A stretch of 64,000 nt of DNA. Source: a virus. This document shows positions 1-64,000 of the stretch, one piece after another. The DNA is taken from positions 24,452-88,451 of IMG/VR virus record IMGVR_UViG_3300031712_000003. One strand, written 5' to 3'. Both the position numbers and the translations under genes were made by a program. Below the pieces are notes generated by a model. The model did not search any database. It worked only from the letters and a program-made list of their open reading frames with translations, and was not told the origin of the DNA. How positions within the stretch are numbered: the stretch's first letter is position 1; each line of letters opens with the position of its first letter.

Positions 1-903
1 ATCTCCACTTTGTGCAGAGGTCATAACGTTTGGATTGCCTCCGGTAACTCGAGAGATAAATGCCTTAGCCCCAGTACCTGAGTCAGGGTATGTTGTGAAG
101 TAGCGTTGACCAGCATAGGTGTTGGCTGAGAAAGACTGCCCAGAAGTATGAGGTGTCTTCGAACTACCTATCCCACCAAAGTTATTGTTTGGTACGTTAC
201 CCCCAGTTTCATGGAGAGCCTGAGCTGTATACATCTGGAGTTCAGTGTTAGTAGGGTCTCTCCCATACAAGTCACGGTAGGCATTACCCAAAGTCCCCCA
301 CAACTGAGGAATGCTGTATCGTGAGTAGTTTGCTGGTCCCTGATTTGGTCCAACAGTGGTACTAGGACCATTTGGAATATTGGTAGCAGTCCCAGATCCT
401 TGTTGTAGCCTATATCCTGTAGCTGTGACTATCCCACCAGGAGCATTCCCCGTCGGACCTAAGGCCCCCAGGGATTGTGAAGACGGGCCACTGAAGTCAA
501 TGGGTTGATTTGGATACCCCTCAGTCGCCCCTATCGAAGCTGATCTGTCCAGTACTCGTCCGGTGATGTTTGAAGTCGGGGGTATGAGTCCAACTACGAA
601 CAACTTAGGATTTGACTTGGTCTGCGAAATAGGGATGAAGTTGGTGTTGAGGTCATTGTCTAGCTCTAGGGAGGAGTGGAACCCCAAGAGCTGGTAGAAC
701 ATCGGCCCGTAGTAGTCAGCCGCTTGCTCTATCTGGTTGATGACCCGATTTGACCCTCCCTTTAGTTGAGGCGGAAGTGGATTGGCAATCGAGTTTCCAG
801 TACTAATTGGAGCAAAGGTCTTCCCTTGTGCACTTGTAGGATCATTTGGGGTTGACCCCCAAAAGTCCAAGTAGCCCTGTGGATTTGGTTCGTTGCCTGC
901 CAT
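1..903 (-). CDS. Tail-associated peptidoglycan hydrolase candidate (3' part outside window)
   Basis: The frame is open from an ATG at 903 to the left edge (301 codons, no stop), so the C-terminus is missing. The N-terminal ~200 residues are Pro/Gly/Ser/Asn-rich and low in complexity. From about residue 225 the protein reads ALHETGGNVPNNNFGGIG. This resembles the glucosaminidase/FlgJ-type lysozyme signature, in which Glu (here E232) is catalytic and an N-N-x-F-G-I stretch follows. The position after the tape measure and a baseplate gene fits a cell-wall-degrading tail-tip component that cleaves peptidoglycan during DNA injection. A separate lysis enzyme is less likely because no holin is seen nearby. 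The start lies 8 bases after the previous stop. The fold assignment is by motif only. Confidence 0.6.
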   Translation of the reverse strand, partial: MAGNEPNPQGYLDFWGSTPNDPTSAQGKTFAPISTGNSIANPLPPQLKGGSNRVINQIEQAADYYGPMFYQLLGFHSSLELDNDLNTNFIPISQTKSNPKLFVVGLIPPTSNITGRVLDRSASIGATEGYPNQPIDFSGPSSQSLGALGPTGNAPGGIVTATGYRLQQGSGTATNIPNGPSTTVGPNQGPANYSRYSIPQLWGTLGNAYRDLYGRDPTNTELQMYTAQALHETGGNVPNNNFGGIGSSKTPHTSGQSFSANTYAGQRYFTTYPDSGTGAKAFISRVTGGNPNVMTSAQSGD

Positions 904-911
904 GATCTCAC

Positions 912-1649
912 TCAACCTAAATCAATGACGTCCCCATGAGTTCCAGGGACTGCTGGAGTACCACCGGGTGAAGCTACTTTGATTCCACTCGAGGGGTTCA
1001 AAGCACCTGAAGTGGAACGATTCTGGGATTGAAAAGCCGCACTTCTGAATGGGATCATTCGAGAGTTCTGGGGTATCTGATGAATGATCCTCTCAACCTT
1101 GAAGGTCCACGAGAGCCTGAAAGCAAACGGGCTATCGTCAGTCTCTTCAACTGAAAAACTACGGAAACTTCCGATATATGTCCCCCGATCATACATCAGA
1201 AGTATCCAACCTTGGCGCACGATGGACCCGTCTGGGTGGTACATACTAGCGTTGTTTCGGTAGAGATCATACAAGTCCCGATAACGGTCCCAAGCAATTG
1301 TCCTCTGGCGCAACAAGGATGAAAGCCCAGTGTAGAGGTTGATGAAGGCACCGGTTGACTGCTCACAAGAGATCTCGCTCAAGTCATCACCCCAGTGCCA
1401 TTCTACATAGCCACCACGTGTAGGAGCTCTTTCGACCTTCTTGTTGAAGGTCTCGTCGAAGCTCGATGGGTTCACATGGGATACGAGGGCATGCGGGAGT
1501 AAAGCCTTGTTGACATCGTAGGGACTGGTTACTTGGAAAGCTAGTGGAATGAAATGCTTGCGTGTGTCAGCACCATGAACATAGACTGGCTTACCCAACG
1601 GTTCGATGGGCGTGAAGTTTGATTGGTTAGCTGAGGAGATGTAAGGCAT
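912..1649 (-). CDS. Baseplate or tail-tip structural protein (unrecognised family)
   Basis: This 245-residue protein has no signal peptide or membrane segment. It is rich in aromatic residues and predicted beta structure, with WHWGDD near residue 88 and a helical stretch around residues 115-135. The start overlaps the tape-measure stop as TAATG, so translation is probably coupled. In contractile-tailed phages the gene after the tape measure usually encodes a hub or baseplate protein, often with a LysM or tail-tube-like fold. I infer a tail-tip role from this order and from the lysin gene that follows. No catalytic motif is visible, so the exact part cannot be named. Confidence 0.6.
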   Translation of the reverse strand: MPYISSANQSNFTPIEPLGKPVYVHGADTRKHFIPLAFQVTSPYDVNKALLPHALVSHVNPSSFDETFNKKVERAPTRGGYVEWHWGDDLSEISCEQSTGAFINLYTGLSSLLRQRTIAWDRYRDLYDLYRNNASMYHPDGSIVRQGWILLMYDRGTYIGSFRSFSVEETDDSPFAFRLSWTFKVERIIHQIPQNSRMIPFRSAAFQSQNRSTSGALNPSSGIKVASPGGTPAVPGTHGDVIDLG

Positions 1650-4600
1650 TAGCTGAACTTCTCCCTACGCTTGTACTCGTGAACTCCCTGAGCAATCTTG
1701 CCTTTGAGATAGTTCGCAAGGTCCGCCCCACCAATACCGTCGACGTGAAGGTGAATGTCCCCAGAGCCTCCCCCACCACCAGCAGGTACGATCCTCTCTC
1801 CGCGCCCAATCGAGGTGAGTCCTTCGCCTGGAGCTGGATTGACGTTGGCTAGCCCACCGTTGATCCCTGTGACGATCCCCCCAGCAGCATTAGGTCCCAT
1901 GAGGGTGTCTTGACCCTGAATCTTGGCTATTGATTGTTGTTTCTGGAACGATTCAGTCATCTCACCAAGACCACCAAACCCCGAGTCTTTCATCTTCTTC
2001 AAGGTCTCAGCTGGGTTCTGTGCAGTGTAGAGTGCGTACTCAAACAGAGCTTGCTGAGCCCCCTTGTAGATCACATCCTGGTACTCACCCTTGAGCTGTA
2101 CCTTATCGAGCTTAATTCCCTTTACCCTCATCGCCTTCCACAAATCTTGAAGGCTATTGACTAGGGTATCGCCAGTAAAGTCGATACTATCAAGGACAGC
2201 CTCGTTCATCTTCTTCTCGTCAGGCTGGGGTGCTGTTGCCGGACTGAAGAAGCCTCCACCAGCCGGAGTCTGCGATGTAGAGGCCGCCGGAGTAGAGGTA
2301 GGAGCAACAGGAACCGCAGCCCCTCCTGTACCTGGATTCTCGCTCTTGGCTGCAGCATGCTGTTGAGCGCTGGGTGATCCACCACCACCAGCTTGATCCA
2401 TCAGCATAGTCCGACCTGTAGCTCCAGTGAACCACAGACCCAACTTGGTATAGAGGTCGGCCTCAGCTTTATCACTCAAACCACCAGCAGAAATCGAAGC
2501 CCCTACTGAAGACACACTTTTCTTAGCAGACATGATCCTAGCTGCATCACTCCCACCAATACCAGACGCTTTAAGAGCCTCTTCTAGATCTTTTTCAAGA
2601 TTACCTGAGACAGAGTCACCGGTGAAGGCCCCTGCAATGTTAGACTTCATCGCCTCTTGTCTGGCCCTGTCATCAGAGTTATTCGAGTGAAGTAGGGAGT
2701 CAATGTTCCTGGCGGCTCCAGTTCCAGACAGCTCACCCATGTACTTACCGACGTCACCCCCAGACCTGCCCCAAGCCCCAACTACCTCAGAGTTCTTTGA
2801 CCCTAGAGCGCTCTCTCTGATAGCGGACTTCTTACCGAACTTGGTATTGAAGATATTGGAGATATCCATCAATATGCCGTATATTCGGTTGTACAAGGCA
2901 TCGAAGATCAGGTCTAGCTTGTCAACCATAGCCTGAGTTCGCTGTCCTTGCTCCTCACCCATCTTACGCATGGCATCAGCGTCTTTTTCAGCCTGGGACT
3001 TATTAGCTTCAGCATTCTTAGCATCGAGGCTCTGCCAAAGTTGGTCCTCAGAGAGTGACTCAACTTGCTTGGCGACCATGTCCTTCTGTGAATCCAAGTC
3101 CTTAACGCCAAGTTTCTGATCAATCTTGCCGTACTTCTTCAGAGTTGACAGGAGGAACTCTTGCTCCTGTGTGGTGCCATCAATTGCACCAACCAAGTCG
3201 TTCTTCTGCTGTTTGATAGCACGCTCTATTGCTACCTCAGCCTTAGCTTGCTCCTCACCACCTGCCGCTTGTGAAGCCCATCGCTCCCCTCCAACGCCAC
3301 CTTTCATAGCTTCCTCGAAGCTACCAATCCCGGACATTGACTTGAGCTGGGCTTGACGATGCTTGTGAGCGGCGAAGCCACCAACATTTTCGAGAGCCAT
3401 CGCGGCCCCATAAGTGCCATGCTTTAGCTGCTCTGTGGCCTGATCAAGGTTCTGGAAGGCCTCCTGCATCGCCCCACCACCTTGGATCTTGCCGCCCTTT
3501 TCCAGGTTCTTTAGACTTACGCCCTTAACCTTCTTACCTCTGAGGATCTCTGCAGCGTCATCGGCACCCAAACCCGAAGCATTACTAATCTGCTTTACAA
3601 GATCGTCTTTCTGCTCCTTTACGCTCTTCTTGAGGACATCTATGCCCTTCGAGCCACCCATGAGTACAGCCTTCAAGCGATCTTGGACTGAGGTCCCTTT
3701 GAAGCCCTTGGCAAACTCGGTCAGGAACTTTTGAGCTGTCCGAGGGCTCATCACCTTCCCTAACTGACCAAGCATCTTAGTAGTCTCTCCGAGCCTAACC
3801 CCATAGAGGGCTAGATCTGAGGAGACCCCACGAAGCATTGCAAAAAACTTGTTCTGAGCAATGCCTGAATCCTCTGCGGATCGACCTATCAGATCGAACT
3901 CCTTAGCCAGGTCGCTGAGACCTGAGCCCATTTGCTGCATCATCTCAGCTTGCATCTGGGCAATCTCGTCAACTGTAACACCGAACAATCGTGAGTAAAC
4001 GATAGACTGCTTGGAGATATCCGTGTACTTATCGAAGCTGACGGTCAACTTCTCCAAAGTGATACCCTCTCGCTCGAGGGTGTTGATCACCTGCTGGTGG
4101 TCCTTGGCTGTAGTCCCCATGTCGAGGTTCATCTTCAAGTCAGTGGTCTCGTCCCGTAACCGACGTAGTGACTTGTCGAGGTGCCCCATTCCAGCCTCCA
4201 CGTTTCTCCCGCTGGCGGCATAAGTATCCCACGTGGATCCTCCCTCTAGTACCGTACGATTCATCTCCTTGACTGCAGCATCGGCATCGAGGAATAGCTT
4301 AACCAAAGCGAATAGTGAGCTACCTACTAAGCTAAGCATGGGTGCAAGTTTGCTTATAGTCCCAAGAAGAGGACCAACGCCCTTCATTGCCCCACCGAGG
4401 CCCTTGAGCGCAGCTCCCATCCCGCCACCCATGTCTTTGCCCTTGGCAGAGATACTAGCCCCGTGGGACATAGAGACCTTGGCTAACCCCTTGAGGAGTC
4501 CACCACCCATCTTCGTTCCAGCCTTGGCGAGTCCGAAGATGTCCTTGCTCGACATGGCGCCAACAGCTTCCTTGAACCCCTCAGCAAGCTCAGCGCCTGT

Positions 4601-5158
4601 CTTGTGAGACTTAATCCCACTAATGAACTCTTTGGCAGCATTGGCTTGCTCAGTCCGCTTTTCAATGTTGGCTCCGCCACCCGAGGATACCAACCTCTTG
4701 CCAAAAGAACTTCTCTTGTCAGCGTAGATCTTTCGTTGAGCCTTGACTGCCTTGATACTAGCCTTCTTCTCAATCTTGATCTGGTTTTCAAGAGCTTTTT
4801 TCAAGAACTCGTCATCGGTCTTCTGCATCCTCTTCTCGAGTGCAGAGATCTTACTTCTCTCTTTGGTTACCGTGAGGGTGAGTACCTTGTAGGCTTTTCC
4901 CATCTCAGCAAAGTCCTTCTTGAACTTGGCTCGCTTGCTGGGGGACATCGAGAAGGCTACCTCACGAAGCACACGCTTCGAGTGTGCTAGCTCCTTCGTG
5001 AAAACCTTGACGGCCTTTGAATCGAAGGCCTTGATTTGTAGCTTACTGCTAACAGTCTTCCGCAACTGCTTGTCAATGTTGGAGATAGACCGCATGGCTT
5101 TGCGAGTCTCAAGCTCGACATTGAACGCTAGTTCGATATCTTCTCGATCTTTAGCCAC
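1649..5158 (-). CDS. Tail tape measure protein
   Basis: At 1169 residues this is one of the longest tail-module proteins. It is largely helical, with Lys/Glu-rich coiled-coil segments in residues 1-150, a Gly/hydrophobic stretch around residues 250-290 and Ala/Gln-rich helices to about residue 850. The C-terminus is flexible and Pro/Gly-rich and ends in a small beta segment (IHLHVDGIGG). This arrangement and the place after the chaperone candidates are typical of tape measure proteins, which set tail length and are ejected with DNA. At the usual ~0.15 nm per residue it predicts a tail of roughly 175 nm. Translation starts at GTG, 8 bases after a GGAG box that overlaps the upstream stop. No lysozyme or peptidase motif was seen. 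Confidence 0.9.
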   Translation of the reverse strand: MAKDREDIELAFNVELETRKAMRSISNIDKQLRKTVSSKLQIKAFDSKAVKVFTKELAHSKRVLREVAFSMSPSKRAKFKKDFAEMGKAYKVLTLTVTKERSKISALEKRMQKTDDEFLKKALENQIKIEKKASIKAVKAQRKIYADKRSSFGKRLVSSGGGANIEKRTEQANAAKEFISGIKSHKTGAELAEGFKEAVGAMSSKDIFGLAKAGTKMGGGLLKGLAKVSMSHGASISAKGKDMGGGMGAALKGLGGAMKGVGPLLGTISKLAPMLSLVGSSLFALVKLFLDADAAVKEMNRTVLEGGSTWDTYAASGRNVEAGMGHLDKSLRRLRDETTDLKMNLDMGTTAKDHQQVINTLEREGITLEKLTVSFDKYTDISKQSIVYSRLFGVTVDEIAQMQAEMMQQMGSGLSDLAKEFDLIGRSAEDSGIAQNKFFAMLRGVSSDLALYGVRLGETTKMLGQLGKVMSPRTAQKFLTEFAKGFKGTSVQDRLKAVLMGGSKGIDVLKKSVKEQKDDLVKQISNASGLGADDAAEILRGKKVKGVSLKNLEKGGKIQGGGAMQEAFQNLDQATEQLKHGTYGAAMALENVGGFAAHKHRQAQLKSMSGIGSFEEAMKGGVGGERWASQAAGGEEQAKAEVAIERAIKQQKNDLVGAIDGTTQEQEFLLSTLKKYGKIDQKLGVKDLDSQKDMVAKQVESLSEDQLWQSLDAKNAEANKSQAEKDADAMRKMGEEQGQRTQAMVDKLDLIFDALYNRIYGILMDISNIFNTKFGKKSAIRESALGSKNSEVVGAWGRSGGDVGKYMGELSGTGAARNIDSLLHSNNSDDRARQEAMKSNIAGAFTGDSVSGNLEKDLEEALKASGIGGSDAARIMSAKKSVSSVGASISAGGLSDKAEADLYTKLGLWFTGATGRTMLMDQAGGGGSPSAQQHAAAKSENPGTGGAAVPVAPTSTPAASTSQTPAGGGFFSPATAPQPDEKKMNEAVLDSIDFTGDTLVNSLQDLWKAMRVKGIKLDKVQLKGEYQDVIYKGAQQALFEYALYTAQNPAETLKKMKDSGFGGLGEMTESFQKQQSIAKIQGQDTLMGPNAAGGIVTGINGGLANVNPAPGEGLTSIGRGERIVPAGGGGGSGDIHLHVDGIGGADLANYLKGKIAQGVHEYKRREKFS

Positions 5159-5161
5159 AAA

Positions 5162-6460
5162 TCATCTCCTAAACGGTTTCGCAGTAGGTCGAGGCTGGGG
5201 TAGGGCCCTGATCTCGGATGGGTCACGGTCAGTAGTACCCACCCCAGACGTTTGATAAGTGCTGTCCTCTTGGTTCATGTACTTGTTGAGAAACATCTCC
5301 ATTCTATCGTCCATCATCTCAGGATAGACGATCGTCGCAGCAGCCCGTTGGGCATCTAGCTGTTTCTTGTGTTTGATCCTGTCCTCAACCTCAGCTTTAC
5401 TCAAACCCTCCATACTAGTTGATGCCACGTACGGAAGCGGAGAGTCTTTTAGCTTATCCTCATACAAGTTCTTGAGCTTTTGCTGACGTTCAAGTACCTG
5501 CTCTCTTCTACGAGCCTCTTCACGAGCAACAACCTCATCATGCCAATCTTGCTCACCACGAAGGCTGCTTTGAAGCTGGGCCGCAAGCTCGTCAGCGGTT
5601 CGAGCAACCTTCATCACATATCGACCTCTGGTCTCAGCTTCGTCAGGACTCTCACGGAGTACAACCTGACGAATCACCTTGTCCCGTCGCTGGATCTTAT
5701 CCTGACGCTCTTTGATCCTACGATCCTTGTCCTGACTGTAGATCTTTCGGATCTCCCTACCAGCAAAACACGAGCCGATGAACTTGGCATTATCCCACTC
5801 ACGCTCAGCTGAATCCTTCATGTCCTCATACTGATTGATGGCTCTCCAGGCGAGTTGAGCGTAATTGAGACCTAAGGACTGAGTCCCAGCGATCCCAGTG
5901 CACGAGGTGGACATTAGGTCCAAACCCTTGAATTGGTTCCAACGATATCGAGAGTAGTTCTCAACCTGATAAGCTTCAGTAAGGATCACAGCATCCGAGG
6001 CCTTTTGATTCACTTCGGACAAGTACTGAATGATTTTCGACTTGGCTCCTGCTGGTAAAGCCGAGAACATATCCTCAAGTTGAGGAACCCACACCTCTCT
6101 ATCAGAGAGGATATTTTGGCCATCGATCATGAATACGCCGTAGGCCATGAAGGAGCGGTAGTACCGGTCGACAGACTTACCCGAAACGTCTCCTACGGGG
6201 CCAGCTATCCACTGGAGATACTCAAACTCCTTGTGATTGATCGACTTGAAGACAAACTGAACTCCATTGATAGTAGCTGGAAGCGCAAGAAAGCCTCTGA
6301 AGAGTAGACTCTCTACATTATGGTAGATCCTAGGATCTACCTCAGGCTCTTTTGGAGCGGTGATCTGAATGTTTTCAGGGTCAACCTCTTCTGAAGCAAT
6401 GGCTTCCTCAGCCCCCTCCACAATCTGATTGATCCTGTCGGTGACGGAGAGATGGCGCAC
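5162..6460 (-). CDS. Second tail assembly chaperone candidate / tail protein
   Basis: This 432-residue, mostly helical protein sits between a chaperone-like protein and the tape measure, where tail assembly chaperones are encoded. Residues 1-230 look globular with several Trp and Tyr. Residues ~235-345 are strongly charged Arg/Glu/Lys coiled coil, and the C-terminus is Pro/Arg-rich. Translation begins at GTG three bases after the upstream TGA, with a GAGGG box inside the upstream gene. Many phages join the two chaperones by a programmed frameshift. Here the first frame stops before the second begins, so I see two separate proteins. The function is inferred from position only. Confidence 0.5.
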   Translation of the reverse strand: MRHLSVTDRINQIVEGAEEAIASEEVDPENIQITAPKEPEVDPRIYHNVESLLFRGFLALPATINGVQFVFKSINHKEFEYLQWIAGPVGDVSGKSVDRYYRSFMAYGVFMIDGQNILSDREVWVPQLEDMFSALPAGAKSKIIQYLSEVNQKASDAVILTEAYQVENYSRYRWNQFKGLDLMSTSCTGIAGTQSLGLNYAQLAWRAINQYEDMKDSAEREWDNAKFIGSCFAGREIRKIYSQDKDRRIKERQDKIQRRDKVIRQVVLRESPDEAETRGRYVMKVARTADELAAQLQSSLRGEQDWHDEVVAREEARRREQVLERQQKLKNLYEDKLKDSPLPYVASTSMEGLSKAEVEDRIKHKKQLDAQRAAATIVYPEMMDDRMEMFLNKYMNQEDSTYQTSGVGTTDRDPSEIRALPQPRPTAKPFRR

Positions 6461-6463
6461 AGA

Positions 6464-7573
6464 TCAAACCCTCGGCGGGGGTCGATATCTAGGATTAACC
6501 CCTCCTGATGGGTTACGGTCGAGGATTGATCCCAAGCTAGTTGGTTCAACCTTCGGAGACCCAACACTGGAGACAACAGCAGTGCCAGGAACGGATTCAG
6601 CGACCCTTGTCGAGCTTTGGATGGCTGGTCCGGTGGAGGACCCACTCATGCGTTCTACTTCGCCTTGATAGGACTGAACAGCCGAGGGTGCACCTGGTAG
6701 GTTACCTTCTAGAGCCTCCAGGTCGCGCGCTCGACGCAATACCTCTGGGGACAGCGGGATAGCGGGTACTCGAGATTGTTCTGGTTCGACCCTAGCCACC
6801 TGAGTTGGAACACTCACTGGCATCTGGTTTAGTGGGACCCTAGTCACTTGTGGAGCGCTTCGAACCTGGGACGAAGTAGGGGCCGCAGCGGGACCGGAAG
6901 GCTCGTGGGAAGCCACCCTAGAGCGGTCAGAGTCGGTCTCAGACGCTACACTCGCTAGGCGAGCATCCACTGACTCGAGCTCCTCCTTAGAGGACTTGGA
7001 CATGTAGCCAACCTCGCTGAGGATACGAGACACTAACTCGAATGGTATTTGCCCTTCGAGATCTTTGGCCTCAGTCAGTAGCCGCCGGAACTTGTCCTCA
7101 GGGGTCTCCTCTGGGAGACGGAACTCAATCCCTTGAATTGCCTTTGCATCAGCCAGGTCGACCACATCCCCAAATTTACGGAATGCAGCTTCAACCGCTG
7201 GGATGGACCAACTAGCTAGGATGTAGTCGGCTACAAACTTGTGGCGCTCAAGAGCAATAGTATTGAGCTGTTTTACCCCCTCAACCTCAACCTCTTCTTC
7301 GACCTCAATGAAGTCGAACTCTCGAAGACTCTCACCGTTGATCTCGATTAGGGACCGGCTCAAGTGGCCGAACCTATAACCGTTCATGTAGGCGGCATCT
7401 TCGAGATCTTCGATATCGTCCAGAACCGATTGATACTCACCAGGTTGCAAGCTCCGCAGTACGACTTCGCAACCATCTATTGTGAACTTCTCTTCTGCCT
7501 CACCTACTCGTTGAGCCTTCTGGATAGCGTCTTTGATCTTGTTTGCTTTTAGTCTTCTTGTTGCCATTCTCAC
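6464..7573 (-). CDS. Tail assembly chaperone candidate
   Basis: The protein has 369 residues. Residues ~25-190 form a compact helical domain with the pattern seen in phage tail assembly chaperones: a short beta start (KFTIDGCEVVLRSLQPGEY) followed by helices and an acidic patch (EVEEEVEVEG near residue 92). From about residue 205 the sequence is Ser/Pro/Val-rich and disordered. It is the first gene after the tail tube transcript and lies just upstream of the charged 432-residue protein and the tape measure, the usual place for proteins that coat the tape measure during tube assembly. The 203-base leader holds a hairpin and two copies of the recurrent ATGTA element. Confidence 0.55.
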   Translation of the reverse strand: MRMATRRLKANKIKDAIQKAQRVGEAEEKFTIDGCEVVLRSLQPGEYQSVLDDIEDLEDAAYMNGYRFGHLSRSLIEINGESLREFDFIEVEEEVEVEGVKQLNTIALERHKFVADYILASWSIPAVEAAFRKFGDVVDLADAKAIQGIEFRLPEETPEDKFRRLLTEAKDLEGQIPFELVSRILSEVGYMSKSSKEELESVDARLASVASETDSDRSRVASHEPSGPAAAPTSSQVRSAPQVTRVPLNQMPVSVPTQVARVEPEQSRVPAIPLSPEVLRRARDLEALEGNLPGAPSAVQSYQGEVERMSGSSTGPAIQSSTRVAESVPGTAVVSSVGSPKVEPTSLGSILDRNPSGGVNPRYRPPPRV

Positions 7574-7621
7574 ACCTCTAAATAGAGACGGAGAAGGACT
7601 TCGCGGGAGAACGGTAGAGAG

Positions 7622-7637
7622 AATTTACATCTACATC
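7622..7637 (-). promoter_or_regulatory. ATGTA(A/G)AT element, copy b
   Basis: On the minus strand the site reads GGATGTAGATGTAAATTC, about 50 bases before the chaperone gene start at 7573. It shares the core ATGTA(A/G)AT with sites at 7711, 19860, 30503 and 42392. All five lie in intergenic DNA on the same strand, most next to a hairpin. A promoter or operator role is inferred. Confidence 0.35.
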
Positions 7638-7660
7638 CCAGCTAGAACTTATGATCTAGG

Positions 7661-7677
7661 CTCCACAAGGTGTGGAG
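7661..7677 (-). terminator. Hairpin between tail tube and chaperone genes
   Basis: A perfect 7-bp stem (CTCCACA / TGTGGAG) closes a 3-base loop. It lies 100 bases after the tail tube stop and 84 bases before the next gene. No T-run follows on the minus strand, so it could be a terminator that works without one, a processing site or an mRNA-stabilising hairpin. Confidence 0.45.
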
Positions 7678-7690
7678 AATGGGTCGAAGT

Positions 7691-7728
7691 GATCTGGATC
7701 TGATTTGATATCGTCTACATTTACATCC
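7691..7728 (-). promoter_or_regulatory. Composite intergenic element, copy a
   Basis: On the minus strand GGATGTAAATGTAGAC is followed by CAAATC and two CAGATC repeats. The same order (ATGTAAAT, then AAATC/CAGATC words) occurs at 19842-19872 and 30476-30512. This copy lies 50 bases downstream of the tail tube stop. It is a candidate promoter or regulator-binding site. Confidence 0.4.
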
Positions 7729-7776
7729 GTGTCCGCTGGTCCATCTCATCTAATTGCCTCGGAGATAACCACGAAA

Positions 7777-8499
7777 TTACGTCACTAGCCCAGTTCTGGG
7801 CTGTGCCCCACCTGCAAACCTAAGCGAGAACCCAGCGCCTGCAGTTCCACCACCAGCAGGTGATAGACCTGTGTCGATGAACTCTCCGTAGTTGGAAACC
7901 CCGTCGATGATGTCAGTCACCGTAACCGAGCTATTCTCTGCTACAATTGAGGCATCCGACGTGAACGAAGCGGAGAAGCTGTTGAGCCAGCAACCCTCGA
8001 AGAAAGTGAAGAGAGCCTTGATGTCGTTGGCGTACATGTTGTTCACACCATTGGGCTGAGACTGAGCGCTCTTTACCGCAACGGGTACTCCAACGATATC
8101 CTCCTTCGAGCTGATCTCACTGAAGACCAACTCCTGTTTGATGTCAAAGGGCCATCGGTGGTGGCGCAGGGACCTTGCAAGGCCTTCAATACCACCCTTG
8201 TAGCCCAACACCTGGAAGATGTTGACCGTGTACATGAGGGTACGGTTCAAGGTCAAGGTCATCGGCTCAGTGACGCCAGGGACGAGTTCGGAGACCATGT
8301 CACCGAAACCAACCCCACGCACCGGGTCAATGGTACGAGTCTCGTCAAATCCAAATTCCGAAACAGCACCGATCTGCTGGAACTTGTTCTTGCCGACCAT
8401 GTACGCATACACCTTGTTCTTCTGCGAAACCGCATACCGAGTGTTCGGGGCGGTACCCATTCTGTAGATGTAGGTGTCTAGATCACGAGGCGATCCCAT
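7777..8499 (-). CDS. Tail tube protein
   Basis: This 240-residue, beta-rich protein has the hallmarks of a myovirus tail tube subunit: a short N-terminal arm, a central set of beta strands and a late segment reading CWLNSFSASFTSDASIVAENSS-like (about residues 165-190). Tube proteins characteristically carry a tryptophan plus alternating Ser/Ala there. It builds the rigid inner tube through which DNA passes. The gene precedes the chaperone and tape measure genes, the standard order, but it is separated from the sheath gene by a helicase-containing island. A GGAG box lies 7 bases before the ATG. Confidence 0.85.
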   Translation of the reverse strand: MGSPRDLDTYIYRMGTAPNTRYAVSQKNKVYAYMVGKNKFQQIGAVSEFGFDETRTIDPVRGVGFGDMVSELVPGVTEPMTLTLNRTLMYTVNIFQVLGYKGGIEGLARSLRHHRWPFDIKQELVFSEISSKEDIVGVPVAVKSAQSQPNGVNNMYANDIKALFTFFEGCWLNSFSASFTSDASIVAENSSVTVTDIIDGVSNYGEFIDTGLSPAGGGTAGAGFSLRFAGGAQPRTGLVT

Positions 8500-8532
8500 G
8501 TTGTTTCTCCATTAAAAGTCTAGATGGTCAGC

Positions 8533-10002
8533 TCAAGTCGCAAAGTGAGATTGGATCTGGTCAACCATCCCAGACAGCTTACGTAGAGCTACGCTGAGAG
8601 ATGGATCATCAAGGCTTGATGCCTCGATGAGTGTCGCCAACCTTGATGCAATGATGTTCAAGTCTTTTCGGGCAACTTCAGTACCCTTCTTTGCACTTGC
8701 TTCGACAGTTCTCAAGGTTGACTCAACCTTGGACATCACCGAGTCAGCAAAGGCCTCATTGATGAACGGTACGTCTGAGGCTGCCAGCTTGTAGTACGTC
8801 TCGTTCTTGCTCTGGTCTTTACCCTTGTAGGGGTTTTCAACCTTAGTCGTCTTGGCAACCTCCTCAGAGGCACCAGCGACAGGAGCTGTACCGACGTCGG
8901 TCTCGTCAGCAAGCTTGTAGTAGGTGTCATTGTCGCTCAATGGCTTGCCCTTGTACGGGTCCTGAATACCCGTGTCTTTGGCAACCTCAGGAGCTGGCCC
9001 TGAAACCTCACCCTCACTAGCTGTCTTCGGGGTAACGTCTCCGAAGTCACCATTCTTGATGGATTCCTCGTACCTCTGGGCTAGCCTATCAGCTAGTGCG
9101 TTTTTGAGATCCATTGGGAACATGCTCCTAGGGTTAACTGAGAACTCACGTGCGTAAGCTTTGATTCCGTCTTCAATCCAATGCATCCATGCTCTAGGAG
9201 CCTGGCTAGCATCGTAGTTGCCAGCTTCAATCTTCCGCTTCAAGTTATTGATTATATTCATCTTTTTCGCGTCCAAGGATCTTGTATTCTCCATGAACAC
9301 GTCGAGATCTTCCAAAACATCCTTGTCCACCGCGGCCTGAATGGTCATCCCAGTGACTTCAACTAACAAGTCTGAGGCTGTCGCGTGGAAGGCAGCTACA
9401 TCCTCTTCTGTGGCGCAACCACAACCCTCAATCCTCGATACGGTCTCTTCGAGCCCAGCGAGCTTGAAGTAGAAGGCTTGATTGTCGCTCTGCCCCTTGG
9501 GCTCCTTACCAAGCTCAAACACAAGACGCTTCAACGACTCAACAGAGCCCTGAAGCTGCTCACTACTCTGTGACCCGGAAGCATGCTCTTTGGCAGTTTG
9601 CTCAATCAGGGCAATTTGACTCTCAAGCTCAGCAATCTGGGCTCTAATCGCTTCCTTCTGAGCATTTTCAGCGTCCATACTAGCGCCTTTATCTGGTTGC
9701 GTGACCCCAGAGGACTGGGCAATCACTGAAACAGTTGGAATAAACGGATCACCATAAGCTGCCCATCGAGCACGCTTAGGTCTCAACATGTCCTCTAAAG
9801 CGGACAGATCCACAGCTATGATTGCCTGTTTCTTCTTGAGAAACGTATCAAGCGCTCTACGGCACTGGTAAGAGCCTCGAACTAGTGAGGATACCAACTT
9901 GAGGACAGAGACCGATCCTAGATTGACTCTTCTTCCGTCAGGAAGGTCAACATAATCACGGAAACCATCGGTAGCTACTGTTACGAGGGAGTGTTGAGCC
10001 AT
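8533..10002 (-). CDS. Virion or regulatory protein of unknown function with repeated YKGK motif
   Basis: I do not recognise this 489-residue protein. Residues 1-85 contain a beta start and basic helices (KKKQAIIAVD, RPKRARWAAYGD). Residues ~110-280 are helical coiled coil. Residues ~345-415 hold two imperfect repeats: DPYKGKPLSDNDTYYKLA and NPYKGKDQSKNETYYKLA. The C-terminus is again helical. The gene lies between a small acidic ORF and the tail tube. The linker with two identical-looking YKGK...TYYKLA motifs could be a docking or processing site. Confidence that it is a real gene is high; its job is unknown. Confidence 0.8.
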   Translation of the reverse strand: MAQHSLVTVATDGFRDYVDLPDGRRVNLGSVSVLKLVSSLVRGSYQCRRALDTFLKKKQAIIAVDLSALEDMLRPKRARWAAYGDPFIPTVSVIAQSSGVTQPDKGASMDAENAQKEAIRAQIAELESQIALIEQTAKEHASGSQSSEQLQGSVESLKRLVFELGKEPKGQSDNQAFYFKLAGLEETVSRIEGCGCATEEDVAAFHATASDLLVEVTGMTIQAAVDKDVLEDLDVFMENTRSLDAKKMNIINNLKRKIEAGNYDASQAPRAWMHWIEDGIKAYAREFSVNPRSMFPMDLKNALADRLAQRYEESIKNGDFGDVTPKTASEGEVSGPAPEVAKDTGIQDPYKGKPLSDNDTYYKLADETDVGTAPVAGASEEVAKTTKVENPYKGKDQSKNETYYKLAASDVPFINEAFADSVMSKVESTLRTVEASAKKGTEVARKDLNIIASRLATLIEASSLDDPSLSVALRKLSGMVDQIQSHFAT

Positions 10003-10059
10003 CTTCGTCCAAGCGCGCGAGTACTTCGGACTAACTACACTGGACTTGTGACAACAAGA

Positions 10060-10209
10060 TTACTCAAGCTCTAACTCTTCCCAATCGGGTGGAGGGCATG
10101 GGATTGTGTCACTAGCTGGTAGTGACTCAAACTCAAGCTCATATCCAATGGGAGGAGTATCTCCCCTAGCAGGTGGTTCTGATGTAGTGTAACCGGAGAT
10201 AAGATACAT
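10060..10209 (-). CDS. Small acidic protein (49 aa)
   Basis: An ATG at 10209, ten bases after the upstream stop, opens a 49-codon frame ending in TAA. The product is strongly acidic and Pro-rich, ending DWEELELE. It contains an apparent internal duplication: GDTPPIGYELEFE is echoed by SDTIPCPPPDWEELELE. The frame fills most of an otherwise empty 217-base gap between two same-strand genes. The duplication and composition favour a real gene, but no strong Shine-Dalgarno site is present. The acidic character would suit a DNA mimic or partner-binding peptide; that is speculation. Confidence 0.45.
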   Translation of the reverse strand: MYLISGYTTSEPPARGDTPPIGYELEFESLPASDTIPCPPPDWEELELE

Positions 10210-10219
10210 GGGACACTAA

Positions 10220-11065
10220 TCAGATCCCTAAAAACACTTTCAGCAGGTGGGATACTAGTATATTAGTACCTACAGAAGGAGAGTACACGAAACCATCATC
10301 ATACTTCCACTCGGGATTCCCACCAGATAACGCTTCTAGCTCATTCAGAAACGGGACCGCCTTAGGGAGTCCTTCCCAGGATCTCTCACTTTTCCTAGAG
10401 GCTAGCACCTGACGAAGACCATTAACCTCTGGCCCTAATAAGATCCCACGGAGATACCCCTCTCGATAAAGCACCTCCCAAGCATCAATCGTGAGGGTCA
10501 AGGCTTCAGCCAGTACGAACCCATTAGTCCCCACATCAAGTACTCGAACCTCGGGCGCCACCCCTCCAAGGTTAGGGATCTTACCCTCTGTTAGGTACTC
10601 ATGAATCCATTGGACCATAGTAGTGATCCGGTCCCCATTCTCACGCTTAGTTAGCTCAGGAGTGAAAAAACGAGGGAAGGCTTTGAAAAAACCTGAGACA
10701 ATAGGGTCCAGATGAGAGAGTAGCTGGGGCCCAAACCGATGAGCAAGATCAACCCCGTAGACCAATCCAGGTGTTGCAGGAAGTATCAAGAGACTTCGAT
10801 CAAGAAACAAGGCTATCGCTAGGACTGTATCCGGAGCTCGTAACTCAGTGGTTGATAGTGTGAGTGGTAGCTTCGTACCGATGATAAGGTCCTCGAACAA
10901 CCTAGTGAGGGCGCCAGGAGTGAACTGATCAAACCCGTCCCCATGATGCTCATATACTCCAGGTCCTACTTGTTGAGGGTTTGCACCAGTCTCAAAGCAG
11001 ACCGACTCTTCACTGAGAGTCGGTACTTCCTGACCTATAGTAACCTGAAATCGTAGCTCTTCCAC
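10220..11065 (-). CDS. Unknown protein, possible HH-motif (DHH/MYG1-like) hydrolase
   Basis: The 281-residue product starts at GTG, eight bases after the upstream stop. Near residues 27-47 it reads ETGANP...VYEHHGDGFDQF. This loosely resembles the Asp-x-Gly ... Phe-Asp-His-His-Gln pattern of MYG1/DHH-like phosphoesterases, with Glu in place of the first Asp. A second conserved-looking region near residue 180 reads VLDVGTNGFVLAEALTL, and the C-terminus includes SRKSERSWEGLP. These charged clusters suggest an enzyme rather than a structural protein. It lies in the island that also holds the helicase and a Cys-cluster protein. The family call is tentative. Confidence 0.4.
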   Translation of the reverse strand: MEELRFQVTIGQEVPTLSEESVCFETGANPQQVGPGVYEHHGDGFDQFTPGALTRLFEDLIIGTKLPLTLSTTELRAPDTVLAIALFLDRSLLILPATPGLVYGVDLAHRFGPQLLSHLDPIVSGFFKAFPRFFTPELTKRENGDRITTMVQWIHEYLTEGKIPNLGGVAPEVRVLDVGTNGFVLAEALTLTIDAWEVLYREGYLRGILLGPEVNGLRQVLASRKSERSWEGLPKAVPFLNELEALSGGNPEWKYDDGFVYSPSVGTNILVSHLLKVFLGI

Positions 11066-11073
11066 CCAGTGAG

Positions 11074-11916
11074 TTACACCGAGATGTCATCGAGTATCGA
11101 AGCGATAACGGCATCGAAGTCTGTGTCAGGAGCCTTCCAAGTACTAGCAGTAACCACCTGAGCAACAACAGGAGCCTTCTTGCCACAGGTACAATTGCCA
11201 TTGCAAGTACCACCACAGGTGCACTCGGTCTTCCCACAAGCCCCGTCACATGCTCCACGGTCTTGGAACAAGTCACCTTGCAATGAGGCTCTGACCTGCT
11301 CACGAAGGACCGCACGGATATCTGGTTCGCCAACTATCTCTGTAGCGTACCGGCGATTCCCAAGACCATGACTCAAGAGGATCTCGATTACCTTACTAGC
11401 TTCTTTGCTCGTAAGGGTCTTGATCTCTTGCTCGTTCACCGGCCACCTAAGATCAGTATCGAGCCACTGCTCTTCACTAGCTTTGGCCGCCATAGACATG
11501 AGGAACCTGATTTGCTTGTCGGAAGCCGGAGGCCCCTTGGACCCAGGATCAGCGCCACCGCGCTCATCCCAATACTCAGCCTTCTCCTCATAGAGTTCTA
11601 GATACTCTTCAATCTTGTCCTGAAGTAGATTACGCCAATTCTGAGTTCGCTTTACGATTGGAGCTTTCCCGCTAACGAGGGGGCGATTAACTCTAGCTCC
11701 GAAGAATTGGACTCGAATAGCATCCTTACCCACGCCAGCTGATGCACCCCAAGGTCTAATCGAGGTCCAAACCTTAATGACTACAGTCGGGCTCAACTTC
11801 AAGTCGTAATAGATCTCCTTGTTCTGCAACCCCTTTTCAGGGCGTAGCGCGCGGAAAGCCCTCTTGAGGAAGGTCTCCATCTCGGTCCCAGAGATCTCAG
11901 TATACTGGGCGGCCAT
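11074..11916 (-). CDS. Helicase-linked protein with C-terminal Cys cluster
   Basis: This 280-residue protein follows the helicase gene at once (four bases after its stop), with a GAGGAG box nine bases before the ATG, so the two are probably co-expressed. Residues ~1-115 form one domain ending in helices (QNWRNLLQDKIEEYLELYEE). Residues ~130-145 contain ASDKQIRFLMSMA, like short helical motifs in DNA-related phage proteins. Residues ~220-245 hold seven cysteines in a CxxxCxxxxCxCxxxCxxxCxC array, like a small metallothionein or zinc-cluster segment. It ends in an acidic tail. No enzyme motif was seen. Metal binding is inferred from the cysteines. Confidence 0.7.
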   Translation of the reverse strand: MAAQYTEISGTEMETFLKRAFRALRPEKGLQNKEIYYDLKLSPTVVIKVWTSIRPWGASAGVGKDAIRVQFFGARVNRPLVSGKAPIVKRTQNWRNLLQDKIEEYLELYEEKAEYWDERGGADPGSKGPPASDKQIRFLMSMAAKASEEQWLDTDLRWPVNEQEIKTLTSKEASKVIEILLSHGLGNRRYATEIVGEPDIRAVLREQVRASLQGDLFQDRGACDGACGKTECTCGGTCNGNCTCGKKAPVVAQVVTASTWKAPDTDFDAVIASILDDISV

Positions 11917-11919
11917 GAC

Positions 11920-14900
11920 TTAGTACTCCTCGATGTGGGCAGGGGTCCAGATCTCTGTAGTGGCAGCTTCTTTAGCCACTTCCTCGTCGTGATCCGCACC
12001 AGGCTTAGGTACATTCTCTCCAGGGGTCAACCCAGCCTGAAAAACGAACGGGCTGATACCCTTACTCATCGGACAACTCACTTCGAGGTTTACTGCAGCC
12101 CGAGTGAGAGCCACATAGGCCAAGTTCCTCTCTGCCTTCATTCGAGCCATCTCGACAACTGGGTCAGGTGGAGGCTCATCAGCCTTGGGCTTGCGTTCCA
12201 TAGGGAAGATACCCTTGGGCATGAGGACCGTCACGTTCTTCCACTGAGCTCCCTTGACCGCATGCACTGTCGACAAGGAGATAGCCGGTGGCTTGTCCCT
12301 TCGAACTGCTGGGTCGAGCTTCTGCTGCTCCTTTTCCCACTTGTCTGGGTCAATTCGGAGAGTCTCAGCGATCTTCGTATAACGCCCAAGTTTTTGAACA
12401 AATCCTTGTGCAACAGCTGGGTCTGTTACATTCGCCTGGTCATGCTCATTGGGTTTCGAGAGAGCAAAGAGGAACTGGACCGCCCCAAGACCCTTAACCG
12501 ATTGAGGCTTGGTCTTGGTAGGCATGACACCCTCCTCTCCAAGCTCAGGGGGGATTGATTCCTTGGTCTCGTCTTCATCCTCATCATCCTCGTCTTCGGA
12601 GTAGACAGCCACATTATTCGTGATCTGCTCTCGAAGGGAGGTGGTCTCAGTTACCGTTCTTCTAGCTGTAGCGTCCCAGCTCGTGACTGTGGACTTCATG
12701 TTGTCGAGTAGGTAATTGAGCAGCTCATCAGTGGGCTTGTTCTCCCCAATGAAGGATCGAAGGTCCCGGACATTAGCCGCCATCCCTCGAAGGTTGTCGG
12801 CCAGCTCATCTACTCTCTTACCAAACATCCACTCGCCCTTGCTTGTATCGCCGCGAGCAAAGGCAATAATCTTGAGACGATAGGGCAGTTTCAGCTTTTC
12901 GGCCAGCATACGAACGTACCTGGACTCCAAGAGGATGTCAGGTCGAACCGACTTAACATCCACTCGCTCCCGGCGAGCTACATCGTTGAGGGCTTCATCA
13001 ACCGCCCTCTCGACGTCATCAGGCCCCATGAATAGAGCACGGTCAGGCTTCATGAGGGCAGCTACGAGGGACTTCTTCATCTTCTCGTAGTCGTTACCAG
13101 CAGCTAGGTCGATGAACCCAAGTACTGCGCGAGACTCGGGGGCCTCCAAGAAGCCCTTCCCTCCCCGTCGAACATAGGGTATCTCATTGATAATACAGGC
13201 AGTTTCGAAGTCATTCAACTCGGCGTTGGTGCGTGCGAGTACCGCGAAGTTCTCAGCGTCCGCCCCCTCATCAATGTCCCTTCGGTACCGCCCAACAGTC
13301 TCAATAGCGGCTTCGACGTTGTCTTCAGGAGTAGATACTTGAATCGAGGCTCGACCTCGGTCCTTGCGCGGGTCCGCCATCGAGGCAACCACGGTCCCAT
13401 CACTGTCATGGGCGATGAGTGTGTTGGCCGCTTCCACAATCTCGGGCTGACATCGATAGTTGGTGCGGATGTTCCGCGTTGTCCAACCATCATCAAGTGC
13501 TTGGAACAACTCAGGTTTTGCACCACGAAACTGGTAGATGGCTTGCTTCTCGTCACCCACCATCCAGATCGACTTGTCCTTTGAGTCTTGAGTAATCTGC
13601 TCAGACATCATGGCGAAGATTTGATGCTGGACTGTATTGAGGTCCTGAGCTTCATCGACCAAGATGTGGTCATACATGCCCTGGATAGCGGCCTTGGCTT
13701 TCGGATCTCTTACTAGGATGTCACGGAGGACCTTCAACATATCGTCGAGATCCCCGAGTCTTTCTCCACCCTTACGGTTCCGGCTCATGAAGCTCTCGAA
13801 TGGCTTCGAGGGGTTACATGGAGGGCGCCACCCGGGGATGTCCCCTTTGAGACCCAAATACATCTCGTACCAGATTACCGCCTGAGCTTCCGCTTTGGAG
13901 GTTACCGAAGCCTTAGCTTGTTCGAGGGTGACGTCGTTACCGCGCCACGCATTGAGGAGCAGGTTTGCCTTCTTGGCCTTGGGGGGCTCAGTCACCCAAG
14001 ACCGCGGGTATCCATACTTCGAGACCAAGGAGTCTGGTCCGCACTCGGTCCACATGTTGCGGATAGCTTGGGACAGAGAAGCTGGGTTGATACTTTTCAC
14101 TCCCCTGCCAGTCGGAGCAATGAGCCTGGGCGCGCGGAGCATATCTTGCTCCTCCCGTGTCCCAAAGCCTGGGGTGTCTCGGGTCCCGACGATCAGTTTC
14201 GCGAATAGCGAATGCATCGTCCCGACCTGGATTCCAGAAGCCCCCTCACCGACCTTCTTAGCGATCTTGTCCTTCAGCTCATTGGCCGCTTTACGGTTGA
14301 AGGAACATGCCATGACCCGCGCCGGGTTAACCCGACCATCCTTCACAAGGAAGTCAATACGCGCGACCAGGGTTGTGGACTTACCGGAGCCAGCCCCGGC
14401 AGCCACCCGTACTCGACCCCCGGTGAGGGCTGCAGCTCGTTGCTCATCATCCAGCTCTCGGAGTGGAATGGGAATATTCTGGATGAGGTTGGGGTCGCTG
14501 ATAGCCGCCACGGCTGCCGCTGTCGCAATACCAACCACCTTGGACTCTTTTGGAGGATCATCCGGTATATTGTTGACTTCCAAGGACTTCCGAGCCGCAT
14601 CTGTAGCATTGGCTTGGACTTTGGTGAGCATCAAGGATCTAGATTGTTGTTCGTCCCGACTTGTTTGCGCACCCTGCTCGGCAACCTCTTTAATACTAGT
14701 AGTATTGATCTCATTCGAGGCAGCAACTTCATTTGAAGCGCTATCTACTGGGGTTGGAGCATACTCACCTGACCCCGCCTGCTTAGCAGCAGCGTCGATC
14801 CAACTCCGCATCCGGAGGTTGATCAACGGGATAGCATCGAAGATATCAAGAGCCTTGTCTGCATCCTCTAACATTGAGGCAGAGATTGCAGCCTTGACCT

Positions 14901-15309
14901 GTCGAACATACTTGGGGTTATCCAAGATACCCTTGACAGTCTGGGCCCCACCTCTAGTGAGAAGCGTTCGGAACTGTAGCGCGCGTCGAGCTGCCCCCGC
15001 GGGGTTGAACACCTTCAAGTTCAGAGCCCGGCGCAACATGGTCTTCTGAGACTCTTTGGATAGGTGTGTCTCCAGATACTCTCGATACTGATCGATCTGA
15101 GTATCTGCCATTCGAAGGATCTTGAGACCCCGTCTGATTAGGGCGTCTTCAACATCATCAACCCCAGAAGTTTCCTCAGCGTACCGTTCATAGGTATCAA
15201 GAGCCAGGAGAAAAATGATGTATTCAGCTACCTGAAACTCACCGATCTCCAGGTCATCATCATTCTCGGGCTCATTGATTGCTACCTTTTTGGTGATCGG
15301 GATTAGCAT
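11920..15309 (-). CDS. UvrD/Rep-type superfamily 1 DNA helicase with long N-terminal extension
   Basis: The protein has 1129 residues and carries all SF1A motifs. Motif I (AAGAGSGKST) lies near residue 305, motif II (VDEAQDLN) near 550, motif III (VGDEKQAIYQFRG) near 575, motif V (TVHAVKGAQWKNV) near 1015 and motif VI (AYVALTRA) near 1065. About 280 residues precede motif I: a helical region followed by a Ser/Gln-rich linker not usual in UvrD or Rep. An acidic loop (EDEDDEDEDE) lies near residue 910. It should unwind DNA 3'-5' using ATP. I prefer the ATG at 15309, preceded by GGGA; an in-frame GTG at 15324 lacks a ribosome site. It lies between the sheath and tube genes, an unusual place for a helicase. 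Confidence 0.92.
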   Translation of the reverse strand: MLIPITKKVAINEPENDDDLEIGEFQVAEYIIFLLALDTYERYAEETSGVDDVEDALIRRGLKILRMADTQIDQYREYLETHLSKESQKTMLRRALNLKVFNPAGAARRALQFRTLLTRGGAQTVKGILDNPKYVRQVKAAISASMLEDADKALDIFDAIPLINLRMRSWIDAAAKQAGSGEYAPTPVDSASNEVAASNEINTTSIKEVAEQGAQTSRDEQQSRSLMLTKVQANATDAARKSLEVNNIPDDPPKESKVVGIATAAAVAAISDPNLIQNIPIPLRELDDEQRAAALTGGRVRVAAGAGSGKSTTLVARIDFLVKDGRVNPARVMACSFNRKAANELKDKIAKKVGEGASGIQVGTMHSLFAKLIVGTRDTPGFGTREEQDMLRAPRLIAPTGRGVKSINPASLSQAIRNMWTECGPDSLVSKYGYPRSWVTEPPKAKKANLLLNAWRGNDVTLEQAKASVTSKAEAQAVIWYEMYLGLKGDIPGWRPPCNPSKPFESFMSRNRKGGERLGDLDDMLKVLRDILVRDPKAKAAIQGMYDHILVDEAQDLNTVQHQIFAMMSEQITQDSKDKSIWMVGDEKQAIYQFRGAKPELFQALDDGWTTRNIRTNYRCQPEIVEAANTLIAHDSDGTVVASMADPRKDRGRASIQVSTPEDNVEAAIETVGRYRRDIDEGADAENFAVLARTNAELNDFETACIINEIPYVRRGGKGFLEAPESRAVLGFIDLAAGNDYEKMKKSLVAALMKPDRALFMGPDDVERAVDEALNDVARRERVDVKSVRPDILLESRYVRMLAEKLKLPYRLKIIAFARGDTSKGEWMFGKRVDELADNLRGMAANVRDLRSFIGENKPTDELLNYLLDNMKSTVTSWDATARRTVTETTSLREQITNNVAVYSEDEDDEDEDETKESIPPELGEEGVMPTKTKPQSVKGLGAVQFLFALSKPNEHDQANVTDPAVAQGFVQKLGRYTKIAETLRIDPDKWEKEQQKLDPAVRRDKPPAISLSTVHAVKGAQWKNVTVLMPKGIFPMERKPKADEPPPDPVVEMARMKAERNLAYVALTRAAVNLEVSCPMSKGISPFVFQAGLTPGENVPKPGADHDEEVAKEAATTEIWTPAHIEEY

Positions 15310-15387
15310 GCCTTCAATTCCCACGTTATGGACGTACTACAACCAAAGCCAACCCACAAGGGATTTATGCTAGAGTCCGCATACGAC

Positions 15388-15419
15388 AAGGCTCCTCAGT
15401 GTTACCACCAAGGAGCCTT
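15388..15419 (-). terminator. Terminator hairpin after the tail sheath gene
   Basis: A perfect 9-bp stem (AAGGCTCCT / AGGAGCCTT) with a 14-base loop lies 19 bases after the sheath stop. It would end or process the sheath transcript before the helicase gene. There is no clear T-run. Confidence 0.6.
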
Positions 15420-15437
15420 CAGTCATTGCCTGGACTA

Positions 15438-18400
15438 TCAGATCCTGGCGCGCAGGTTGAAGGTCAAGACGAGGTACAACAGCGGGAATATCGGCTGGTA
15501 GTACGCTTCGGCGTTCAGAGTAGTTGGGTCATTAGGGTCGACCGTGGCCGAGATGCCAGTGAAGGCAGCCACAATCTCCTGTTGAATCAACTGCTTGAAC
15601 AACGAAGTCATGCTGACTTCGACTTCATTGGTCCTGCTGGCGAGGAACTTCGTACCTACGAAGGCATCGAGGACCGACCTCGAACTAATCGAAACGTAGT
15701 CGGCGATCTGGGTCACTGTCGGCAACCGAGTCAGGACCGACGTCATGTTGGTCGTGAGACCCTGACGAACCCTGATGATAGGCTGCAGATCTTCTAGAAC
15801 CGTGATACCAGCGACGGCCGTTTGATTGGCCTCCACCGGGTCCATGATCCTCGGGATTCGAGTGAACCCTTGGAGCTGCCTATGAGTGTACGGGGTTGCA
15901 ACGTCAACCGCCGGTGAGCAGACCGCACCAGCCATGGCCGCCGCGTAGAAGGTCCCGTCAACCAAGGACTCGAAGGTGTTGCCCAACTCATCCGTGAAGG
16001 TAACCACAGAGGAGTCTGGGTAGAAAGCCACGATTCTTGAACTGAAGAGGCCCTTTGCGACTGACTGAGCTGTGGTCGGAGAGGTCCCACTTGCAAAGCC
16101 AATCATACCCATTCGCTCGGACTGGTTGCGGATATTCGACATTACCTCACAATGCTGAGTCAAAGCCGAGTAAACCGCAGTGTCAGTGCTCAGGGGTACG
16201 AGGACATCGGGCTTGACATTCCCTGGTAGGGGAGTTGCCAGACCTTGGATAGCCGTGATGAACGAGGAGGCTGCCGCTTGGTTCGTGTTCGGAACCTTTA
16301 GCACCTGGGTGATTCCCACCAAGACTGCACCGTTGAGGATCGCCAAGTACGCGCCCAAGACTACTCGGTTCTCAGCATTGAGTTGACCGTAGTTTGCTTC
16401 GATGGTCTTGAACGTGGTGAAGATCCGCGTCGAGAAGTCCTGCTTCATGTAGCGGTACGAGATGTAGTAGTAGTCACCGTTCTTCGGCTCGAGACCAGAC
16501 GGGTTGAAGGTCTGGACATTTGCCGTGTCATTCACCCCAACATTCACAGTATTGGTGACGATAGTCTCCAAACCAGGGATGTAGTAGTACGGGATTCCAG
16601 GGTTAACCTGGAAGGTCTGGGAGATGACGAGGGTGAAAGTACCACCACTTGCATACTGAGTAGTGGACGGGAGGATGCTGAACCTCAAACCAGTACGGGA
16701 ATCCGTATAGGTCTGTCCTGGGAACCCAGTACCTGACGAACCATTTGGATTCGAGGAGGTGACTACGAAGTTGTTGGTAGCACTCTCCCCATTGTCGCCA
16801 GAGGTCCCTGGTACAATCCCAGTCCCAGTTGTCGTGTTGAACGCCGACTGAGTACCCCCAACGAACCCAACGCTCGATGCCGTTGCGCCAGTAGTGAGTG
16901 ACTCAATAGTCAGATAGGTCTGACTATTGATGACATCCGGATAGGCGACACAACCTGTCGTATTTGGAGAAGGAGCTACGTGACCAACAGTTCCTGGAGT
17001 TCCCCAGTTTGTAACGGCAAACCCCGTTGTATCCATGAGGCGATCAACCACCTCTTGAACACTCACCAAGGTCTGACTAGCAAACTCACCCTCGGTGAAC
17101 CCGAGAAGCTCATTGGCTGTACCGTCCTGAATCAACAAGGTAGATTGAGGAGAGCCGTCTACACTGGTGATTCTGAGCTTGTTCAAGTTCCCCAGAGTTC
17201 CGACCGAAGCCGTACCCTGAGAGCCAATGACCAAGTTGACAGCCGTTACAACCGCGCTAGTTGCTACGGAAGCACCGTTTGGTAGAGTGACCTGAAAGTC
17301 AACTCCGTTGACTCGAATCTTGAAGATATCGTTCAGGCCAGCAGTGATATTGAAGGTTCCAGGAACTGAACCAATCAATGTTGCCGGCTTATCGAGGGCA
17401 CCTACAGTACCAGCAGCAGTCTGGAACGTAGTGAACCCAAGGAGGGTCTCAGCAGTACCCTGATTGATGGTGACGTTACTGTTATGGTCGAGACCACCTG
17501 GGACCGAAGCCGGAGTTGAGTACCCTCGGATTACGAAGAAGGTGCTCGTCGAGCCTGGCCCTGGGATGGCCGTGAACAGGTCGTTGGCTGCTGTACTTGA
17601 GAAAGCCACATTAGCATCAATGACTGCATTGACTGCTACTGCTACTGCCGCCGGAGTAATCACACCAGCAGGAAGTGAAACCGTGAGGGCCACTCCGTCG
17701 ATAGTGAGATTAAAGGTGGCTCCACCTACTGGGATAGTAATGTTACCACCAGTTAGTGGTACAGCCTGACTAACCAAGTAAGCTCGGGTAGACCCTGACA
17801 ACAGGGTTGAAATCGTAGTTCCGTTTACAGAGGTCCTCCAAGTATCGGAGGCGCCCACGTAGAAGGAATAGGGTTGAGCACCGAGGTTCGTGTAGACCGC
17901 ATTCCGGGCCACTGCTTGACCGAAGGTGACCGTGACAGTCTCGCTCACGGGGGTTCCACCGACATGCATGGCGTCCGGGATCTGCTCAACACCACGAGGC
18001 CACTGGACGATCTGAGTCAGACCTCCACCCTTGGTACCAAAGCGAATCTGGTACAGGTTCTTGTTGAACAAGGACGAGAAGACCTCGTACTGACCAACCC
18101 CAAGAGGTCCTGGGACCTTGTTGGTCAGGATGTAGGTGTCGTCCGTGATCCTGTTGTAGTAGAAGGTAGCGAAGACAGTCCAGTCCGGAGGAAGAGCATT
18201 CTTGAGAGTGATTTTCCGGTTGGGCCCGTCCACAGAGAGGACGGTAGCCGCTGGACGCCCTAGAGCGTCTTCGAGGTTCCGACCAACCCTAGCCACAATA
18301 AGGTCTGGACGATTCGTAATGAGGTCCTGACGGTTGTTGGCTACTGAGCTGTATAGGGACTGCCCGAGAACACTGTCACGCCCGTTACCCGTCGTTGGAA

Positions 18401-19751
18401 CTTCGGGGAGGATGAACACGGTGTTGCTGACAGAGGCCGGAATGACCGTGGTGTCAACGAACGCAGCACACTCGACCAAGTACAGCTTGTCATCGACCAA
18501 GGTCGGAACAATCTGAGAGGCATCGAGGGGTTCAGTTCCAGGGGTGTTGAGAGTCGATGATACCGAGTAGCTGGTCCCCCAGTGGACGATTGAGACGTCC
18601 GGAGAGGGGTTAACAACTACGAAGTCCTGATTCTGGATGTAATCCGATCGACCCGAGCTAATCCCACAACGAATGACATTCGTTACTAAGGTATTTGGCA
18701 AGTAGTCAAACGTATCCTGCCAGGTATTCGCCCAGTAGTTGACTGTAACCGTGGAGCCTGGAGGGGGCGCCAAGGCCAGAGTCACAATACCATTGGTCCC
18801 GTCTACTGCAGTCGGGATGACCTGGACGTTGTTGACCTTGACCACAACCTTGGAAGTGTCGGTAGTGGTGATGCCACCGGAGGTCCCGTCCACGATCGGA
18901 CGCTGGAACACACGGAATTGAGTGTTACCGCTCGCCGTTTGACCCGAGGATAGTCCGAGGATACCATTAGCTGTGCCGGCACCGATAAATACCGAGGAAG
19001 CCGCCGTAAGAGTGAGGTGGTTGAGACCTTCATTGTCAGCAAAAACTGACGTTGCAAGCCCTGAGATAGCGGCTGCATCGATCTGAGTCTTCAGGCTCAA
19101 AGCCGTTGAGGACCCAGGAACGAACGTCACTGTCTGCTCAGACCCGTTATTGGGCGTTACCTTCAGTGTATCATTGACACCCGCCACGATGACGAAGGGC
19201 TCGAACCCTGGAGTCGTGATTGATGAAGCAATCACTGAAACCTGAGCTGATACATCGTCCGTGAAGGCAGTATCGCCTCGGTGGAAGTAGTAAGTGACGC
19301 GGACTGTGTCCGTCGGTTGAGGTGGTACTTGCAGAGTGACCTCACCCAAGGATCCGAGCACACTACCAACAGCCACAGGGCTGCCATTCACGGTCACAGT
19401 AACAGACCGTGTATCATTGGTAACTCGACCAAAACCTTGGCCATCTACCAACGGGAAGTTGCGGACTTGGAAGGTAACCCGAGACCCGTCATTCGCCCCA
19501 AGAATGGGGTTCGATGGGTTCGTGTTATCCACGATCCAGCGCAGGGTTACGTCTTCATTGACGATTTGCTCATCAAGAGTAGACGAAGAACCACGCACCA
19601 TTTCGAGATCATCTTGCTCCAGCTCTTCCTGACCGACACCGATAATGAACGGTATCCGCAGGCCAGCAATGAGCGAAGCAACATTGGCCTCGGTCAGTGT
19701 GCGGGAGTATACACCAGGTGGAACGTACGTTGCGAAGGGTCCAAAAGACAT
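15438..19751 (-). CDS. Tail sheath protein, giant form with inserted beta domains
   Basis: This is a 1437-residue contractile sheath subunit, about twice the usual 450-700. The N-terminus (FGPFATYVPPGVYSR) and the C-terminal ~300 residues, ending NLRARI, match sheath proteins; the C-terminal part holds the QGFTRIPRIMDPVEANQTA-type core. Between them lie inserted beta domains. Three carry a T-V-N-G...V-L...PP...V-T-Y pattern. Three others of ~100 residues carry an ND-x2-K-V-x-VNG ... GTAN-x-LLGF pattern (residues ~200-300, ~690-790, ~820-900). The ATG at 19751 follows AGGAGAG at ideal spacing; an in-frame TTG at 19769 is less likely. The inserts probably decorate the outer sheath surface. Confidence 0.92.
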   Translation of the reverse strand: MSFGPFATYVPPGVYSRTLTEANVASLIAGLRIPFIIGVGQEELEQDDLEMVRGSSSTLDEQIVNEDVTLRWIVDNTNPSNPILGANDGSRVTFQVRNFPLVDGQGFGRVTNDTRSVTVTVNGSPVAVGSVLGSLGEVTLQVPPQPTDTVRVTYYFHRGDTAFTDDVSAQVSVIASSITTPGFEPFVIVAGVNDTLKVTPNNGSEQTVTFVPGSSTALSLKTQIDAAAISGLATSVFADNEGLNHLTLTAASSVFIGAGTANGILGLSSGQTASGNTQFRVFQRPIVDGTSGGITTTDTSKVVVKVNNVQVIPTAVDGTNGIVTLALAPPPGSTVTVNYWANTWQDTFDYLPNTLVTNVIRCGISSGRSDYIQNQDFVVVNPSPDVSIVHWGTSYSVSSTLNTPGTEPLDASQIVPTLVDDKLYLVECAAFVDTTVIPASVSNTVFILPEVPTTGNGRDSVLGQSLYSSVANNRQDLITNRPDLIVARVGRNLEDALGRPAATVLSVDGPNRKITLKNALPPDWTVFATFYYNRITDDTYILTNKVPGPLGVGQYEVFSSLFNKNLYQIRFGTKGGGLTQIVQWPRGVEQIPDAMHVGGTPVSETVTVTFGQAVARNAVYTNLGAQPYSFYVGASDTWRTSVNGTTISTLLSGSTRAYLVSQAVPLTGGNITIPVGGATFNLTIDGVALTVSLPAGVITPAAVAVAVNAVIDANVAFSSTAANDLFTAIPGPGSTSTFFVIRGYSTPASVPGGLDHNSNVTINQGTAETLLGFTTFQTAAGTVGALDKPATLIGSVPGTFNITAGLNDIFKIRVNGVDFQVTLPNGASVATSAVVTAVNLVIGSQGTASVGTLGNLNKLRITSVDGSPQSTLLIQDGTANELLGFTEGEFASQTLVSVQEVVDRLMDTTGFAVTNWGTPGTVGHVAPSPNTTGCVAYPDVINSQTYLTIESLTTGATASSVGFVGGTQSAFNTTTGTGIVPGTSGDNGESATNNFVVTSSNPNGSSGTGFPGQTYTDSRTGLRFSILPSTTQYASGGTFTLVISQTFQVNPGIPYYYIPGLETIVTNTVNVGVNDTANVQTFNPSGLEPKNGDYYYISYRYMKQDFSTRIFTTFKTIEANYGQLNAENRVVLGAYLAILNGAVLVGITQVLKVPNTNQAAASSFITAIQGLATPLPGNVKPDVLVPLSTDTAVYSALTQHCEVMSNIRNQSERMGMIGFASGTSPTTAQSVAKGLFSSRIVAFYPDSSVVTFTDELGNTFESLVDGTFYAAAMAGAVCSPAVDVATPYTHRQLQGFTRIPRIMDPVEANQTAVAGITVLEDLQPIIRVRQGLTTNMTSVLTRLPTVTQIADYVSISSRSVLDAFVGTKFLASRTNEVEVSMTSLFKQLIQQEIVAAFTGISATVDPNDPTTLNAEAYYQPIFPLLYLVLTFNLRARI

Positions 19752-19841
19752 CCGACTCTCCTGACTCAATTGGTCTGAACAGGTCTGATTCGATTTGATC
19801 TTGGAAGTCTGTCAAGACTACCTAATAGATAGAACAGCGAT

Positions 19842-19891
19842 TCGATCTGAGTCTGGATTTACATTTGGATGTCCGGCCCCTTAGAACCGGA
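19842..19891 (-). promoter_or_regulatory. Hairpin plus ATGTAAAT element upstream of the sheath gene
   Basis: Reading on the minus strand, a 5-bp stem (TCCGG/CCGGA, 19872-19891, 10-base loop) is followed by CCAAATGTAAATCCAGACTCAGATC-like words (described here in parts: ATGTAAAT, CAGACTCAGATC). The same arrangement is present at 7691-7728 and 30476-30512. About 90 bases separate it from the sheath ATG. A TTGACA at 19810-19815 lies nearer the gene but lacks a convincing -10. It is a candidate promoter of the sheath transcript. Confidence 0.4.
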
Positions 19892-19922
19892 GGAACTTAC
19901 TCTGACTCCAGGGAACAAGACT

Positions 19923-20360
19923 TTATTGGGTTGGCTTTACTTGTGAACCCCGCTCGACTCCCACAGCTAGATCTACTAGTTTTGCGCGGGCATTCCTTTG
20001 AGGTTGCCCCATTGCTGCGTATTCTGTGTATCCTTCACCATCAAGGCGTTCAAGGGCTGGACTACCTCCAACCTCTCGTACTTGCTTCTTGACTTTATCC
20101 CGCTCTCTGTAGGTGGCCCATCGAGACTCAGCACTCCTACCAACTATCTTGTCAGCAGTTGGATAGTCCTGATCATGAACCCCTGAGTTAGCCGGCGCAG
20201 CTCCACCAGCCTTGAACCCAAACCCAAAGGCTGTCCCATCGAACAACCGAGGTGCTTCCTCCTTACAGGAAGGGCATGGGTGTGTCGGGTTGTCCCCGAG
20301 CTTCAATGTGCGTTCAAACCTAGTCGAGCATTGTGCGCACTCGAAGGTATAGCGAGGCAT
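19923..20360 (-). CDS. FmdB-like zinc-ribbon protein
   Basis: The 145-residue protein opens MPRYTFECAQC and has C8-x2-C11 and C29-x2-C32, the zinc-ribbon layout of the FmdB/CxxC_CxxC_SSSS family. The ribbon should bind one zinc ion. The remainder is polar, with a Gly-rich stretch and an Arg/Lys-rich helix (about residues 80-100), and may be disordered. Small FmdB-like proteins occur in bacteria and in many large phages, with no agreed function. This one lies between a connector candidate and the sheath. A second homologue is encoded at 33643-34059. Confidence 0.8.
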   Translation of the reverse strand: MPRYTFECAQCSTRFERTLKLGDNPTHPCPSCKEEAPRLFDGTAFGFGFKAGGAAPANSGVHDQDYPTADKIVGRSAESRWATYRERDKVKKQVREVGGSPALERLDGEGYTEYAAMGQPQRNARAKLVDLAVGVERGSQVKPTQ

Positions 20361-20372
20361 AGAGTACCCCTT

Positions 20373-21539
20373 TCATCCGATCCGTTCGTAATTTGCATTT
20401 CGCCCGACTATTACAGGCGTAGTGTTGAAGAAAAGTGAAGCTTGTGAAAGAGCTTGGATACTAGAAGCCCCGTTGGGCTTCGTGTAAGCCGACGCCCTAC
20501 TAATTGTGTAGGGAAGTGGAAGGTGCATCTCCCAATCAGATTGAATTGCAACACTCATAGAATAGTTGTAGTAGAAGAGCTCCGCAGCCTCATCGTAGAC
20601 TTCCTCGGACTCACCGCCCATTGAAGTATCGGTCAACTCAATCCCTTCAGAGGATAGGTTGCTGCGCTTCTCAGCCCAGAGATACATGAAGACCAGATCC
20701 GCAATCTCTTCCATCTGAATAGGATCCCTAGAGATCACATCCAAATCAAAGGTAGCGTCGAACCGACCACCGAAGGCTTGCGCAGTCTCCACTCGGTCTG
20801 AGTACACGACAACCGCTTGCTTGTCCCCGGGCTTACCCCTCTTGCCAAAGGCGAGTATCACCCCAGGGAGGGTCTTCCAGTCTGCTGTATTCCACGACCA
20901 CTTGATGGGTCCTATCGAAGGAGCGGCGTATCGATAATCAGCCGTAATCAGAGCCCCAGGGAAGAACCCCGTGTGAAAGGTGATCTCCTGAGCTTCGTAG
21001 TCAACCGTGTAGTCAGTACCCTCTACTAATAGGAGGTTCCGGTTGGTCCACATACGAAGTGTCCCCTTGACCGGTTGATTCTGGATAGTAGCCGAAACCA
21101 CTGGCCCTGATTGAGCCTGGATGATGGGTTCGTCGGTGATTGTCAGGAGTGGATCAATGATGAACTCCCCGAACTCTCCTGGAACAGTAGGAGCCGAGAG
21201 ACACTCTATATAGTAGACCCCAGCGGGGATCGGCATCGAATCCCCGGACTCCTTGAGCACAATCAAGTCCTCTTTCACCCACTCAAGTAGGTAGGCTGGT
21301 TCATTGTAGAAGGCCAGCATGACATGGCTCTCTACAGTACCAAGGAAGTTCTGAGGTGACACTTGGACCTTGTTCGCCGACGACCCCTTCACTACGATGC
21401 CATACTGGGGCCGCTCCTCGAATGCGAACTTGTTTTGCACGAAAGGTACGATCTTCTCATAAACTGGATGTCTGGAGAAGCTGTCCTGCAACTCAAGTAT
21501 GAGCCGTCTCTTCAGCGAGGATATTAGGTGAAAGTACAT
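20373..21539 (-). CDS. Neck/tail-terminator or connector protein candidate
   Basis: This 388-residue beta-rich protein has no enzyme motif. Residues ~240-300 contain GGRFDATFDLDVISRDPIQ followed by a helix (MEEIADLVFMYLWAEKR). That pattern fits phage tail-completion/terminator proteins, in which a beta sheet packs on a helix. A central Ig-like segment (TNRNLLLVEGTDYTVDYEA) lies near residues 165-185. The start overlaps the actin-like gene's stop as TAATG. The position just before the sheath and tail genes fits a protein at the top of the tail. The role is inferred from context and predicted fold. Confidence 0.55.
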   Translation of the reverse strand: MYFHLISSLKRRLILELQDSFSRHPVYEKIVPFVQNKFAFEERPQYGIVVKGSSANKVQVSPQNFLGTVESHVMLAFYNEPAYLLEWVKEDLIVLKESGDSMPIPAGVYYIECLSAPTVPGEFGEFIIDPLLTITDEPIIQAQSGPVVSATIQNQPVKGTLRMWTNRNLLLVEGTDYTVDYEAQEITFHTGFFPGALITADYRYAAPSIGPIKWSWNTADWKTLPGVILAFGKRGKPGDKQAVVVYSDRVETAQAFGGRFDATFDLDVISRDPIQMEEIADLVFMYLWAEKRSNLSSEGIELTDTSMGGESEEVYDEAAELFYYNYSMSVAIQSDWEMHLPLPYTISRASAYTKPNGASSIQALSQASLFFNTTPVIVGRNANYERIG

Positions 21540-22555
21540 TATTCTCGGTGCTCGTGCTCAGCTAGCAGCAACAACCCATCTGCCACCGCGTCCAAAGGTC
21601 GTTCAACCCTGAATACCTTGGAGATAGGAATCGGGAAGCCCCTCCTCCTGATAGTCTCGAATTCCTCATTGAAGACATCCATGAATCCCTTAGCCAGTGA
21701 GGTGCCGCCAGAGACAACCAAGGGTAGCTCATCCAAGTGATCGTTTTGTTCCTGCTTGACCCTCTCTGATATCTTCTCCAAGCAATGACGAACCAGAGTT
21801 CTAACATAGAGGGCTATAGCTTCAATGTCTGGTTTACCACTAGGCGGAGAGGCGAGGTTGAACTCCCCTTTCTCCTTTAGGGTGCACATTCTAGCCGCTG
21901 TCGAGCCAACCGCCTTTGCTGCATGAGCATCAATCCAATCCCCACCACCTCTAGCGATGGAGAAGTTCAAACCCATAACTCCAAAGTTAGCTAAAGCTAC
22001 GTTGCACAACCCTGATCCGAACGATAGGGCTAACCCAGAGAACTCTGTGTCAAAACACTGAGAGTAGATGATGGCCAAGGCCTCGTTCGTAGGTTGAGCG
22101 ATATACCCATAATTGGTGATGATCCTACTGAATACGTCCTTGTGGTACTTTACATCCTGGTCGGGTAAGTCAATCGGATCAGCTGGAACACTATAGAAAC
22201 AGTGCTCACCCTTGCACGATGGTTCACCCAGTACGTTACTAATCAAGTGATTAAGTACGTGTTGAGCTTTTAGCGCCCCCGGAGAAATCAGACCCTTGGA
22301 GAGTGGACGCTTGACCTCTTGCTTGAACAAGTTAGCCATTTGGAATGACTTGTCACCGACCACTACAACTTCGCTTTGCTCTTTGAACTCAACAAAGTTG
22401 ATGTTACTCATCTTCAATGTTTTAACGTTCTCAGCGTCTATCTCGATATAGGCGTCGGTGGCTCTCTTGTGGGATATCTCATCCTCTTTGTACCTAGCGG
22501 CCACAAAGTTCATGGTACCCACATCTAGACCAACACCTGGACTCTTGTTTGCCAT
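21539..22555 (-). CDS. Actin/MreB-like ATPase (ASKHA fold)
   Basis: The 338-residue protein has the landmarks of the actin-Hsp70-sugar kinase fold. Phosphate-1 loop is GLDVGT at residues 9-14 (D11-x-G-T). A segment RPLSKGLIS resembles the MreB motif RPxKDGVI. A phosphate-2-like loop reads ALSFGSGLCNVAL, with Ser in place of the usual Asp. GGGDWIDAHAA matches the region after phosphate-2, and the adenosine motif is VVSGGTSLAKGF. It should bind ATP and might polymerise; a ParM/Alp-type filament could position phage DNA or particles. Of three in-frame ATGs I choose 22555, eight bases after AAGGA. It follows the Dps-like gene by 43 bases and overlaps the next gene. Confidence 0.75.
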   Translation of the reverse strand: MANKSPGVGLDVGTMNFVAARYKEDEISHKRATDAYIEIDAENVKTLKMSNINFVEFKEQSEVVVVGDKSFQMANLFKQEVKRPLSKGLISPGALKAQHVLNHLISNVLGEPSCKGEHCFYSVPADPIDLPDQDVKYHKDVFSRIITNYGYIAQPTNEALAIIYSQCFDTEFSGLALSFGSGLCNVALANFGVMGLNFSIARGGGDWIDAHAAKAVGSTAARMCTLKEKGEFNLASPPSGKPDIEAIALYVRTLVRHCLEKISERVKQEQNDHLDELPLVVSGGTSLAKGFMDVFNEEFETIRRRGFPIPISKVFRVERPLDAVADGLLLLAEHEHRE

Positions 22556-22598
22556 TTTCATATTCCTTTTCATCTGTTATGATTTTGATTTGGGTTGA

Positions 22599-23300
22599 TT
22601 AGGCTAGTCTCTGCCTGAGTAGGTAGAGGTGACTCTCGTGCTTGTCTTCGATGCCGGCCATCATATTGTCGACGCCCCGCGATAGCTCACCCTTCTCCTT
22701 CATCACCTTGGCGACCTCAGACATGCACTCCACGAACTGGGTCTCGGCTAGTAGGCTAACTTCAAGGTAGGACTTCGGGTTCTCACTCTCACCGGACACA
22801 ATCCCATCACCACAGTACTTCTTGATGATGTACGCAATGATCCTGGCTTGAAGCCCGGGGTGCATCTTGTCGAGTGGGGCACCAGTACCAACAGCCTTCT
22901 CAGCCACACCATCGATCTCGTCAGACGTCTCTTCATACAGACGCTGGAATAGGAGATGGTCAGCGTAGTAAGTCTCACCATAGGTCAACCAGTGATGGCT
23001 CTGATGGATATCTGCCAATGCCCTCAGAAAGACAAGGACAGTAGGTAGTCCGTAACCAAGACCATTGGCCATCTTGCTTGCAGCTGCCACGAGGGTCCTC
23101 TGCGAAGCCTGCTTGTCCATTCGAACCTTCATCCCAGGGAGATAAGGAGGACCGTGGAAAAACGGATTGTAGGATGACGGATCTTGCCAGATCACTGATG
23201 TTGCATCATCAGGTGGGGTTCCTAAGTTACTAACCCCAGGGTGATCAGGTGCCGGAGAGAATGACGGGTCTTTAGAAGCAGTTTTCCAACGTGGGTCCAT
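22599..23300 (-). CDS. Dps/ferritin-like protein
   Basis: The 233-residue protein has ~70 extra N-terminal residues, then a four-helix ferritin-like core. Residues 103-134 align without gaps to the Dps ferroxidase region. H103-W matches the Dps His-Trp, H115 lies 12 residues on, and D130 and E134 match the Asp and Glu of the DxxxE pair. The fifth ligand position, usually Asp or Glu, is Q119. The C-terminal helix (residues ~205-231) has the EDKHESHLYLLRQRL pattern of Dps helix D. Dps proteins oxidise and store iron, detoxify peroxide and often compact DNA. The ATG at 23300 overlaps the upstream stop (TGATG) and follows GGGAGG. It may be a virion protein or protect phage DNA. Confidence 0.75.
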   Translation of the reverse strand: MDPRWKTASKDPSFSPAPDHPGVSNLGTPPDDATSVIWQDPSSYNPFFHGPPYLPGMKVRMDKQASQRTLVAAASKMANGLGYGLPTVLVFLRALADIHQSHHWLTYGETYYADHLLFQRLYEETSDEIDGVAEKAVGTGAPLDKMHPGLQARIIAYIIKKYCGDGIVSGESENPKSYLEVSLLAETQFVECMSEVAKVMKEKGELSRGVDNMMAGIEDKHESHLYLLRQRLA

Positions 23301-24439
23301 CACGCCCTCCCGAGTCTCTGTTCGAGTTGTCTGGCTATTAGAGTGCACTCCTCAGCCAGATGTAGGATCTCAGGCTGAAGGTAGGTCATTACAAAGGTGG
23401 GATCCTCTGTGCGACCAACGCCAACTCTTTTCACGCCATCTGAGTGCTTTTTGCACTCTTTTAGGGCTTCAAGGATCTTTTCGTATTGATCCGTAATGAT
23501 CTTGATTGCTGGGTGTTTCTCACCCTTATCCATGAACTCAGCCGCCATCTCCCACTGCTCTTGTGAGCTAGCGTTCTTCTTGAACCAGATATGAGGAGCA
23601 AGAGTATTAGCAGGGATCGACTTCTTCATGTATCGAAGAATCTCCTCGTCATTCTTCACCTGAGGTCGGCTATCATCAACCACGATCTTGTCGCCTTCCC
23701 ACTTGGCGAAGTTACTACCTCCAAGACCGTTCTTTTCGAGTTTCTTACCATCAGTGGTGAGCATTCCACCATGAGCTGGCTTTCCCTCGTAGAAGGCGTC
23801 AACTACCTTTTTCTCAGGGGCAGTTAGAGCCGCCACCTTGATCTCAGCTGTCTTGGGTTCAGCCTTTGGCTCAGCTTTCTTTGGTACGTTGTAGTTGATC
23901 TCGAACTGTTTTGTATCCTTCAAACGCTCTTCAAGCTCAAACGGACCCATACCCTCTTCCTGAAGAGTAGTGGCGAATGCAGGGTCATAGCCCTTGACCG
24001 CCAACATGGCCTCCATCTCTGCAAGGAACTTTGCACTAGGGTCAGGAGCGGTCTCTAGCTTCAATTCCTTGCCAACCTCATTCAAGGTGAACCGCTGAGG
24101 TTTGGCCGGGAAAGTCTTACCAGTGAGTGGAGACTTGACTGTACCCACGAGACGCTGATCACAGTAGAAGCTTCCGCCATCAGGGTCCGCATAGTGCCAA
24201 AGAGACCCTTTGATCTTGGCATCACCCGCGCGAAGCTCCTTGGAGATATCCGTTAGAGATTGACGAGTCGGCTTTGCTGGGAAACTTCTTCCGGTGAATG
24301 GTGAGCGAACCGTACCTAGGCGACGCTCTGACAGGTAGAAAACGGTCCCTTCAGGGTCCAAGTACTTCCAAAGTACAGCGGCTGCTGTCTTCTCAACTAT
24401 GGACCCTACTCGGTTCAGAAGTCTGTCTTTGGCGCTCAT
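23300..24439 (-). CDS. Unknown protein with a duplicated ~48-residue N-terminal domain
   Basis: I do not recognise this 379-residue protein. Its N-terminal part contains two tandem copies of one module: LWKYLDPEGTVFYLSERRLG and LWHYADPDGGSFYCDQRLVG. Each is followed by TV-(R/K)-SP-(F/L)-TG-(R/K)-(S/T)-FPAKP and a helix. Then come a charged linker, a middle domain near residues 205-290 and a helical C-terminus (residues ~300-379). Translation starts at the ATG at 24439, eight bases after GGAG; an in-frame TTG at 24445 is discounted. Its stop overlaps the Dps-like start, so the two are translationally coupled. The repeats could be small ligand- or peptidoglycan-binding units. Confidence 0.75.
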   Translation of the reverse strand: MSAKDRLLNRVGSIVEKTAAAVLWKYLDPEGTVFYLSERRLGTVRSPFTGRSFPAKPTRQSLTDISKELRAGDAKIKGSLWHYADPDGGSFYCDQRLVGTVKSPLTGKTFPAKPQRFTLNEVGKELKLETAPDPSAKFLAEMEAMLAVKGYDPAFATTLQEEGMGPFELEERLKDTKQFEINYNVPKKAEPKAEPKTAEIKVAALTAPEKKVVDAFYEGKPAHGGMLTTDGKKLEKNGLGGSNFAKWEGDKIVVDDSRPQVKNDEEILRYMKKSIPANTLAPHIWFKKNASSQEQWEMAAEFMDKGEKHPAIKIITDQYEKILEALKECKKHSDGVKRVGVGRTEDPTFVMTYLQPEILHLAEECTLIARQLEQRLGRA

Positions 24440-24473
24440 GGTCAATCTCCGTAACTGTCAGATCCTAAGTACT

Positions 24474-25133
24474 TTAACGACTCTTACCCTTCCGTAACTC
24501 CCTGAGTGCTTTGCTCGCTACTGCTGCCGAGTTACCTTCAACTCTATCCTCCTTTACAGTCAACTTCTTTGGAGTGTCGAAGGTTGGAACGAAGTTCGGA
24601 ACATCATCCTCCACAGAGATCCCAGCAGACTTAAACTCCTTGCCTGAAGCTTGAACCACTACCTGGGCCGGCATGCTGTCGAGTTTTTCCAGAATGGTGT
24701 TTAGCTTCGAGTCCTCCCCTTTGAACTTCCCGAGTTCGATTCGAAGCTGACTACACTCAGCAAGCAACTGTCCGCACTCGGTATTGGCGGACTCCAACTC
24801 CCCCTTTAACCTTTGAATCTCCAGATTGGCTACTCTCAACTCAGATTGGACTTGCTGGTGATTGTACCGAAGCTCCAAAAGCTCAGAGTGGGCCACTACT
24901 GGAGTTAACTCAACCGGTTCACTTCGAGGTTGACCCGAGAGGGCATTATCGAGTCTAGGGTTGGTGCCAAGCTCAATGATTCGATTCTGGGACATCAACT
25001 TACCCAGATCTCGTGAATCACATGCTAAGTTACCAGGAATCGTAACTGGAACACCCCGTGGTACCCTGAAGCGTATGTCTTCAATAACGAGATCTTCCCT
25101 AACTGATTGAACAATCATATCACCTTGGCTCAT
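24474..25133 (-). CDS. Coiled-coil protein of unknown function
   Basis: This 219-residue protein has a short N-terminal beta domain (residues ~1-55, with FRVPRGVPVTIPG) followed by a coiled coil (residues ~80-155, heptad-like Leu/Ile/Glu). The C-terminus is Lys/Val-rich and basic (KALRELRKGKSR). It overlaps the upstream head-tail protein by ATGA and precedes the duplicated-domain gene. The Thr-Ile-Pro N-terminal strand could be a docking segment for a virion part. The real-gene call rests on coupling and codon order; function is unknown. Confidence 0.7.
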   Translation of the reverse strand: MSQGDMIVQSVREDLVIEDIRFRVPRGVPVTIPGNLACDSRDLGKLMSQNRIIELGTNPRLDNALSGQPRSEPVELTPVVAHSELLELRYNHQQVQSELRVANLEIQRLKGELESANTECGQLLAECSQLRIELGKFKGEDSKLNTILEKLDSMPAQVVVQASGKEFKSAGISVEDDVPNFVPTFDTPKKLTVKEDRVEGNSAAVASKALRELRKGKSR

Positions 25134-25636
25134 GACATTCTGATCACTTTCTTAGCTGCATTTTTAGCGACCATCGTTACCTCAGAGACGATGGCCTTTC
25201 TGATTTGGGTTCTGGCTTCCTTCTTTGCCTTCTCAATGAAGTCGTAAGGTGGGCGTCCTGGGTGAACCCACTTTCCGTCCTTCATCGACTTGATGGTCGC
25301 CGACCTGAAGATAAGTTTCCCCTCCTCAGTAATAATAGGAATAGGAGCTCGAGACTTCGTCAACCACCTCATCTGCCCCTTGCGCTGCCCTCGCATCAAA
25401 TAGGTAAACGCTGGGTGCTTGGAGTAGAGGGTGAGTGACGAAGGACCAACCTCGACCATGAGCGACTTTGCCAATGCCTTCTTGGCACGCTCCGAGAAAG
25501 TGGACTGGACCAGCTTATCCCGTAACCTACGGAGAACACTGTATTTTACCCGATTCAGGGCATTCTCTGGGCTTACCCCCAAACCTCGAAGAAGGGGCTT
25601 ACCGTAGAGTGAGGTTAGTTTGTAATCTTGTGGCAT
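25130..25636 (-). CDS. Head-tail joining / tail completion protein (HK97 gp10-like candidate)
   Basis: The 168-residue, basic protein has helices at residues ~25-60, beta strands at ~60-115, a conserved-looking GKWVHPGRPPYDFIEKAKKEAR stretch near residues 122-143 (given here as GKWVHPGRPPYDF and the following helix), and a C-terminal helix. The WVHPG-x-P-x-x-F motif before a long helix is typical of HK97-gp10-like neck proteins that join head and tail. The gene lies among neck genes upstream of the sheath. It overlaps the next gene by ATGA. No strong ribosome site was seen at its ATG. Confidence 0.65.
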   Translation of the reverse strand: MPQDYKLTSLYGKPLLRGLGVSPENALNRVKYSVLRRLRDKLVQSTFSERAKKALAKSLMVEVGPSSLTLYSKHPAFTYLMRGQRKGQMRWLTKSRAPIPIITEEGKLIFRSATIKSMKDGKWVHPGRPPYDFIEKAKKEARTQIRKAIVSEVTMVAKNAAKKVIRMS

Positions 25637-25642
25637 TTTCTA

Positions 25643-26992
25643 TCAGTAGTTGGAGTTTTTCCAAGCCAGTGTTCGACCTCGATACTGGCGCTCTTCTGGG
25701 ATATTCGGATTGTCTGTAATCTCAGAAGAAGCTTCAAATTCAGGCCCACTCGGAGCAAACTGAGTAGCTGAAAACCTAATAGGATCCCCAACCGGTACCC
25801 GATAACGAATGTCCTTCTCGTCAAAGTAGTTGATTGTGAAGTGCTGCTGTAGGATAGTACCACGATTAGTTGGTCTTCTCACAGCTCCAAGGCTGTAGCG
25901 GTCACCATCAATCTTCAGAATGAAGTCTCGGTGGCTGAGAAGCGGTTGGGGGCCAGTCCATACCTCGTATGTATGGATGAGGTTCCGACCTGACTCCGCT
26001 TGAGCAACCTTCTTGTCTGAGTCATCAGGAGCGATGATGATCTCGTAAGGCCCTTCGTACCCACCAATGATCCCTGTCCCATAGCACTTGAGGCAGTCAC
26101 CCAATGGCTGCTTGTGAATCTGGTCGTAGCAAGGGCACTGAATCCCAACAACCTTCCGAAGGTAGACTCGGGCGCGCTCCCCACCTTGTTCGAGTATCCA
26201 CCGGTTGCGCCTGATGGCCTCCCTCCAGTAGTTGTCGAGCTTTTCAATCTCGATAGTGTTAGTGGACGCCGCGTTGCCTATAGGGGTCTCAATCAGGCTA
26301 TCAGGGGTAGCCTCAGACCAGTTACCTGTGACAGGGTAGCCAACTGTTGAGACTCGGTAGAATATGCGCTGGGCCAGATCAGTACGAACCAGATCCCTTG
26401 TGTACCGGTAGGTGCACGTTACTCGACTCGTGGTACTTGGAACTACAGGGATGATGTTCTTCTGAAGGGCAGTATCCATGTAGACGTTAGCGTCAATCTC
26501 AACTTCCCCTGTCTGCCCATTCACCCAGAATACGTTAGCCTCAACCCCATCGACGTATACTCGAACATCGTGCGGGTTGTTGGTCGGTAATCCTCGAGCA
26601 GCCTCGGCAACGATAGGGTAGTTTCGAGTCTTGAATACGTAACGAGGCCCGTCCATGCCAGTAGAAGCAGTCCCAAATAAGGTGAACTGCTCAGTGACAT
26701 CTTCCTCTATGATCAGCTCGTTGTCAGTCTGATCCCTCCAAAACGTTGACCCAACTGGTAGTTCAGTGATCCTTCGATAGGGGCCAAACTCAGAGTCAAA
26801 GCTACGATAAACGTTGACCCCAAGGATTTTGAAGCGACTATTCAGAACAAGAATAGAGGGGTCATCCCATTGAAGGTTGATGACCCCCTTTACATCGCTC
26901 GACATGAACAGGTTCAACGGCGGAGCGGGCCAAGGAATCTTGGTCAGCTCCGTAAGTCCCGGCGTCCTGTCACGATTGCTCACATCCGCCAT
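25643..26992 (-). CDS. Virion structural protein with Fn3-like domain and zinc-finger loop
   Basis: The product has 449 residues. Residues ~20-95 resemble a fibronectin type III domain (PAPPLNLFM...INLQWDDP...GVNVYRS). Residues ~120-230 form another beta domain. Near residues 285-310 four cysteines lie as CPC...DCLKCYGTG-like pairs followed by GGYEGPYEI, a small zinc knuckle reminiscent of DnaJ-type C-x-x-C-x-G-x-G. The C-terminal third is beta-rich. The layout suggests a neck or head-to-tail structural protein stabilised by a metal site. GAGG lies 10 bases before the ATG. The gene sits between small accessory genes and the HK97 gp10-like gene. Confidence 0.7.
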   Translation of the reverse strand: MADVSNRDRTPGLTELTKIPWPAPPLNLFMSSDVKGVINLQWDDPSILVLNSRFKILGVNVYRSFDSEFGPYRRITELPVGSTFWRDQTDNELIIEEDVTEQFTLFGTASTGMDGPRYVFKTRNYPIVAEAARGLPTNNPHDVRVYVDGVEANVFWVNGQTGEVEIDANVYMDTALQKNIIPVVPSTTSRVTCTYRYTRDLVRTDLAQRIFYRVSTVGYPVTGNWSEATPDSLIETPIGNAASTNTIEIEKLDNYWREAIRRNRWILEQGGERARVYLRKVVGIQCPCYDQIHKQPLGDCLKCYGTGIIGGYEGPYEIIIAPDDSDKKVAQAESGRNLIHTYEVWTGPQPLLSHRDFILKIDGDRYSLGAVRRPTNRGTILQQHFTINYFDEKDIRYRVPVGDPIRFSATQFAPSGPEFEASSEITDNPNIPEERQYRGRTLAWKNSNY

Positions 26993-27050
26993 GTTGAGTA
27001 GTCCTCACTTGAGGCTACCAATAAGGGGAAGTTTGAGTACCACTACCCAC

Positions 27051-27389
27051 TCAGTCTGCAGACGGTGCAGCCCCTCTTTGGGCTGCCTTAATGTTATCCA
27101 ACTCATCCTGAGTGAGGGCCCTGATCTGTCCAGTCTCTGCATCAATAGAAACCCTTTGACTCGGGGACAGGCCACGCTCAATGAGTATTCTTTCGAACAA
27201 CTTCTGGCGCTCGTTGTCGAGAGCGCTAACAGAACGAATCAACTTAACCCTCTCTAGTTCAAGATCCATCAAGCGCTCACTAACTCGAAGGCGTGATTCT
27301 TGAATGACTACGAATCTAGCCCTGGATTCAGCATCAACTGGATCATCAATGGTTAGTCGCCTATGCTCTGGTTCAATCTGGGTATCCAT
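27051..27389 (-). CDS. Small coiled-coil protein
   Basis: This 112-residue protein is almost all helix, with a heptad-like region at residues ~30-80 rich in Arg, Glu and Leu (ERLMDLELERVKLIRSVSAL), followed by a short acidic/Ala-rich end. GGGAGA precedes the ATG at good spacing, so expression is likely. No family is recognised. Its place between neck genes suggests an assembly factor or minor virion part. Confidence 0.6.
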   Translation of the reverse strand: MDTQIEPEHRRLTIDDPVDAESRARFVVIQESRLRVSERLMDLELERVKLIRSVSALDNERQKLFERILIERGLSPSQRVSIDAETGQIRALTQDELDNIKAAQRGAAPSAD

Positions 27390-27433
27390 CTGAATATCTC
27401 CCTAAACGGTAATAGCCACTTCTAATAAGTAGA

Positions 27434-27649
27434 CTAGTCAGGGCATCCTGCGCACCCACTACGAATGATGTAGGAAAGGGAGGGTCCACTGTTTGGGATC
27501 AAGTGAAGAACCCCATTGGCGAACCTAAGTCTGACCAGCCTAGCCCCTCTCAGCTTGAGCTTCTCAGTCCCTTCATTGACTGCAGTCAAGCATTTACCGA
27601 AGTCATCCGGTAATAGCACCTCATTGCAATCAAACGGGACTGGGAACAC
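27434..27649 (-). CDS. Small hypothetical protein (71 aa)
   Basis: A GTG at 27649 opens a 71-codon frame that nearly fills the gap between two structural genes. The product looks like a compact beta domain (FPVPFDCNEVLLPDDFG, then KLRGARLVRLRFANGVLHLI) and ends in a CAGC motif. The hydrophobic pattern looks protein-like. No good ribosome site precedes the GTG, so the start is uncertain. Function is unknown. Confidence 0.5.
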   Translation of the reverse strand: MFPVPFDCNEVLLPDDFGKCLTAVNEGTEKLKLRGARLVRLRFANGVLHLIPNSGPSLSYIIRSGCAGCPD

Positions 27650-27673
27650 GAGTAGCTATACACCAATAGTAGG

Positions 27674-28564
27674 TTAGGTACCCATGAACTTGGAAGGGGC
27701 TAGGACTCCCCTACCAACATAGGGTCCGAAAGAACTTCGAATACCAGCCCCGTACTTTGGTTGCTGCAAGCCCTTGACGTATTTCACAGTTAGCTTGGCG
27801 CGCTCAAGTTGCTTGTCGAATTGGTCTGCAGCCCCCTGCTTCAAGGACTCGTACTTGCTAGATTTGTCCAGGTTGAGGCTGACTCCACCGATGGAGTAGT
27901 CAAACTCATCAGCAATCCAATTAGCTTGTAGAGCATTGACCGCCCAGATCTCTGCTCCTACTAAGAGGAGAGTCCTCCACTCCGGACGGCTTTGCATCAT
28001 GTGGTCCAGACTATTGAAGGGGGTTCGAGGCGGAGCCGCAATAATCATGTCCAAAGCGAACTCCAAGAACTGTACAAGCTCCTCATCCTCCCAAATATAC
28101 CCGAAGACCTTACTGAATTGATCTATGGTCTCCTCGTGTGCAGGGGGGCGGAATTTATAGTTACGATCCGGATTCGCATCTCGAAGCATGAGTCGCAACT
28201 TGTGCAAGAGATCGATTTGAGCCGTTGAGAAGAAATTCGGTGTCGCCACTTCCCGATCTTGGATATTGAACTCTTGGACCACAGACTGGACGGGACCACC
28301 AACCACCTCACGCATAGCCCATCGAACTCGGTAGTCACCAATATTGGCATCGATGGGGACCACCAAGCTGACGAAGTACTCACCTACGGATGAGTTGACT
28401 GGTATCCTCCTTTGAGGACCCACGAGCACTTCTTGGCCTGTTGTATTGTCGTAGATGGCGTAGGTAATCTCAGCCGCATTGATCTGGTGACCCGAGGAGT
28501 TAGTCAAGAAAATATTCAGGTCGCTCCGACCCAACTGCTGGCCTCTTAGGAACGAAGTAGCCAT
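27674..28564 (-). CDS. Head-completion/neck structural protein with N-terminal Ig-like domain
   Basis: The protein has 296 residues. Residues ~8-105 form a beta sandwich that begins RSDLNIFLTNSSGHQ and ends with EFNIQDRE. The next gene upstream begins its own domain with RGDLPIYITDTAGNP, so the two are probably paralogous. Residues ~115-290 are helical (DLLHKLRLMLRDANPD, EFALDMIIAAPP), like head-completion proteins that sit under the portal. A GAGGG box inside the preceding gene lies about 10 bases before the ATG. The structural role is inferred from the neck-gene context. Confidence 0.65.
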   Translation of the reverse strand: MATSFLRGQQLGRSDLNIFLTNSSGHQINAAEITYAIYDNTTGQEVLVGPQRRIPVNSSVGEYFVSLVVPIDANIGDYRVRWAMREVVGGPVQSVVQEFNIQDREVATPNFFSTAQIDLLHKLRLMLRDANPDRNYKFRPPAHEETIDQFSKVFGYIWEDEELVQFLEFALDMIIAAPPRTPFNSLDHMMQSRPEWRTLLLVGAEIWAVNALQANWIADEFDYSIGGVSLNLDKSSKYESLKQGAADQFDKQLERAKLTVKYVKGLQQPKYGAGIRSSFGPYVGRGVLAPSKFMGT

Positions 28565-28567
28565 AGG

Positions 28568-29056
28568 TCACCACCCTCTGGAGTTCGCACAACCACAGGG
28601 GTTGGGCTTGCAGCACCACCGACAAGATGGCCGAATCCCTGGAGTATTACACCCGCTTGGCCTACCCGCCATTCCCACTCCAGGTGGGAAGTATGCAGCG
28701 GTATCGAAGACCTCGAACCCAAACTGCTCCTCCAAGAGAGGACCCTGCAGGTACTCTTGAACTACCCAACGTGCAAACCACTGTCCTGGTTGCCCACACT
28801 CCCCTGCGCATCCGGTAGCATAGTACTCACCTGGAGCCGCTTGAACTGGGGTCTTATGGCACACACCAACGACTACGGGATGGCGAGGGACCGCAGGGCG
28901 GTCATGGTAGTGCTTGTGAGCCTGGTACAGAAGGCTGTACTTGACGCTATGGGGGTCAAATGGGTTCCCAGCAGTGTCGGTGATGTAGATTGGCAGATCC
29001 CCGCGCTGGAACAAATGGCCCCACTTGAACACACCTGGACTGGATCTAACTATCAT
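28568..29056 (-). CDS. Ig-like structural protein with Cys-rich C-terminus
   Basis: The product has 162 residues. Residues ~10-120 look like the same beta sandwich as in the next gene: FQRGDLPIYITDTAGNPFD at the start, then PGEYYATG, RWVVQEYLQGP and EEQFGFEVFDT. About ten cysteines are present, including CAGECG near residue 83 and a C-terminal SCRWCCKPNPCGC, which suggests metal binding or disulphides. It ends three bases before the 296-residue gene begins. It is probably a minor virion protein; no database family is recognised. Confidence 0.65.
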   Translation of the reverse strand: MIVRSSPGVFKWGHLFQRGDLPIYITDTAGNPFDPHSVKYSLLYQAHKHYHDRPAVPRHPVVVGVCHKTPVQAAPGEYYATGCAGECGQPGQWFARWVVQEYLQGPLLEEQFGFEVFDTAAYFPPGVGMAGRPSGCNTPGIRPSCRWCCKPNPCGCANSRGW

Positions 29057-29102
29057 CCTTAACTACCGGTCCGACAAATGAAACCTTCAGGTCGCCGCCG
29101 GA

Positions 29103-29630
29103 CTACCTCTTGATGAAGGAAGTACGGATACCCGAGGATACTGGAATAAACGTAGGCAAAGCTGCATCGTAAGATAACGACACTGCCTGGTCATGCGCCG
29201 GATAGGTAAGAAGAATCCTCCACGACCCAATCACATTGGGGAAGAACCTAATCGTGTAGAACCCAGTCAGAAACTCTGTCCAATACACCTGACCTGCAGT
29301 GACCTGAATGTCTTGGACAGCGGAACCACTCACAAGAGGCCATTCAACTTGAGAGCCATTGAAGAATAGCTTCAGGTTCAAGTCCCCTATGGTAACCCCT
29401 TGCGCGCGGGTCTTCCCATCAGTCACGAATAGATCGATCTGGTCGAGTACAAGCTTGCTGACGCTAACGTTCCTACTTGCTGGTTGGTACCTGATCGGAG
29501 ACTGAACCCCAAGGCTGACTGTAGGGGTGGCTGAAATACTAGATAAACCAACCAGGTGTGCGCGAGCAGCATATCTCACAGATGCATGAGAGACTAAACC
29601 AGAGTTACCTTGAAGATCAATATCAGTCAT
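29103..29630 (-). CDS. Beta-sandwich structural protein
   Basis: This 175-residue protein is largely beta. Its middle (KLVLDQIDLFVTDGKTR, then FYTIRFFPNVIGSWRILLTYP) follows the same strand order as the Ig-like domains of the two genes downstream, though identity is low. GAGGG lies about seven bases before the ATG. It may be a third member of a local series of Ig-like virion proteins. No signal peptide or enzyme motif is seen. Confidence 0.65.
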   Translation of the reverse strand: MTDIDLQGNSGLVSHASVRYAARAHLVGLSSISATPTVSLGVQSPIRYQPASRNVSVSKLVLDQIDLFVTDGKTRAQGVTIGDLNLKLFFNGSQVEWPLVSGSAVQDIQVTAGQVYWTEFLTGFYTIRFFPNVIGSWRILLTYPAHDQAVSLSYDAALPTFIPVSSGIRTSFIKR

Positions 29631-29668
29631 GGGTCACCCTCGGAATCACCCCGTAGGGTACTCAATTA

Positions 29669-30079
29669 TTAGCTCTCGCTGGCGACTACTGCATTAACAG
29701 CGAAAGAAACCTGATCACCTATACCGACGATCTTGGGGACCGCCAGAGTACCTTGGTAGAGGATGGTAGCAGAAGGAGACCCACCATTTTGGGCATCCAC
29801 GATACCAGCCCAACCAACGGTACCCCAAGCGTTAATAGCAACAGCAAATGTTATTGCCGCAGAATTACTAACGCTACCACCGGCGATTGTACCCCAGGTC
29901 ACAGGCTGGCGCACATACTCGGCCGGGGTTACCTCTCCAGTAAAGATACCAGCCGAGGTGGGATCCGACGTGAAGAGTGCAAGGTATACTGTAGCGGGCC
30001 AAGCATAGGCGAACTGAGCATTGTTCTTCAGAACCCTATCGAGGACCGAGTTTGCCAACGAGGTGGTCTTTGCAGCCAT
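29669..30079 (-). CDS. Small virion structural protein
   Basis: The 136-residue protein has a composition seen in a widespread phage structural family: ATVYLALFTSDPTSAG, YVRQPVTWG, SNSAAITFAV, WGTVGWAGIVDA and a C-terminal VSFAVNA strand. Members of this family are often annotated as tail-fibre or capsid-associated proteins. It is a compact beta domain rich in Ala, Val and Thr. An AGGAGA box lies at good spacing before the ATG. I assign virion structure without naming the exact location. Confidence 0.7.
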   Translation of the reverse strand: MAAKTTSLANSVLDRVLKNNAQFAYAWPATVYLALFTSDPTSAGIFTGEVTPAEYVRQPVTWGTIAGGSVSNSAAITFAVAINAWGTVGWAGIVDAQNGGSPSATILYQGTLAVPKIVGIGDQVSFAVNAVVASES

Positions 30080-30182
30080 TTCGATGTCTCCTAACCATTA
30101 CCCTAGGACAAGTGATTTCTGACCTGCTACCAACAGAAGCATCAATAGATTGTTGGCGGGTAAGGGGTCTCAGTCGAATGAC

Positions 30183-30443
30183 TCAAGAAGCCGTCATGTG
30201 GCAAATGCTCTTCAGAGACTTGATGTTATTCGCGTAGGGTTGGGCTGATACCTTGGCGGTATTGTTGAACCAACCTACTTTCAACTCCTCGATGTTTGCT
30301 ATCGAAGTATCGAAGACGAAGAACATGCGGTTACCAGACTCTCGGTCTGTACGCTTCAGAGGGACCCCCGCGGTTTGCAAGTAGGCAGCGAAGTATAAGT
30401 CCGCGGTCCGAAATTCCTTAGTACCATTCTCTTTAGCTGACAT
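30183..30443 (-). CDS. DUF5659-like small protein
   Basis: The 86-residue product starts with EFRTADLYFAAYLQTAGVPL, continues with RMFFVFD and VGWFNN, and ends in YANNIKSLKSICH. This is the layout of DUF5659 domains found in phages and bacteria, of unknown function. A GAGG box precedes the ATG at five bases. The gene opens a new transcription unit: it follows a GC-rich hairpin and the composite ATGTAAAT element at 30476-30512. It may act early in virion or mRNA control, but nothing in the sequence shows this. Confidence 0.7.
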   Translation of the reverse strand: MSAKENGTKEFRTADLYFAAYLQTAGVPLKRTDRESGNRMFFVFDTSIANIEELKVGWFNNTAKVSAQPYANNIKSLKSICHMTAS

Positions 30444-30475
30444 TTATTCCTCATTTGGGATCTGAGTTTTTCTAT

Positions 30476-30512
30476 CTGATCTGAATATGAATTTGGATTT
30501 GGATTTACATCT
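30476..30512 (-). promoter_or_regulatory. Composite intergenic element, copy d
   Basis: On the minus strand AGATGTAAATCC is followed by two more AAATCC-like words and CAGATCAGATAG. It lies directly after the terminator hairpin at 30517-30538 and about 35 bases before the DUF5659-like start. The word order matches the sites near 7691 and 19842. It is a candidate promoter or activator site. Confidence 0.45.
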
Positions 30513-30516
30513 AAGC

Positions 30517-30538
30517 AGGCCCGACTTGCGCCGGGCCT
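30517..30538 (-). terminator. GC-rich terminator hairpin
   Basis: A perfect 7-bp stem (AGGCCCG / CGGGCCT) with an 8-base loop lies 22 bases after the stop at 30561. It is followed on the minus strand by a short mixed sequence, not a T-run, and then by the composite promoter-like element. Confidence 0.6.
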
Positions 30539-30560
30539 GAAGGGGGACTCACACGAACTG

Positions 30561-31373
30561 TTACAGAGCAAACTTGTTGGATAGCATGTCGTTCACCTGG
30601 ACTAGAACCCAGGTTTTGCCGGTAACGGGAACCGTAGTAACTGTAGAGGTAGCGGCAATGAGTGACGCTGGAACTACAATCGAGGTGTCCGAGACAGTTC
30701 CACCAGCAGCTAGAATCTGAGCTTGAGTGATTCGTCGGGCTCCATTTCCGATGATGATCACAGTGGGCTCATAGAGGCCGTACCCAGCCAAGCCACCGGA
30801 GGCACCAGTAACCGTCAGAGTACCCGAAAGGGTGAGTCCAGTGATGGTCGGGGTTAGGACCGTAAAGGCCGACGTCGTGGTCGATAGGTGGTTAACATCC
30901 TGAACCACTTTGATAGCTTGGCCAGACGTCGCTGGGGGGTGATTGAGATCACCTCTCGAGTCTGGGTTGAAGCTTGGTGATAGGTAACCATGAAGGCAAC
31001 CAGCCAACACGCTCTTCTTGACGGCATCCGTCTCCACGAAGTGGTAGCCGAGCATATTCTGAAGAGCTTCTACCTGTGCATCAGATGCCCCAGATAGCCC
31101 AGAGACTGTCTTGATGTGGGTAGCCGAGATGTCCACAGCGGGAACTGAACCACCACCGGCGTATCCAGGAACTGTGGCCGTAATCAGAGCGGCAGCAGTA
31201 GCCACAAGGCTTTGAGCGTTCAAGTACTTTTGAATGTTGGCCGCATTCGGCCGCGATACATACTTGGATTGCCCCTTAGGGGACTCCGTCGTCGGGTTGG
31301 TCTGAGAGATCGGTTCGACGTCCGAAATGAAAAGAGGGTTCTTGAGATCGCTTCGGATAACAACTAGAAACAT
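30561..31373 (-). CDS. Virion structural protein
   Basis: This 270-residue, Ala/Thr/Val-rich protein has a helical middle (residues ~45-120) and a beta C-terminal half with LTPTITGLTLSGTLTVTG near residue 175. It lacks catalytic motifs and a signal peptide. A strong AGGAGG box precedes the ATG, which suggests abundant product, as expected for a structural protein. It ends a transcription unit with a GC-rich hairpin. It may belong to the same surface-decoration set as the 303-residue neighbour; the exact role is unknown. Confidence 0.65.
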   Translation of the reverse strand: MFLVVIRSDLKNPLFISDVEPISQTNPTTESPKGQSKYVSRPNAANIQKYLNAQSLVATAAALITATVPGYAGGGSVPAVDISATHIKTVSGLSGASDAQVEALQNMLGYHFVETDAVKKSVLAGCLHGYLSPSFNPDSRGDLNHPPATSGQAIKVVQDVNHLSTTTSAFTVLTPTITGLTLSGTLTVTGASGGLAGYGLYEPTVIIIGNGARRITQAQILAAGGTVSDTSIVVPASLIAATSTVTTVPVTGKTWVLVQVNDMLSNKFAL

Positions 31374-31388
31374 TGAGTCCTCCTGAAC

Positions 31389-31751
31389 TTAGACCGGCTG
31401 CAAATGGCCACGAGCTTGATCAATCTTGAGGTAGCGAAGAATGTTGCCGTATACTGTGTAGAAACTTGCTACCGCTTGACCAAAAGCAAGCTGATTAGCC
31501 AAGCGAACATACTTTGCTCGTCGAAGGATGAACTCAAGTTGTCGCACACTCTTCAAATAAAAACTGGACCGCTCAAGAGTCTTGAACTCTTCTTCGGAGG
31601 CTTTCACGAGAGCGTATCGATGGTTCATATCCTTGACTAGAGTTTGAGTTTGAAGTGGTAAGAACAGATGTTGGGGGCGCCAAACGTTGTCAATTCGCTG
31701 GAAGGCTCCTGTTTCCTGATCCAGGATTTTGACTAGGTTAGGCGTCCCCAC
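31389..31751 (-). CDS. Small helical protein of unknown function
   Basis: The 120-residue protein is helical, with RYALVKASEEEFKTLERSSF and RQLEFILRRAKYVRLANQLA as its main helices. Translation seems to start at GTG, 14 bases after the upstream stop, without a strong ribosome site. It lies between two beta-rich structural genes in the same unit, so it may be an assembly partner. No family was recognised. Confidence 0.6.
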   Translation of the reverse strand: MGTPNLVKILDQETGAFQRIDNVWRPQHLFLPLQTQTLVKDMNHRYALVKASEEEFKTLERSSFYLKSVRQLEFILRRAKYVRLANQLAFGQAVASFYTVYGNILRYLKIDQARGHLQPV

Positions 31752-31765
31752 TTGCTACTCGCACG

Positions 31766-32677
31766 TTAGCTTACTGCAACTGCTACAGCGAGAGTTTGGT
31801 TGTCAGCAGTAACCTTGACTGAACTAGTTACAGCTGCAACGCTGGCTAGGTTAGTCACTGAGATTGTGATCTTAGTCGCGCTAATTGAAGCAAAGCTAGC
31901 TTGCTTCAATGTCTCAGCACCAGTACCAGTGATGATAACTGAGGAGACGTCCGGAGCCAACGAGGTTAGGTTGGTACCCGTGATGACCAACTCAAGGACG
32001 TAGCTCCCTGTGTCCGAGTCAACACCAGCAGCATTGGCGAAGGTGATCTGAGTATTGCCAAGCCTACTAGCAATAGTGAATGTACCGTTGTTTCCAGCGT
32101 TGGAAGCACCAGAGATCTTGATCTTCTTACCTACATCGGCAGCAGTAAATGTTGCAGCTGCATCGGTCAGAGTCACTGTACCAGCTGCGAAAGCAATCCC
32201 AGATCCAGTACCACGTCGAAGAACCGCCGAGGAGACCGTCGGAGCTGCCACATCAGCCGCGGTGAACGATGTCACCGTGATGAGCGGATAGGCCGCATTG
32301 GAAGCTACCGTCTTAGCTAGACCAGCAATAACCCCGTGGTCTTGACTAAGCAACACCCTGTCCGAGGTGTTGATGTCAATGTACCCAGCCACTGTCGTGT
32401 CGTGAGTACCATCGGGGAGCAACTTATACTTCGGAATGTAACACTTCTGCTTGGGGTAGTTCACTCCAGGCTGGGTGCTCTTGTCGCGCCCACCCAAAGA
32501 GCTACCATCCCTTTGGTAGTTCGCCGGGGCTAGAATCCCGCCCACGACTGACGCTGGGCTACCGGATACCTTCTCCCTGGCTACTCCACGTCGGGCGGAC
32601 TTGTTTGGAAGCCCGTCATCAATATCATTGATGAGGATAGATCCTGAAATGGTCTGGTTATGAATGAGCCTCAACAT
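31766..32677 (-). CDS. Virion structural protein with TIG/Ig-like C-terminus
   Basis: The 303-residue protein starts with a ~120-residue polar region (SARRGVAREKVSGSP; KCYIPKYKLLPDGTHD). The rest is Ala/Thr/Ser/Val-rich. It includes a segment TFTAADVGKKIKISGASNAG, typical of phage surface beta domains, and a TIG-like end (LVITGTNLTSLAPDVSSVII). A GAGGAG box inside the preceding small ORF serves its ATG. The composition suggests an abundant head- or tail-surface protein. No catalytic residues were identified. Confidence 0.7.
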   Translation of the reverse strand: MLRLIHNQTISGSILINDIDDGLPNKSARRGVAREKVSGSPASVVGGILAPANYQRDGSSLGGRDKSTQPGVNYPKQKCYIPKYKLLPDGTHDTTVAGYIDINTSDRVLLSQDHGVIAGLAKTVASNAAYPLITVTSFTAADVAAPTVSSAVLRRGTGSGIAFAAGTVTLTDAAATFTAADVGKKIKISGASNAGNNGTFTIASRLGNTQITFANAAGVDSDTGSYVLELVITGTNLTSLAPDVSSVIITGTGAETLKQASFASISATKITISVTNLASVAAVTSSVKVTADNQTLAVAVAVS

Positions 32678-32848
32678 CTAACAGCTCCTCGCTAGTGAGT
32701 GGACAGGGTTCAATGAGATAGGGCCTATAAGGAGATCAACGAGGACCAACTTGAAGGCTTCCTTGTACCCTAGTTTGGTCATGCATTCGATACTACCTAT
32801 AGGTACAATACCCAACGAGTATTCCTGGTCCGAGTATCGATAAACCAT
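32678..32848 (-). CDS. Possible small protein (56 aa) in a 312-base gap
   Basis: An ATG at 32848 opens a 56-codon frame whose TAG directly abuts the ATG of the 303-residue structural gene. The product reads MVYRYSDQEYSLGIVPIGS and continues with an amphipathic helix and a hydrophobic VLVDLLIGPISL stretch. The tight junction supports translation. Against it, there is no good ribosome site, and the stretch shares 12- and 14-base repeats with an intergenic spacer at 38089-38135. The rest of the gap (32849-32989) shows only short GGGT/ACCC hairpins and no gene I can support. Confidence 0.4.
   Translation of the reverse strand: MVYRYSDQEYSLGIVPIGSIECMTKLGYKEAFKLVLVDLLIGPISLNPVHSLARSC
32721..32734. 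repeat. 14-base repeat shared with 38122-38135
   Basis: GGGCCTATAAGGAG occurs here and at 38122-38135. A 12-base word, ACTACCTATAGG, is also shared between 32792-32803 and 38110-38121. Both lie in sparsely coding spacers, in different relative order. Confidence 0.5.
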
Positions 32849-32989
32849 AGAACTTAAACAGTGACTTCCTGGACCATGCTACTAGCGTGCTCGTTGACAG
32901 TCGTAACCGGACGGCATCTTGCAGTACCCCCCGCCAGGAGTTCCCCATTGAACTAATAGGGTATGAACCCCAGCAGCTAAACCTGTTTT

Positions 32990-33646
32990 TCAGCGTGGAT
33001 TTGCGTAGGTGAATTGGGCAGAGAATGCAACCGTCCCACCAGAACCTCGAACCCAGACAGAGGACACAATCCCATCGAAGCCGACGCTCTCTTGACTTGA
33101 AGCTTGCCCAGGTACAACGATCTCAGGCCCACCTTCTTGGAAAGCCACATATAGAGGGAGCGTGGTGCTCAGATTCCGAACCCGAAAGTTGGACATCTGC
33201 CGAGGCAGATCGATACGTAGAGAGTCTGCGATGGTTGACCCACTAGGCGCGGTCGCATTGAATCCAGATTGCTCGTTGCCTACATACGGAGGCAGAACCA
33301 AAGTAGCCGCACTAGGGGCTGGACTACTCATATCAGCCCCAGCTGAGTTCACGTATACCAACTTCAGCCAAAAGAAAGCCGAGTCAGGAAGCCCATAATT
33401 GGATGGCTTCATGAGAATTTGTACGTTGTTACCAGGTTGTATTGGGTTTTGAGCACCCGCAACAGATGGATCAACCAGACCGAGATTGGTAACAGTCACT
33501 ACTGCGGTAGGTGATGTAAAACCAGGCTCTGTAGCTGTGTAAAGGCGGTACTTAACAACACCAGTTGAAACAGAGTCCAATAAAGGCGTTGTGAAGTGAA
33601 AGAAGCCCGGCTTGCGTCGTAGGATTGAGAAGAGGCGTCCGCTCAT
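32990..33646 (-). CDS. Beta-rich virion structural protein
   Basis: The 218-residue protein begins with a basic stretch (RLFSILRRKPGFFHF) and then resembles two Ig-like or Fn3-like units: KYRLYTATEPGFTSP at the start and WLKLVYVNSAGADMSSPAPSAA near residue 98. A third beta unit (LRIDLPRQMSNFRVRNLS to VSSVWVRGSGGTVAFSAQF) resembles capsid or tail surface proteins. Its ATG overlaps the upstream stop as ATGA, so it is co-translated with the second FmdB-like gene. A structural role is inferred from fold pattern and neighbours. Confidence 0.65.
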   Translation of the reverse strand: MSGRLFSILRRKPGFFHFTTPLLDSVSTGVVKYRLYTATEPGFTSPTAVVTVTNLGLVDPSVAGAQNPIQPGNNVQILMKPSNYGLPDSAFFWLKLVYVNSAGADMSSPAPSAATLVLPPYVGNEQSGFNATAPSGSTIADSLRIDLPRQMSNFRVRNLSTTLPLYVAFQEGGPEIVVPGQASSQESVGFDGIVSSVWVRGSGGTVAFSAQFTYANPR

Positions 33647-34059
33647 GATGTCACCACCTGTGGGCTTTTGACAAGAGGATCATAAGTCGACGCAGAGGCA
33701 TCACCCTTTTCCTTTCGAGCTAGTTCTTGAGCCTCTCTCCAGGTACCAGTCTCTTCACCATTGTAGTTGGGTTGAAGACTAGCTTTGAACACATGGTCCT
33801 TCTCTTTCTTAGCAACCTCTTCACGCCTCTTCTTGCGATAAGCGTTCTCTTTGATGGACTTCGTTGTCCAACCCCCTGATTCACCCTCTTTTAGGACAAA
33901 TCCAAGGTTGCCAGGAGCAAAACCGATCTTGGCTTCAAGGCCACAATTTTTGCAGGTGAGTTTCCTGGTACCTGCTTGTACCTCGTCGTACGCTGTATAG
34001 GAGAGTCGTTGGTCCCTAGTAGTTCCACATTCGAGACACTCTACTTGGTAAGTCGGCAT
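33643..34059 (-). CDS. Second FmdB-like zinc-ribbon protein
   Basis: From the ATG at 34059 the 138-residue product starts MPTYQVECLEC and has C8-x2-C11 and C36-x2-C39, the FmdB-type zinc ribbon. This start is 22 bases after the upstream stop and follows a GAGG box; an in-frame ATG at 34119 lies inside the upstream gene and is less likely. The ribbon is followed by a Gly-rich region (GGWTTKSIKENAYRKKRREE) and a highly basic helix. It is a distant paralogue of the protein at 19923-20360. A nucleic-acid or partner-binding role is possible but unproven. Confidence 0.75.
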   Translation of the reverse strand: MPTYQVECLECGTTRDQRLSYTAYDEVQAGTRKLTCKNCGLEAKIGFAPGNLGFVLKEGESGGWTTKSIKENAYRKKRREEVAKKEKDHVFKASLQPNYNGEETGTWREAQELARKEKGDASASTYDPLVKSPQVVTS

Positions 34060-34081
34060 ACTTCCTCGATACCGTATACAC

Positions 34082-34912
34082 CTACTTGCTCTTTTTCTTG
34101 ACTGGGATGGACCACCCACGAACCTTAGTCATCACTGCTGCAACATGTTTACAAACTCTGTTGTTTCGAGCAGGATCTTTGATGTTAGGCGTTGAAGCAG
34201 TACCCACTGGTTTTCCATCGAGGTACTTCTCACCCTTGGCGTGATACTCGGATCCCAACCATCTCCAAGCCTTGCACGAGCATGAAAAGTTGACATCCAT
34301 CTTGGCGAGGGCAATCATATTGCCCTTACGAACCGCCTTGAGTCTGACCATCTTTGGTCCGTTGCCACAGTCAACCGAGAAGATCCATCTGAGGTTTGGT
34401 ACGTCGGTCCTCTTGGTAGTCGCTACACAGGAAGTCGCCCTCTCATTGACCTTCGGGTTCAACCCCTGTTCAATCTCGGAGAGCTTGGAAGCTACTCGTA
34501 CTGGAGCCTCGAGAGATACTGGAACCTCATGCGCGCACCTGAGCAACCAGAGCTGGGCTACATTTTCAACTATTGAAGCGTTATGCCGATGAGGGATACC
34601 ATCTCGATAAGGGTACCGAGTGATTGAGTCATCATCCACATGAGGTCCCGGGCGCCGATAGGTTGGTCTGGCCTGTGAGTGATCAATCTCGTCTTGCTTG
34701 TTCTGATCCTTCAACAGGTCGTCAGCGTCGTCAACCTTGTACATCGAGCTATCCTCGACATCTGGCTTACGCTCACCCTCATCATCTGGCTTCGCGAAGG
34801 TAGCTGACCCTGGGATGTCAGAATCCAAACCGACGCCCTTCTGAGACGGACCTGTCCCAGGCAGCCCTGACTCTGCTATTGGAGACCACAAGGTTGTGCT
34901 ATCCTTGTTCAT
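34082..34912 (-). CDS. SWIM-type zinc-finger protein
   Basis: The 276-residue protein starts with an acidic, disordered ~110 residues that include SPIAESGLPGTGPS. A domain with an actin-like mix of strands and helices follows. Near residues 209-256 it carries CSCKAW...(~40)...RVCKHVAAVM, the C-x-C-x(n)-C-x-H pattern of SWIM zinc fingers, known in transposases and recombination factors (Sws1) for DNA or protein contact. The C-terminus is basic (VKKKSK). It overlaps the upstream helical gene by ATGA. It could be a DNA-binding head protein or a recombination/regulatory factor. Confidence 0.7.
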   Translation of the reverse strand: MNKDSTTLWSPIAESGLPGTGPSQKGVGLDSDIPGSATFAKPDDEGERKPDVEDSSMYKVDDADDLLKDQNKQDEIDHSQARPTYRRPGPHVDDDSITRYPYRDGIPHRHNASIVENVAQLWLLRCAHEVPVSLEAPVRVASKLSEIEQGLNPKVNERATSCVATTKRTDVPNLRWIFSVDCGNGPKMVRLKAVRKGNMIALAKMDVNFSCSCKAWRWLGSEYHAKGEKYLDGKPVGTASTPNIKDPARNNRVCKHVAAVMTKVRGWSIPVKKKSK

Positions 34913-35577
34913 TTCTTGTAGTTAGCGAAGTCACTTGCAGACCACTGAGTGTTCACCTTGTTTGCCGCGGTAAAGAAGACATCCGACAAGGCATTTTTCC
35001 CATCTTCCTCCAACTGACCTATAGCATTGCCAATCGATTGAAGAATGATGAAAAGTTGTCGTTTAGAAGCTTGGGGCTTCTTCTTCTTGAGTACCTTCAA
35101 GGTTTCAATTGCGGCATCAATCTCAAGCCGATACCGACTCAATGGATCTTCACCCTCGGCAGCTGACTTGAAGTTGTCCTTGTGCTCGTCGTTCATCTCC
35201 TTCCACTTCTTGGAGTCTTCTGGATTCATATTCTGAGTAGGGTCCGCAGGCTTACCCTCCTCGAACCGACTCCTACGAGCTTCTTCAGTAGCGTAGATGT
35301 TCCAGCGACGATTAACCCAGCCAGAGGCTGTCTTCAATGATTCGGCGTATAGGTCTAGCACGATTGGACTACTCCTCGTTGTTTGTACAATACCCCTGAC
35401 AAGGCTACCTAGAAGCTTCTTAAGCTCTACCAACCGCTCGGAGTCACTCGAGTCCTTGTAGGACCCCAATACCTTCTGGGCAGCTGTGAGGTCTAGTAAC
35501 AACTGACTGATGCCATCGTTTACTTTGGTAATGGCCCTAGATAGTTGTTCCTTAGACGAGGAGGTAATTGAGTTCAT
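34909..35577 (-). CDS. Helical protein of unknown function
   Basis: From the ATG at 35577 the product has 222 residues, nearly all helical, with Lys/Glu-rich coiled-coil parts (SERLVELKKLLGSLVRGIV near residue 45; ETLKVLKKKKPQASKRQL near residue 155). An in-frame GTG at 35652 would overlap the upstream gene by 43 bases and has no ribosome site, so I reject it. The stop overlaps the SWIM-protein start. It sits with another helical protein and may form an assembly or scaffold complex with it. No family was recognised. Confidence 0.6.
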   Translation of the reverse strand: MNSITSSSKEQLSRAITKVNDGISQLLLDLTAAQKVLGSYKDSSDSERLVELKKLLGSLVRGIVQTTRSSPIVLDLYAESLKTASGWVNRRWNIYATEEARRSRFEEGKPADPTQNMNPEDSKKWKEMNDEHKDNFKSAAEGEDPLSRYRLEIDAAIETLKVLKKKKPQASKRQLFIILQSIGNAIGQLEEDGKNALSDVFFTAANKVNTQWSASDFANYKK

Positions 35578-35609
35578 GGCGGACTTACCCTGTGGATCGA
35601 TGACTTGAC

Positions 35610-36713
35610 TTACTGATGCTTGTCCTTGACTACGTCCTTGTTCTTCTCCCACTGGTCAGCGATCTCGTTGAGTTGCTCCTCACTGAGGTTCGGGTTGGCA
35701 CTCTTGAAACCCTTCATGACCTCTTCACGAGAATTGGCTTGAATTGGACCCATAGCCTCAAGGGCTTGCTGGGAGGTCTGAGAGAGGGCCATCAGGACTC
35801 GACGAACCCTCAGGCTAGCCACATGCGGGGGGATGCGAGCTGCTTGGATCTCATCAGCGATCCGACGAAGGGCGGTTGCGATATGATTGGTAGAAGCTGC
35901 TCTGAACATGGATGATGTCTTTCCTTGCTGATTACTGGATGCTGAGAAGTTGTAGACAGCCTCATCGGCTACCTCGGTTTGAAACCTTCGCCAGGCTGCC
36001 TCAGCCTTGGGCCCAACCAAGAACGTCTTGTTATTGGGGAAGTACAAAACCCGGTCACCCGCTTTGAAGGGGGTTCCATCCTGTGCCTTCCCAGGATACC
36101 GAGCCTCCAACCAATGAGGATCTCGTGGAACGTAACGTGCGATTACCTTGTAGGAGTGCTTGATCTTCTTCAAGGACTTGGCTGCGAGGCTTTGAATATC
36201 CTCAACCTGATCCTGCATTTGAGGCGGTATGGACTTGCGAAGTCGGGCGACCTCTAGAAGAATGTGTTCTAGATTTGCAGTTAGTTCGTTGATGTCACGA
36301 ATCGCCAACTCAGTAGCCATCCTAGGCTGACCCTCAGGCAATGGTTGAATGAATGGTGACCTACGGTCAATCTGCCGTAGGCGAGTATTCCGAAGTACGT
36401 CTTCCAATTCTTCAACCTTTTCTGGTTTGAGCTGAGTCTTCAACTCCTCGTAATCCAAACGAGAAGCGGCCAATGCCGTAGCGGCCAATGCTTTATCCAG
36501 CTTGAACAAGGCATCCGGTATGCCGTAGATGGTATCACCCGCGATCTCATAGAAATGATCCCGACTGGGGGATGTAGATATCAGGCGCACTGCCTGACTT
36601 ACGAACTTCTTGAGCTGCTCACAACGAAGACGGGCGTCAGTGAGCTCCTCCATTATGTAAATGAGGGCTCCCCCTTCTTTGTGCATAGTACCCGTCTGAT
36701 TGGCATTGTCCAT
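35610..36713 (-). CDS. Helical protein of unknown function with SH3-like insert
   Basis: The 367-residue protein is helical at residues ~15-195. It then has a short beta segment (GTPFKAGDRVLYFPNNKTFLVG, about residues 210-232, here split as GTPFKAGDRVLYF and NNKTFLVG) like an SH3/KOW strand pair, followed by further helices. It starts right after a 14-bp perfect stem-loop, and no ribosome site is visible; later in-frame ATGs at residues 10 and 21 are possible starts. Function is unknown; it may be a head-internal or tail-assembly protein. Confidence 0.65.
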   Translation of the reverse strand: MDNANQTGTMHKEGGALIYIMEELTDARLRCEQLKKFVSQAVRLISTSPSRDHFYEIAGDTIYGIPDALFKLDKALAATALAASRLDYEELKTQLKPEKVEELEDVLRNTRLRQIDRRSPFIQPLPEGQPRMATELAIRDINELTANLEHILLEVARLRKSIPPQMQDQVEDIQSLAAKSLKKIKHSYKVIARYVPRDPHWLEARYPGKAQDGTPFKAGDRVLYFPNNKTFLVGPKAEAAWRRFQTEVADEAVYNFSASSNQQGKTSSMFRAASTNHIATALRRIADEIQAARIPPHVASLRVRRVLMALSQTSQQALEAMGPIQANSREEVMKGFKSANPNLSEEQLNEIADQWEKNKDVVKDKHQ

Positions 36714-36722
36714 CGAACAGAA

Positions 36723-36762
36723 GAAGCTACAAGAGGACTAACGATCACCCTCTTGTAGCTTC
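36723..36762 (-). terminator. Perfect 14-bp stem-loop
   Basis: GAAGCTACAAGAGG (36723-36736) pairs perfectly with its complement at 36749-36762 around a 12-base loop. It lies 28 bases after the stop of the 429-residue gene and nine bases before the next ATG. It could be a terminator (a weak T/C-rich tail follows) or a translation-control hairpin, since it abuts the start region. Confidence 0.6.
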
Positions 36763-36790
36763 ACATTGGGACACTTGATGTGGATGTAAC

Positions 36791-38080
36791 TCAGCTCTGG
36801 AAGGCCTCTGGGAATTCCTCCATGAGCAACTTCTTGAACTCATCACTCTCAGCAGCAAAGACTGCTCTGATGATGTCAGGGCGCTCCTCATAGTTCAACC
36901 GAATCATGGCCAAACGCTTCTTCCAATGAGCGGAGAAGTTGTAATCATCAGGGAAGTCACTGCAGAGAGCCTTGGCGACTATCTTACGGTAGTCCGCGGT
37001 CCCGTCACTCTCGATACGAGACTTAGGCTCCTCACCGGTAGGTAATGCCGATGCCATCTGGGGCTCAACCTGTGCCTGCTGCTTAAACCCAGTCTTAGGT
37101 CCATTGGTATTCCGGAACGTGATCCCTTCTTGCTCAATGACCGACTCTCGGGGCTTCTCAGTGGACCCTGAGGCGTCATAGATTTCTGTCCCACCACCAG
37201 AGGTAACTCCGACCGAGATACCCTCCACGGTTTTAGTCTGGGTTGGTGCAACCCTTCCGACAACTGGTGAGCCTGAGGCTGACATCACTCGAGCCTTGGG
37301 TTGTGGCTGGGCCTGTTGCTTCATCCCAGGCTGATTCATCGTTGCCAAGTTGGTTGTGACAGCTGGTGGAGGCACATATCCAGGCGTCCTACTCTGGATG
37401 TCATCCTTGCGGGCTTCTTTCTCCGCAACGTATACCGCGCGCTCTCCTTCGGTCATCCTGGAGAGTAGTTCTTCTTCAGAGATCCCCTCCCCAGGTTGAA
37501 TCTTCACAAGTTCAGCATCTCGAATGGCTGTCCCCACATTATTGGGGGTAACCTGCAGCCCAGTCTTCGCCGCAGTCCTAAACGCCCGAGGAACCTCGAC
37601 TCCAAACTCAGCCCCACCAACGAGTTCAGTACTACTCCCGCGCGCAACGAAGGCTCCTGATCGCCCCTGGGACTGTCTAACTTCTGCAGTCCGTTGATTG
37701 GCTTGCTGGGTCCTCTCAGAACGACTCATCACGATCCGCTCGTCTGACTCCACCGTAACGATAGCTGACTTCTTTGGAGGAGACAGCGGATTGGTACCTA
37801 GGTCGTTCGCTGGACGAACCCCAATGTTTGCCGAAGGAGCTGCCTGTTGAGGAGCTTCAGGGTCATACTCTTCAGCTGGGACAACCCAACCCATTCGGAT
37901 AGCTCCTCGAAGGGTCGGTAATACGAACCGATTGCCATTCAACTCAACGTTAGTACCATCGAATAGGATCTCCATCCCTGCATAAACACTGTAGTTGGTA
38001 CCACCTAGTGTGAATGACTTCGTTGAGATGTAGCGCCCCATCTTCCCCGGCATGAATCTGATCTGGGTCTGTTGTTCCAT
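36791..38080 (-). CDS. Virion-associated protein of unknown function
   Basis: The 429-residue protein has an N-terminal beta domain (residues ~5-70; RYISTKSFTLGGTNYSV, FVLPTLRGAIRMGWVV), a long disordered Pro/Gln/Ser/Thr-rich middle and a helical C-terminal domain (residues ~355-429; KIVAKALCSDFPDDYNFSAH). AGGAGA precedes its ATG well. Such a bead-string-bead layout is common in head or tail accessory proteins. No enzyme motif is visible. Confidence 0.65.
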   Translation of the reverse strand: MEQQTQIRFMPGKMGRYISTKSFTLGGTNYSVYAGMEILFDGTNVELNGNRFVLPTLRGAIRMGWVVPAEEYDPEAPQQAAPSANIGVRPANDLGTNPLSPPKKSAIVTVESDERIVMSRSERTQQANQRTAEVRQSQGRSGAFVARGSSTELVGGAEFGVEVPRAFRTAAKTGLQVTPNNVGTAIRDAELVKIQPGEGISEEELLSRMTEGERAVYVAEKEARKDDIQSRTPGYVPPPAVTTNLATMNQPGMKQQAQPQPKARVMSASGSPVVGRVAPTQTKTVEGISVGVTSGGGTEIYDASGSTEKPRESVIEQEGITFRNTNGPKTGFKQQAQVEPQMASALPTGEEPKSRIESDGTADYRKIVAKALCSDFPDDYNFSAHWKKRLAMIRLNYEERPDIIRAVFAAESDEFKKLLMEEFPEAFQS

Positions 38081-38088
38081 CTTGGTCT

Positions 38089-38124
38089 CCTATAGGGGGT
38101 GTTTACCCGACTACCTATAGGGGG
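38089..38124. repeat. Direct repeat CCTATAGGGGG pair upstream of the 429-residue gene
   Basis: CCTATAGGGGG occurs at 38089-38099 and 38114-38124, 25 bases apart. It is followed by the 14-base word GGGCCTATAAGGAG that recurs at 32721. The core CCTATAGG is a palindrome. It lies just before the ribosome site of the 429-residue gene and may be a regulator-binding site. Confidence 0.4.
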
Positions 38125-38136
38125 CCTATAAGGAGC

Positions 38137-38649
38137 TTATCGATTGCCGGCGGATGGGGTGCAAAACTCACATGTCGACTTAGGCTTGTTCTTATGCCAC
38201 CTCAAATGAGTGTAGTAGCGTCCCATCCTACTTCTATCTTCTGGGCTAACCTGGTCCAGATTCACGCTACTAACCCCATCATTGAGGGTGGTGGAGATCG
38301 CTCTGCCAGAGTATGGCAAAGGACCACCGAACTCCCATAAGAGTATCTCCTCAATTACTGGGTAGCCAAGTCCTACTCGACACTCATTGATGAAGAGTAG
38401 CAATTCAGGGGTCACCCTAAAGAACCCTCGACTGAGGGTTATACGAGCCTCGATGAACAACTCGTGTACATACTGTTCGGAGAGGTCTGTCCAGGCAAGG
38501 AGCGCGACCCTACGGAATGTACTTGCTCTGATGTTAGTGAGACGATTACGGATACAACTACTAGTTCCAACCTTGACTACTTCTGGCTCAACTAAGGCGA
38601 AGTAGGTGCCCTTACCAGATGGGGCAGGAAGGTCTACGGTGATTCCCAT
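38137..38649 (-). CDS. GIY-YIG-like (T5orf172/MUG113) nuclease-fold protein
   Basis: The 170-residue protein has GTYFALVEPEVVKVGTS at residues ~14-30 and RLTNIRAST soon after. A Glu-His pair (YVHELFIEARI) and a FFRVTPE strand follow. This matches the T5orf172/MUG113 branch of the GIY-YIG fold, whose members are predicted nucleases. The C-terminus ends in a short CEFC motif after HLRWHKNKPKS, possibly half of a zinc site. It stands alone between two hairpin-bounded spacers, like a free-standing mobile endonuclease. Cleavage activity is not proven by the sequence. Confidence 0.7.
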   Translation of the reverse strand: MGITVDLPAPSGKGTYFALVEPEVVKVGTSSCIRNRLTNIRASTFRRVALLAWTDLSEQYVHELFIEARITLSRGFFRVTPELLLFINECRVGLGYPVIEEILLWEFGGPLPYSGRAISTTLNDGVSSVNLDQVSPEDRSRMGRYYTHLRWHKNKPKSTCEFCTPSAGNR

Positions 38650-38661
38650 CGGTTAAGCCAT

Positions 38662-38703
38662 TAGGTGTCGTGGGATAGCTGTAAGCTGTACCCACGACAC
38701 CTA
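38662..38703 (-). terminator. Perfect 13-bp terminator-like stem-loop
   Basis: TAGGTGTCGTGGG (38662-38674) pairs with its complement at 38691-38703 around a 16-base loop that itself holds AGCT-GTA-AGCT. It lies 10 bases after the HU-like stop and just before the GIY-YIG start. No T-run follows. Confidence 0.65.
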
Positions 38704-38713
38704 CAGACGATTG

Positions 38714-39064
38714 TTACTTCTTGGCAGTCTTCTTGGCTTTCGGCGTAGCCGTCTTCTCTGTTGCCTGGACAACTCCAACTTCCACCTTGATGGCCTTCAG
38801 GAATCGGGCCTTCAGTTTCTTGGACGGTGGCTTGGCGGCAACAGTCATCTCTTTGCCGGTGGCAGGGTTGCGCGCCTTGCGCTCCGCCTTGGCGGGGACG
38901 TTGACGAGTGCGAATTTAACCACACCCGGGAGTACGAACTTCTTGTCCTTACGGAGACTCTTGGCCGCAACCGTAGTCAGAGCGACCAAGAACCCACGAA
39001 CGTGGGACTTGGTGGTGCCTTCCATCTCGCCAGCAACAGCCGCAATCAGTTCAGTCTTAGTCAT
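38714..39064 (-). CDS. HU/IHF-family DNA-binding protein with Lys/Ala tail
   Basis: From the ATG at 39064 the 116-residue product begins MTKTELIAAVAGEMEGTTKS, the N-terminal helix pattern of HU (TKxELIxxVA). It continues with LPGVVKFALVNVPAKAERKARNPATG, the beta-arm entry where HU proteins have RxxRNPxTG. The core is followed by a Lys/Ala/Pro-rich tail (ATPKAKKTAKK), like histone H1. AAGGA lies nine bases before this ATG; a longer frame to 39133 is discounted. It should bend or coat DNA, perhaps during replication or packaging. It is a single-gene unit ended by a strong hairpin. Confidence 0.85.
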   Translation of the reverse strand: MTKTELIAAVAGEMEGTTKSHVRGFLVALTTVAAKSLRKDKKFVLPGVVKFALVNVPAKAERKARNPATGKEMTVAAKPPSKKLKARFLKAIKVEVGVVQATEKTATPKAKKTAKK

Positions 39065-39179
39065 AACGCATATTCCTTCATCTGGGTTGTTTTTGCGGAA
39101 GGAACACTCTCCACTCCGTCTACTTCGTAACAACTACACCACCAACTAATGATTTAGCGGGGGCGGTATAGAAATAAAT

Positions 39180-39647
39180 CTAGGGGGTCACAACTTCACC
39201 ATCGACGGGTGACTCTGAGCTAGTCCATAAGGTAGATAGCTCTACTTGATCATCAGAGGCGACAGTCAACATCGCCTGCTGAGCAAAAGCAGCCTCCTCC
39301 TCACGAGCTTTTAGGAAGAGGGCTACCCTACCTTTGATCTCATCGTAGGCTACTCTCAAAGCTTCCTCTTCAGAGTATGCTGATCCTCTGAACTCCTGAC
39401 TGAACACGTTCTCGAATACTTTTGGAGCTTCGGCTACGTCTTCAGCACCGGGTTCTTGATTTAGGATACTCAGGTCACCAGTGTACTTGTCCCCAGACAA
39501 CTTGATGACCACTTCCCAAAGAGGGTTTGAGGGGAGTACCTCGACCGGGCTATTTTTGAACTCGAAGGTGACACTCGTAAGGGCGTTACGGTTGATCGCC
39601 TTCCCATAGAGGTGGAGGGCCTCTGAAATGGTGGAGAGGATGCTCAT
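39180..39647 (-). CDS. Small acidic protein of unknown function
   Basis: The 155-residue product (ATG at 39647; an in-frame GTG at 39662 is possible) has a beta start (SVTFEFKNSPVEVLP), then an acidic middle and a helix (EEALRVAYDEIKGRVALFLKAREEE), and an acidic end. No strong ribosome site is seen. It lies between the HU-like gene and a LAGLIDADG gene. No family was recognised. Confidence 0.55.
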   Translation of the reverse strand: MSILSTISEALHLYGKAINRNALTSVTFEFKNSPVEVLPSNPLWEVVIKLSGDKYTGDLSILNQEPGAEDVAEAPKVFENVFSQEFRGSAYSEEEALRVAYDEIKGRVALFLKAREEEAAFAQQAMLTVASDDQVELSTLWTSSESPVDGEVVTP

Positions 39648-39731
39648 GCCAATTGGGTACACCGGAAGTCAGCGCCCCCAAGAACCAAAGAGGATGAAAA
39701 ATCAACTCTTTGGCTACACGGCCAGTTACGG

Positions 39732-40679
39732 TCAGCGGTCTTTGTCGCGAGAGGGGCGCCCAACCACCCGCTCATGTTCAATACCGTGCTTCGTCAAGTG
39801 CCTGCTGACAGTAGATGCTCCTACCCCAGTCAGTTTGGCAATCCTTCGAATCGGAACTCCCTTAGACGCCATCTCTCGAAGAGTATCTTCAGGAGCCTTC
39901 TCTCGAACTTGGTAGTGTGGGCCTTGAAAGCCAAAGTGCAACTTGTAGTGCATGAACTCCGGCATGTGAGGCCTCACCAGAGAAATGAATAGGTGAGCCT
40001 GGTCCTCCCCCTCGAAGATGAACTCCCCCGTGTTGCCTTTCTTCAGATCCCATCGTGGATTGAGACTGAACTTACGAAAGATAGCCTGTGCAACATCACG
40101 GCTCTTTGACCCCATGCCGAAAGTAATACGAGGCCACCAACCAGAGGTTCCATCATCCATGAACCAGATCGCAAGAGCGAGAGCATCAACTAGATCAACC
40201 ACCTGCGGTTGAAGCTGTTTAGGTCCAAGTTCCGGGTAAAACAACTCATGCCAGGGAAGCATGGTTTCGTGAGAGACGGTCTCACACCTAAAACCAGGGA
40301 ACTCACCTCCAAGCGTCTTCCATAGAACTGGGCGCAGCCCTAACTGAACCCAAGAACCCCACTCCTTGCTCTTCCACTCCAAGTACTCTCTCTGATCCTC
40401 GCAATGATTCTCGGAGTACCTAGCTACATGGGTACTCTTTGAGATCCTACCGTCACCTAGCATTGAACCCACAAGAACAGATCGAAGCCGACCTTCAATA
40501 GGGGTTACCTCATGTCGCTCAGTTCGACCTAAGGTCTCAATCCCCCAACGATGTCTCCACCGACGGATATGCTTCAGAGGGCACCCTACCTGAGCAGCAA
40601 TCTCGGAGTCCGTAAGCTTGGCCTCCAAGTACAAGGTTCGAAGTTCAGCTTCAGATATTGGACAAGGTACGAGCTTCAT
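39732..40679 (-). CDS. LAGLIDADG homing endonuclease with flanking helix-turn-helix motifs
   Basis: The 315-residue product contains two LAGLIDADG-type helices: RSVLVGSMLGDGRIS (about residues 66-80) and DALALAIWFMDDGTS (165-179), each with the Gly-Asp-Gly or Asp-Asp-Gly metal-binding end. It is flanked by an N-terminal HTH (TDSEIAAQVGCPLKHIRRW, ~23-41) and a resolvase-like C-terminal HTH (IRRIAKLTGVGASTVSRHL, ~275-293). It is a free-standing single-chain homing endonuclease that should cut one DNA site and promote its own spread. It lies just beyond the major capsid gene's terminator. In-frame starts at 40694 or a TTG at 40712 are possible. Confidence 0.88.
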   Translation of the reverse strand: MKLVPCPISEAELRTLYLEAKLTDSEIAAQVGCPLKHIRRWRHRWGIETLGRTERHEVTPIEGRLRSVLVGSMLGDGRISKSTHVARYSENHCEDQREYLEWKSKEWGSWVQLGLRPVLWKTLGGEFPGFRCETVSHETMLPWHELFYPELGPKQLQPQVVDLVDALALAIWFMDDGTSGWWPRITFGMGSKSRDVAQAIFRKFSLNPRWDLKKGNTGEFIFEGEDQAHLFISLVRPHMPEFMHYKLHFGFQGPHYQVREKAPEDTLREMASKGVPIRRIAKLTGVGASTVSRHLTKHGIEHERVVGRPSRDKDR

Positions 40680-40744
40680 GCTAGACCGTACCATGTAGCT
40701 TTGAGGTGTCAACGACTCGGTTCAATATGGTGCATTAAAGAGGA

Positions 40745-40774
40745 AGGCCGGGAGTCCTCTCGGAAACCCGGCCT
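40745..40774 (-). terminator. Terminator after the major capsid gene
   Basis: A perfect 8-bp GC-rich stem (AGGCCGGG / CCCGGCCT) with a 14-base loop, followed on the minus strand by TCCTCTTT, lies 25 bases after the capsid stop. A second small inverted repeat (AGCCTA-GT-TAGGCT) overlaps the stop codon. Confidence 0.75.
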
Positions 40775-40798
40775 ACACTCAATTCAGCCTAGTTAGGC

Positions 40799-41671
40799 TC
40801 AGACGCGAGTCACAACAAGGCGAGTCAACCCACGCGGGTTGAACGCACCTATACCTACATTTTCGAAGCAGCTGAACCCTATGGTTCTCGCCTTCGGGTC
40901 GTCGGCCGACAGAACCGTGAGTTCCGTACGAACCGGGAAGCGTCCGAAGTTCTCGGGCTCTGCCGCGATGTATACGAAGCCAGCGGGGACCAACCTGCTC
41001 GTGATGATCTGGGCGCCCCATAGGGTTGCCTGGAGACCAGTCTTGAGTAGGACGGCTTGGCTCTCGATGTCGAGGATGTCACGACCGAACTTGCGGATGT
41101 CCGCGTAGTCCGTCGCGTTCATGTAGATCCTCGCGACCCTGAGGTCGTGACGCTCTACCTCAGCAAAGGCATCCGCGAGGACGCTTGGGCTGATTGGAGC
41201 TACGACGTTGAGGTCGGGGTTCGTCTGACCTGGGAGAGTGTCGAAGCCCGAGACAGCAATGCTATCGAGGACTGCAAACACACGCTCATCTTCAGCGGCC
41301 TGGATCTGGGCTTTCGCCAAGTCCTGAGCGCGTTCGATGAGGTCGAACCGACGTTCCTTGATCTGAGTGAGGGGAATCTCGGGGTTCGAGGCAAGCTCGA
41401 ACAGCGGGAAGATAACCCTTCTCGGCTTCTGAATGGCAAGAATATTCTCACCCTCTTCACCAACCACGTAGGCAGTGACGTCGGGGTCCTTGTCATAGAT
41501 GGGGAGTGCCCCGTCTGGGAGTTGTTCGACTAAGAAGGTCTTGCGACCAACCGCCGTGTAGTCCCTGCGAAGACGCAAGGGCTGAATCATCGAAGCAGCT
41601 AGTTTGGCTCTGCCAGCAGCTGTTTTGATGTACTCTGAGATGATCTGTTGCTTAATGTCGTTGCTAACCAC
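40799..41671 (-). CDS. Major capsid protein (HK97 fold)
   Basis: This 290-residue protein has the order of an HK97-fold capsid subunit. A helical N-arm is followed by an E-loop-like region (VEQLPDGALPIYDKDPDV). Then comes a spine helix (KERRFDLIERAQDLAKAQIQAAEDERVFAVLDSI; its start KERRFDLIERAQDLAKAQ is near residue 108), followed by P- and A-domain strands (VYIAAEPENFGRFPVRTEL). It is shorter than T4 gp23 (521) and has no visible insertion domain. GTG at 41671 is the start, with AAGG at nine bases. It follows the protease, Q-rich and decoration-type genes in the standard head order and ends with a strong terminator. It forms the icosahedral shell. Confidence 0.88.
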   Translation of the reverse strand: MVSNDIKQQIISEYIKTAAGRAKLAASMIQPLRLRRDYTAVGRKTFLVEQLPDGALPIYDKDPDVTAYVVGEEGENILAIQKPRRVIFPLFELASNPEIPLTQIKERRFDLIERAQDLAKAQIQAAEDERVFAVLDSIAVSGFDTLPGQTNPDLNVVAPISPSVLADAFAEVERHDLRVARIYMNATDYADIRKFGRDILDIESQAVLLKTGLQATLWGAQIITSRLVPAGFVYIAAEPENFGRFPVRTELTVLSADDPKARTIGFSCFENVGIGAFNPRGLTRLVVTRV

Positions 41672-41695
41672 GGTAGTCTACCTTTCTTGTCTCAC

Positions 41696-42352
41696 TCAGA
41701 TTCTGAGGTCGACGATCAGCATGGGGGTGGTGGCATCGACAGCAGCCTTGAGAACGCCAATGACGGTGGCTGTTGCTAGCGCACCGGACTGACCTTCGTA
41801 GGCGTCTCCGACAACGTTAGTGATCAATCCATTTACAGAAGCGTAAAGGAGATCACCGGGTGCGTAAGCAGTCGTACTTGATCCTGCATTACCGATTGCT
41901 TCTCCAGCATGGGCTCCAAGCTGGATTTGGGTTTCATAGATCGTTAGACCTATGCAAGACCCTGAGCCGCAAACGTATGGGCCACGACCTGATGCTGGAC
42001 CAGGAGTGTTCTCGTAGGCGTTTCCTGCAGCATCATTCAAGAAGATGCCGAGAGGACGAATGCCGGTGTGATACCCGGAGGGCACTGTTGCTCCTGGGGT
42101 GTCAACTACTGGTCCACCAATTACATTGTTGCCCGCGAGAGCACGTGTAAAGGCTACCGATCCGCCCAGAACACCAGTCTTGGTGATTCCTGAGAGTGTT
42201 GTGCTTTTTGAGCCCGTTGCGACTGGAGGGTTCGCTTGGGTGAAGGCATCTGCCGCGAGGACACCCACGCTATTGCGGGTGACGACGTGAAACAACTGCA
42301 CTCGACCACTAGTTTCCCTGAAGTCGCCCGAGCTTTGACCGTTCATGGACAT
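41696..42352 (-). CDS. Capsid decoration/stabilisation protein candidate
   Basis: The 218-residue protein is Gly/Ala/Thr/Val-rich and beta-like, with SGYHTGIRPLGIFLNDAAGN near residue 92 and YAPGDLLYASVNGLITNV near residue 165. That mix is typical of head decoration or stabilising proteins encoded just upstream of the major capsid gene. Its gene opens a new unit: a GC-rich hairpin (42440-42463) and an ATGTAGAT element (42392-42406) precede it. AGGA lies about 11 bases before the ATG. The role is inferred from composition and position. Confidence 0.6.
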   Translation of the reverse strand: MSMNGQSSGDFRETSGRVQLFHVVTRNSVGVLAADAFTQANPPVATGSKSTTLSGITKTGVLGGSVAFTRALAGNNVIGGPVVDTPGATVPSGYHTGIRPLGIFLNDAAGNAYENTPGPASGRGPYVCGSGSCIGLTIYETQIQLGAHAGEAIGNAGSSTTAYAPGDLLYASVNGLITNVVGDAYEGQSGALATATVIGVLKAAVDATTPMLIVDLRI

Positions 42353-42391
42353 AGTGAAATGTTCCTGTTGGGTGAAAGTGGAGCTACTTCA

Positions 42392-42406
42392 TATTCATCT
42401 ACATCT
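42392..42406 (-). promoter_or_regulatory. ATGTA(A/G)AT element, copy e
   Basis: Minus strand AGATGTAGATGAATA, about 40 bases upstream of the decoration-type gene and just after the hairpin at 42440-42463. It shares the core with four other intergenic sites. It is a candidate promoter or operator for the decoration and capsid genes. Confidence 0.4.
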
Positions 42407-42439
42407 AGGCAGTCACTGAAGACTGAGAGTTCTCTTAGG

Positions 42440-42463
42440 AGGGGGTCACTTGCGCAACCCCCT
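42440..42463 (-). terminator. GC-rich terminator hairpin after the Q-rich gene
   Basis: A perfect 7-bp stem (AGGGGGT / ACCCCCT) with a 10-base loop lies 12 bases after the stop of the glutamine-rich gene. An ATGTAGAT element follows it. Confidence 0.65.
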
Positions 42464-42475
42464 ACCTACAAGGCC

Positions 42476-43969
42476 TCACTGATCTGTTCGCATACCGAAT
42501 GCTTCACGAACGTCTGGAGCTGAATTCCAGAGGGTAGACAGGTCATCAGTTCTCGCTGAGGCTGTCTTGTTCGATCCGCCAATCTGACTTACGCCAGCGG
42601 TAGGCCGTGTTCCTACTGTCCTCATAGAGGCAGTTCGGACCACATGAGCTTGCTTCTGCTGCTGCCCTTGATCCTGGTCTTGCTGACCAGCGGCTTCTGC
42701 AGCGTTCTTGTACTCTTGGTTGTTTGCAAACAACTGACGAAGAGTGTCGTCTTCCTCTGGGGAGAGTTGGACCTCACCGACATCCATGCTGGGAGTGTCG
42801 AGTTGAATGTCCATGTTCGCCATGGGCTCAACTTGACCCTGCTCGGCAAGCATCTGATCAATCTCGTTGTTACCTTGTTGCTGAGACTGACCCTGTTGCT
42901 GAGACTGACCCTGTTGCTGAGACTGACCCATGCACTGCTGAGCTGCCGCAACCGGGTCTTGGCCATTCTGAATCGCCTGTTGCACTGCCTGTGCAACCTG
43001 CTGGGCCTGACTCTGTTGCTGCATCTGAGCCTGTTGCTGTTGCTGACCGGCTTGTTGCTGTTGCTGACCAGCTTGCTGTTGCTGCTGGCTCTGAGCCAAC
43101 TGCTCTTGAAGCTGCTGAGCTTGCTGAACCAACTGCGCGATCTGCTGTTGCATCTCAGCTTGCTTCTGCTGAGCTTGCTTCTGCTGATCCTGACCCTGTT
43201 GCTGGTCCTGTTGGGCCTGCTTCTGCTGATCCTGATCCTGTTGCTGGTCCTGCTGAGCCGCCTTCTGCTGGCCCTGGTCCTGCTGACCCTGTTGCTGGTC
43301 CTGCTGAGCCGCCTTCTGCTGGCCCTGGTCCTTGTCGTCCTTGTCCTTGGCCTCTTCCTTCTTCTTGTTGACATTCTCGAGGAACTGAGGTGGGATCTTG
43401 CCAGCTTGCTTGTCTTGCTGCTGACCGGCTTGTTGCTGGTCCTGCTGAGCCGCCTGTACTTGCTGCTGCTGACCCTGCTGGTCCTGCTGCTGCGATGCTT
43501 GTACCTGCTGATCCTGCTGTTGCTGGTCTTCGTCCTGAGCAGCTAGGCGAGTATAAGTAGCCATCACCTCTGTATCTGGTAGATACATGAGAGAGAAGCT
43601 CTGATCCTCGATCTCAGCTGCTGAAGCTGATTTGGCTAGCATCTTGCGGGCAATGGCCACGCAAAGAGCTGCCTTCTTGGTAATGACTTCTTCCGAAGCC
43701 GTTCTTTCGGGATGGTTGAAAGTATCGGACCTCATCTCAGGCATGCCGATTTCGTTACGCTTCACCTGGCCACCAGAGTACTCGGCTTCCCAAGTTCCAG
43801 CAGCTGGATGAATGTCCTCAGCAAACTCCGAAGGTCCGCCGGTGACATAGGCATCGGCTGCCGGTTGCTGATTGACGTGGTCCTGATTCATCAGATAGGG
43901 GTCGGCGACTTTCAAACCAGCCCTCTTGGCGATGGTATGTACGTTCCAAGTTGAGCGCTCACGAGGCAT
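42476..43969 (-). CDS. Glutamine-rich head-module protein
   Basis: Of the 497 residues, about 140-420 are dominated by Gln with Ala, Asp, Gly and Ser (runs such as QQQQDQQVQASQQQDQQ). Before this is a normal-looking domain of ~135 residues (TIAKRAGLKVADPYLMNQ; KKAALCVAIARKMLAKS). After it comes an acidic segment (SPEEDDTLRQLFANNQEY) and a short C-terminal domain. It sits between the head protease and the capsid genes, where scaffold or internal core proteins are encoded. The Q-rich tract is prion-like in composition and could drive condensation or coiled-coil packing. The tract is built partly from tandem DNA repeats. Confidence 0.8.
   Translation of the reverse strand: MPRERSTWNVHTIAKRAGLKVADPYLMNQDHVNQQPAADAYVTGGPSEFAEDIHPAAGTWEAEYSGGQVKRNEIGMPEMRSDTFNHPERTASEEVITKKAALCVAIARKMLAKSASAAEIEDQSFSLMYLPDTEVMATYTRLAAQDEDQQQQDQQVQASQQQDQQGQQQQVQAAQQDQQQAGQQQDKQAGKIPPQFLENVNKKKEEAKDKDDKDQGQQKAAQQDQQQGQQDQGQQKAAQQDQQQDQDQQKQAQQDQQQGQDQQKQAQQKQAEMQQQIAQLVQQAQQLQEQLAQSQQQQQAGQQQQQAGQQQQQAQMQQQSQAQQVAQAVQQAIQNGQDPVAAAQQCMGQSQQQGQSQQQGQSQQQGNNEIDQMLAEQGQVEPMANMDIQLDTPSMDVGEVQLSPEEDDTLRQLFANNQEYKNAAEAAGQQDQDQGQQQKQAHVVRTASMRTVGTRPTAGVSQIGGSNKTASARTDDLSTLWNSAPDVREAFGMRTDQ
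42873..42926. repeat. Three tandem 18-base units inside the Q-rich gene
   Basis: The 18-base unit CCCTGTTGCTGAGACTGA (first copy with one change) repeats three times and encodes Gln/Ser/Gly (QSQQQG). It likely expands and contracts by slippage. Confidence 0.85.
43240..43332. repeat. Two identical 42-base copies, 51-base period, in the Q-rich gene
   Basis: Positions 43240-43281 and 43291-43332 are identical. The 51-base period keeps the reading frame (17 codons) and encodes QQKAAQQDQQQ-type units. This is an in-frame duplication. Confidence 0.85.
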
Positions 43970-44011
43970 GGAGGAGATCCTTTCCTTAGTTCGAGAAGCC
44001 GTATAAGAACT

Positions 44012-45682
44012 TCATCGAAATCCGAGAGAGAACAATTTACCTTTGGTGACCAATTGAACCTTCTCAGAGTTAGTGAGGGTTCGGCCCAGTACCTCACGAC
44101 AAGCCGTAAGGTAACTATCTACATTTGGATATGAGGCCGTCCCGCCTAGAGCGATCACGGTCCTATAAATTCGAGCATCACCTGCCATTGAGGATTTCTT
44201 TTCAGACCTCTCAAGAAGGCGATTCATGACGAGTATTTCTCGTCCTGAAAATCTGTTAGCCTTGCCTACAGCTTCCCACCCACCCATGTCATGCAGGATC
44301 AACCCTGCTAGGACACTTCTAGCTTTGGATGAGTCTTTAACGTTGGCTAGTACCATCTTAGATCGCTCACGCCACTTGGCGTAACGTAGAGCTGACCTAA
44401 TAAGAGATTCATTGGACCTATTCTCGTCCAACTTACTCTCCTCATCCTTGTTAGAGTCGGAGATGTCTTTCTTGACCTTGTTCGTGACCTCTCCAACTAG
44501 AGAGTCGTACAGATCATTGATGACTTTCTTAAAAGGACGAGTTGAATCCTCAGTATCTGGGGGGGACTTGGAAGAGCCCCCCATTTCAGATTGACCAGGA
44601 AAATCCTGCTCAGCAGAATTGATCCGAGCCCGAGGAGCATCCATAATCTGCTGCAGACGAGCTTTATGGGCTTCAGCAGCCCTAGCAGTACCAGAGAACG
44701 GAGGCGGTACATGGAGGGATCCTAGTGAGGGCCCATCATGCAAGTATGCTAGGTAGTCAGCAGGCTTCGCTACAGCTCCAACCCCAATGGGGGCGAGACG
44801 AGCAGCCTTCTGCATAATGTTAGGGTCAAAAACCTCTGTGGGTCGCGTATACGCTACTTGAATCTTGCGACGGGCCTCAGCCAACTCCGCTGTCTTCGGG
44901 TCGAGGATGGACCTCAGTACCGCTCCGGAGAAGGCTGGGTGTGCTACCCATGAGCCCTCTATAAACTTGACAGACCCTGGCTCCTTCGTGATATGTCCGC
45001 AGAGCTCAGCTATCTTGCGACGCTGACCCTTACCATCGAGGAACCAGTTACCCTTCTCATACTTGATGTGACGACAGAGTTGAGTTTCGTCTTCGGCTAC
45101 GTTGCCACATTTAGTACAGATGGTGAAGCCCACATGGCAACCCATACTCAAGGTACTGAGTTGACCACTCGTGATAGCTTCAATGAGAGACTTGTGCTTG
45201 CGGTCGGTAGCTATAAGGATGTCGACGTAGACCGACTCCCCTATGTCCCGAGCAGCTGCATCAATGATCTTGCCCTTGGACAGCTCTGGGATCTGGATGT
45301 GCTCAACGTAGTTCTCGCCACCTATGAAGGTACGGAAGGACGCGAGGAGGAGATTGCGCTCCCAACAATCCTGGTTGTTGTTGACATACTTCGTGGTACC
45401 TGCAGACACATAGAAGTCCGGGAACTGTCTATCGATCTGGAGACCATCGAACATCTGGATGCCCGTGGGCATCCCAGGCTTCTCAGTATCCACCGAGGCA
45501 ATGATCGTACAGTGGCTGAGGAGATACTGGGCTGGGTCATACTGCTGGAGTACAACCTGAGATGCCCTTCGTACCTCGAAGGTGGGGGCGGGTAGCAAAG
45601 CTTTTGAACGAACATCGTCCCACCCAGCTTGAGTGATGACAGGGTTCGTGAATGTAGCTTTGGCGTACTTGGAGAAACCCAT
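44012..45682 (-). CDS. Prohead (capsid maturation) protease with zinc site
   Basis: From the ATG at 45682 the protein has 556 residues. Residues ~145-230 contain NYVEHIQIPELSKGKIIDA, then SVYVDILIATDRKH, then LSTLSMGC and CTKCGNVAEDETQLCRH. This arrangement, with a His, a Ser in an S-x-G-like turn and a C-x2-C...C-x2-H metal knuckle, fits phage head maturation proteases of large myoviruses. The ~250-residue C-terminal part is helical and may be a scaffold-like extension. It should cleave head proteins before packaging. The start overlaps the upstream stop (TAATG) with AGGGG at nine bases; an ATG at 45706 is less likely. Confidence 0.7.
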   Translation of the reverse strand: MGFSKYAKATFTNPVITQAGWDDVRSKALLPAPTFEVRRASQVVLQQYDPAQYLLSHCTIIASVDTEKPGMPTGIQMFDGLQIDRQFPDFYVSAGTTKYVNNNQDCWERNLLLASFRTFIGGENYVEHIQIPELSKGKIIDAAARDIGESVYVDILIATDRKHKSLIEAITSGQLSTLSMGCHVGFTICTKCGNVAEDETQLCRHIKYEKGNWFLDGKGQRRKIAELCGHITKEPGSVKFIEGSWVAHPAFSGAVLRSILDPKTAELAEARRKIQVAYTRPTEVFDPNIMQKAARLAPIGVGAVAKPADYLAYLHDGPSLGSLHVPPPFSGTARAAEAHKARLQQIMDAPRARINSAEQDFPGQSEMGGSSKSPPDTEDSTRPFKKVINDLYDSLVGEVTNKVKKDISDSNKDEESKLDENRSNESLIRSALRYAKWRERSKMVLANVKDSSKARSVLAGLILHDMGGWEAVGKANRFSGREILVMNRLLERSEKKSSMAGDARIYRTVIALGGTASYPNVDSYLTACREVLGRTLTNSEKVQLVTKGKLFSLGFR

Positions 45683-46416
45683 TAGGTGGCCCCTACTCCA
45701 AACCATTGATGAGGTTCACCAGTGGGACCCAGCACTGAGACTGGGTCAATGATGGTTAAGCACTTGGGACAAGCAAAGACCTTATGGCGTGCGCCCTCTT
45801 GCATCCTATAGGTAGAGCGCCTCATCCTGTTCGAGCATTTGGGACAAGCGGGACGACCCGCTTTGACATCCTGGTTGGTAGCTCGATACTGCCTATTCTG
45901 GGCTACCCAGTAAGCAGCAGTCTTTTGAAGGTGATCTTGGATCCGAAGCTCACCAGCATTGTGCGCAAACAGATAGAACTTAGCTACCTCAGCTCTGAGG
46001 GCCTCGTCATTCACGTTTGGGTAAAGAGCGCGATAGAGGTCGTCATAGGCGATGACCTCACTCGCGCCCTTATGCCAATGCCTTGCCAGCTCTACATAAA
46101 CCGAGGGCTGGAACTGCTTACTCCAGAGGGAATTTGAGGAAGCTTCCTTCCGAGCCCTCTCGATTTCTACAGTCATGTAGCTCTGATCAAACTGTGGTGG
46201 CAAGTACTTGATGAACTTTGGGTTCACCCGCACCACATCATCCGGAAACACACGCTCGTTACCGAATGGCCATTGAACATCAAGTACGCCAAGACCTTTG
46301 TGGACGGCAGTTACCGTACCCACGTAGGGTGAGAGATCCCCATCGATGACGTCGATCTTTTGGACCACGTCACCCTGAGTGAACTCCTGTGTTAGCTTCC
46401 AATAATCAATAGCCAT
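45682..46416 (-). CDS. SH3/KOW-like plus zinc-ribbon protein
   Basis: The 244-residue product starts with an SH3/KOW-like domain (residues ~12-68; TQGDVVQKIDVIDG, YVGTVTAVHKGLGVLDVQWP). A helical middle follows, and then a C-terminal zinc ribbon, CPKCSNRMRR...FACPKCLTII (about residues 190-222). The combination suggests nucleic-acid or protein contacts in head assembly. It overlaps the protease start by TAATG, so the two are coupled. AGGG precedes its ATG. Function is not known. Confidence 0.65.
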   Translation of the reverse strand: MAIDYWKLTQEFTQGDVVQKIDVIDGDLSPYVGTVTAVHKGLGVLDVQWPFGNERVFPDDVVRVNPKFIKYLPPQFDQSYMTVEIERARKEASSNSLWSKQFQPSVYVELARHWHKGASEVIAYDDLYRALYPNVNDEALRAEVAKFYLFAHNAGELRIQDHLQKTAAYWVAQNRQYRATNQDVKAGRPACPKCSNRMRRSTYRMQEGARHKVFACPKCLTIIDPVSVLGPTGEPHQWFGVGAT

Positions 46417-46437
46417 TGTGGCCCTGCTTGTGTGAAT

Positions 46438-47514
46438 TTACGGAGCGAGGGGGCGACCTGAGGTTGACTTGCCAGTTTCAACTGCCTGAGATTGGTCATC
46501 CTTGAACAAGCTCATGTACTCGTTCTCATCGGCATCGGTCTGAATGGGAGCCATCGGAGCATCGAAGGTATTCATGTACCCTTCGTCCGTATCCTTCTGC
46601 AGGACCTTGGCTTCTCGGAGAACGTGAACCTGGCGTTTGAACATGTGTTCCTCGCCATAGGCTAGCTTCTCGACCTCGTCCGCTACCTTGTCAATTTCAT
46701 TGACAACAGCGCGAGCAGCTTCGAAGTTCATGCCCCACTTCTCGTGGTTGTCTTGAACAACCTGGGCAATGCGGTCTAGCCGGCTAAGAACTTTGCTGGC
46801 TTCTTCCTGAGCAAACTTGGCAGTCATGTTATTTCCCTCTGGGGTTGTTGAGGACTCACGTACCGTTAGTAGGGGTTTGGTTTGAGATTCCCCTGCCAAC
46901 TTAGCTAAAAGCAGATTGTAGAGGTTTGCATCCACTACAGCACTGTACCGACCATCTCCGGCGGACCTGATAGCGAGGTCCAGGGCTGCTCTGAATCGAG
47001 CATCTGGAACCATACCGTCAATCGCCTTCGACAAAACTGATTGAGTCAGCCACTCTCTCGCTGACGAGAGAAGTAGATCGTAGTCTTTAGAGGTCAGATC
47101 TCGAACTGCACCTTGTTCCCACCCCACATAGGGTGCGAATCCTTCGTGACCTGCTGGATATGGATCAATACCGTTATACATCGAGGTCCTTGAAGGTTGT
47201 GAGTCAGAGTCGTTTGCCAGCATGGGTGCATCCACCTGTGCTTTGACTAAGGGATAAGAAGAATAGGGGGTGGTTTCCTGAGCCCTAACAGCTAGCTGAA
47301 CCAACCTCCGAATGTCCTTCACAGATCCGCCAATTTCCCTTCGATTCTCAGAGAGGTCCTTGTCCTTCTTACTCAAATCAGGATCCTGCTCCGCCTCAAC
47401 CTCTTCACGACGTCGGTCATGACGAGGGGGCTTGACCTTAGGCATCGGGTGGACGAGACGCTCTGCCTCTTCCTCCTCGCGATCATTAAGGTTCTTGGTA
47501 CTAGTTACTTCCAT
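46438..47514 (-). CDS. Head-module protein, possibly encoding a nested shorter product
   Basis: The 358-residue protein has a highly charged N-terminus (EREEEEAERLVHPMPKVK-like, KKDKDLSENRREIGG), a helical middle (residues ~140-230) and a helical C-terminal third. At 46827 an internal ATG (protein segment MTAKFAQEEASKVL) is preceded by GAGGG seven bases upstream, a much better ribosome site than that of the main start. A 129-residue product equal to the C-terminal third may therefore also be made, as with nested scaffold genes of other phages. It lies between portal and protease genes. Unknown family. Confidence 0.6.
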   Translation of the reverse strand: MEVTSTKNLNDREEEEAERLVHPMPKVKPPRHDRRREEVEAEQDPDLSKKDKDLSENRREIGGSVKDIRRLVQLAVRAQETTPYSSYPLVKAQVDAPMLANDSDSQPSRTSMYNGIDPYPAGHEGFAPYVGWEQGAVRDLTSKDYDLLLSSAREWLTQSVLSKAIDGMVPDARFRAALDLAIRSAGDGRYSAVVDANLYNLLLAKLAGESQTKPLLTVRESSTTPEGNNMTAKFAQEEASKVLSRLDRIAQVVQDNHEKWGMNFEAARAVVNEIDKVADEVEKLAYGEEHMFKRQVHVLREAKVLQKDTDEGYMNTFDAPMAPIQTDADENEYMSLFKDDQSQAVETGKSTSGRPLAP

Positions 47515-47566
47515 AGCCTGTGAAGTCAGACTTCCTATCTAGCCTGGACCCAAAAGGACTATTGGA

Positions 47567-49381
47567 TTATCCGAACCTGGACTCTGATTCAGGAGGAGGA
47601 GCTTCGTTCTTCTTCAACTTGAGGTACTCAGCAATCTTCTGAGCAACGTCAGTCTCCTCTACCAACTTCCTGCCAACCTCACCGTAGATACCTCGTAGTA
47701 CCTCGTTGAATGTAGCGTCATTGATAGTGAACATGTCACGTTCAAGCTTCTCCTTGGTGTCCAACGGATCAATGTTGAACATCTCAAGAATAACGTCGAT
47801 GCTGAGACTGCCCTTTTGATAGAGGTTGAACAAGGCGTCGAAAGTGTCTTGCGAGTCTCGTAGGGCCAACCGAGTGAAGCTGAGGCGCGGGTAGAGGACA
47901 ACTTCGTTCCCCCACTCATCCTCCTCAATGAAACCCTTCCTACGAGCCACTGGTTTGAACAAGTACTTCTCAACGTATTCCTGAATCATTTCACGGAATA
48001 ACAGATACCTAGTGTTGAGAACCTCTAGTTTAACACGATCACCAGAGAATGTAGATTCACCGTTGAGTAGGGACTCAGTCACCCCAAGGCCAGCGAACAG
48101 CTGCTTGTCCGTGATCTCGTATTCCGTCGAGAGGTCCAACAGACGGTCCCGGGCTCCGATGTCTTCCCAATGAACCTCGTAGTTCGTAATGATGCTGTAG
48201 TCAGGATCGACCAAGGCAAGATCGACCTGCTCACGCAAGTCTTCCACATCCAACTCGGATAACCCCTCACCCCAGATGAGGCGCTTGGGGGTCATCGCGC
48301 GGGTGGCGATGAGGGTCTGAGCTTGGCGAAGCTTCTCTCTATAGTAGAGGGTCCGGAGACATCGATCTAGAATGCTGGCTCCTAGGTCTTCCCCTGCACC
48401 CCTTCGACCTGCCAAGTGGTAGCAGAATGAACCTTCGTCGGGGTCCGTACCCAAGGGGATCAGTTTTCCAGACTCAATGTACTCTCGAACCTCAGCCGGG
48501 ATCTCCTCGACCATCTCTTGGGCACGCTCATCACCTGCCTTAGCCTGAGTGAAGAGAACCTTGTCTCGGTCACTAGGGATCAGTTCGATTCTTGTCTTGT
48601 CGGTGAAAGAGAAGGTCGTGAGCTTGACCTGGTCGATGGGGAGTATGACCAGCTTGGTCCACCCCTTATAGTGCTTCTGGTAGTAAGCCAGGTCACGCTC
48701 CTCATGATCATCATAGGGCTCGACTGACTCTTCTTCAGTCTCCGTACCAGTACCATCCTCATTAAGGATAGCTTGCGGGCGGCGCTCAACTCGATTCCCA
48801 ACATCGACTGGAATGTCAACAGATCCATCCTCGGCGAACAGGAACACGTTTCCATCCAGCCAATAGTGATGGACAGCTGTGATCAACCTCTTGAAGAGAT
48901 CAACCTTGTCACACATACGCTCGAAGAAATCTAGGATGTACTTTCCGTAATTGTCAGCACTCTTGAAGCCCTCGGGGCAATGCAGGGGCCTGGGAGTAGC
49001 CAGCCTGACCTTAGAGAGTGGAAGTTCGGTATGGATGTCGATAGCTTGACCAACAAGAGGGTCAGCATTGTAGAAGTGGCGATATATCTCCCTCTTCTCA
49101 CGAAGAGACTGAGGTAACTCGAGAAAGTCTGTTGATAACTGAGGTGAGAAGAACGAACTGTTGCCTGAAAGAGAGGTATTAGTACCAGCGCCAGTTGGTA
49201 CAGGGCCCCCATAGTTCCCCGCACCACTCATATTAGAGGTACGGATCCGCCGCGCGAGTCGCTCTTTCTCGGTCAAGTTGGTAAACTTACCCTTCGCAGC
49301 ATAAGGAGCATACTGTCTGCTCGTAGAGGTCCACGGAGTGGAGAACCCACTCGTAGGGACGTTAGTAAATCTAGCCGCCAT
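47567..49381 (-). CDS. Portal protein
   Basis: The 604-residue protein follows the pattern of tailed-phage portals. An N-terminal disordered ~75 residues is followed by a helical entry (LREKREIYRHFYNADPLVG) and strands with HYWLDGNVFLFAEDGS. Next comes VKLTTFSFTDKTRIELIP, a long helical stem region (DRCLRTLYYREKLRQAQTLI), the segment KQLFAGLGVTESLLNGESTFS near residues 420-440, and a C-terminal helical crown. It forms the dodecameric DNA gate at one head vertex and docks the terminase. GAGGAG lies nine bases before the ATG, which overlaps the preceding stop (TAATG). Confidence 0.9.
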   Translation of the reverse strand: MAARFTNVPTSGFSTPWTSTSRQYAPYAAKGKFTNLTEKERLARRIRTSNMSGAGNYGGPVPTGAGTNTSLSGNSSFFSPQLSTDFLELPQSLREKREIYRHFYNADPLVGQAIDIHTELPLSKVRLATPRPLHCPEGFKSADNYGKYILDFFERMCDKVDLFKRLITAVHHYWLDGNVFLFAEDGSVDIPVDVGNRVERRPQAILNEDGTGTETEEESVEPYDDHEERDLAYYQKHYKGWTKLVILPIDQVKLTTFSFTDKTRIELIPSDRDKVLFTQAKAGDERAQEMVEEIPAEVREYIESGKLIPLGTDPDEGSFCYHLAGRRGAGEDLGASILDRCLRTLYYREKLRQAQTLIATRAMTPKRLIWGEGLSELDVEDLREQVDLALVDPDYSIITNYEVHWEDIGARDRLLDLSTEYEITDKQLFAGLGVTESLLNGESTFSGDRVKLEVLNTRYLLFREMIQEYVEKYLFKPVARRKGFIEEDEWGNEVVLYPRLSFTRLALRDSQDTFDALFNLYQKGSLSIDVILEMFNIDPLDTKEKLERDMFTINDATFNEVLRGIYGEVGRKLVEETDVAQKIAEYLKLKKNEAPPPESESRFG

Positions 49382-49905
49382 TAGGGTGACTCCTCGCCAT
49401 ACAAATCATCGATGTCTGAAGCTGTTGTCTCCGATAGGCCCTGACTAACTAGGTCGACTTCTTCAGTGGTCATTGGAGGTATCCCATAAAGGGCTTCCAA
49501 CGGGTCCCTAGGCGCCGATGCCTTCTTCTGCTTGTCAGCCTCAATCTTAGACAAACGTTGAGCCTCGACTTGCTTCTGTCGGTTCCGGTCTTCTGTATCG
49601 CGAGCAACTACTGTAAGAATTCTATTTTCAAGGCCTGCAGTTCGACGAGCAGCTTGAAAGACCATCCCTGAGAAGCGTTTTCCAGAGTTGGCAATTGAGA
49701 TGTATGAATAGGACGCCTCATCAGCCACGTGCCGAGCCTTGGAGTACAAAGTTGCGTAGATCTCGTTCAACTTTCCAGAGTGATCCACTATCAAGTCACG
49801 AACTCGAACTGCTTCTTCACATAGCTCGTTAATATTCATCTGATCCAGGGACTTCCTGAACCGATAGACCTCTTGCGGCTTGGGTTTTAGTTCGTTGTCA
49901 GCCAT
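49381..49905 (-). CDS. Small helical protein upstream of portal
   Basis: The 174-residue, mostly helical protein has a central coiled coil (residues ~20-65) and a basic helix (ENRILTVVARDTEDRNRQKQ) followed by an acidic tail (TASDIDDLYGEESP). It overlaps both neighbours: TGATG at its start (49905; an in-frame GTG at 49908 is possible) and TAATG at its stop. It may be a portal chaperone or head-core part. No family was recognised. Confidence 0.6.
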   Translation of the reverse strand: MADNELKPKPQEVYRFRKSLDQMNINELCEEAVRVRDLIVDHSGKLNEIYATLYSKARHVADEASYSYISIANSGKRFSGMVFQAARRTAGLENRILTVVARDTEDRNRQKQVEAQRLSKIEADKQKKASAPRDPLEALYGIPPMTTEEVDLVSQGLSETTASDIDDLYGEESP

Positions 49906-50423
49906 CACATTGACGTTTGGATACCAAGGAAGTTGTTGTTCACTGATTTAGGAACTTGGGCGACGAACCCGGTGAAGAATGCTGGTGCCAATAGGTCACC
50001 GGAGATGGTGAGTTCATCCTCCTTGGTCCACAAACCTCTTTTTGATAAGTAAAGTATATCGTTGGCCTGGTAGACCAGAGGAACGTAGGGTCCGCCTAGT
50101 AATCTAGAGGAATATGTATAGCGTTCGTAGCTAGTGGTAGCCATCAGGCACCCACCAGACAACATAATGGCATACTGATAGACCAACTGTTGCTGAGTCA
50201 TTGCAGTAAATTGATCTGCCGACTCATCAGAACCCCAAATCAGGAAACCACCGTATAGACCACTTGAGAATGTCACCATTCTCTCATCAGTAGTGGAGTC
50301 CACCCATTGAACTCCTTGCCCTCCAGACCACCCAAGACTGAGCATGTCCGGAGATACAATAACAGGTTGAGTGTCCCCCTTGAAGAACACAACGCAATCT
50401 CTAGAGCGGATGATCTCGGGCAT
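49905..50423 (-). CDS. Tandem paralogue 3 of a virion-type family
   Basis: The 172-residue beta-rich protein is the most diverged of three tandem paralogues. Shared features are RDC-x-V-x-F-KGD near the start, GWSGGQGVQWVDS, YGGFLIWGSDES-DQFTAMT, YERYTYSSR and a final GIQTSM. The strong repeat of Trp, Gly and Tyr positions suggests one compact beta fold, perhaps a head or tail surface subunit. The gene lies directly upstream of the 174-residue protein and portal. No enzyme motif is seen. Function is unknown; the trio may form a hetero-oligomer. Confidence 0.75.
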   Translation of the reverse strand: MPEIIRSRDCVVFFKGDTQPVIVSPDMLSLGWSGGQGVQWVDSTTDERMVTFSSGLYGGFLIWGSDESADQFTAMTQQQLVYQYAIMLSGGCLMATTSYERYTYSSRLLGGPYVPLVYQANDILYLSKRGLWTKEDELTISGDLLAPAFFTGFVAQVPKSVNNNFLGIQTSM

Positions 50424-50429
50424 GGGGTC

Positions 50430-50960
50430 TCAAATTGAAGTCTGGATTACGATGTAGTTACTGTTCTCAGGAGCTGGGGCTTGAACCACGTTTCCTATGA
50501 AGTAGGTGTTGGGGCGGCGCGGGTCGAGCGGAGCCTGACTCCACTCATCCTCATTGGTCCAGTACCCTCGACGTGAGAACAATACCCTTTGCCCTACCGT
50601 GTAGATGATAGGTACCAGAGGCCCGCTCTGACGCGAGGCGTAGGTATACTGCTCGAAGGCGATGGTTGCTATGACCCAACCACCGGCGCAGAACGTCCCG
50701 TACCCGTAAAGGGGTTGAGCCCCTGTCATCGAAGTGAACTGATCTGAGGACTCGTTGGATCCCCAGAGCATGAAGCCACCGTAGATACCATCAGAGAAGG
50801 TTACAATGAACTCGTCTTGGTCTGAATCAACCCACTTGACTCCCTGCCCACCAACCCAGCCCTGAGTAGCCATGTTCTGAGACACGGAGACAGTATAGGA
50901 ATCGCCCTTGAACAAGACGTAGCAATCACGAGTCCTTGGGAATTCTTGGATGAAGGTCAA
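50430..50960 (-). CDS. Tandem paralogue 2 of a virion-type family
   Basis: This 176-residue protein is close to paralogue 1: GGQGVKWVDSDQDEFIVTFS, GSNESSDQFTSMTGAQPLY, EQYTYASRQSGPLVPIIY, SRRGYWTNEDEW and DPRRPNTYFIG. At DNA level a 25-base block (50506-50530) is identical to 51033-51057 in the next copy, so this pair duplicated recently or converted. Translation begins at TTG that overlaps the upstream TGA (TTGA). Role unknown. Confidence 0.75.
   Translation of the reverse strand: MTFIQEFPRTRDCYVLFKGDSYTVSVSQNMATQGWVGGQGVKWVDSDQDEFIVTFSDGIYGGFMLWGSNESSDQFTSMTGAQPLYGYGTFCAGGWVIATIAFEQYTYASRQSGPLVPIIYTVGQRVLFSRRGYWTNEDEWSQAPLDPRRPNTYFIGNVVQAPAPENSNYIVIQTSI
50506..50530. repeat. 25-base identity between paralogue genes 2 and 1
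   Basis: Bases 50506-50530 are identical to 51033-51057. A second near-identical block covers the region encoding YTYASRQSGPLVP in both genes. This marks a recent duplication or gene conversion. Confidence 0.8.
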
Positions 50961-51493
50961 ATTGACACCTGAATCCCCATGTAGTAATTAGTCAGAGCTG
51001 TAGGGGCTTGAGTTACGAACCCAATAAAATAAGTGTTGGGGCGGCGCGGGTCGAGCGAGAGGGTCCACTCGTCTTCCTTGGTCCAGTAACCCCTCAAGGA
51101 GAACAGAAGACGATCGCTAGCATGGTATACGATAGGTACTAAAGGCCCACTCTGACGCGAGGCGTAAGTATACTGCTCGAAGGAGGTGGTTAGAATATGC
51201 CAGCCGCCAGCCCCTACAGTCCCAAACCTGTAGTAGGGCTGATTCTCAGTCATAGCTGTAAATTGATCTGAGGACTCATTTGAACCCCAGAGCATGAAAC
51301 CAGCATAATAACCATTAGACTGAGTTACTACGAACTCATCGAGGGTCGACGCTACCCACTGCACAGCCTGACCGCCCTTCCACCCTTGGGTAGCTAGGAC
51401 GCTATCAACCGTCACAGGATAGGCATCACCCTTAACAAGGATGATACAATCCCGGTCCCGAATGGGCTCGTTGCTGACGAGCTGCTCAGGCAT
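50957..51493 (-). CDS. Tandem paralogue 1 of a virion-type family
   Basis: The 178-residue first copy has RDRDCIILVKGDAYPVTVDS, GWKGGQAVQWVASTLDEFVV, GFMLWGSNESSDQFTAMTEN, EQYTYASRQSGPLVPIVY and DPRRPNTYFIG. AGGAGA precedes the ATG, which overlaps the topoisomerase stop (TAATG). The three genes form one coupled string between topoisomerase and portal. Conserved Trp, Tyr and Asp positions suggest a common fold and binding face. No known domain is recognised. Confidence 0.75.
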   Translation of the reverse strand: MPEQLVSNEPIRDRDCIILVKGDAYPVTVDSVLATQGWKGGQAVQWVASTLDEFVVTQSNGYYAGFMLWGSNESSDQFTAMTENQPYYRFGTVGAGGWHILTTSFEQYTYASRQSGPLVPIVYHASDRLLFSLRGYWTKEDEWTLSLDPRRPNTYFIGFVTQAPTALTNYYMGIQVSI

Positions 51494-52542
51494 TAGATGG
51501 TCTCCTGCTTCTTCTTGCGATTAGGTAACTGAGCCCAAGCGGACACGATGTCCTCAAGCAGCTTGTTGTTTTTCATATCGCCATTCATGAAGCCTTCCCA
51601 AGAACCACCCTTCTGCCTAAACACCAAACGGATCGACTCAAAATCAATATCCTCAGTAATGAAGTCCTCGCCTAAGAGGTGATCCACTAGTTGACGAATG
51701 ATTCGGTGAGAGAAGATCAGAGGTGGGTTAGTTTCTGGGTCAAGACCTGCAGCCTTCTCGTTGAACTTCTCTATTACCGTACCATCCTTCATGTATGCGT
51801 CTTCGAGAGCGGGAACCAAGTACTGACTACGCAAGGTCGAAGCCTCATGCCCTACAGCCTCAGCAGCCCCTTCAAGGGCCTTCTTGAACTCCTTTTTGAG
51901 GATCTCGTCCTTCCTCTTCCTATCACTGGGGAGTTTTGGACCTTTGGATCTAAGAGCCCGTAGTCTCTCTTGCATTTCACGATTAGCGTGAAGACCTCGA
52001 ATGTCTTTCGCTGTGATATTGAAGGAACTCAAGTACTCGTTGACTTCCTTTGATCCAACACCTTCAAAGAGCCCTCCAGTATCCTTCTCGACGGAGTCGT
52101 AGGCTGCCTTGAGCGCGGGCAAGATCTTGGAGTCATCAACAACCTTCTCGTGCTTCACACCAGACTTACCAGTGTACTTGATGACGGCCTTCCCCTTACC
52201 CAAGGATACATGTTGTTTCTGCCATCCAGTAACTCCGAAGTGCCCACGCTCTTCAGCGGAGTCGTCGTTACCAACCCTCTCGTAGGTGTGGTCGATCAGA
52301 GCCACTACAAGTGCGGTCAACTTGGTTTTGGTATCCTTGGACTTTAGGTCCTTCTCAACCTTACTGCGCAGCTTCCCCAGAGAGGACTTGAACTTCTCGA
52401 TTCGATCAGCCTTCTCATTATTCCTCCGTGATACCTGCTGAGGGCTGTAGATGTAGACCGTGTTCCCACTGTCTAGCTTCTTCTTTTCCTGATAGCGAGC
52501 TGCAACACGGAGCGAAGTCTCATCGAGAATGGGATGCCTCAC
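51493..52542 (-). CDS. Type IB DNA topoisomerase
   Basis: The 349-residue protein has the catalytic set of the poxvirus/bacterial topoisomerase IB family: R89 in YERVGN, K179-D-I-R182 in ITAKDIRGLHANR, His in VGHEASTLRS and the nucleophile Tyr241 in LRSQYLVPALEDAY. It relaxes supercoils through a 3'-phosphotyrosyl intermediate without ATP. The N-terminus contains SLRVAARYQ, also found in an unrelated protein at 55179-55586. Translation starts at GTG with AGGAGG five bases before it and overlaps the terminase stop (GTGA). Its place in the packaging operon suggests a role in DNA packaging, or delivery with the virion. Confidence 0.85.
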   Translation of the reverse strand: MRHPILDETSLRVAARYQEKKKLDSGNTVYIYSPQQVSRRNNEKADRIEKFKSSLGKLRSKVEKDLKSKDTKTKLTALVVALIDHTYERVGNDDSAEERGHFGVTGWQKQHVSLGKGKAVIKYTGKSGVKHEKVVDDSKILPALKAAYDSVEKDTGGLFEGVGSKEVNEYLSSFNITAKDIRGLHANREMQERLRALRSKGPKLPSDRKRKDEILKKEFKKALEGAAEAVGHEASTLRSQYLVPALEDAYMKDGTVIEKFNEKAAGLDPETNPPLIFSHRIIRQLVDHLLGEDFITEDIDFESIRLVFRQKGGSWEGFMNGDMKNNKLLEDIVSAWAQLPNRKKKQETI

Positions 52543-54545
52543 GGTACCCTCCTAGCCATAGATCTGGTGATCATTCGATCCATGATAACGCCATGCTTTC
52601 GCATGCGCGCCATCCTGTAGTTCTGAGGTGTGGTCTCCCGTTGAAGGGGACGTCGGTCATTATCAAGACTATGCTTGGATACTAGCTTAATGTTAGTGAT
52701 CCTAGATAGAGACAACCATGCCGCTCGAACGAAGGCATCGGACACGTCATCATGGAGCCCTTTGACTTTTGGGGCCTCAACAAGGATCTGATTCTTTGCT
52801 CGTTGAGTTGCTTGGAGCCCAAGAACCTCATTGATGAAAGGTGAGTGCTTACCACCTTCAGTCGACGTAGGGAGCGGGTAGTCGTAAAGGTCCAACTTAT
52901 GATCAAACATCAAAAGTTTGACCGCCTGAAACATACGACTCTTCTCATCTTGAGTGAAGAACTCACTGCGGAACTGCTTCAAACCCCTCTTGTGGAGGGA
53001 CTGCTCCAGTGGCAACCCATTCCAACGGTCAAACAAGCCATCCGTAATGTAGAACTTCTTGCAAAGGGCGAATATCCAATCCGCGATTGAGTCAAAGTCC
53101 AACCGATCCACAGTTTCGAGGATCTTGGCGTAATCAATCAGAGGTGAGGTAAGGTGTGGATTGCTTTCATTCCAGGGTATTCCAGCATACCAAACCTCAT
53201 GGTAGTCTTGAACTACCCTATCACCATCGGCATGAGTGATGAAGACTGCTGTACCGTCACCGATGAGTCCAACGTCGATCCCCATCTGATGAGGGCTCCG
53301 AGGACGACCAGAGAAGATAGGCTTGCGCTCGGGCTTGATACACGCCAACAAGTCTTCCTCGCGCTCAACCCAACCACGAACACGGTCTGAGAATTGAGCT
53401 CCATACTCTGTCATGAAAACAGCAGGGTCCTCATGAAACTTCTCTCGAAGAAAGGTTGGATCACAATCTCGAAAGACTTCCCAAGTTGGGGCCTGAATCG
53501 CCAACAGGTTCTCTGACCCCTCAGCCTTGGACATAGCGAAGTGGAAGAGTTCGTAGAACTTACCGGCTCGGTTCAAAGGAGACGAGATCGATATGATTCG
53601 ACTCTCTACCGGACCTATGGGCTCGTTAGTCTCTGGGTTCTTGTGTGAGAACGCCAAGGCTGACGGGGTGATAGCGTCGTAGATGTCCTTGGCAGAGCTA
53701 ACGCCCTTGTCTTGAAAGTGAGCCAGCTCATCGAGGATGATGACGATGTTACCCGAGCCACGGAGGCCCTTGGACACAGACGCCTTGAAGGTGACTCTGA
53801 GACTGGCCTTACCATTAAAGGAGGTGAACTTTCCGTTTTCGTGCCTGACAGTAGGACCGAACCTCTCGATATCATACGGGGTTCTAAACTGGACGTAGCT
53901 GAGGGTGTTGTTGGCAATGTAAGGCTGAAAGAACTCACACTTTGACATGTGCGAGGTCACATCACTGAATAGGAGTCCCGCCTGATCCTTGTCAGTAGCA
54001 ACCGATATGATCTGGATCCTGTTTCCGTTTGGGAGCCCGTAGTACTCCTGAGGGTTACCTAGGGAGATCAACCGATACAACTCATAGCTGGCAAAAACAG
54101 CTGAGAGGGTTGTCTTGCCCGACCGGCGCCCGATGGCTAGGATCAACTGCCTTCGAATGTGATCCTGCTCACCAATGTTGCAGCGACCCTCACTGAACAG
54201 GTACTTGAGGTACTCTAGCTCTGTGAAGCGGTAGAGTACCTTCGTCTTGAACATGTCGTAGATGACAATAGTCTTTTCTTTGTCATCCAACGGGATGTGG
54301 TAGTACATCTTGACGATGAACCGCTGTACCGGATACAGCTTCATCCCGAGGCCCCAAGAGGACTCAGCATACTGCAAGACGTTGAAGATCTTTACATTAC
54401 GACCATCGTGAGCAGTCTCGCTAAGGGCACCATTCATGGATGCCTCTTGCTGAGCATTCTCTAGTATGCTCTTACCTTGATGCCCAGCACTCCGAATCAG
54501 GTGAGCAATACCTAGAGACTTGGTCTCCTTATCCTTGCTAGCCAC
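52539..54545 (-). CDS. terL: Terminase large subunit
   Basis: The 668-residue packaging motor has a Walker A-like motif AIGRRSGKTTLSA (Lys about residue 144) and Walker B IVIILDELAHF. A coupling motif region (ISISSPLNRAGKF) follows. The C-terminal RNase H-type nuclease carries QMGIDVGLIGDGTAVF and, near the end, HDDVSDAFVRAAWL, whose Asp residues bind metal. It cuts concatemeric DNA and pumps it through the portal using ATP. Translation starts at GTG after a GAGG box that overlaps the previous stop region. Length and motif order are normal for a myovirus TerL. No intein is seen. Confidence 0.95.
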   Translation of the reverse strand: MASKDKETKSLGIAHLIRSAGHQGKSILENAQQEASMNGALSETAHDGRNVKIFNVLQYAESSWGLGMKLYPVQRFIVKMYYHIPLDDKEKTIVIYDMFKTKVLYRFTELEYLKYLFSEGRCNIGEQDHIRRQLILAIGRRSGKTTLSAVFASYELYRLISLGNPQEYYGLPNGNRIQIISVATDKDQAGLLFSDVTSHMSKCEFFQPYIANNTLSYVQFRTPYDIERFGPTVRHENGKFTSFNGKASLRVTFKASVSKGLRGSGNIVIILDELAHFQDKGVSSAKDIYDAITPSALAFSHKNPETNEPIGPVESRIISISSPLNRAGKFYELFHFAMSKAEGSENLLAIQAPTWEVFRDCDPTFLREKFHEDPAVFMTEYGAQFSDRVRGWVEREEDLLACIKPERKPIFSGRPRSPHQMGIDVGLIGDGTAVFITHADGDRVVQDYHEVWYAGIPWNESNPHLTSPLIDYAKILETVDRLDFDSIADWIFALCKKFYITDGLFDRWNGLPLEQSLHKRGLKQFRSEFFTQDEKSRMFQAVKLLMFDHKLDLYDYPLPTSTEGGKHSPFINEVLGLQATQRAKNQILVEAPKVKGLHDDVSDAFVRAAWLSLSRITNIKLVSKHSLDNDRRPLQRETTPQNYRMARMRKHGVIMDRMITRSMARRVP

Positions 54546-54547
54546 GA

Positions 54548-55165
54548 TTACCTCAAGTTATTCTGAGCTTCGTCTTCCCAGTTATTCATCTCTGTAGCGA
54601 ACCGATTGAAAAACATGTCGAATAGCTCTGGTGATAGGAGTTCCAGGGCTACCTCACGCATCTTTTCAACCCAGATAGAGAAGATCTTCTGCATCTTCTC
54701 GCTATGGAGGTTAATGGAATCTTGATCGACCTGACGTAGCTTGAGTTCAATCTTGGCGATCTCTTCCAGAGCCTTGACTCTCTTGATAGAGATTGCAGAG
54801 GTGTCCTTACCGTACTTCTCCGATTCAATTCGTTGGAAGTGAAGAGTTGCCGCCTCACGTGCTACGTCAAGCTTGATTCGATGTAGCAGAGCCAAGGTGT
54901 CGCTAGGATTACCTTCGATAAGGCTAACGAGGGGATCAGTATCAATGAACTTCTGCCTCTCGGCAGCCATCAAGGCGTGATACTCCAAGTCTGATCGACC
55001 TGGACGCCTCTCAATCTTACGAGGCCTCCCAGGACCTCTCTTGACGATACCGGTCTCACCTTCAAATGGACCTATATCATGCAAAGGAAGGATTGAAGTA
55101 GCAGCCTCTAAAATCTCCTCATGCGAAGGATCCTCTACATTTGGATTGAGTTCTTCATCTGGCAT
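54548..55165 (-). CDS. Terminase small subunit candidate with AT-hook
   Basis: The 205-residue protein lies immediately upstream of the large terminase gene, its stop only three bases before the TerL start. Near residue 43 it has KRGPGRPRKIERRPGRS, an AT-hook-like segment that should bind the minor groove of A/T-rich DNA. The rest is helical with a coiled coil (residues ~115-160), as in small terminases that recognise the packaging site and form rings. AGGG lies eight bases before the ATG. The assignment rests on position, DNA-binding motif and coiled coil. Confidence 0.6.
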   Translation of the reverse strand: MPDEELNPNVEDPSHEEILEAATSILPLHDIGPFEGETGIVKRGPGRPRKIERRPGRSDLEYHALMAAERQKFIDTDPLVSLIEGNPSDTLALLHRIKLDVAREAATLHFQRIESEKYGKDTSAISIKRVKALEEIAKIELKLRQVDQDSINLHSEKMQKIFSIWVEKMREVALELLSPELFDMFFNRFATEMNNWEDEAQNNLR

Positions 55166-55178
55166 AAAAGTACCCTAG

Positions 55179-55586
55179 TCATCTAACAGGGTCTGCTCCG
55201 CCGCCACCGTCAGTCCTAATGAGGTACTGGGATAGGTTGCGAACAACATTGTAGCCCTTGTCTTTTTTGATCTGAGTTCTGAGGACCTTCGAGAGGTCTC
55301 TACCTGTTTCAGCCAGATTGAGGACGCTCATCTGGTTAGGGGTCCCTGCAAATGCATCCTCTGGGCGGATGTCACGACGATTGGGCGAGACAGTCTCATC
55401 GATGCCCTCCTCCATGAGTTGACCATGGTCTCTGACAATACCGCGGTCTATTCCCCGTGGTTTATTAACAGGACTAACCATTTCATGGACGTTCTTGCGC
55501 TGTCCAGGTTGCTGTTCAGCTTGCATGAAACGAGCAGCAACCCTCAGGGCCAAGGTATCAAAGGAGATCCGGTCTTGAGGGGTCAT
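55179..55586 (-). CDS. Small protein with LRVAARF motif
   Basis: The 135-residue protein starts MTPQDRISFDTLALRVAARF, whose RVAAR core recurs in the topoisomerase N-terminus. The rest is polar, with charged Arg/Asp patches and a C-terminal helix (LRTQIKKDKGYNVVRNLSQY). The ATG overlaps the stop of the 676-residue gene (ATGA), so the two are coupled. No family recognised. The shared N-terminal motif could be a head-targeting tag. Confidence 0.6.
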   Translation of the reverse strand: MTPQDRISFDTLALRVAARFMQAEQQPGQRKNVHEMVSPVNKPRGIDRGIVRDHGQLMEEGIDETVSPNRRDIRPEDAFAGTPNQMSVLNLAETGRDLSKVLRTQIKKDKGYNVVRNLSQYLIRTDGGGGADPVR

Positions 55587-57613
55587 AGGTCGATAGTTGC
55601 TCCACCTAGCTCGACTGAAATCGTTGCAGACTTCGTCGGAACTGGGTTTATGTCAATCTCCAACCCAGACTTCATCTGAACCAGGTCAGCAACTGAAGAT
55701 GGGTTGTGGATCATGAGGCTCCCCAGATCAATCTCGGTAGCTGAACCAGAAGCTAGGATCTCCCTCTGCTGAGCTGCCTTGTCGGCATATGGTGGATCAA
55801 TCACAAGGTGCTTGGCATACTTCGAACAGAACCCAGGGTGAGCTTGCTGAACGCAAGTGGTGCACTTCGACCCGAGCTTCACGTAGGGTACCTGACGGGC
55901 GCGATGAAGCCGCGACCCTTCAGCACAACCCTTGGCGTAATCATTGTAGATAGTTGGATCGATGTAGTAGATGCCTTGGAGCCCTTGCTCACCCATGGCC
56001 ACCTTGAGCTCATTCGACGACGCCAAGATGTCTCGTGAGTCGAATCGAGTCCTTAAAGCATTGAATAACTGGTGTCCGTAAAGGCCTTCATTCAAGAACT
56101 TGGAGGCAGTCTTGACCACTTCACGCTTGGTTAAGCCTGATGTGGTGTACTCATTGATGTTCCCACGGAATGCTTGTTCCACGTAGGCACGCATCGGAAT
56201 GTGAGCTTGGGGATTCGAGACAGATGCTGTTCGGTAGATTGCCTTAAGGGAGTCAACTGGTGTCGCACCCCACTGATGAGACTCTGAACCTGTCCCGAGG
56301 CGCCCTGCCTGCTTGTTATCCCATAGAGCCTGCTTGACAGTATCCTCCGTATAGAGGTCTTCAGCCTTAGCTACAAGAGGCTTCCCGTAGACCAAACACC
56401 GGCTCAACTTGCTATAGATGCAAGTTGCACACTTTTGACTAGAGACAATGCCCTTGATCTGATGGTTGTGCTTCGCAATGAAGTCGGCACCTTCGTGGCA
56501 ACTATCGAAGGATTCCTGAGTTGAGTACACGGTACCATACAACCCAGCTTCCTTGTAGATTGGCTCCCAAGCGCTACGAGTGGCGCGTAGGTCATCCAAG
56601 GAGAACGAGAGCTTCAGAGCTTGAAGCAACTCCGCCTCACTACGACCCTTGAGCATCTCACGCCTCAAGAATGCACAAATGTCGAATGACTTCTTCGAAG
56701 AAGCATTCTTTGAGCTGGAGGCAACCTTGCCCTCAACTGGAGGAGCCCAAGCGAGTTGCTCTGCAAGGTTCTGTTGAGCCTGTGTTGCAAGGACTGGAAG
56801 ATGGACCTTCGGTGGCTCGACTGTAGCCTTGAGTTGGTGAACCGGATTCGCGATGGGCTTTGGAGTCGCAACAGTCCCTGTTACCCGGACATCACCAGCG
56901 AGGTACGCTGACTTGATCCTCTCGCGAGGATCCTGAATCGAAGCCTGCACTGCTTGCTTACCACAAGCACACTGACTTCGCTCTACTGCACCAGCCAACT
57001 CAGAGGAGTACGGTACCTCAAGGACTAACTCCTTATGAAATACTGAGCAAGTTGACTTGGCGTTATGGATGCAATCGAGGCATTGATCCTTGGCTTGAAT
57101 GAACTTGGCTGTCCCAGCATTCCTCTTGACGAACTCAACCTCACTACGACTAGCTTTTCTTGAGCAACTAGGGAAGTCCTTGGCGTCAATATAGTATCGC
57201 CCAAGGAGCCCACGCTCCTGAAGAGTAGTAGCCAATACGGTTTTTGCAGCCTGAAGAGTCCAAGGATCGAACCTAGTCTTCAGGGTGCTACTAATCTTGG
57301 CCGGATCAGTAGATTGCATGATTGCCAACCGAGCAACCTTTTCGACCTGAGCCAAGGTCTCCATGGAGGCCAACTTGCCATGAGCCTCACTCAAGTCGCC
57401 CATGGTTCGATGAACGTCTTTGTTAGGGACCAAGTAAGTGGACGGAGCCTGACCTGTGTGACTCCAAGCAGCCTCCAAGTCCGGAGCGAAGTCCAGGTTT
57501 TGCTTCGGAAGGTCCGAGAGCTCCCGATAGTCTTTATCATTAACGTCAAGCCAATCAAGATTGTTGACTGCGCCTTCCTTGAGAAAACCAGAGATGTCAC
57601 CCAAATCAGCCAT
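55583..57613 (-). CDS. Protein with three helical-Cys modules
   Basis: The 676-residue protein contains three imperfect repeats of ~100 residues at about 115-205, 325-420 and 510-610. Each has a helix with an L-x-x-x-F core (ALRTRF, ALKLSF, TLKTRF), then GL-x-G-x-(Y/V)-Y, a Cys near the next helix, and a C-x2-C-x6-8-C-x3-(Y/F) group followed by K-x-LV (for example CLDC...C in repeat 1). Each repeat thus has four cysteines able to bind Zn or an Fe-S cluster. GAAGGA precedes the ATG. It lies among head/packaging genes and may be an internal head protein. Function unknown. Confidence 0.75.
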   Translation of the reverse strand: MADLGDISGFLKEGAVNNLDWLDVNDKDYRELSDLPKQNLDFAPDLEAAWSHTGQAPSTYLVPNKDVHRTMGDLSEAHGKLASMETLAQVEKVARLAIMQSTDPAKISSTLKTRFDPWTLQAAKTVLATTLQERGLLGRYYIDAKDFPSCSRKASRSEVEFVKRNAGTAKFIQAKDQCLDCIHNAKSTCSVFHKELVLEVPYSSELAGAVERSQCACGKQAVQASIQDPRERIKSAYLAGDVRVTGTVATPKPIANPVHQLKATVEPPKVHLPVLATQAQQNLAEQLAWAPPVEGKVASSSKNASSKKSFDICAFLRREMLKGRSEAELLQALKLSFSLDDLRATRSAWEPIYKEAGLYGTVYSTQESFDSCHEGADFIAKHNHQIKGIVSSQKCATCIYSKLSRCLVYGKPLVAKAEDLYTEDTVKQALWDNKQAGRLGTGSESHQWGATPVDSLKAIYRTASVSNPQAHIPMRAYVEQAFRGNINEYTTSGLTKREVVKTASKFLNEGLYGHQLFNALRTRFDSRDILASSNELKVAMGEQGLQGIYYIDPTIYNDYAKGCAEGSRLHRARQVPYVKLGSKCTTCVQQAHPGFCSKYAKHLVIDPPYADKAAQQREILASGSATEIDLGSLMIHNPSSVADLVQMKSGLEIDINPVPTKSATISVELGGATIDL

Positions 57614-57624
57614 TTCAATATCCT

Positions 57625-59124
57625 TCAGTGGTAGTCTTCTCGGTACAGGTCTTGTTGGTCGTTACGGTAGTCGTGAGCATCCGACTTCCATTTGATGTAG
57701 GGGACATCTTGTTGTTCTGTATTCTCACCCACGTTAGGGGTGGTGTCCCTGTAGTGATCGTAGTTGACTCCACCATCACCTGGCATCTGAGACTCGGCGA
57801 ACATGTGCTCTAGATTATGCGATGGTCGAGGAGTTAGAGGAGCTTCTGGAGAGTGGATGTTCATCTCCGGTAGCCCTGAGGTACCGTGATGTTGAACGTT
57901 GAATTGATTACCCTTATCGCCCTCAAAGTAGTCACTTCGAGCGACGGGATCTGGGCCATCAAAAGGGAGTTCTGACTCAGCTATCGCGGCCCATACATTA
58001 TTCGGGGACAACTTGTCATCAAAGGGGGTTGCACCTCCCTCAGGGTCATGCGTGAGCCCGCCTGGGTCATTGGGTAACCCACTCTGAGGACCGTAGACTC
58101 CGCGCCCATCCGGACTAGTTGTACCGTAGCCCTCGGACCCTTGACCCTTTGCTCCGTACCCTAGACCAAAGTCATTAGCCTCACCATGGGTATCATCATC
58201 AGAGGGTAGGTTTGATTTACCCCAGATAATAACTGCACCAGCAGATCGACTAGTGTCATTCTCCCAAGGAGTAGTGTAAATATACTCGTCTCCCACACCC
58301 TCAGACTTTCCCCACTCGTCATTTACAGTAGGTTCGTCCTTGTTATAGGATCCCTCTGATCCTGTCTGCTCACCTCGTTCGAGGTGATCGACACGAGGAC
58401 CTGGAAGAGTGTTGACTGGTAGCGAGGAGTTGGCTACTCTCTGGATGAAGGGGGCCTTCCAATCCCTTGCCTGCTTGACCTTGAAGACATCACCAGCAGG
58501 GGTAGGTTCGCTCGTCTCCTGAGCACCACCACCTGGGACCCTAGAAGCACCGGACTCCTTGTTCTCCTCATCCTTGATGCGGTCAGTTAGCTTCTTAGTC
58601 TTCGGAGCCTTTTCGGCCTCATCAACTTCTTTACCCCCATACTGCTCGGGGTCTTGAAGTACATCATCAGACTCTTCAATTAAACCTTCAATTTCATTAG
58701 CCTCGGTCTCATCGAGTATGGTGACATCGGGTTGCCAATGAGGGGCGTGTACCTCATCATGCAAGGTATCCGTGATTGAAGACAGTAGTTCACAGGCTTG
58801 CTGCAGCTGGGATCTGACTTCTTTGACCTTTAGAACATACCCTTTGCCTCCAAGCATGCCATCAGGGGAGATACTCGCGGACTTGATGCGTGCAAACTCT
58901 CGATAAGCTGTTAGGGAGTGTCCAAGAGCAACCGAAGCTGCGAACAGAGTTCGAGCTAGAGGCTTCAGGGCATTAGGATCAAACTGATGCCCTTGAGGAA
59001 TTGCACGCTTACCAACGCCAATGCCACTGTCACCCTCCAAACCATCTGGTTTTTGAGCTGGTGGTGGTAAGGGCAAGCCCTCTTCCCTAGCAATTAGTAC
59101 CCTGACCTTTTCACGGTTGTCCAA
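57625..59124 (-). CDS. Acidic, repeat-motif protein of unknown function
   Basis: The 499-residue product starts at TTG with a strong GGAGG box four bases upstream. Residues ~50-135 are helical, followed by an acidic region. The C-terminal ~250 residues are disordered and Gly/Asp/Pro-rich. They hold repeated short motifs of the type A-E-S-x-(L/M)-P-x-D-G: IAESELPFDGPD, FAESQMPGDGG and variants (SNLPSDD, SGLPNDPGG). The SWIM protein at 34082 also contains IAESGLPGTGP. The repeats may be docking or protease-cleavage sites. A structural/head role is inferred only from location. Confidence 0.6.
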   Translation of the reverse strand: MDNREKVRVLIAREEGLPLPPPAQKPDGLEGDSGIGVGKRAIPQGHQFDPNALKPLARTLFAASVALGHSLTAYREFARIKSASISPDGMLGGKGYVLKVKEVRSQLQQACELLSSITDTLHDEVHAPHWQPDVTILDETEANEIEGLIEESDDVLQDPEQYGGKEVDEAEKAPKTKKLTDRIKDEENKESGASRVPGGGAQETSEPTPAGDVFKVKQARDWKAPFIQRVANSSLPVNTLPGPRVDHLERGEQTGSEGSYNKDEPTVNDEWGKSEGVGDEYIYTTPWENDTSRSAGAVIIWGKSNLPSDDDTHGEANDFGLGYGAKGQGSEGYGTTSPDGRGVYGPQSGLPNDPGGLTHDPEGGATPFDDKLSPNNVWAAIAESELPFDGPDPVARSDYFEGDKGNQFNVQHHGTSGLPEMNIHSPEAPLTPRPSHNLEHMFAESQMPGDGGVNYDHYRDTTPNVGENTEQQDVPYIKWKSDAHDYRNDQQDLYREDYH

Positions 59125-59135
59125 GGTTCCTCCGA

Positions 59136-59402
59136 TTAGGCCTTAAGAGGCGCACCGTTGTCGTCAAAGGTCCTCTCGACGAACATGCCGCCGTCGCCCT
59201 GCCTACGAATCGTCCACAGGTCCCGTGTGGACTTGTGGACCAATTCATCAGCAGATAGACGAACAAATGAGCTAAGATCTTTGATTGAAGCTACCTTCTG
59301 TCGAAGGGGAGTCACCATATTGGCGTTCCTCGCCAAGAAGGCATCCAGCCCCGTGGAGGGTTGTACCTCAAACCTGCTCAAGTCAAAATCTTGGTCTGCC
59401 AT
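59136..59402 (-). CDS. Small protein of a phage-typical family
   Basis: The 88-residue product has SIKDLSSFVRLSADELVHKS, DLWTIRRQGDG and FVERTFDDNGAPLKA. This pattern (HKS-x-K/R-DLW ... I-x-R-x-F-D-x-NG-x-P-(L/I)-K) is familiar from small proteins of large phages with unknown job. AGGG precedes the ATG. It is co-oriented between two larger virion-type genes. Confidence 0.65.
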   Translation of the reverse strand: MADQDFDLSRFEVQPSTGLDAFLARNANMVTPLRQKVASIKDLSSFVRLSADELVHKSTRDLWTIRRQGDGGMFVERTFDDNGAPLKA

Positions 59403-59409
59403 TCTACCC

Positions 59410-60315
59410 TCACGTAATTACAAGACGAATCTCAACGTCTATGTAGTTGTTGGAGCTATAACCAATAATGCGCAGCTTTTCTGAGTAAGTCCCCTGCAAC
59501 ATCCCAGTAGGTGGTTGGACTGTAACCGTGATCAACTCACCTTCGGTGGCCTGAAGTGTCCCCTCAGAGGGTAGCCAACTCCGCAACCAGTTCCCGCATA
59601 GGCCGGTGATAGCCCGAATGTCATATTCAAGAACTGAGCCTGGGGGTCCCATGTTCCCAATACTGAAAGTCTGCTGCGGGACCAGCGGATACTGACCGTT
59701 GAGGGGACGAACTACATTGAAGATGACTACGGTGTCGCTCGAGGTTATCAGCGCTCTAGGGCGAACGTTGATTAGCACAGGGACCGTCTGCGGGTTGTTG
59801 GTAGCCGTTGGGTCTTGAACTATGATTGACTCTGGGTACGGACTATTGGCGGCCAATAACCCAGTTGAATCTACTTCAACCGTGAAGCTACCACTCTCGT
59901 TGATAGCCAACCCACCAACCATGGAGGGGCTCACTCGAACGAATGGTGCTGATACTGTAAGGCTAGCACCTAGGATTGAACCGAACACTCCTTGGTTGGT
60001 AATGAGAGCCGACTGAGGATCAGAGTAGCCTCGACCTTCGTCAACCTCGAACACGAGCGACGCGGGGGGTCCGATGAGGATGCTCGGAGCGAAGTTGGAC
60101 TTCAACTCAACGATGCTATCTGCCATCGCTTGGATGACCTCACCTAGGATTGGGATTGAATCCCTTAGCAACCCATAGGGAGACTTGATGTCCCTAACCT
60201 GATAGGCGGGGACTGACTGAGATACATCAACTCGAGTTGTCCAATACCACTTACCGGCTGGTACCGCATACTCGAACTGGTAGTCTTGGAATCGGAGGTT
60301 CTGTACAGGTGGCAA
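59410..60315 (-). CDS. Ig/BACON-like structural protein
   Basis: The 301-residue protein has an N-terminal ~90 residues with RFQDYQFEYAVPAGKWYWTT and a helix (LGEVIQAMADSIVEL). Two or three Ig-like or BACON-like beta domains follow, for example SFTVEVDSTGLLAANSPYPE and TFSIGNMGPPGSVLEYDIRA. These domains occur in phage adhesins and head fibres. Translation starts at TTG with AGAGGA at seven bases. No signal peptide is seen. It lies just before accessory virion genes. Confidence 0.65.
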   Translation of the reverse strand: MPPVQNLRFQDYQFEYAVPAGKWYWTTRVDVSQSVPAYQVRDIKSPYGLLRDSIPILGEVIQAMADSIVELKSNFAPSILIGPPASLVFEVDEGRGYSDPQSALITNQGVFGSILGASLTVSAPFVRVSPSMVGGLAINESGSFTVEVDSTGLLAANSPYPESIIVQDPTATNNPQTVPVLINVRPRALITSSDTVVIFNVVRPLNGQYPLVPQQTFSIGNMGPPGSVLEYDIRAITGLCGNWLRSWLPSEGTLQATEGELITVTVQPPTGMLQGTYSEKLRIIGYSSNNYIDVEIRLVIT

Positions 60316-60361
60316 GGCAGTCCTCTAAACTGCCAAGCGTACAAGTAAATGCTCAATCGAG

Positions 60362-61003
60362 TCACAACCCGGACAACTCGTCGCCGCCACGATTTTCCCA
60401 TTGAGGGAGTTTCACTGCTCTAAGTATGTTGAAGTTCTTACTAGCAATGGATGAGAACACCTTGAATAGAGGCTCAAATGTTGTGTCCTCAGTGGCCTTT
60501 CGCTCAAGTAGCTTCACCGCCCCAAAGAAACGATGTCTCACTCGACCCTGAGTAAGCTCTAGCTGCATTGCTACTTCACTCTGGCAAGTGGTCTTCCACA
60601 TGCCAACCAATATATCAACATCAATTGGCTTGAGAGGTACAAATGGTAGGTTATACCGCATCTCGCTCTCGGTGATCTGAGGTATTGATAGCAAGAACTT
60701 GATCCTTTGAAGGCCCCGATCCAATCGATAGCTGATTGCCGCCTGAGTTACATCGAAGATCTCGGCTATGTCTGCCTGACGTTTCTTCTGTATGTAGTAC
60801 AACTCAATCAGGTCAGCTTCCCTGTCTGGTATCCTGTCGAGGAGAGGTTTGACCTGCGTTTCGAAGTGCAACGAGGATAGGATAGAGACAACCTGCTCCT
60901 CATCCACTTCCTCAATTGGTTCGTCGAATAGCGGCTCTGGCGATGCAAAACGGTTTGCCAACTCTGCAGGGTCAACCGAGATCGTAAAGCCAGCGCTACC
61001 CAT
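60362..61003 (-). CDS. Sigma-factor-like transcription regulator
   Basis: The 213-residue protein has a sigma-region-4-like helix-turn-helix at residues ~58-104: IPDREADLIELYYIQ, KRQADIAEIFDVTQAAISYR, LDRGLQRIKFL. A second HTH-like unit lies at ~128-168 (QSEVAMQLELTQGRVRHRFF). There is no convincing region 2, so it resembles late-gene sigma-like proteins of phages more than a full sigma-70 factor. It may direct RNA polymerase to phage promoters, for example the recurring ATGTAAAT sites. GAGG is close before the ATG, and it follows the NusG-FEN gene by seven bases. Confidence 0.75.
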   Translation of the reverse strand: MGSAGFTISVDPAELANRFASPEPLFDEPIEEVDEEQVVSILSSLHFETQVKPLLDRIPDREADLIELYYIQKKRQADIAEIFDVTQAAISYRLDRGLQRIKFLLSIPQITESEMRYNLPFVPLKPIDVDILVGMWKTTCQSEVAMQLELTQGRVRHRFFGAVKLLERKATEDTTFEPLFKVFSSIASKNFNILRAVKLPQWENRGGDELSGL

Positions 61004-61009
61004 AATACC

Positions 61010-62860
61010 TCAGCTATTCTTGGTGAACCCAGCCCCAACAGGGGTCTGGAAGAAGGTTGAAATCAAGATCTCAGGTTGAATGGAACACTGCTTTAGAGCG
61101 TCGAAAGCGCTATCAAAGTTCGGAGCTGCCTCCGTAATCTGGTAGTCTAGGTCCGTTCTAAGAGCCATAAGTTCCACATTTAATCGGGCTTGTTTCTCAA
61201 AGCCTCGGATCTTGTCGTACTGAGTCTTGGTGACCCCGGCTAAGCTTGAAGCGTAGACCCCATCGATCGATCCGTGCGTTGTTAGAAGGGACGCCAGGAT
61301 CTTACGAGGTACTCTTGGGACCCCGGGCAGATTGTCCGATGTGTCACCTGAGAGTGCTCTGAGGTGAACCATCAACCGGGGCGGGACCCCATACTCTGAC
61401 ACAACTCTATCGGGGTCGTAAAGGGTCTCAGGTCGACTTCCTTGCTTTGGTACTAAAAGTAAGTCAGTGTATGTAACCAACTGTAGGAAGTCACGGTCTG
61501 TAGAGATGATTATGTTGTGTTTACCTTTTAGCTTGTTCTTCAGTAAACAAGCGATAATATCGTCTGTTTCCTCGTCTGGATTATGGACTTGTGAGATGCC
61601 AAACATTGGAAGCATAGACTGAAGTCGTGACATCTCATCGTGTGTACCCTGACTATGCTCTGGCCTGCCTGCCTTGTAGTCTGGATACATGTCAACCCTA
61701 CGCTGCTTAGAGCCATCCCATACAACATACATATTAGCTCTCTCAAAACGCTTCTTGAGTGCAGCTAAGCTACGCAAGAACCCAAATACTAGTGCAGTTG
61801 ATCTGCCCTCACTATCGGTTAGCTGATCAGGGATGTTCCTTAGAGCATTGACAACCCTATAAGCTAGATTATGCCCGTCGAACACGATGTTGTTAGCCAT
61901 ATCTGGGTTCCAATCTGGTAGTGACCTCTCAAGTTGGTCACAATCACTGTGAATCTGTGAGTATCTAGCTATGAAGCTGTCGAGTAGGTCTAGTGCAGCT
62001 GAAGAGTTGGCTAGTTGTGAGACCTCTGGCAATTGAATCAGAGGTAAGTAGAAGAAAAACCCTGACCTTGATATGAATGAGTTCATTTGCTGAACTTGAT
62101 GAAACTTTTTCAGCAGAGGCTCGCTATCGGATCCCGTGAACATCTCAGGTGCCACTGGGTCTACTAGTAACTTCCTGGCTCTTCTAAAAGTATCAAGCCA
62201 CGAGGTGATTCTTAGGTACCTGTCATACTTAGCTTGTAAGGGTTTTTCGGAACTAACCAAATACTTATTCGGAGCCTTGGCACGATCAATCCACTGCTTA
62301 ATCCTGAACAACTTAGTTAGGAACGGGGAGTTGTACTGCTGGTCTTCGGTATTAGAGACATACTTCAAAAAGCTCCGAGGTAGTGTGATCAGCGCCTGCT
62401 TCGACCTGAGCTTAACGAATACTTGAACGGAGTTATTCTCAGGGATGTTCTCAATTACCTTGCCAACAATCCCGCTGTAGGCCCCACTCATGACCAAGAC
62501 TTCGTCGCCTACCTCAATCCCTTGTTCAGTCTCAATGTGAAGCTGAAGGCGCATCTGTTCGATGGAGCTATCAGGCACCGCCGATATCCTACGAATCCGA
62601 TGATCATACACTGTCAGGATTGAGGTAATATACTTGGAACCCTCCAACTTGAAGTATACGGGGTCAGGTTGTGTACGTCTAACGAAGATGTAGTTCTCAA
62701 TTAACTTGTAAACTGACCTAGAATGCCCGCGTGTGATGGTTGAGGCTGGTACAAATACATCCTTCAAGCTCTTGATAGATTTTCCAACAGCTTTTCTGAG
62801 GACCTCTGGGTCCTCATCCTCACCTTGAGGGCTTAACTCTAGGACAACCCACTCAGGCAT
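61010..62860 (-). CDS. NusG-like (NGN-KOW) protein fused to 5'-3' exonuclease/flap endonuclease
   Basis: One 616-residue frame joins two unrelated modules. Residues ~1-105 are an NGN-like domain (EWVVLELSPQG, LKDVFVPAST, YKLIENYIFVRR) and ~112-165 a KOW domain (EVGDEVLVMSGAYSGIVGKV), the layout of NusG/Spt5 transcription elongation factors. Residues ~165-320 are a helical linker. Residues 321-616 are a FEN/5'-3' exonuclease with all metal motifs: VFDGHNLAYR, VWDGSKQRRVDMYPDYKAGR, ETDDIIACL, STDRDFLQLV and LSGDTSDNLPGVP. AGGGGG precedes the ATG, and the start overlaps the clamp-loader stop. A second ATG (M321) with GGAA seven bases upstream lies exactly at the FEN border and could yield FEN alone. 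Confidence 0.88.
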   Translation of the reverse strand: MPEWVVLELSPQGEDEDPEVLRKAVGKSIKSLKDVFVPASTITRGHSRSVYKLIENYIFVRRTQPDPVYFKLEGSKYITSILTVYDHRIRRISAVPDSSIEQMRLQLHIETEQGIEVGDEVLVMSGAYSGIVGKVIENIPENNSVQVFVKLRSKQALITLPRSFLKYVSNTEDQQYNSPFLTKLFRIKQWIDRAKAPNKYLVSSEKPLQAKYDRYLRITSWLDTFRRARKLLVDPVAPEMFTGSDSEPLLKKFHQVQQMNSFISRSGFFFYLPLIQLPEVSQLANSSAALDLLDSFIARYSQIHSDCDQLERSLPDWNPDMANNIVFDGHNLAYRVVNALRNIPDQLTDSEGRSTALVFGFLRSLAALKKRFERANMYVVWDGSKQRRVDMYPDYKAGRPEHSQGTHDEMSRLQSMLPMFGISQVHNPDEETDDIIACLLKNKLKGKHNIIISTDRDFLQLVTYTDLLLVPKQGSRPETLYDPDRVVSEYGVPPRLMVHLRALSGDTSDNLPGVPRVPRKILASLLTTHGSIDGVYASSLAGVTKTQYDKIRGFEKQARLNVELMALRTDLDYQITEAAPNFDSAFDALKQCSIQPEILISTFFQTPVGAGFTKNS

Positions 62861-64000
62861 TTCCCCCTCTACTCCAGAGTTCAGCGAACCCTCGGCGCCA
62901 AGCTTCGTGACTAATTAAGTCCCTATCGCTTGTACTGGTTTCGTTAGGCGTTAGATTCAGTTTCTTTCTCTTACCAGGGTTTGCTTCTGGGATGACCTGT
63001 GTGTCGTAGATGGTCATTGCCCGAGGATCATCAGAGCCCAAATTACCGATAGGCATATCGCCACTAGGCATTTGCTTGCTACTTGGGGGCTCCTCAGGTG
63101 ACTGCTGAGCCTCTACCACTGGTGGTGGGCTCGACGTCTCAGCGGGCTTTGGTGTTGGAGCTAGTGTACTCACCGGAGCTTGAGTAGCCACGGGGGCAGA
63201 TACTTGTAGGACTGAACCTTGCGACACAGGCTGAGCTGAGATGAAAGATCCCTTCACCCCAGAGAACGCCAGTGCAGTTAGATCACAAATCAGTCCAACT
63301 TGAGTTACGTACCTGGACCTCAAGAAGTGGCTTGCGATCTTGATCAGCTCAACACCGTAGAGCTTATAGACCTCTACAGCCAGTAACTTATCTGTGAAAG
63401 AGAAGTCCGCTCCCATCCCGTTTGCTAACCGGAAAGAGTTCATAGCGGCCTCCGAGAGACCCGATACTACCTCCTCAGCGGTCATTCTCTCACAAGCTTG
63501 GTCAACAAGCTGGAGCGCCTTCTTGGTGTCAGAGGTTAAGTTGAGTAGTATGTGGTAATAAGTGGAGATCACAGACAGATTGAGGTGCTCTCGAACGTTG
63601 TCCAGAGTGACCGGCCCAACCTGAGCGATCATCTCAAGACGACTCACCACGTCACGGACATGACCACCGGCGTAGTCAATAACCGTTAGGATACCATCGT
63701 CATCGAACTCTACCTTCTCTGCTTCTAGGATACGCCTCATCCGAACTAGGATGTCTTCGCGCGTAACCTTTCTAATCCCATACTCTTCACATCGAGATCG
63801 GATAGCACCACGAACCTTTTCAGGTTCCGTGGTGCAAAACATCCCAATCATCTTGCGCTCTTCCAGCGGCTTGAGTAGGACGTCCTGAGCATCCTTAGAC
63901 ATCCGATGGCACTCGTCAAAGAGGTAGATTCTCTTTGAAGCCCCCACTACCGAGAAGGGGAGGCTATCTACTATCCTTCGAATCTGATCAATTCCACCCT
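62853..64000 (-). CDS. DNA polymerase clamp-loader ATPase, DnaX-like (5' end outside window)
   Basis: The frame is open to the right edge. The first visible residues are GIDQIRRIVDSLPFS, followed by IYLFDECHRMSKDAQDVLLK, the Walker B (FDECH) and following helix of DnaX gamma/tau, then CTTEPEKVRGAIRSRCEEY, the sensor 1 and arginine-finger (SRC) region. A helical lid domain follows, then a Pro/Ala-rich tail with an acidic end. The Walker A part lies beyond the window. It loads the sliding clamp on primed DNA. Its stop lies eight bases inside the next gene, so translation is coupled to the NusG-FEN gene. Confidence 0.9.
   Translation of the reverse strand, partial: GGIDQIRRIVDSLPFSVVGASKRIYLFDECHRMSKDAQDVLLKPLEERKMIGMFCTTEPEKVRGAIRSRCEEYGIRKVTREDILVRMRRILEAEKVEFDDDGILTVIDYAGGHVRDVVSRLEMIAQVGPVTLDNVREHLNLSVISTYYHILLNLTSDTKKALQLVDQACERMTAEEVVSGLSEAAMNSFRLANGMGADFSFTDKLLAVEVYKLYGVELIKIASHFLRSRYVTQVGLICDLTALAFSGVKGSFISAQPVSQGSVLQVSAPVATQAPVSTLAPTPKPAETSSPPPVVEAQQSPEEPPSSKQMPSGDMPIGNLGSDDPRAMTIYDTQVIPEANPGKRKKLNLTPNETSTSDRDLISHEAWRRGFAELWSRGGNA

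Follow-up and report, generated by a model that had tools for sequence, protein, structure and literature searches.

To our knowledge, the NusG proteins constitute the only universally conserved family of transcription factors. Their NGN domain contacts RNA polymerase at its clamp helices and gate loop, while partners are recruited by their KOW domain (PMC7819879). The additions known from bacterial members are domains, such as DII of T. maritima NusG, and include no enzyme (NusG review, PMC7819879). Nucleases operating together with such factors at the elongation complex are known as separate proteins acting on RNA: Xrn2 works with Spt5 (PMC11695829) and FttA with archaeal Spt4/5 (PMC11616081). 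A tie of another kind is seen in the late transcription of T4, where replication proteins and the host RNA polymerase are connected through the phage factors gp33/gp55 and the sliding clamp gp45 (PMC7892883). Here we describe, from a group of uncultured huge bacterial viruses, a protein in which a NusG-type NGN-KOW module and a complete FEN-type nuclease lie on a single chain. The original prediction was aware of no earlier description of such a joining, and our search of the PMC full-text literature found neither a NusG-nuclease nor a NusG-FEN fusion, while a jumbo-phage survey reports FENs with no mention of NusG or KOW; the fusion thus has no described precedent in the literature searched. 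Further, we know of no enzymatic NusG of this kind from any cell or virus.

The gene lies in a stretch of 64,000 nucleotides (hereinafter the window) corresponding to positions 24,452 to 88,451 of the IMG/VR virus record IMGVR_UViG_3300031712_000003. We confirmed that the ORF is intact: it runs on the minus strand from an ATG through 616 codons without an internal stop, as expected from the single uninterrupted frame originally proposed. The end of the upstream clamp-loader gene overlaps the start of the fusion by 8 nt. Neither RNA families nor tRNAs were found within the window. The features of the locus are, in the order of transcription:

62853..63998, minus strand: DnaX/gamma-like clamp-loader gene, with its 5' end outside the record (ORF, domain and PHROG matches)
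62863..62870, minus strand: Shine-Dalgarno-like AGAGGGGG ahead of the fusion ATG, rated strong (sequence)
61010..62860, minus strand: NusG-FEN fusion gene, 616 aa (ORF, domain matches, intact copies, identical or related, across many contigs)
62531..62860, minus strand: NGN domain, aa 1-110 (Pfam, PDB, profile, model and Foldseek matches)
62357..62530, minus strand: KOW domain, aa 111-168 (PF00467 over the cut-off; beta-barrel strand order in the model)
61901..62356, minus strand: linker, aa 169-320, predicted helical (model, alignment)
61898..61900, minus strand: M321 codon, directly ahead of the FEN domain (alignment of relatives)
61388..61891, minus strand: FEN N-terminal resolvase-like domain, aa 324-491 (PF02739, Foldseek, invariant acids)
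61130..61387, minus strand: FEN C-terminal SAM-fold (H3TH-type) domain, aa 492-577 (PF01367, Foldseek, D506 and D509 invariant)
61049..61066, minus strand: C-terminal motif LISTFF, aa 599-604 (motif count in fused relatives)
60362..61003, minus strand: sigma region-4-like gene with two r4-type HTH stretches (domain matches)

The N-terminal part displays the succession of NGN and KOW domains that marks the NusG/Spt5 family. In Pfam searches with the fusion protein, the KOW profile (PF00467) matches aa 117-148 above its cut-off (E 1.3e-5) and the NusG profile (PF02357) matches aa 4-104 slightly below it (E 0.004); at E 0.01, just 18 of the 41 fused members are matched by the latter. A PDB search with the single sequence recovers T. 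maritima NusG (2lq8) over aa 4-160 (E 8.5e-5), and a profile of 63 N-terminal sequences reaches the same structure at 7.3e-11 along with many NusG/Spt5 chains. The PHROGs family of phage 'transcription antiterminators' covers aa 3-163, and an exonuclease family is matched too. Residues W4, P38, Y57 and F59 are unchanged across the 63 NGN sequences; this conserved core and the domain order are shared with bacterial NusG/Spt5, from which the phage protein differs in being divergent, phage-encoded and extended by a nuclease. The AlphaFold2 model of the N-terminal part alone (mean pLDDT 86) shows an NGN-like order of elements followed by that of a KOW barrel, and Foldseek against the PDB places it with NusG, RfaH and Spt5 (best E about 4e-9). 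The whole-chain TM of this model against NusG structures is only about 0.4, a value probably lowered by a different orientation of the two small domains relative to each other, and its NGN-KOW assignment is best regarded as carried by the E-values and the order of elements. Pfam, the 63-sequence profile and the model hence converge on NusG for the N-terminus, as had been proposed.

In the C-terminal half, PF02739 matches aa 325-491 (E 5.8e-31) and PF01367 matches aa 492-577 (E 1.3e-15), with both domains found in all 41 distinct fused proteins. At the FEN metal sites we checked nine positions in the alignment of these proteins, and the carboxylates D328, D382, E431, D433, D434, D455, D457, D506 and D509 are invariant in 41/41. 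The resolvase-like N domain, the SAM-fold/H3TH C domain and the metal-site carboxylates that characterize the FEN family are thus all present, and the earlier reading of a complete FEN with its acidic motifs stands. A full-length AlphaFold2 model built with 41 fused relatives has a mean pLDDT of 81, with values mostly >90 in the FEN and about 85 in the NGN-KOW part, and renders the linker as helical at lower confidence. Foldseek, named as a check in the original prediction, retrieves for the whole chain the structures of M. smegmatis FenA, ExoIX, Taq and T5 FEN. The likeness to FEN/PolI-type exonucleases (M. smegmatis FenA, E. coli ExoIX, the N-domain of Taq/PolI and T5 D15) encompasses both Pfam domains, the fold and the checked carboxylates. 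In contrast to them, the phage FEN sits behind an NGN-KOW module, rather than before a polymerase or alone, and bears an extra C-terminal tail with an [IL][LV]xxFF motif; by sequence, the phage FENs also group apart from those sampled from bacteria. FENs of the PolI type serve to take off 5' flaps and RNA primers, and the RNA strand of a hybrid can also be attacked by them.

The linker joining the two parts is weakly conserved (mean 21% identity over aa 175-318) and ranges from 100 to 203 residues among relatives. Pairwise dN/dS is about 0.01-0.10 for NGN, KOW and FEN where estimable, and 0.09-0.22 for the linker, with synonymous sites being saturated in several of the pairs. The M321 position matches the start of the separate FEN genes of relatives and is an ATG, GTG or TTG codon in 27 of the 31 fused relatives having a residue there, suggesting that it is probably a vestigial FEN start or one still in use. 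Internal initiation at this codon could yield free FEN; a consistent Shine-Dalgarno sequence was not found for it among relatives. In the C-terminal tail, the pattern [ILVMA][ILVME]xxFF is present in 31 of the 41 fused relatives, as against 0.34 expected after shuffling, with the strict pattern missing from 10 of the 41. A near form of the motif is present in two of the 272 C-termini of one genome (G002), the fusion itself being one of them. The motif resembles a docking peptide that might bind the clamp; compared with the standard bacterial beta-clamp pentapeptide consensus, no exact match was found.

Full-length copies with 100% identity occur in other IMG/VR samples (L001, L002), further fused relatives in IMG/VR share 44-82% identity with the window protein, and a 512-kb contig (L015) encodes one at 53% identity. 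We gathered loci by searching with the sigma-r4 gene that is conserved downstream, and retained the best 80 of 143 matches. The 81 loci classified comprise 53 with the fusion, 14 with adjacent nusG and fen genes, 13 with NusG alone and one that is cut, counts which are not population frequencies, since the loci were ranked by how similar they are to the window. The 53 fused loci represent 42 distinct proteins, about 32-82% identical, and the search for the same architecture in other phages thereby finds it conserved in dozens of huge-phage contigs. In the adjacent-gene relatives, nusG and fen are separated by short overlaps or gaps, and small genes can intervene between them. Among the deposited phages searched, the fused form was not found, and LR745208.1, from an uncultured 485-kb phage, is the only one to possess the NusG part, which is present alone with the FEN absent from the whole record. 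Two scans of bacterial genomes likewise did not find the fused form among the matches listed; the second recovered ordinary PolI/FEN genes, with a NusG-like ORF in 0 of the 80 loci kept, again among the matches listed.

In the NusG-domain tree, the 42 distinct fused rows together with L061 and L075 form one group (89/73), which adjoins the adjacent-gene clade (100/100) and lies apart from the NusG-alone group. The FEN tree places the phage FENs on one side and 23 bacterial FENs on the other (100/99), and the FEN of L117, a locus with separate genes, groups with the fused FENs. The FEN of L075 is nested within the fused group as the sister of fused L058 (100/99), which marks it as a genuine split that came later; its stop and start codons overlap as ATGA at the nusG/fen junction. 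L061 (the same separate-gene row as L020, contig 3300037882_001001) is nested among the fused forms in the NusG tree and basal in the FEN tree, and the NusG and FEN frames diverge precisely at an A7 run (L020 3640-3702); given this conflict and the junction, a natural split, an ancestral state, slippage or a sequencing error are all possible. In L075, and perhaps L061, the parts occupy separate chains, making the covalent link dispensable there. Thus, all stages (alone, adjacent, fused and, in at least L075, later split) are present among the relatives, a series that cleanly illustrates how domains can fuse within an operon. The simplest account would be that fen was inserted behind a lone nusG, followed by one fusion and one or two splits, and, the trees being unrooted, the direction of the first steps is our reading of them.

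The conserved gene order around the fusion is clamp loader, NusG(-FEN), sigma-r4, Ig-like, a small gene and a 499-aa gene, and LR745208.1 matches the order of the fusion phages with NusG alone. The sigma-r4 gene is kept in at least 80 huge-phage loci, always near nusG, with the NusG gene closely upstream. The original prediction had placed the fusion between a clamp loader and a sigma-like gene; the former holds, and the latter (60362-61003) stands with respect to region 4, having two region-4-like HTH stretches, but a domain search found no region 2 in it, leaving it without the pairing of regions 2 and 4 that defines Sigma-70. L098, L100 and L101 have a tandem pair of sigma-r4-like genes behind their lone NusG gene.

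PF02739 is present exactly once in each of the 17 tested FEN-bearing records, each time as part of the fusion or next to nusG, and in 0/4 of the NusG-alone records. A family-A DNA polymerase is encoded in 11/12 records, with the 5' nuclease absent from the polymerase, and RNase HI was detected in 0/15; as the records are often fragments, such absences, here and below, are provisional. No RNA polymerase beta' (PF00623, PF04997) was matched in the records searched, which speaks against a phage-encoded RNA polymerase as the partner; the NusG part must therefore use the host enzyme, if it acts as a NusG. The DnaN clamp had no match by Pfam (PF02767); a weaker PHROG match points to a DnaN-like clamp in 5/14 records, with none detected in 9/14, and in G002, G007 and G009 this gene lies about 6-7 kb from the fusion. 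G002 codes for primase-like, DnaB-like, UvsX, ligase, delta'-type subunit and DnaN-like clamp genes, the last at L031:8689-9939. A cluster in this genome (L031/L032, 152-191 kb) brings together a primase-like protein, the DnaN-like clamp, SbcCD-like, UvsX and RuvC-like proteins, a Dda-like helicase, an NAD ligase, ribonucleotide reductase, a delta'-like subunit and groEL. We considered a split-intein clamp loader in G002 and dropped it, the product of the second gene resembling a subunit of the delta' type.

We posit, with a probability of roughly 0.45, that the protein is bifunctional, being a NusG docked on the host RNA polymerase with a tethered FEN that couples the removal of flaps, primers and R-loops to transcription and replication. 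Going by what is known of the family, the NGN-KOW module would dock on the host RNA polymerase at its clamp helices, and the long helical linker would tether it to the only FEN-type 5' nuclease of the phage, which would carry out the removal of RNA primers, 5' flaps and RNA:DNA hybrids lying beyond the reach of the phage family-A polymerase. The tether and the possible C-terminal clamp-binding peptide would hold the nuclease where transcription meets replication, such that R-loops and flaps could then be cleared in cis from phage DNA that is replicating and heavily transcribed. The fusion itself would have arisen as nusG and the following fen merged within one operon. While the anatomy, conservation and ancestry of the fusion and the uniqueness of its FEN are established, we only infer that the protein binds RNA polymerase and the clamp, acts as a nuclease and couples the two functions; the original suggestion, in which the transcribing RNA polymerase is linked to the processing of flaps or R-loops, would fit the genomic evidence. 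The fuller version, in which a NusG factor with a built-in nuclease rides the host RNA polymerase, binds the phage clamp and, wherever transcription and replication run into each other, removes R-loops and flaps in cis, is a more tentative proposition. Such a protein would share with Spt5-Xrn2 and FttA-Spt4/5 the partnering of a nuclease with an NGN-KOW factor on the elongation complex; those partners are separate proteins with an RNA substrate, whereas the phage link is covalent and the nuclease FEN-type. A further comparison is with T4, its late-transcription set of gp33/gp55 and gp45 and T4 RNase H; in the fusion phages, the clamp-loader, clamp and sigma-like genes lie together. This comparison concerns roles, not homology to gp33 or gp55, and the clamp contact of the fusion is putative.

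Almost as likely, and hence the main rival to coupling, is a bifunctional chain whose parts do two independent jobs, namely NusG antitermination or elongation and FEN primer removal, after stop loss between translationally coupled neighbours, with the tether fixing only stoichiometry. The short overlaps or gaps of the adjacent-gene relatives, the re-splitting of L075 with its ATGA overlap and the start-type codon retained at M321 all speak for such an operon fusion, as does the linker, whose variation in sequence and length, like the split relatives L075 and perhaps L061, counts against coupling. The inexact match of the C-terminal motif to the beta-clamp consensus, its absence from 10 of the 41 proteins, the 9/14 records in which the clamp went undetected and the free FEN that M321 could yield weigh against the coupled reading too. 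However, 42 distinct proteins, some only about 32% identical, retain the fused state, with one or two splits only, the FEN is never found elsewhere in the tested genomes, and the fused clade keeps the link, while small genes can separate nusG from fen in the adjacent-gene relatives.

A more specialized role in transcription-primed replication, wherein the NusG part would recognize the elongation complex at R-loop origins made by RNA polymerase and the FEN would trim or remove the primer transcript, is unlikely: the presence of primase-like and DnaB-like genes makes ordinary priming likely, although the operon shared with the clamp-loader gene and the nearby clamp and replication genes would suit such a role. 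The parallel is T4, whose replication is believed to begin in this manner at middle promoters. Less probable still is torpedo-like termination or RNA decay, with the nuclease degrading nascent or antisense RNA at the RNA polymerase, as the nuclease is of the PolI/FEN class, its nearest structures being bacterial FEN, ExoIX and PolI, and the known substrates of this class are flaps, nicks and hybrids on DNA. The precedents that favor it are the known Spt5-nuclease partnerships (PMC11695829; PMC11616081). We assign a negligible probability to an assembly or annotation artefact: one relative (L020/L061) does have its parts in different frames at the A7 run, but the full-length copies that other samples contain at 100% identity and the 42 distinct fused proteins, intact in independent contigs, rule out a chimera, assembly join or missed frameshift.

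Transcription-replication collisions and R-loops have long posed a question for cells and viruses alike. Should the coupled reading hold, a primer- and R-loop-removing enzyme could sit on the transcribing RNA polymerase in these viruses, and the NusG family would gain an enzymatic extension. A direct and simple test system would then be on offer in this natural covalent link of an RNA-polymerase-bound factor to a flap/primer nuclease, which many lineages of huge phages have kept.

Two insertions were observed at related loci. The DnaX-like gene of LR745208.1 (L039 6161-8047) carries an intein-like insert in the middle of its ATPase domain (PF14890 and HINT matches, aa 153-280). At another locus (L006 3018-4444), a TnpB-like protein (Cas12f1-like TNB domain, OrfB_IS605) with apparently broken frames lies between the sigma-r4 and Ig-like genes.
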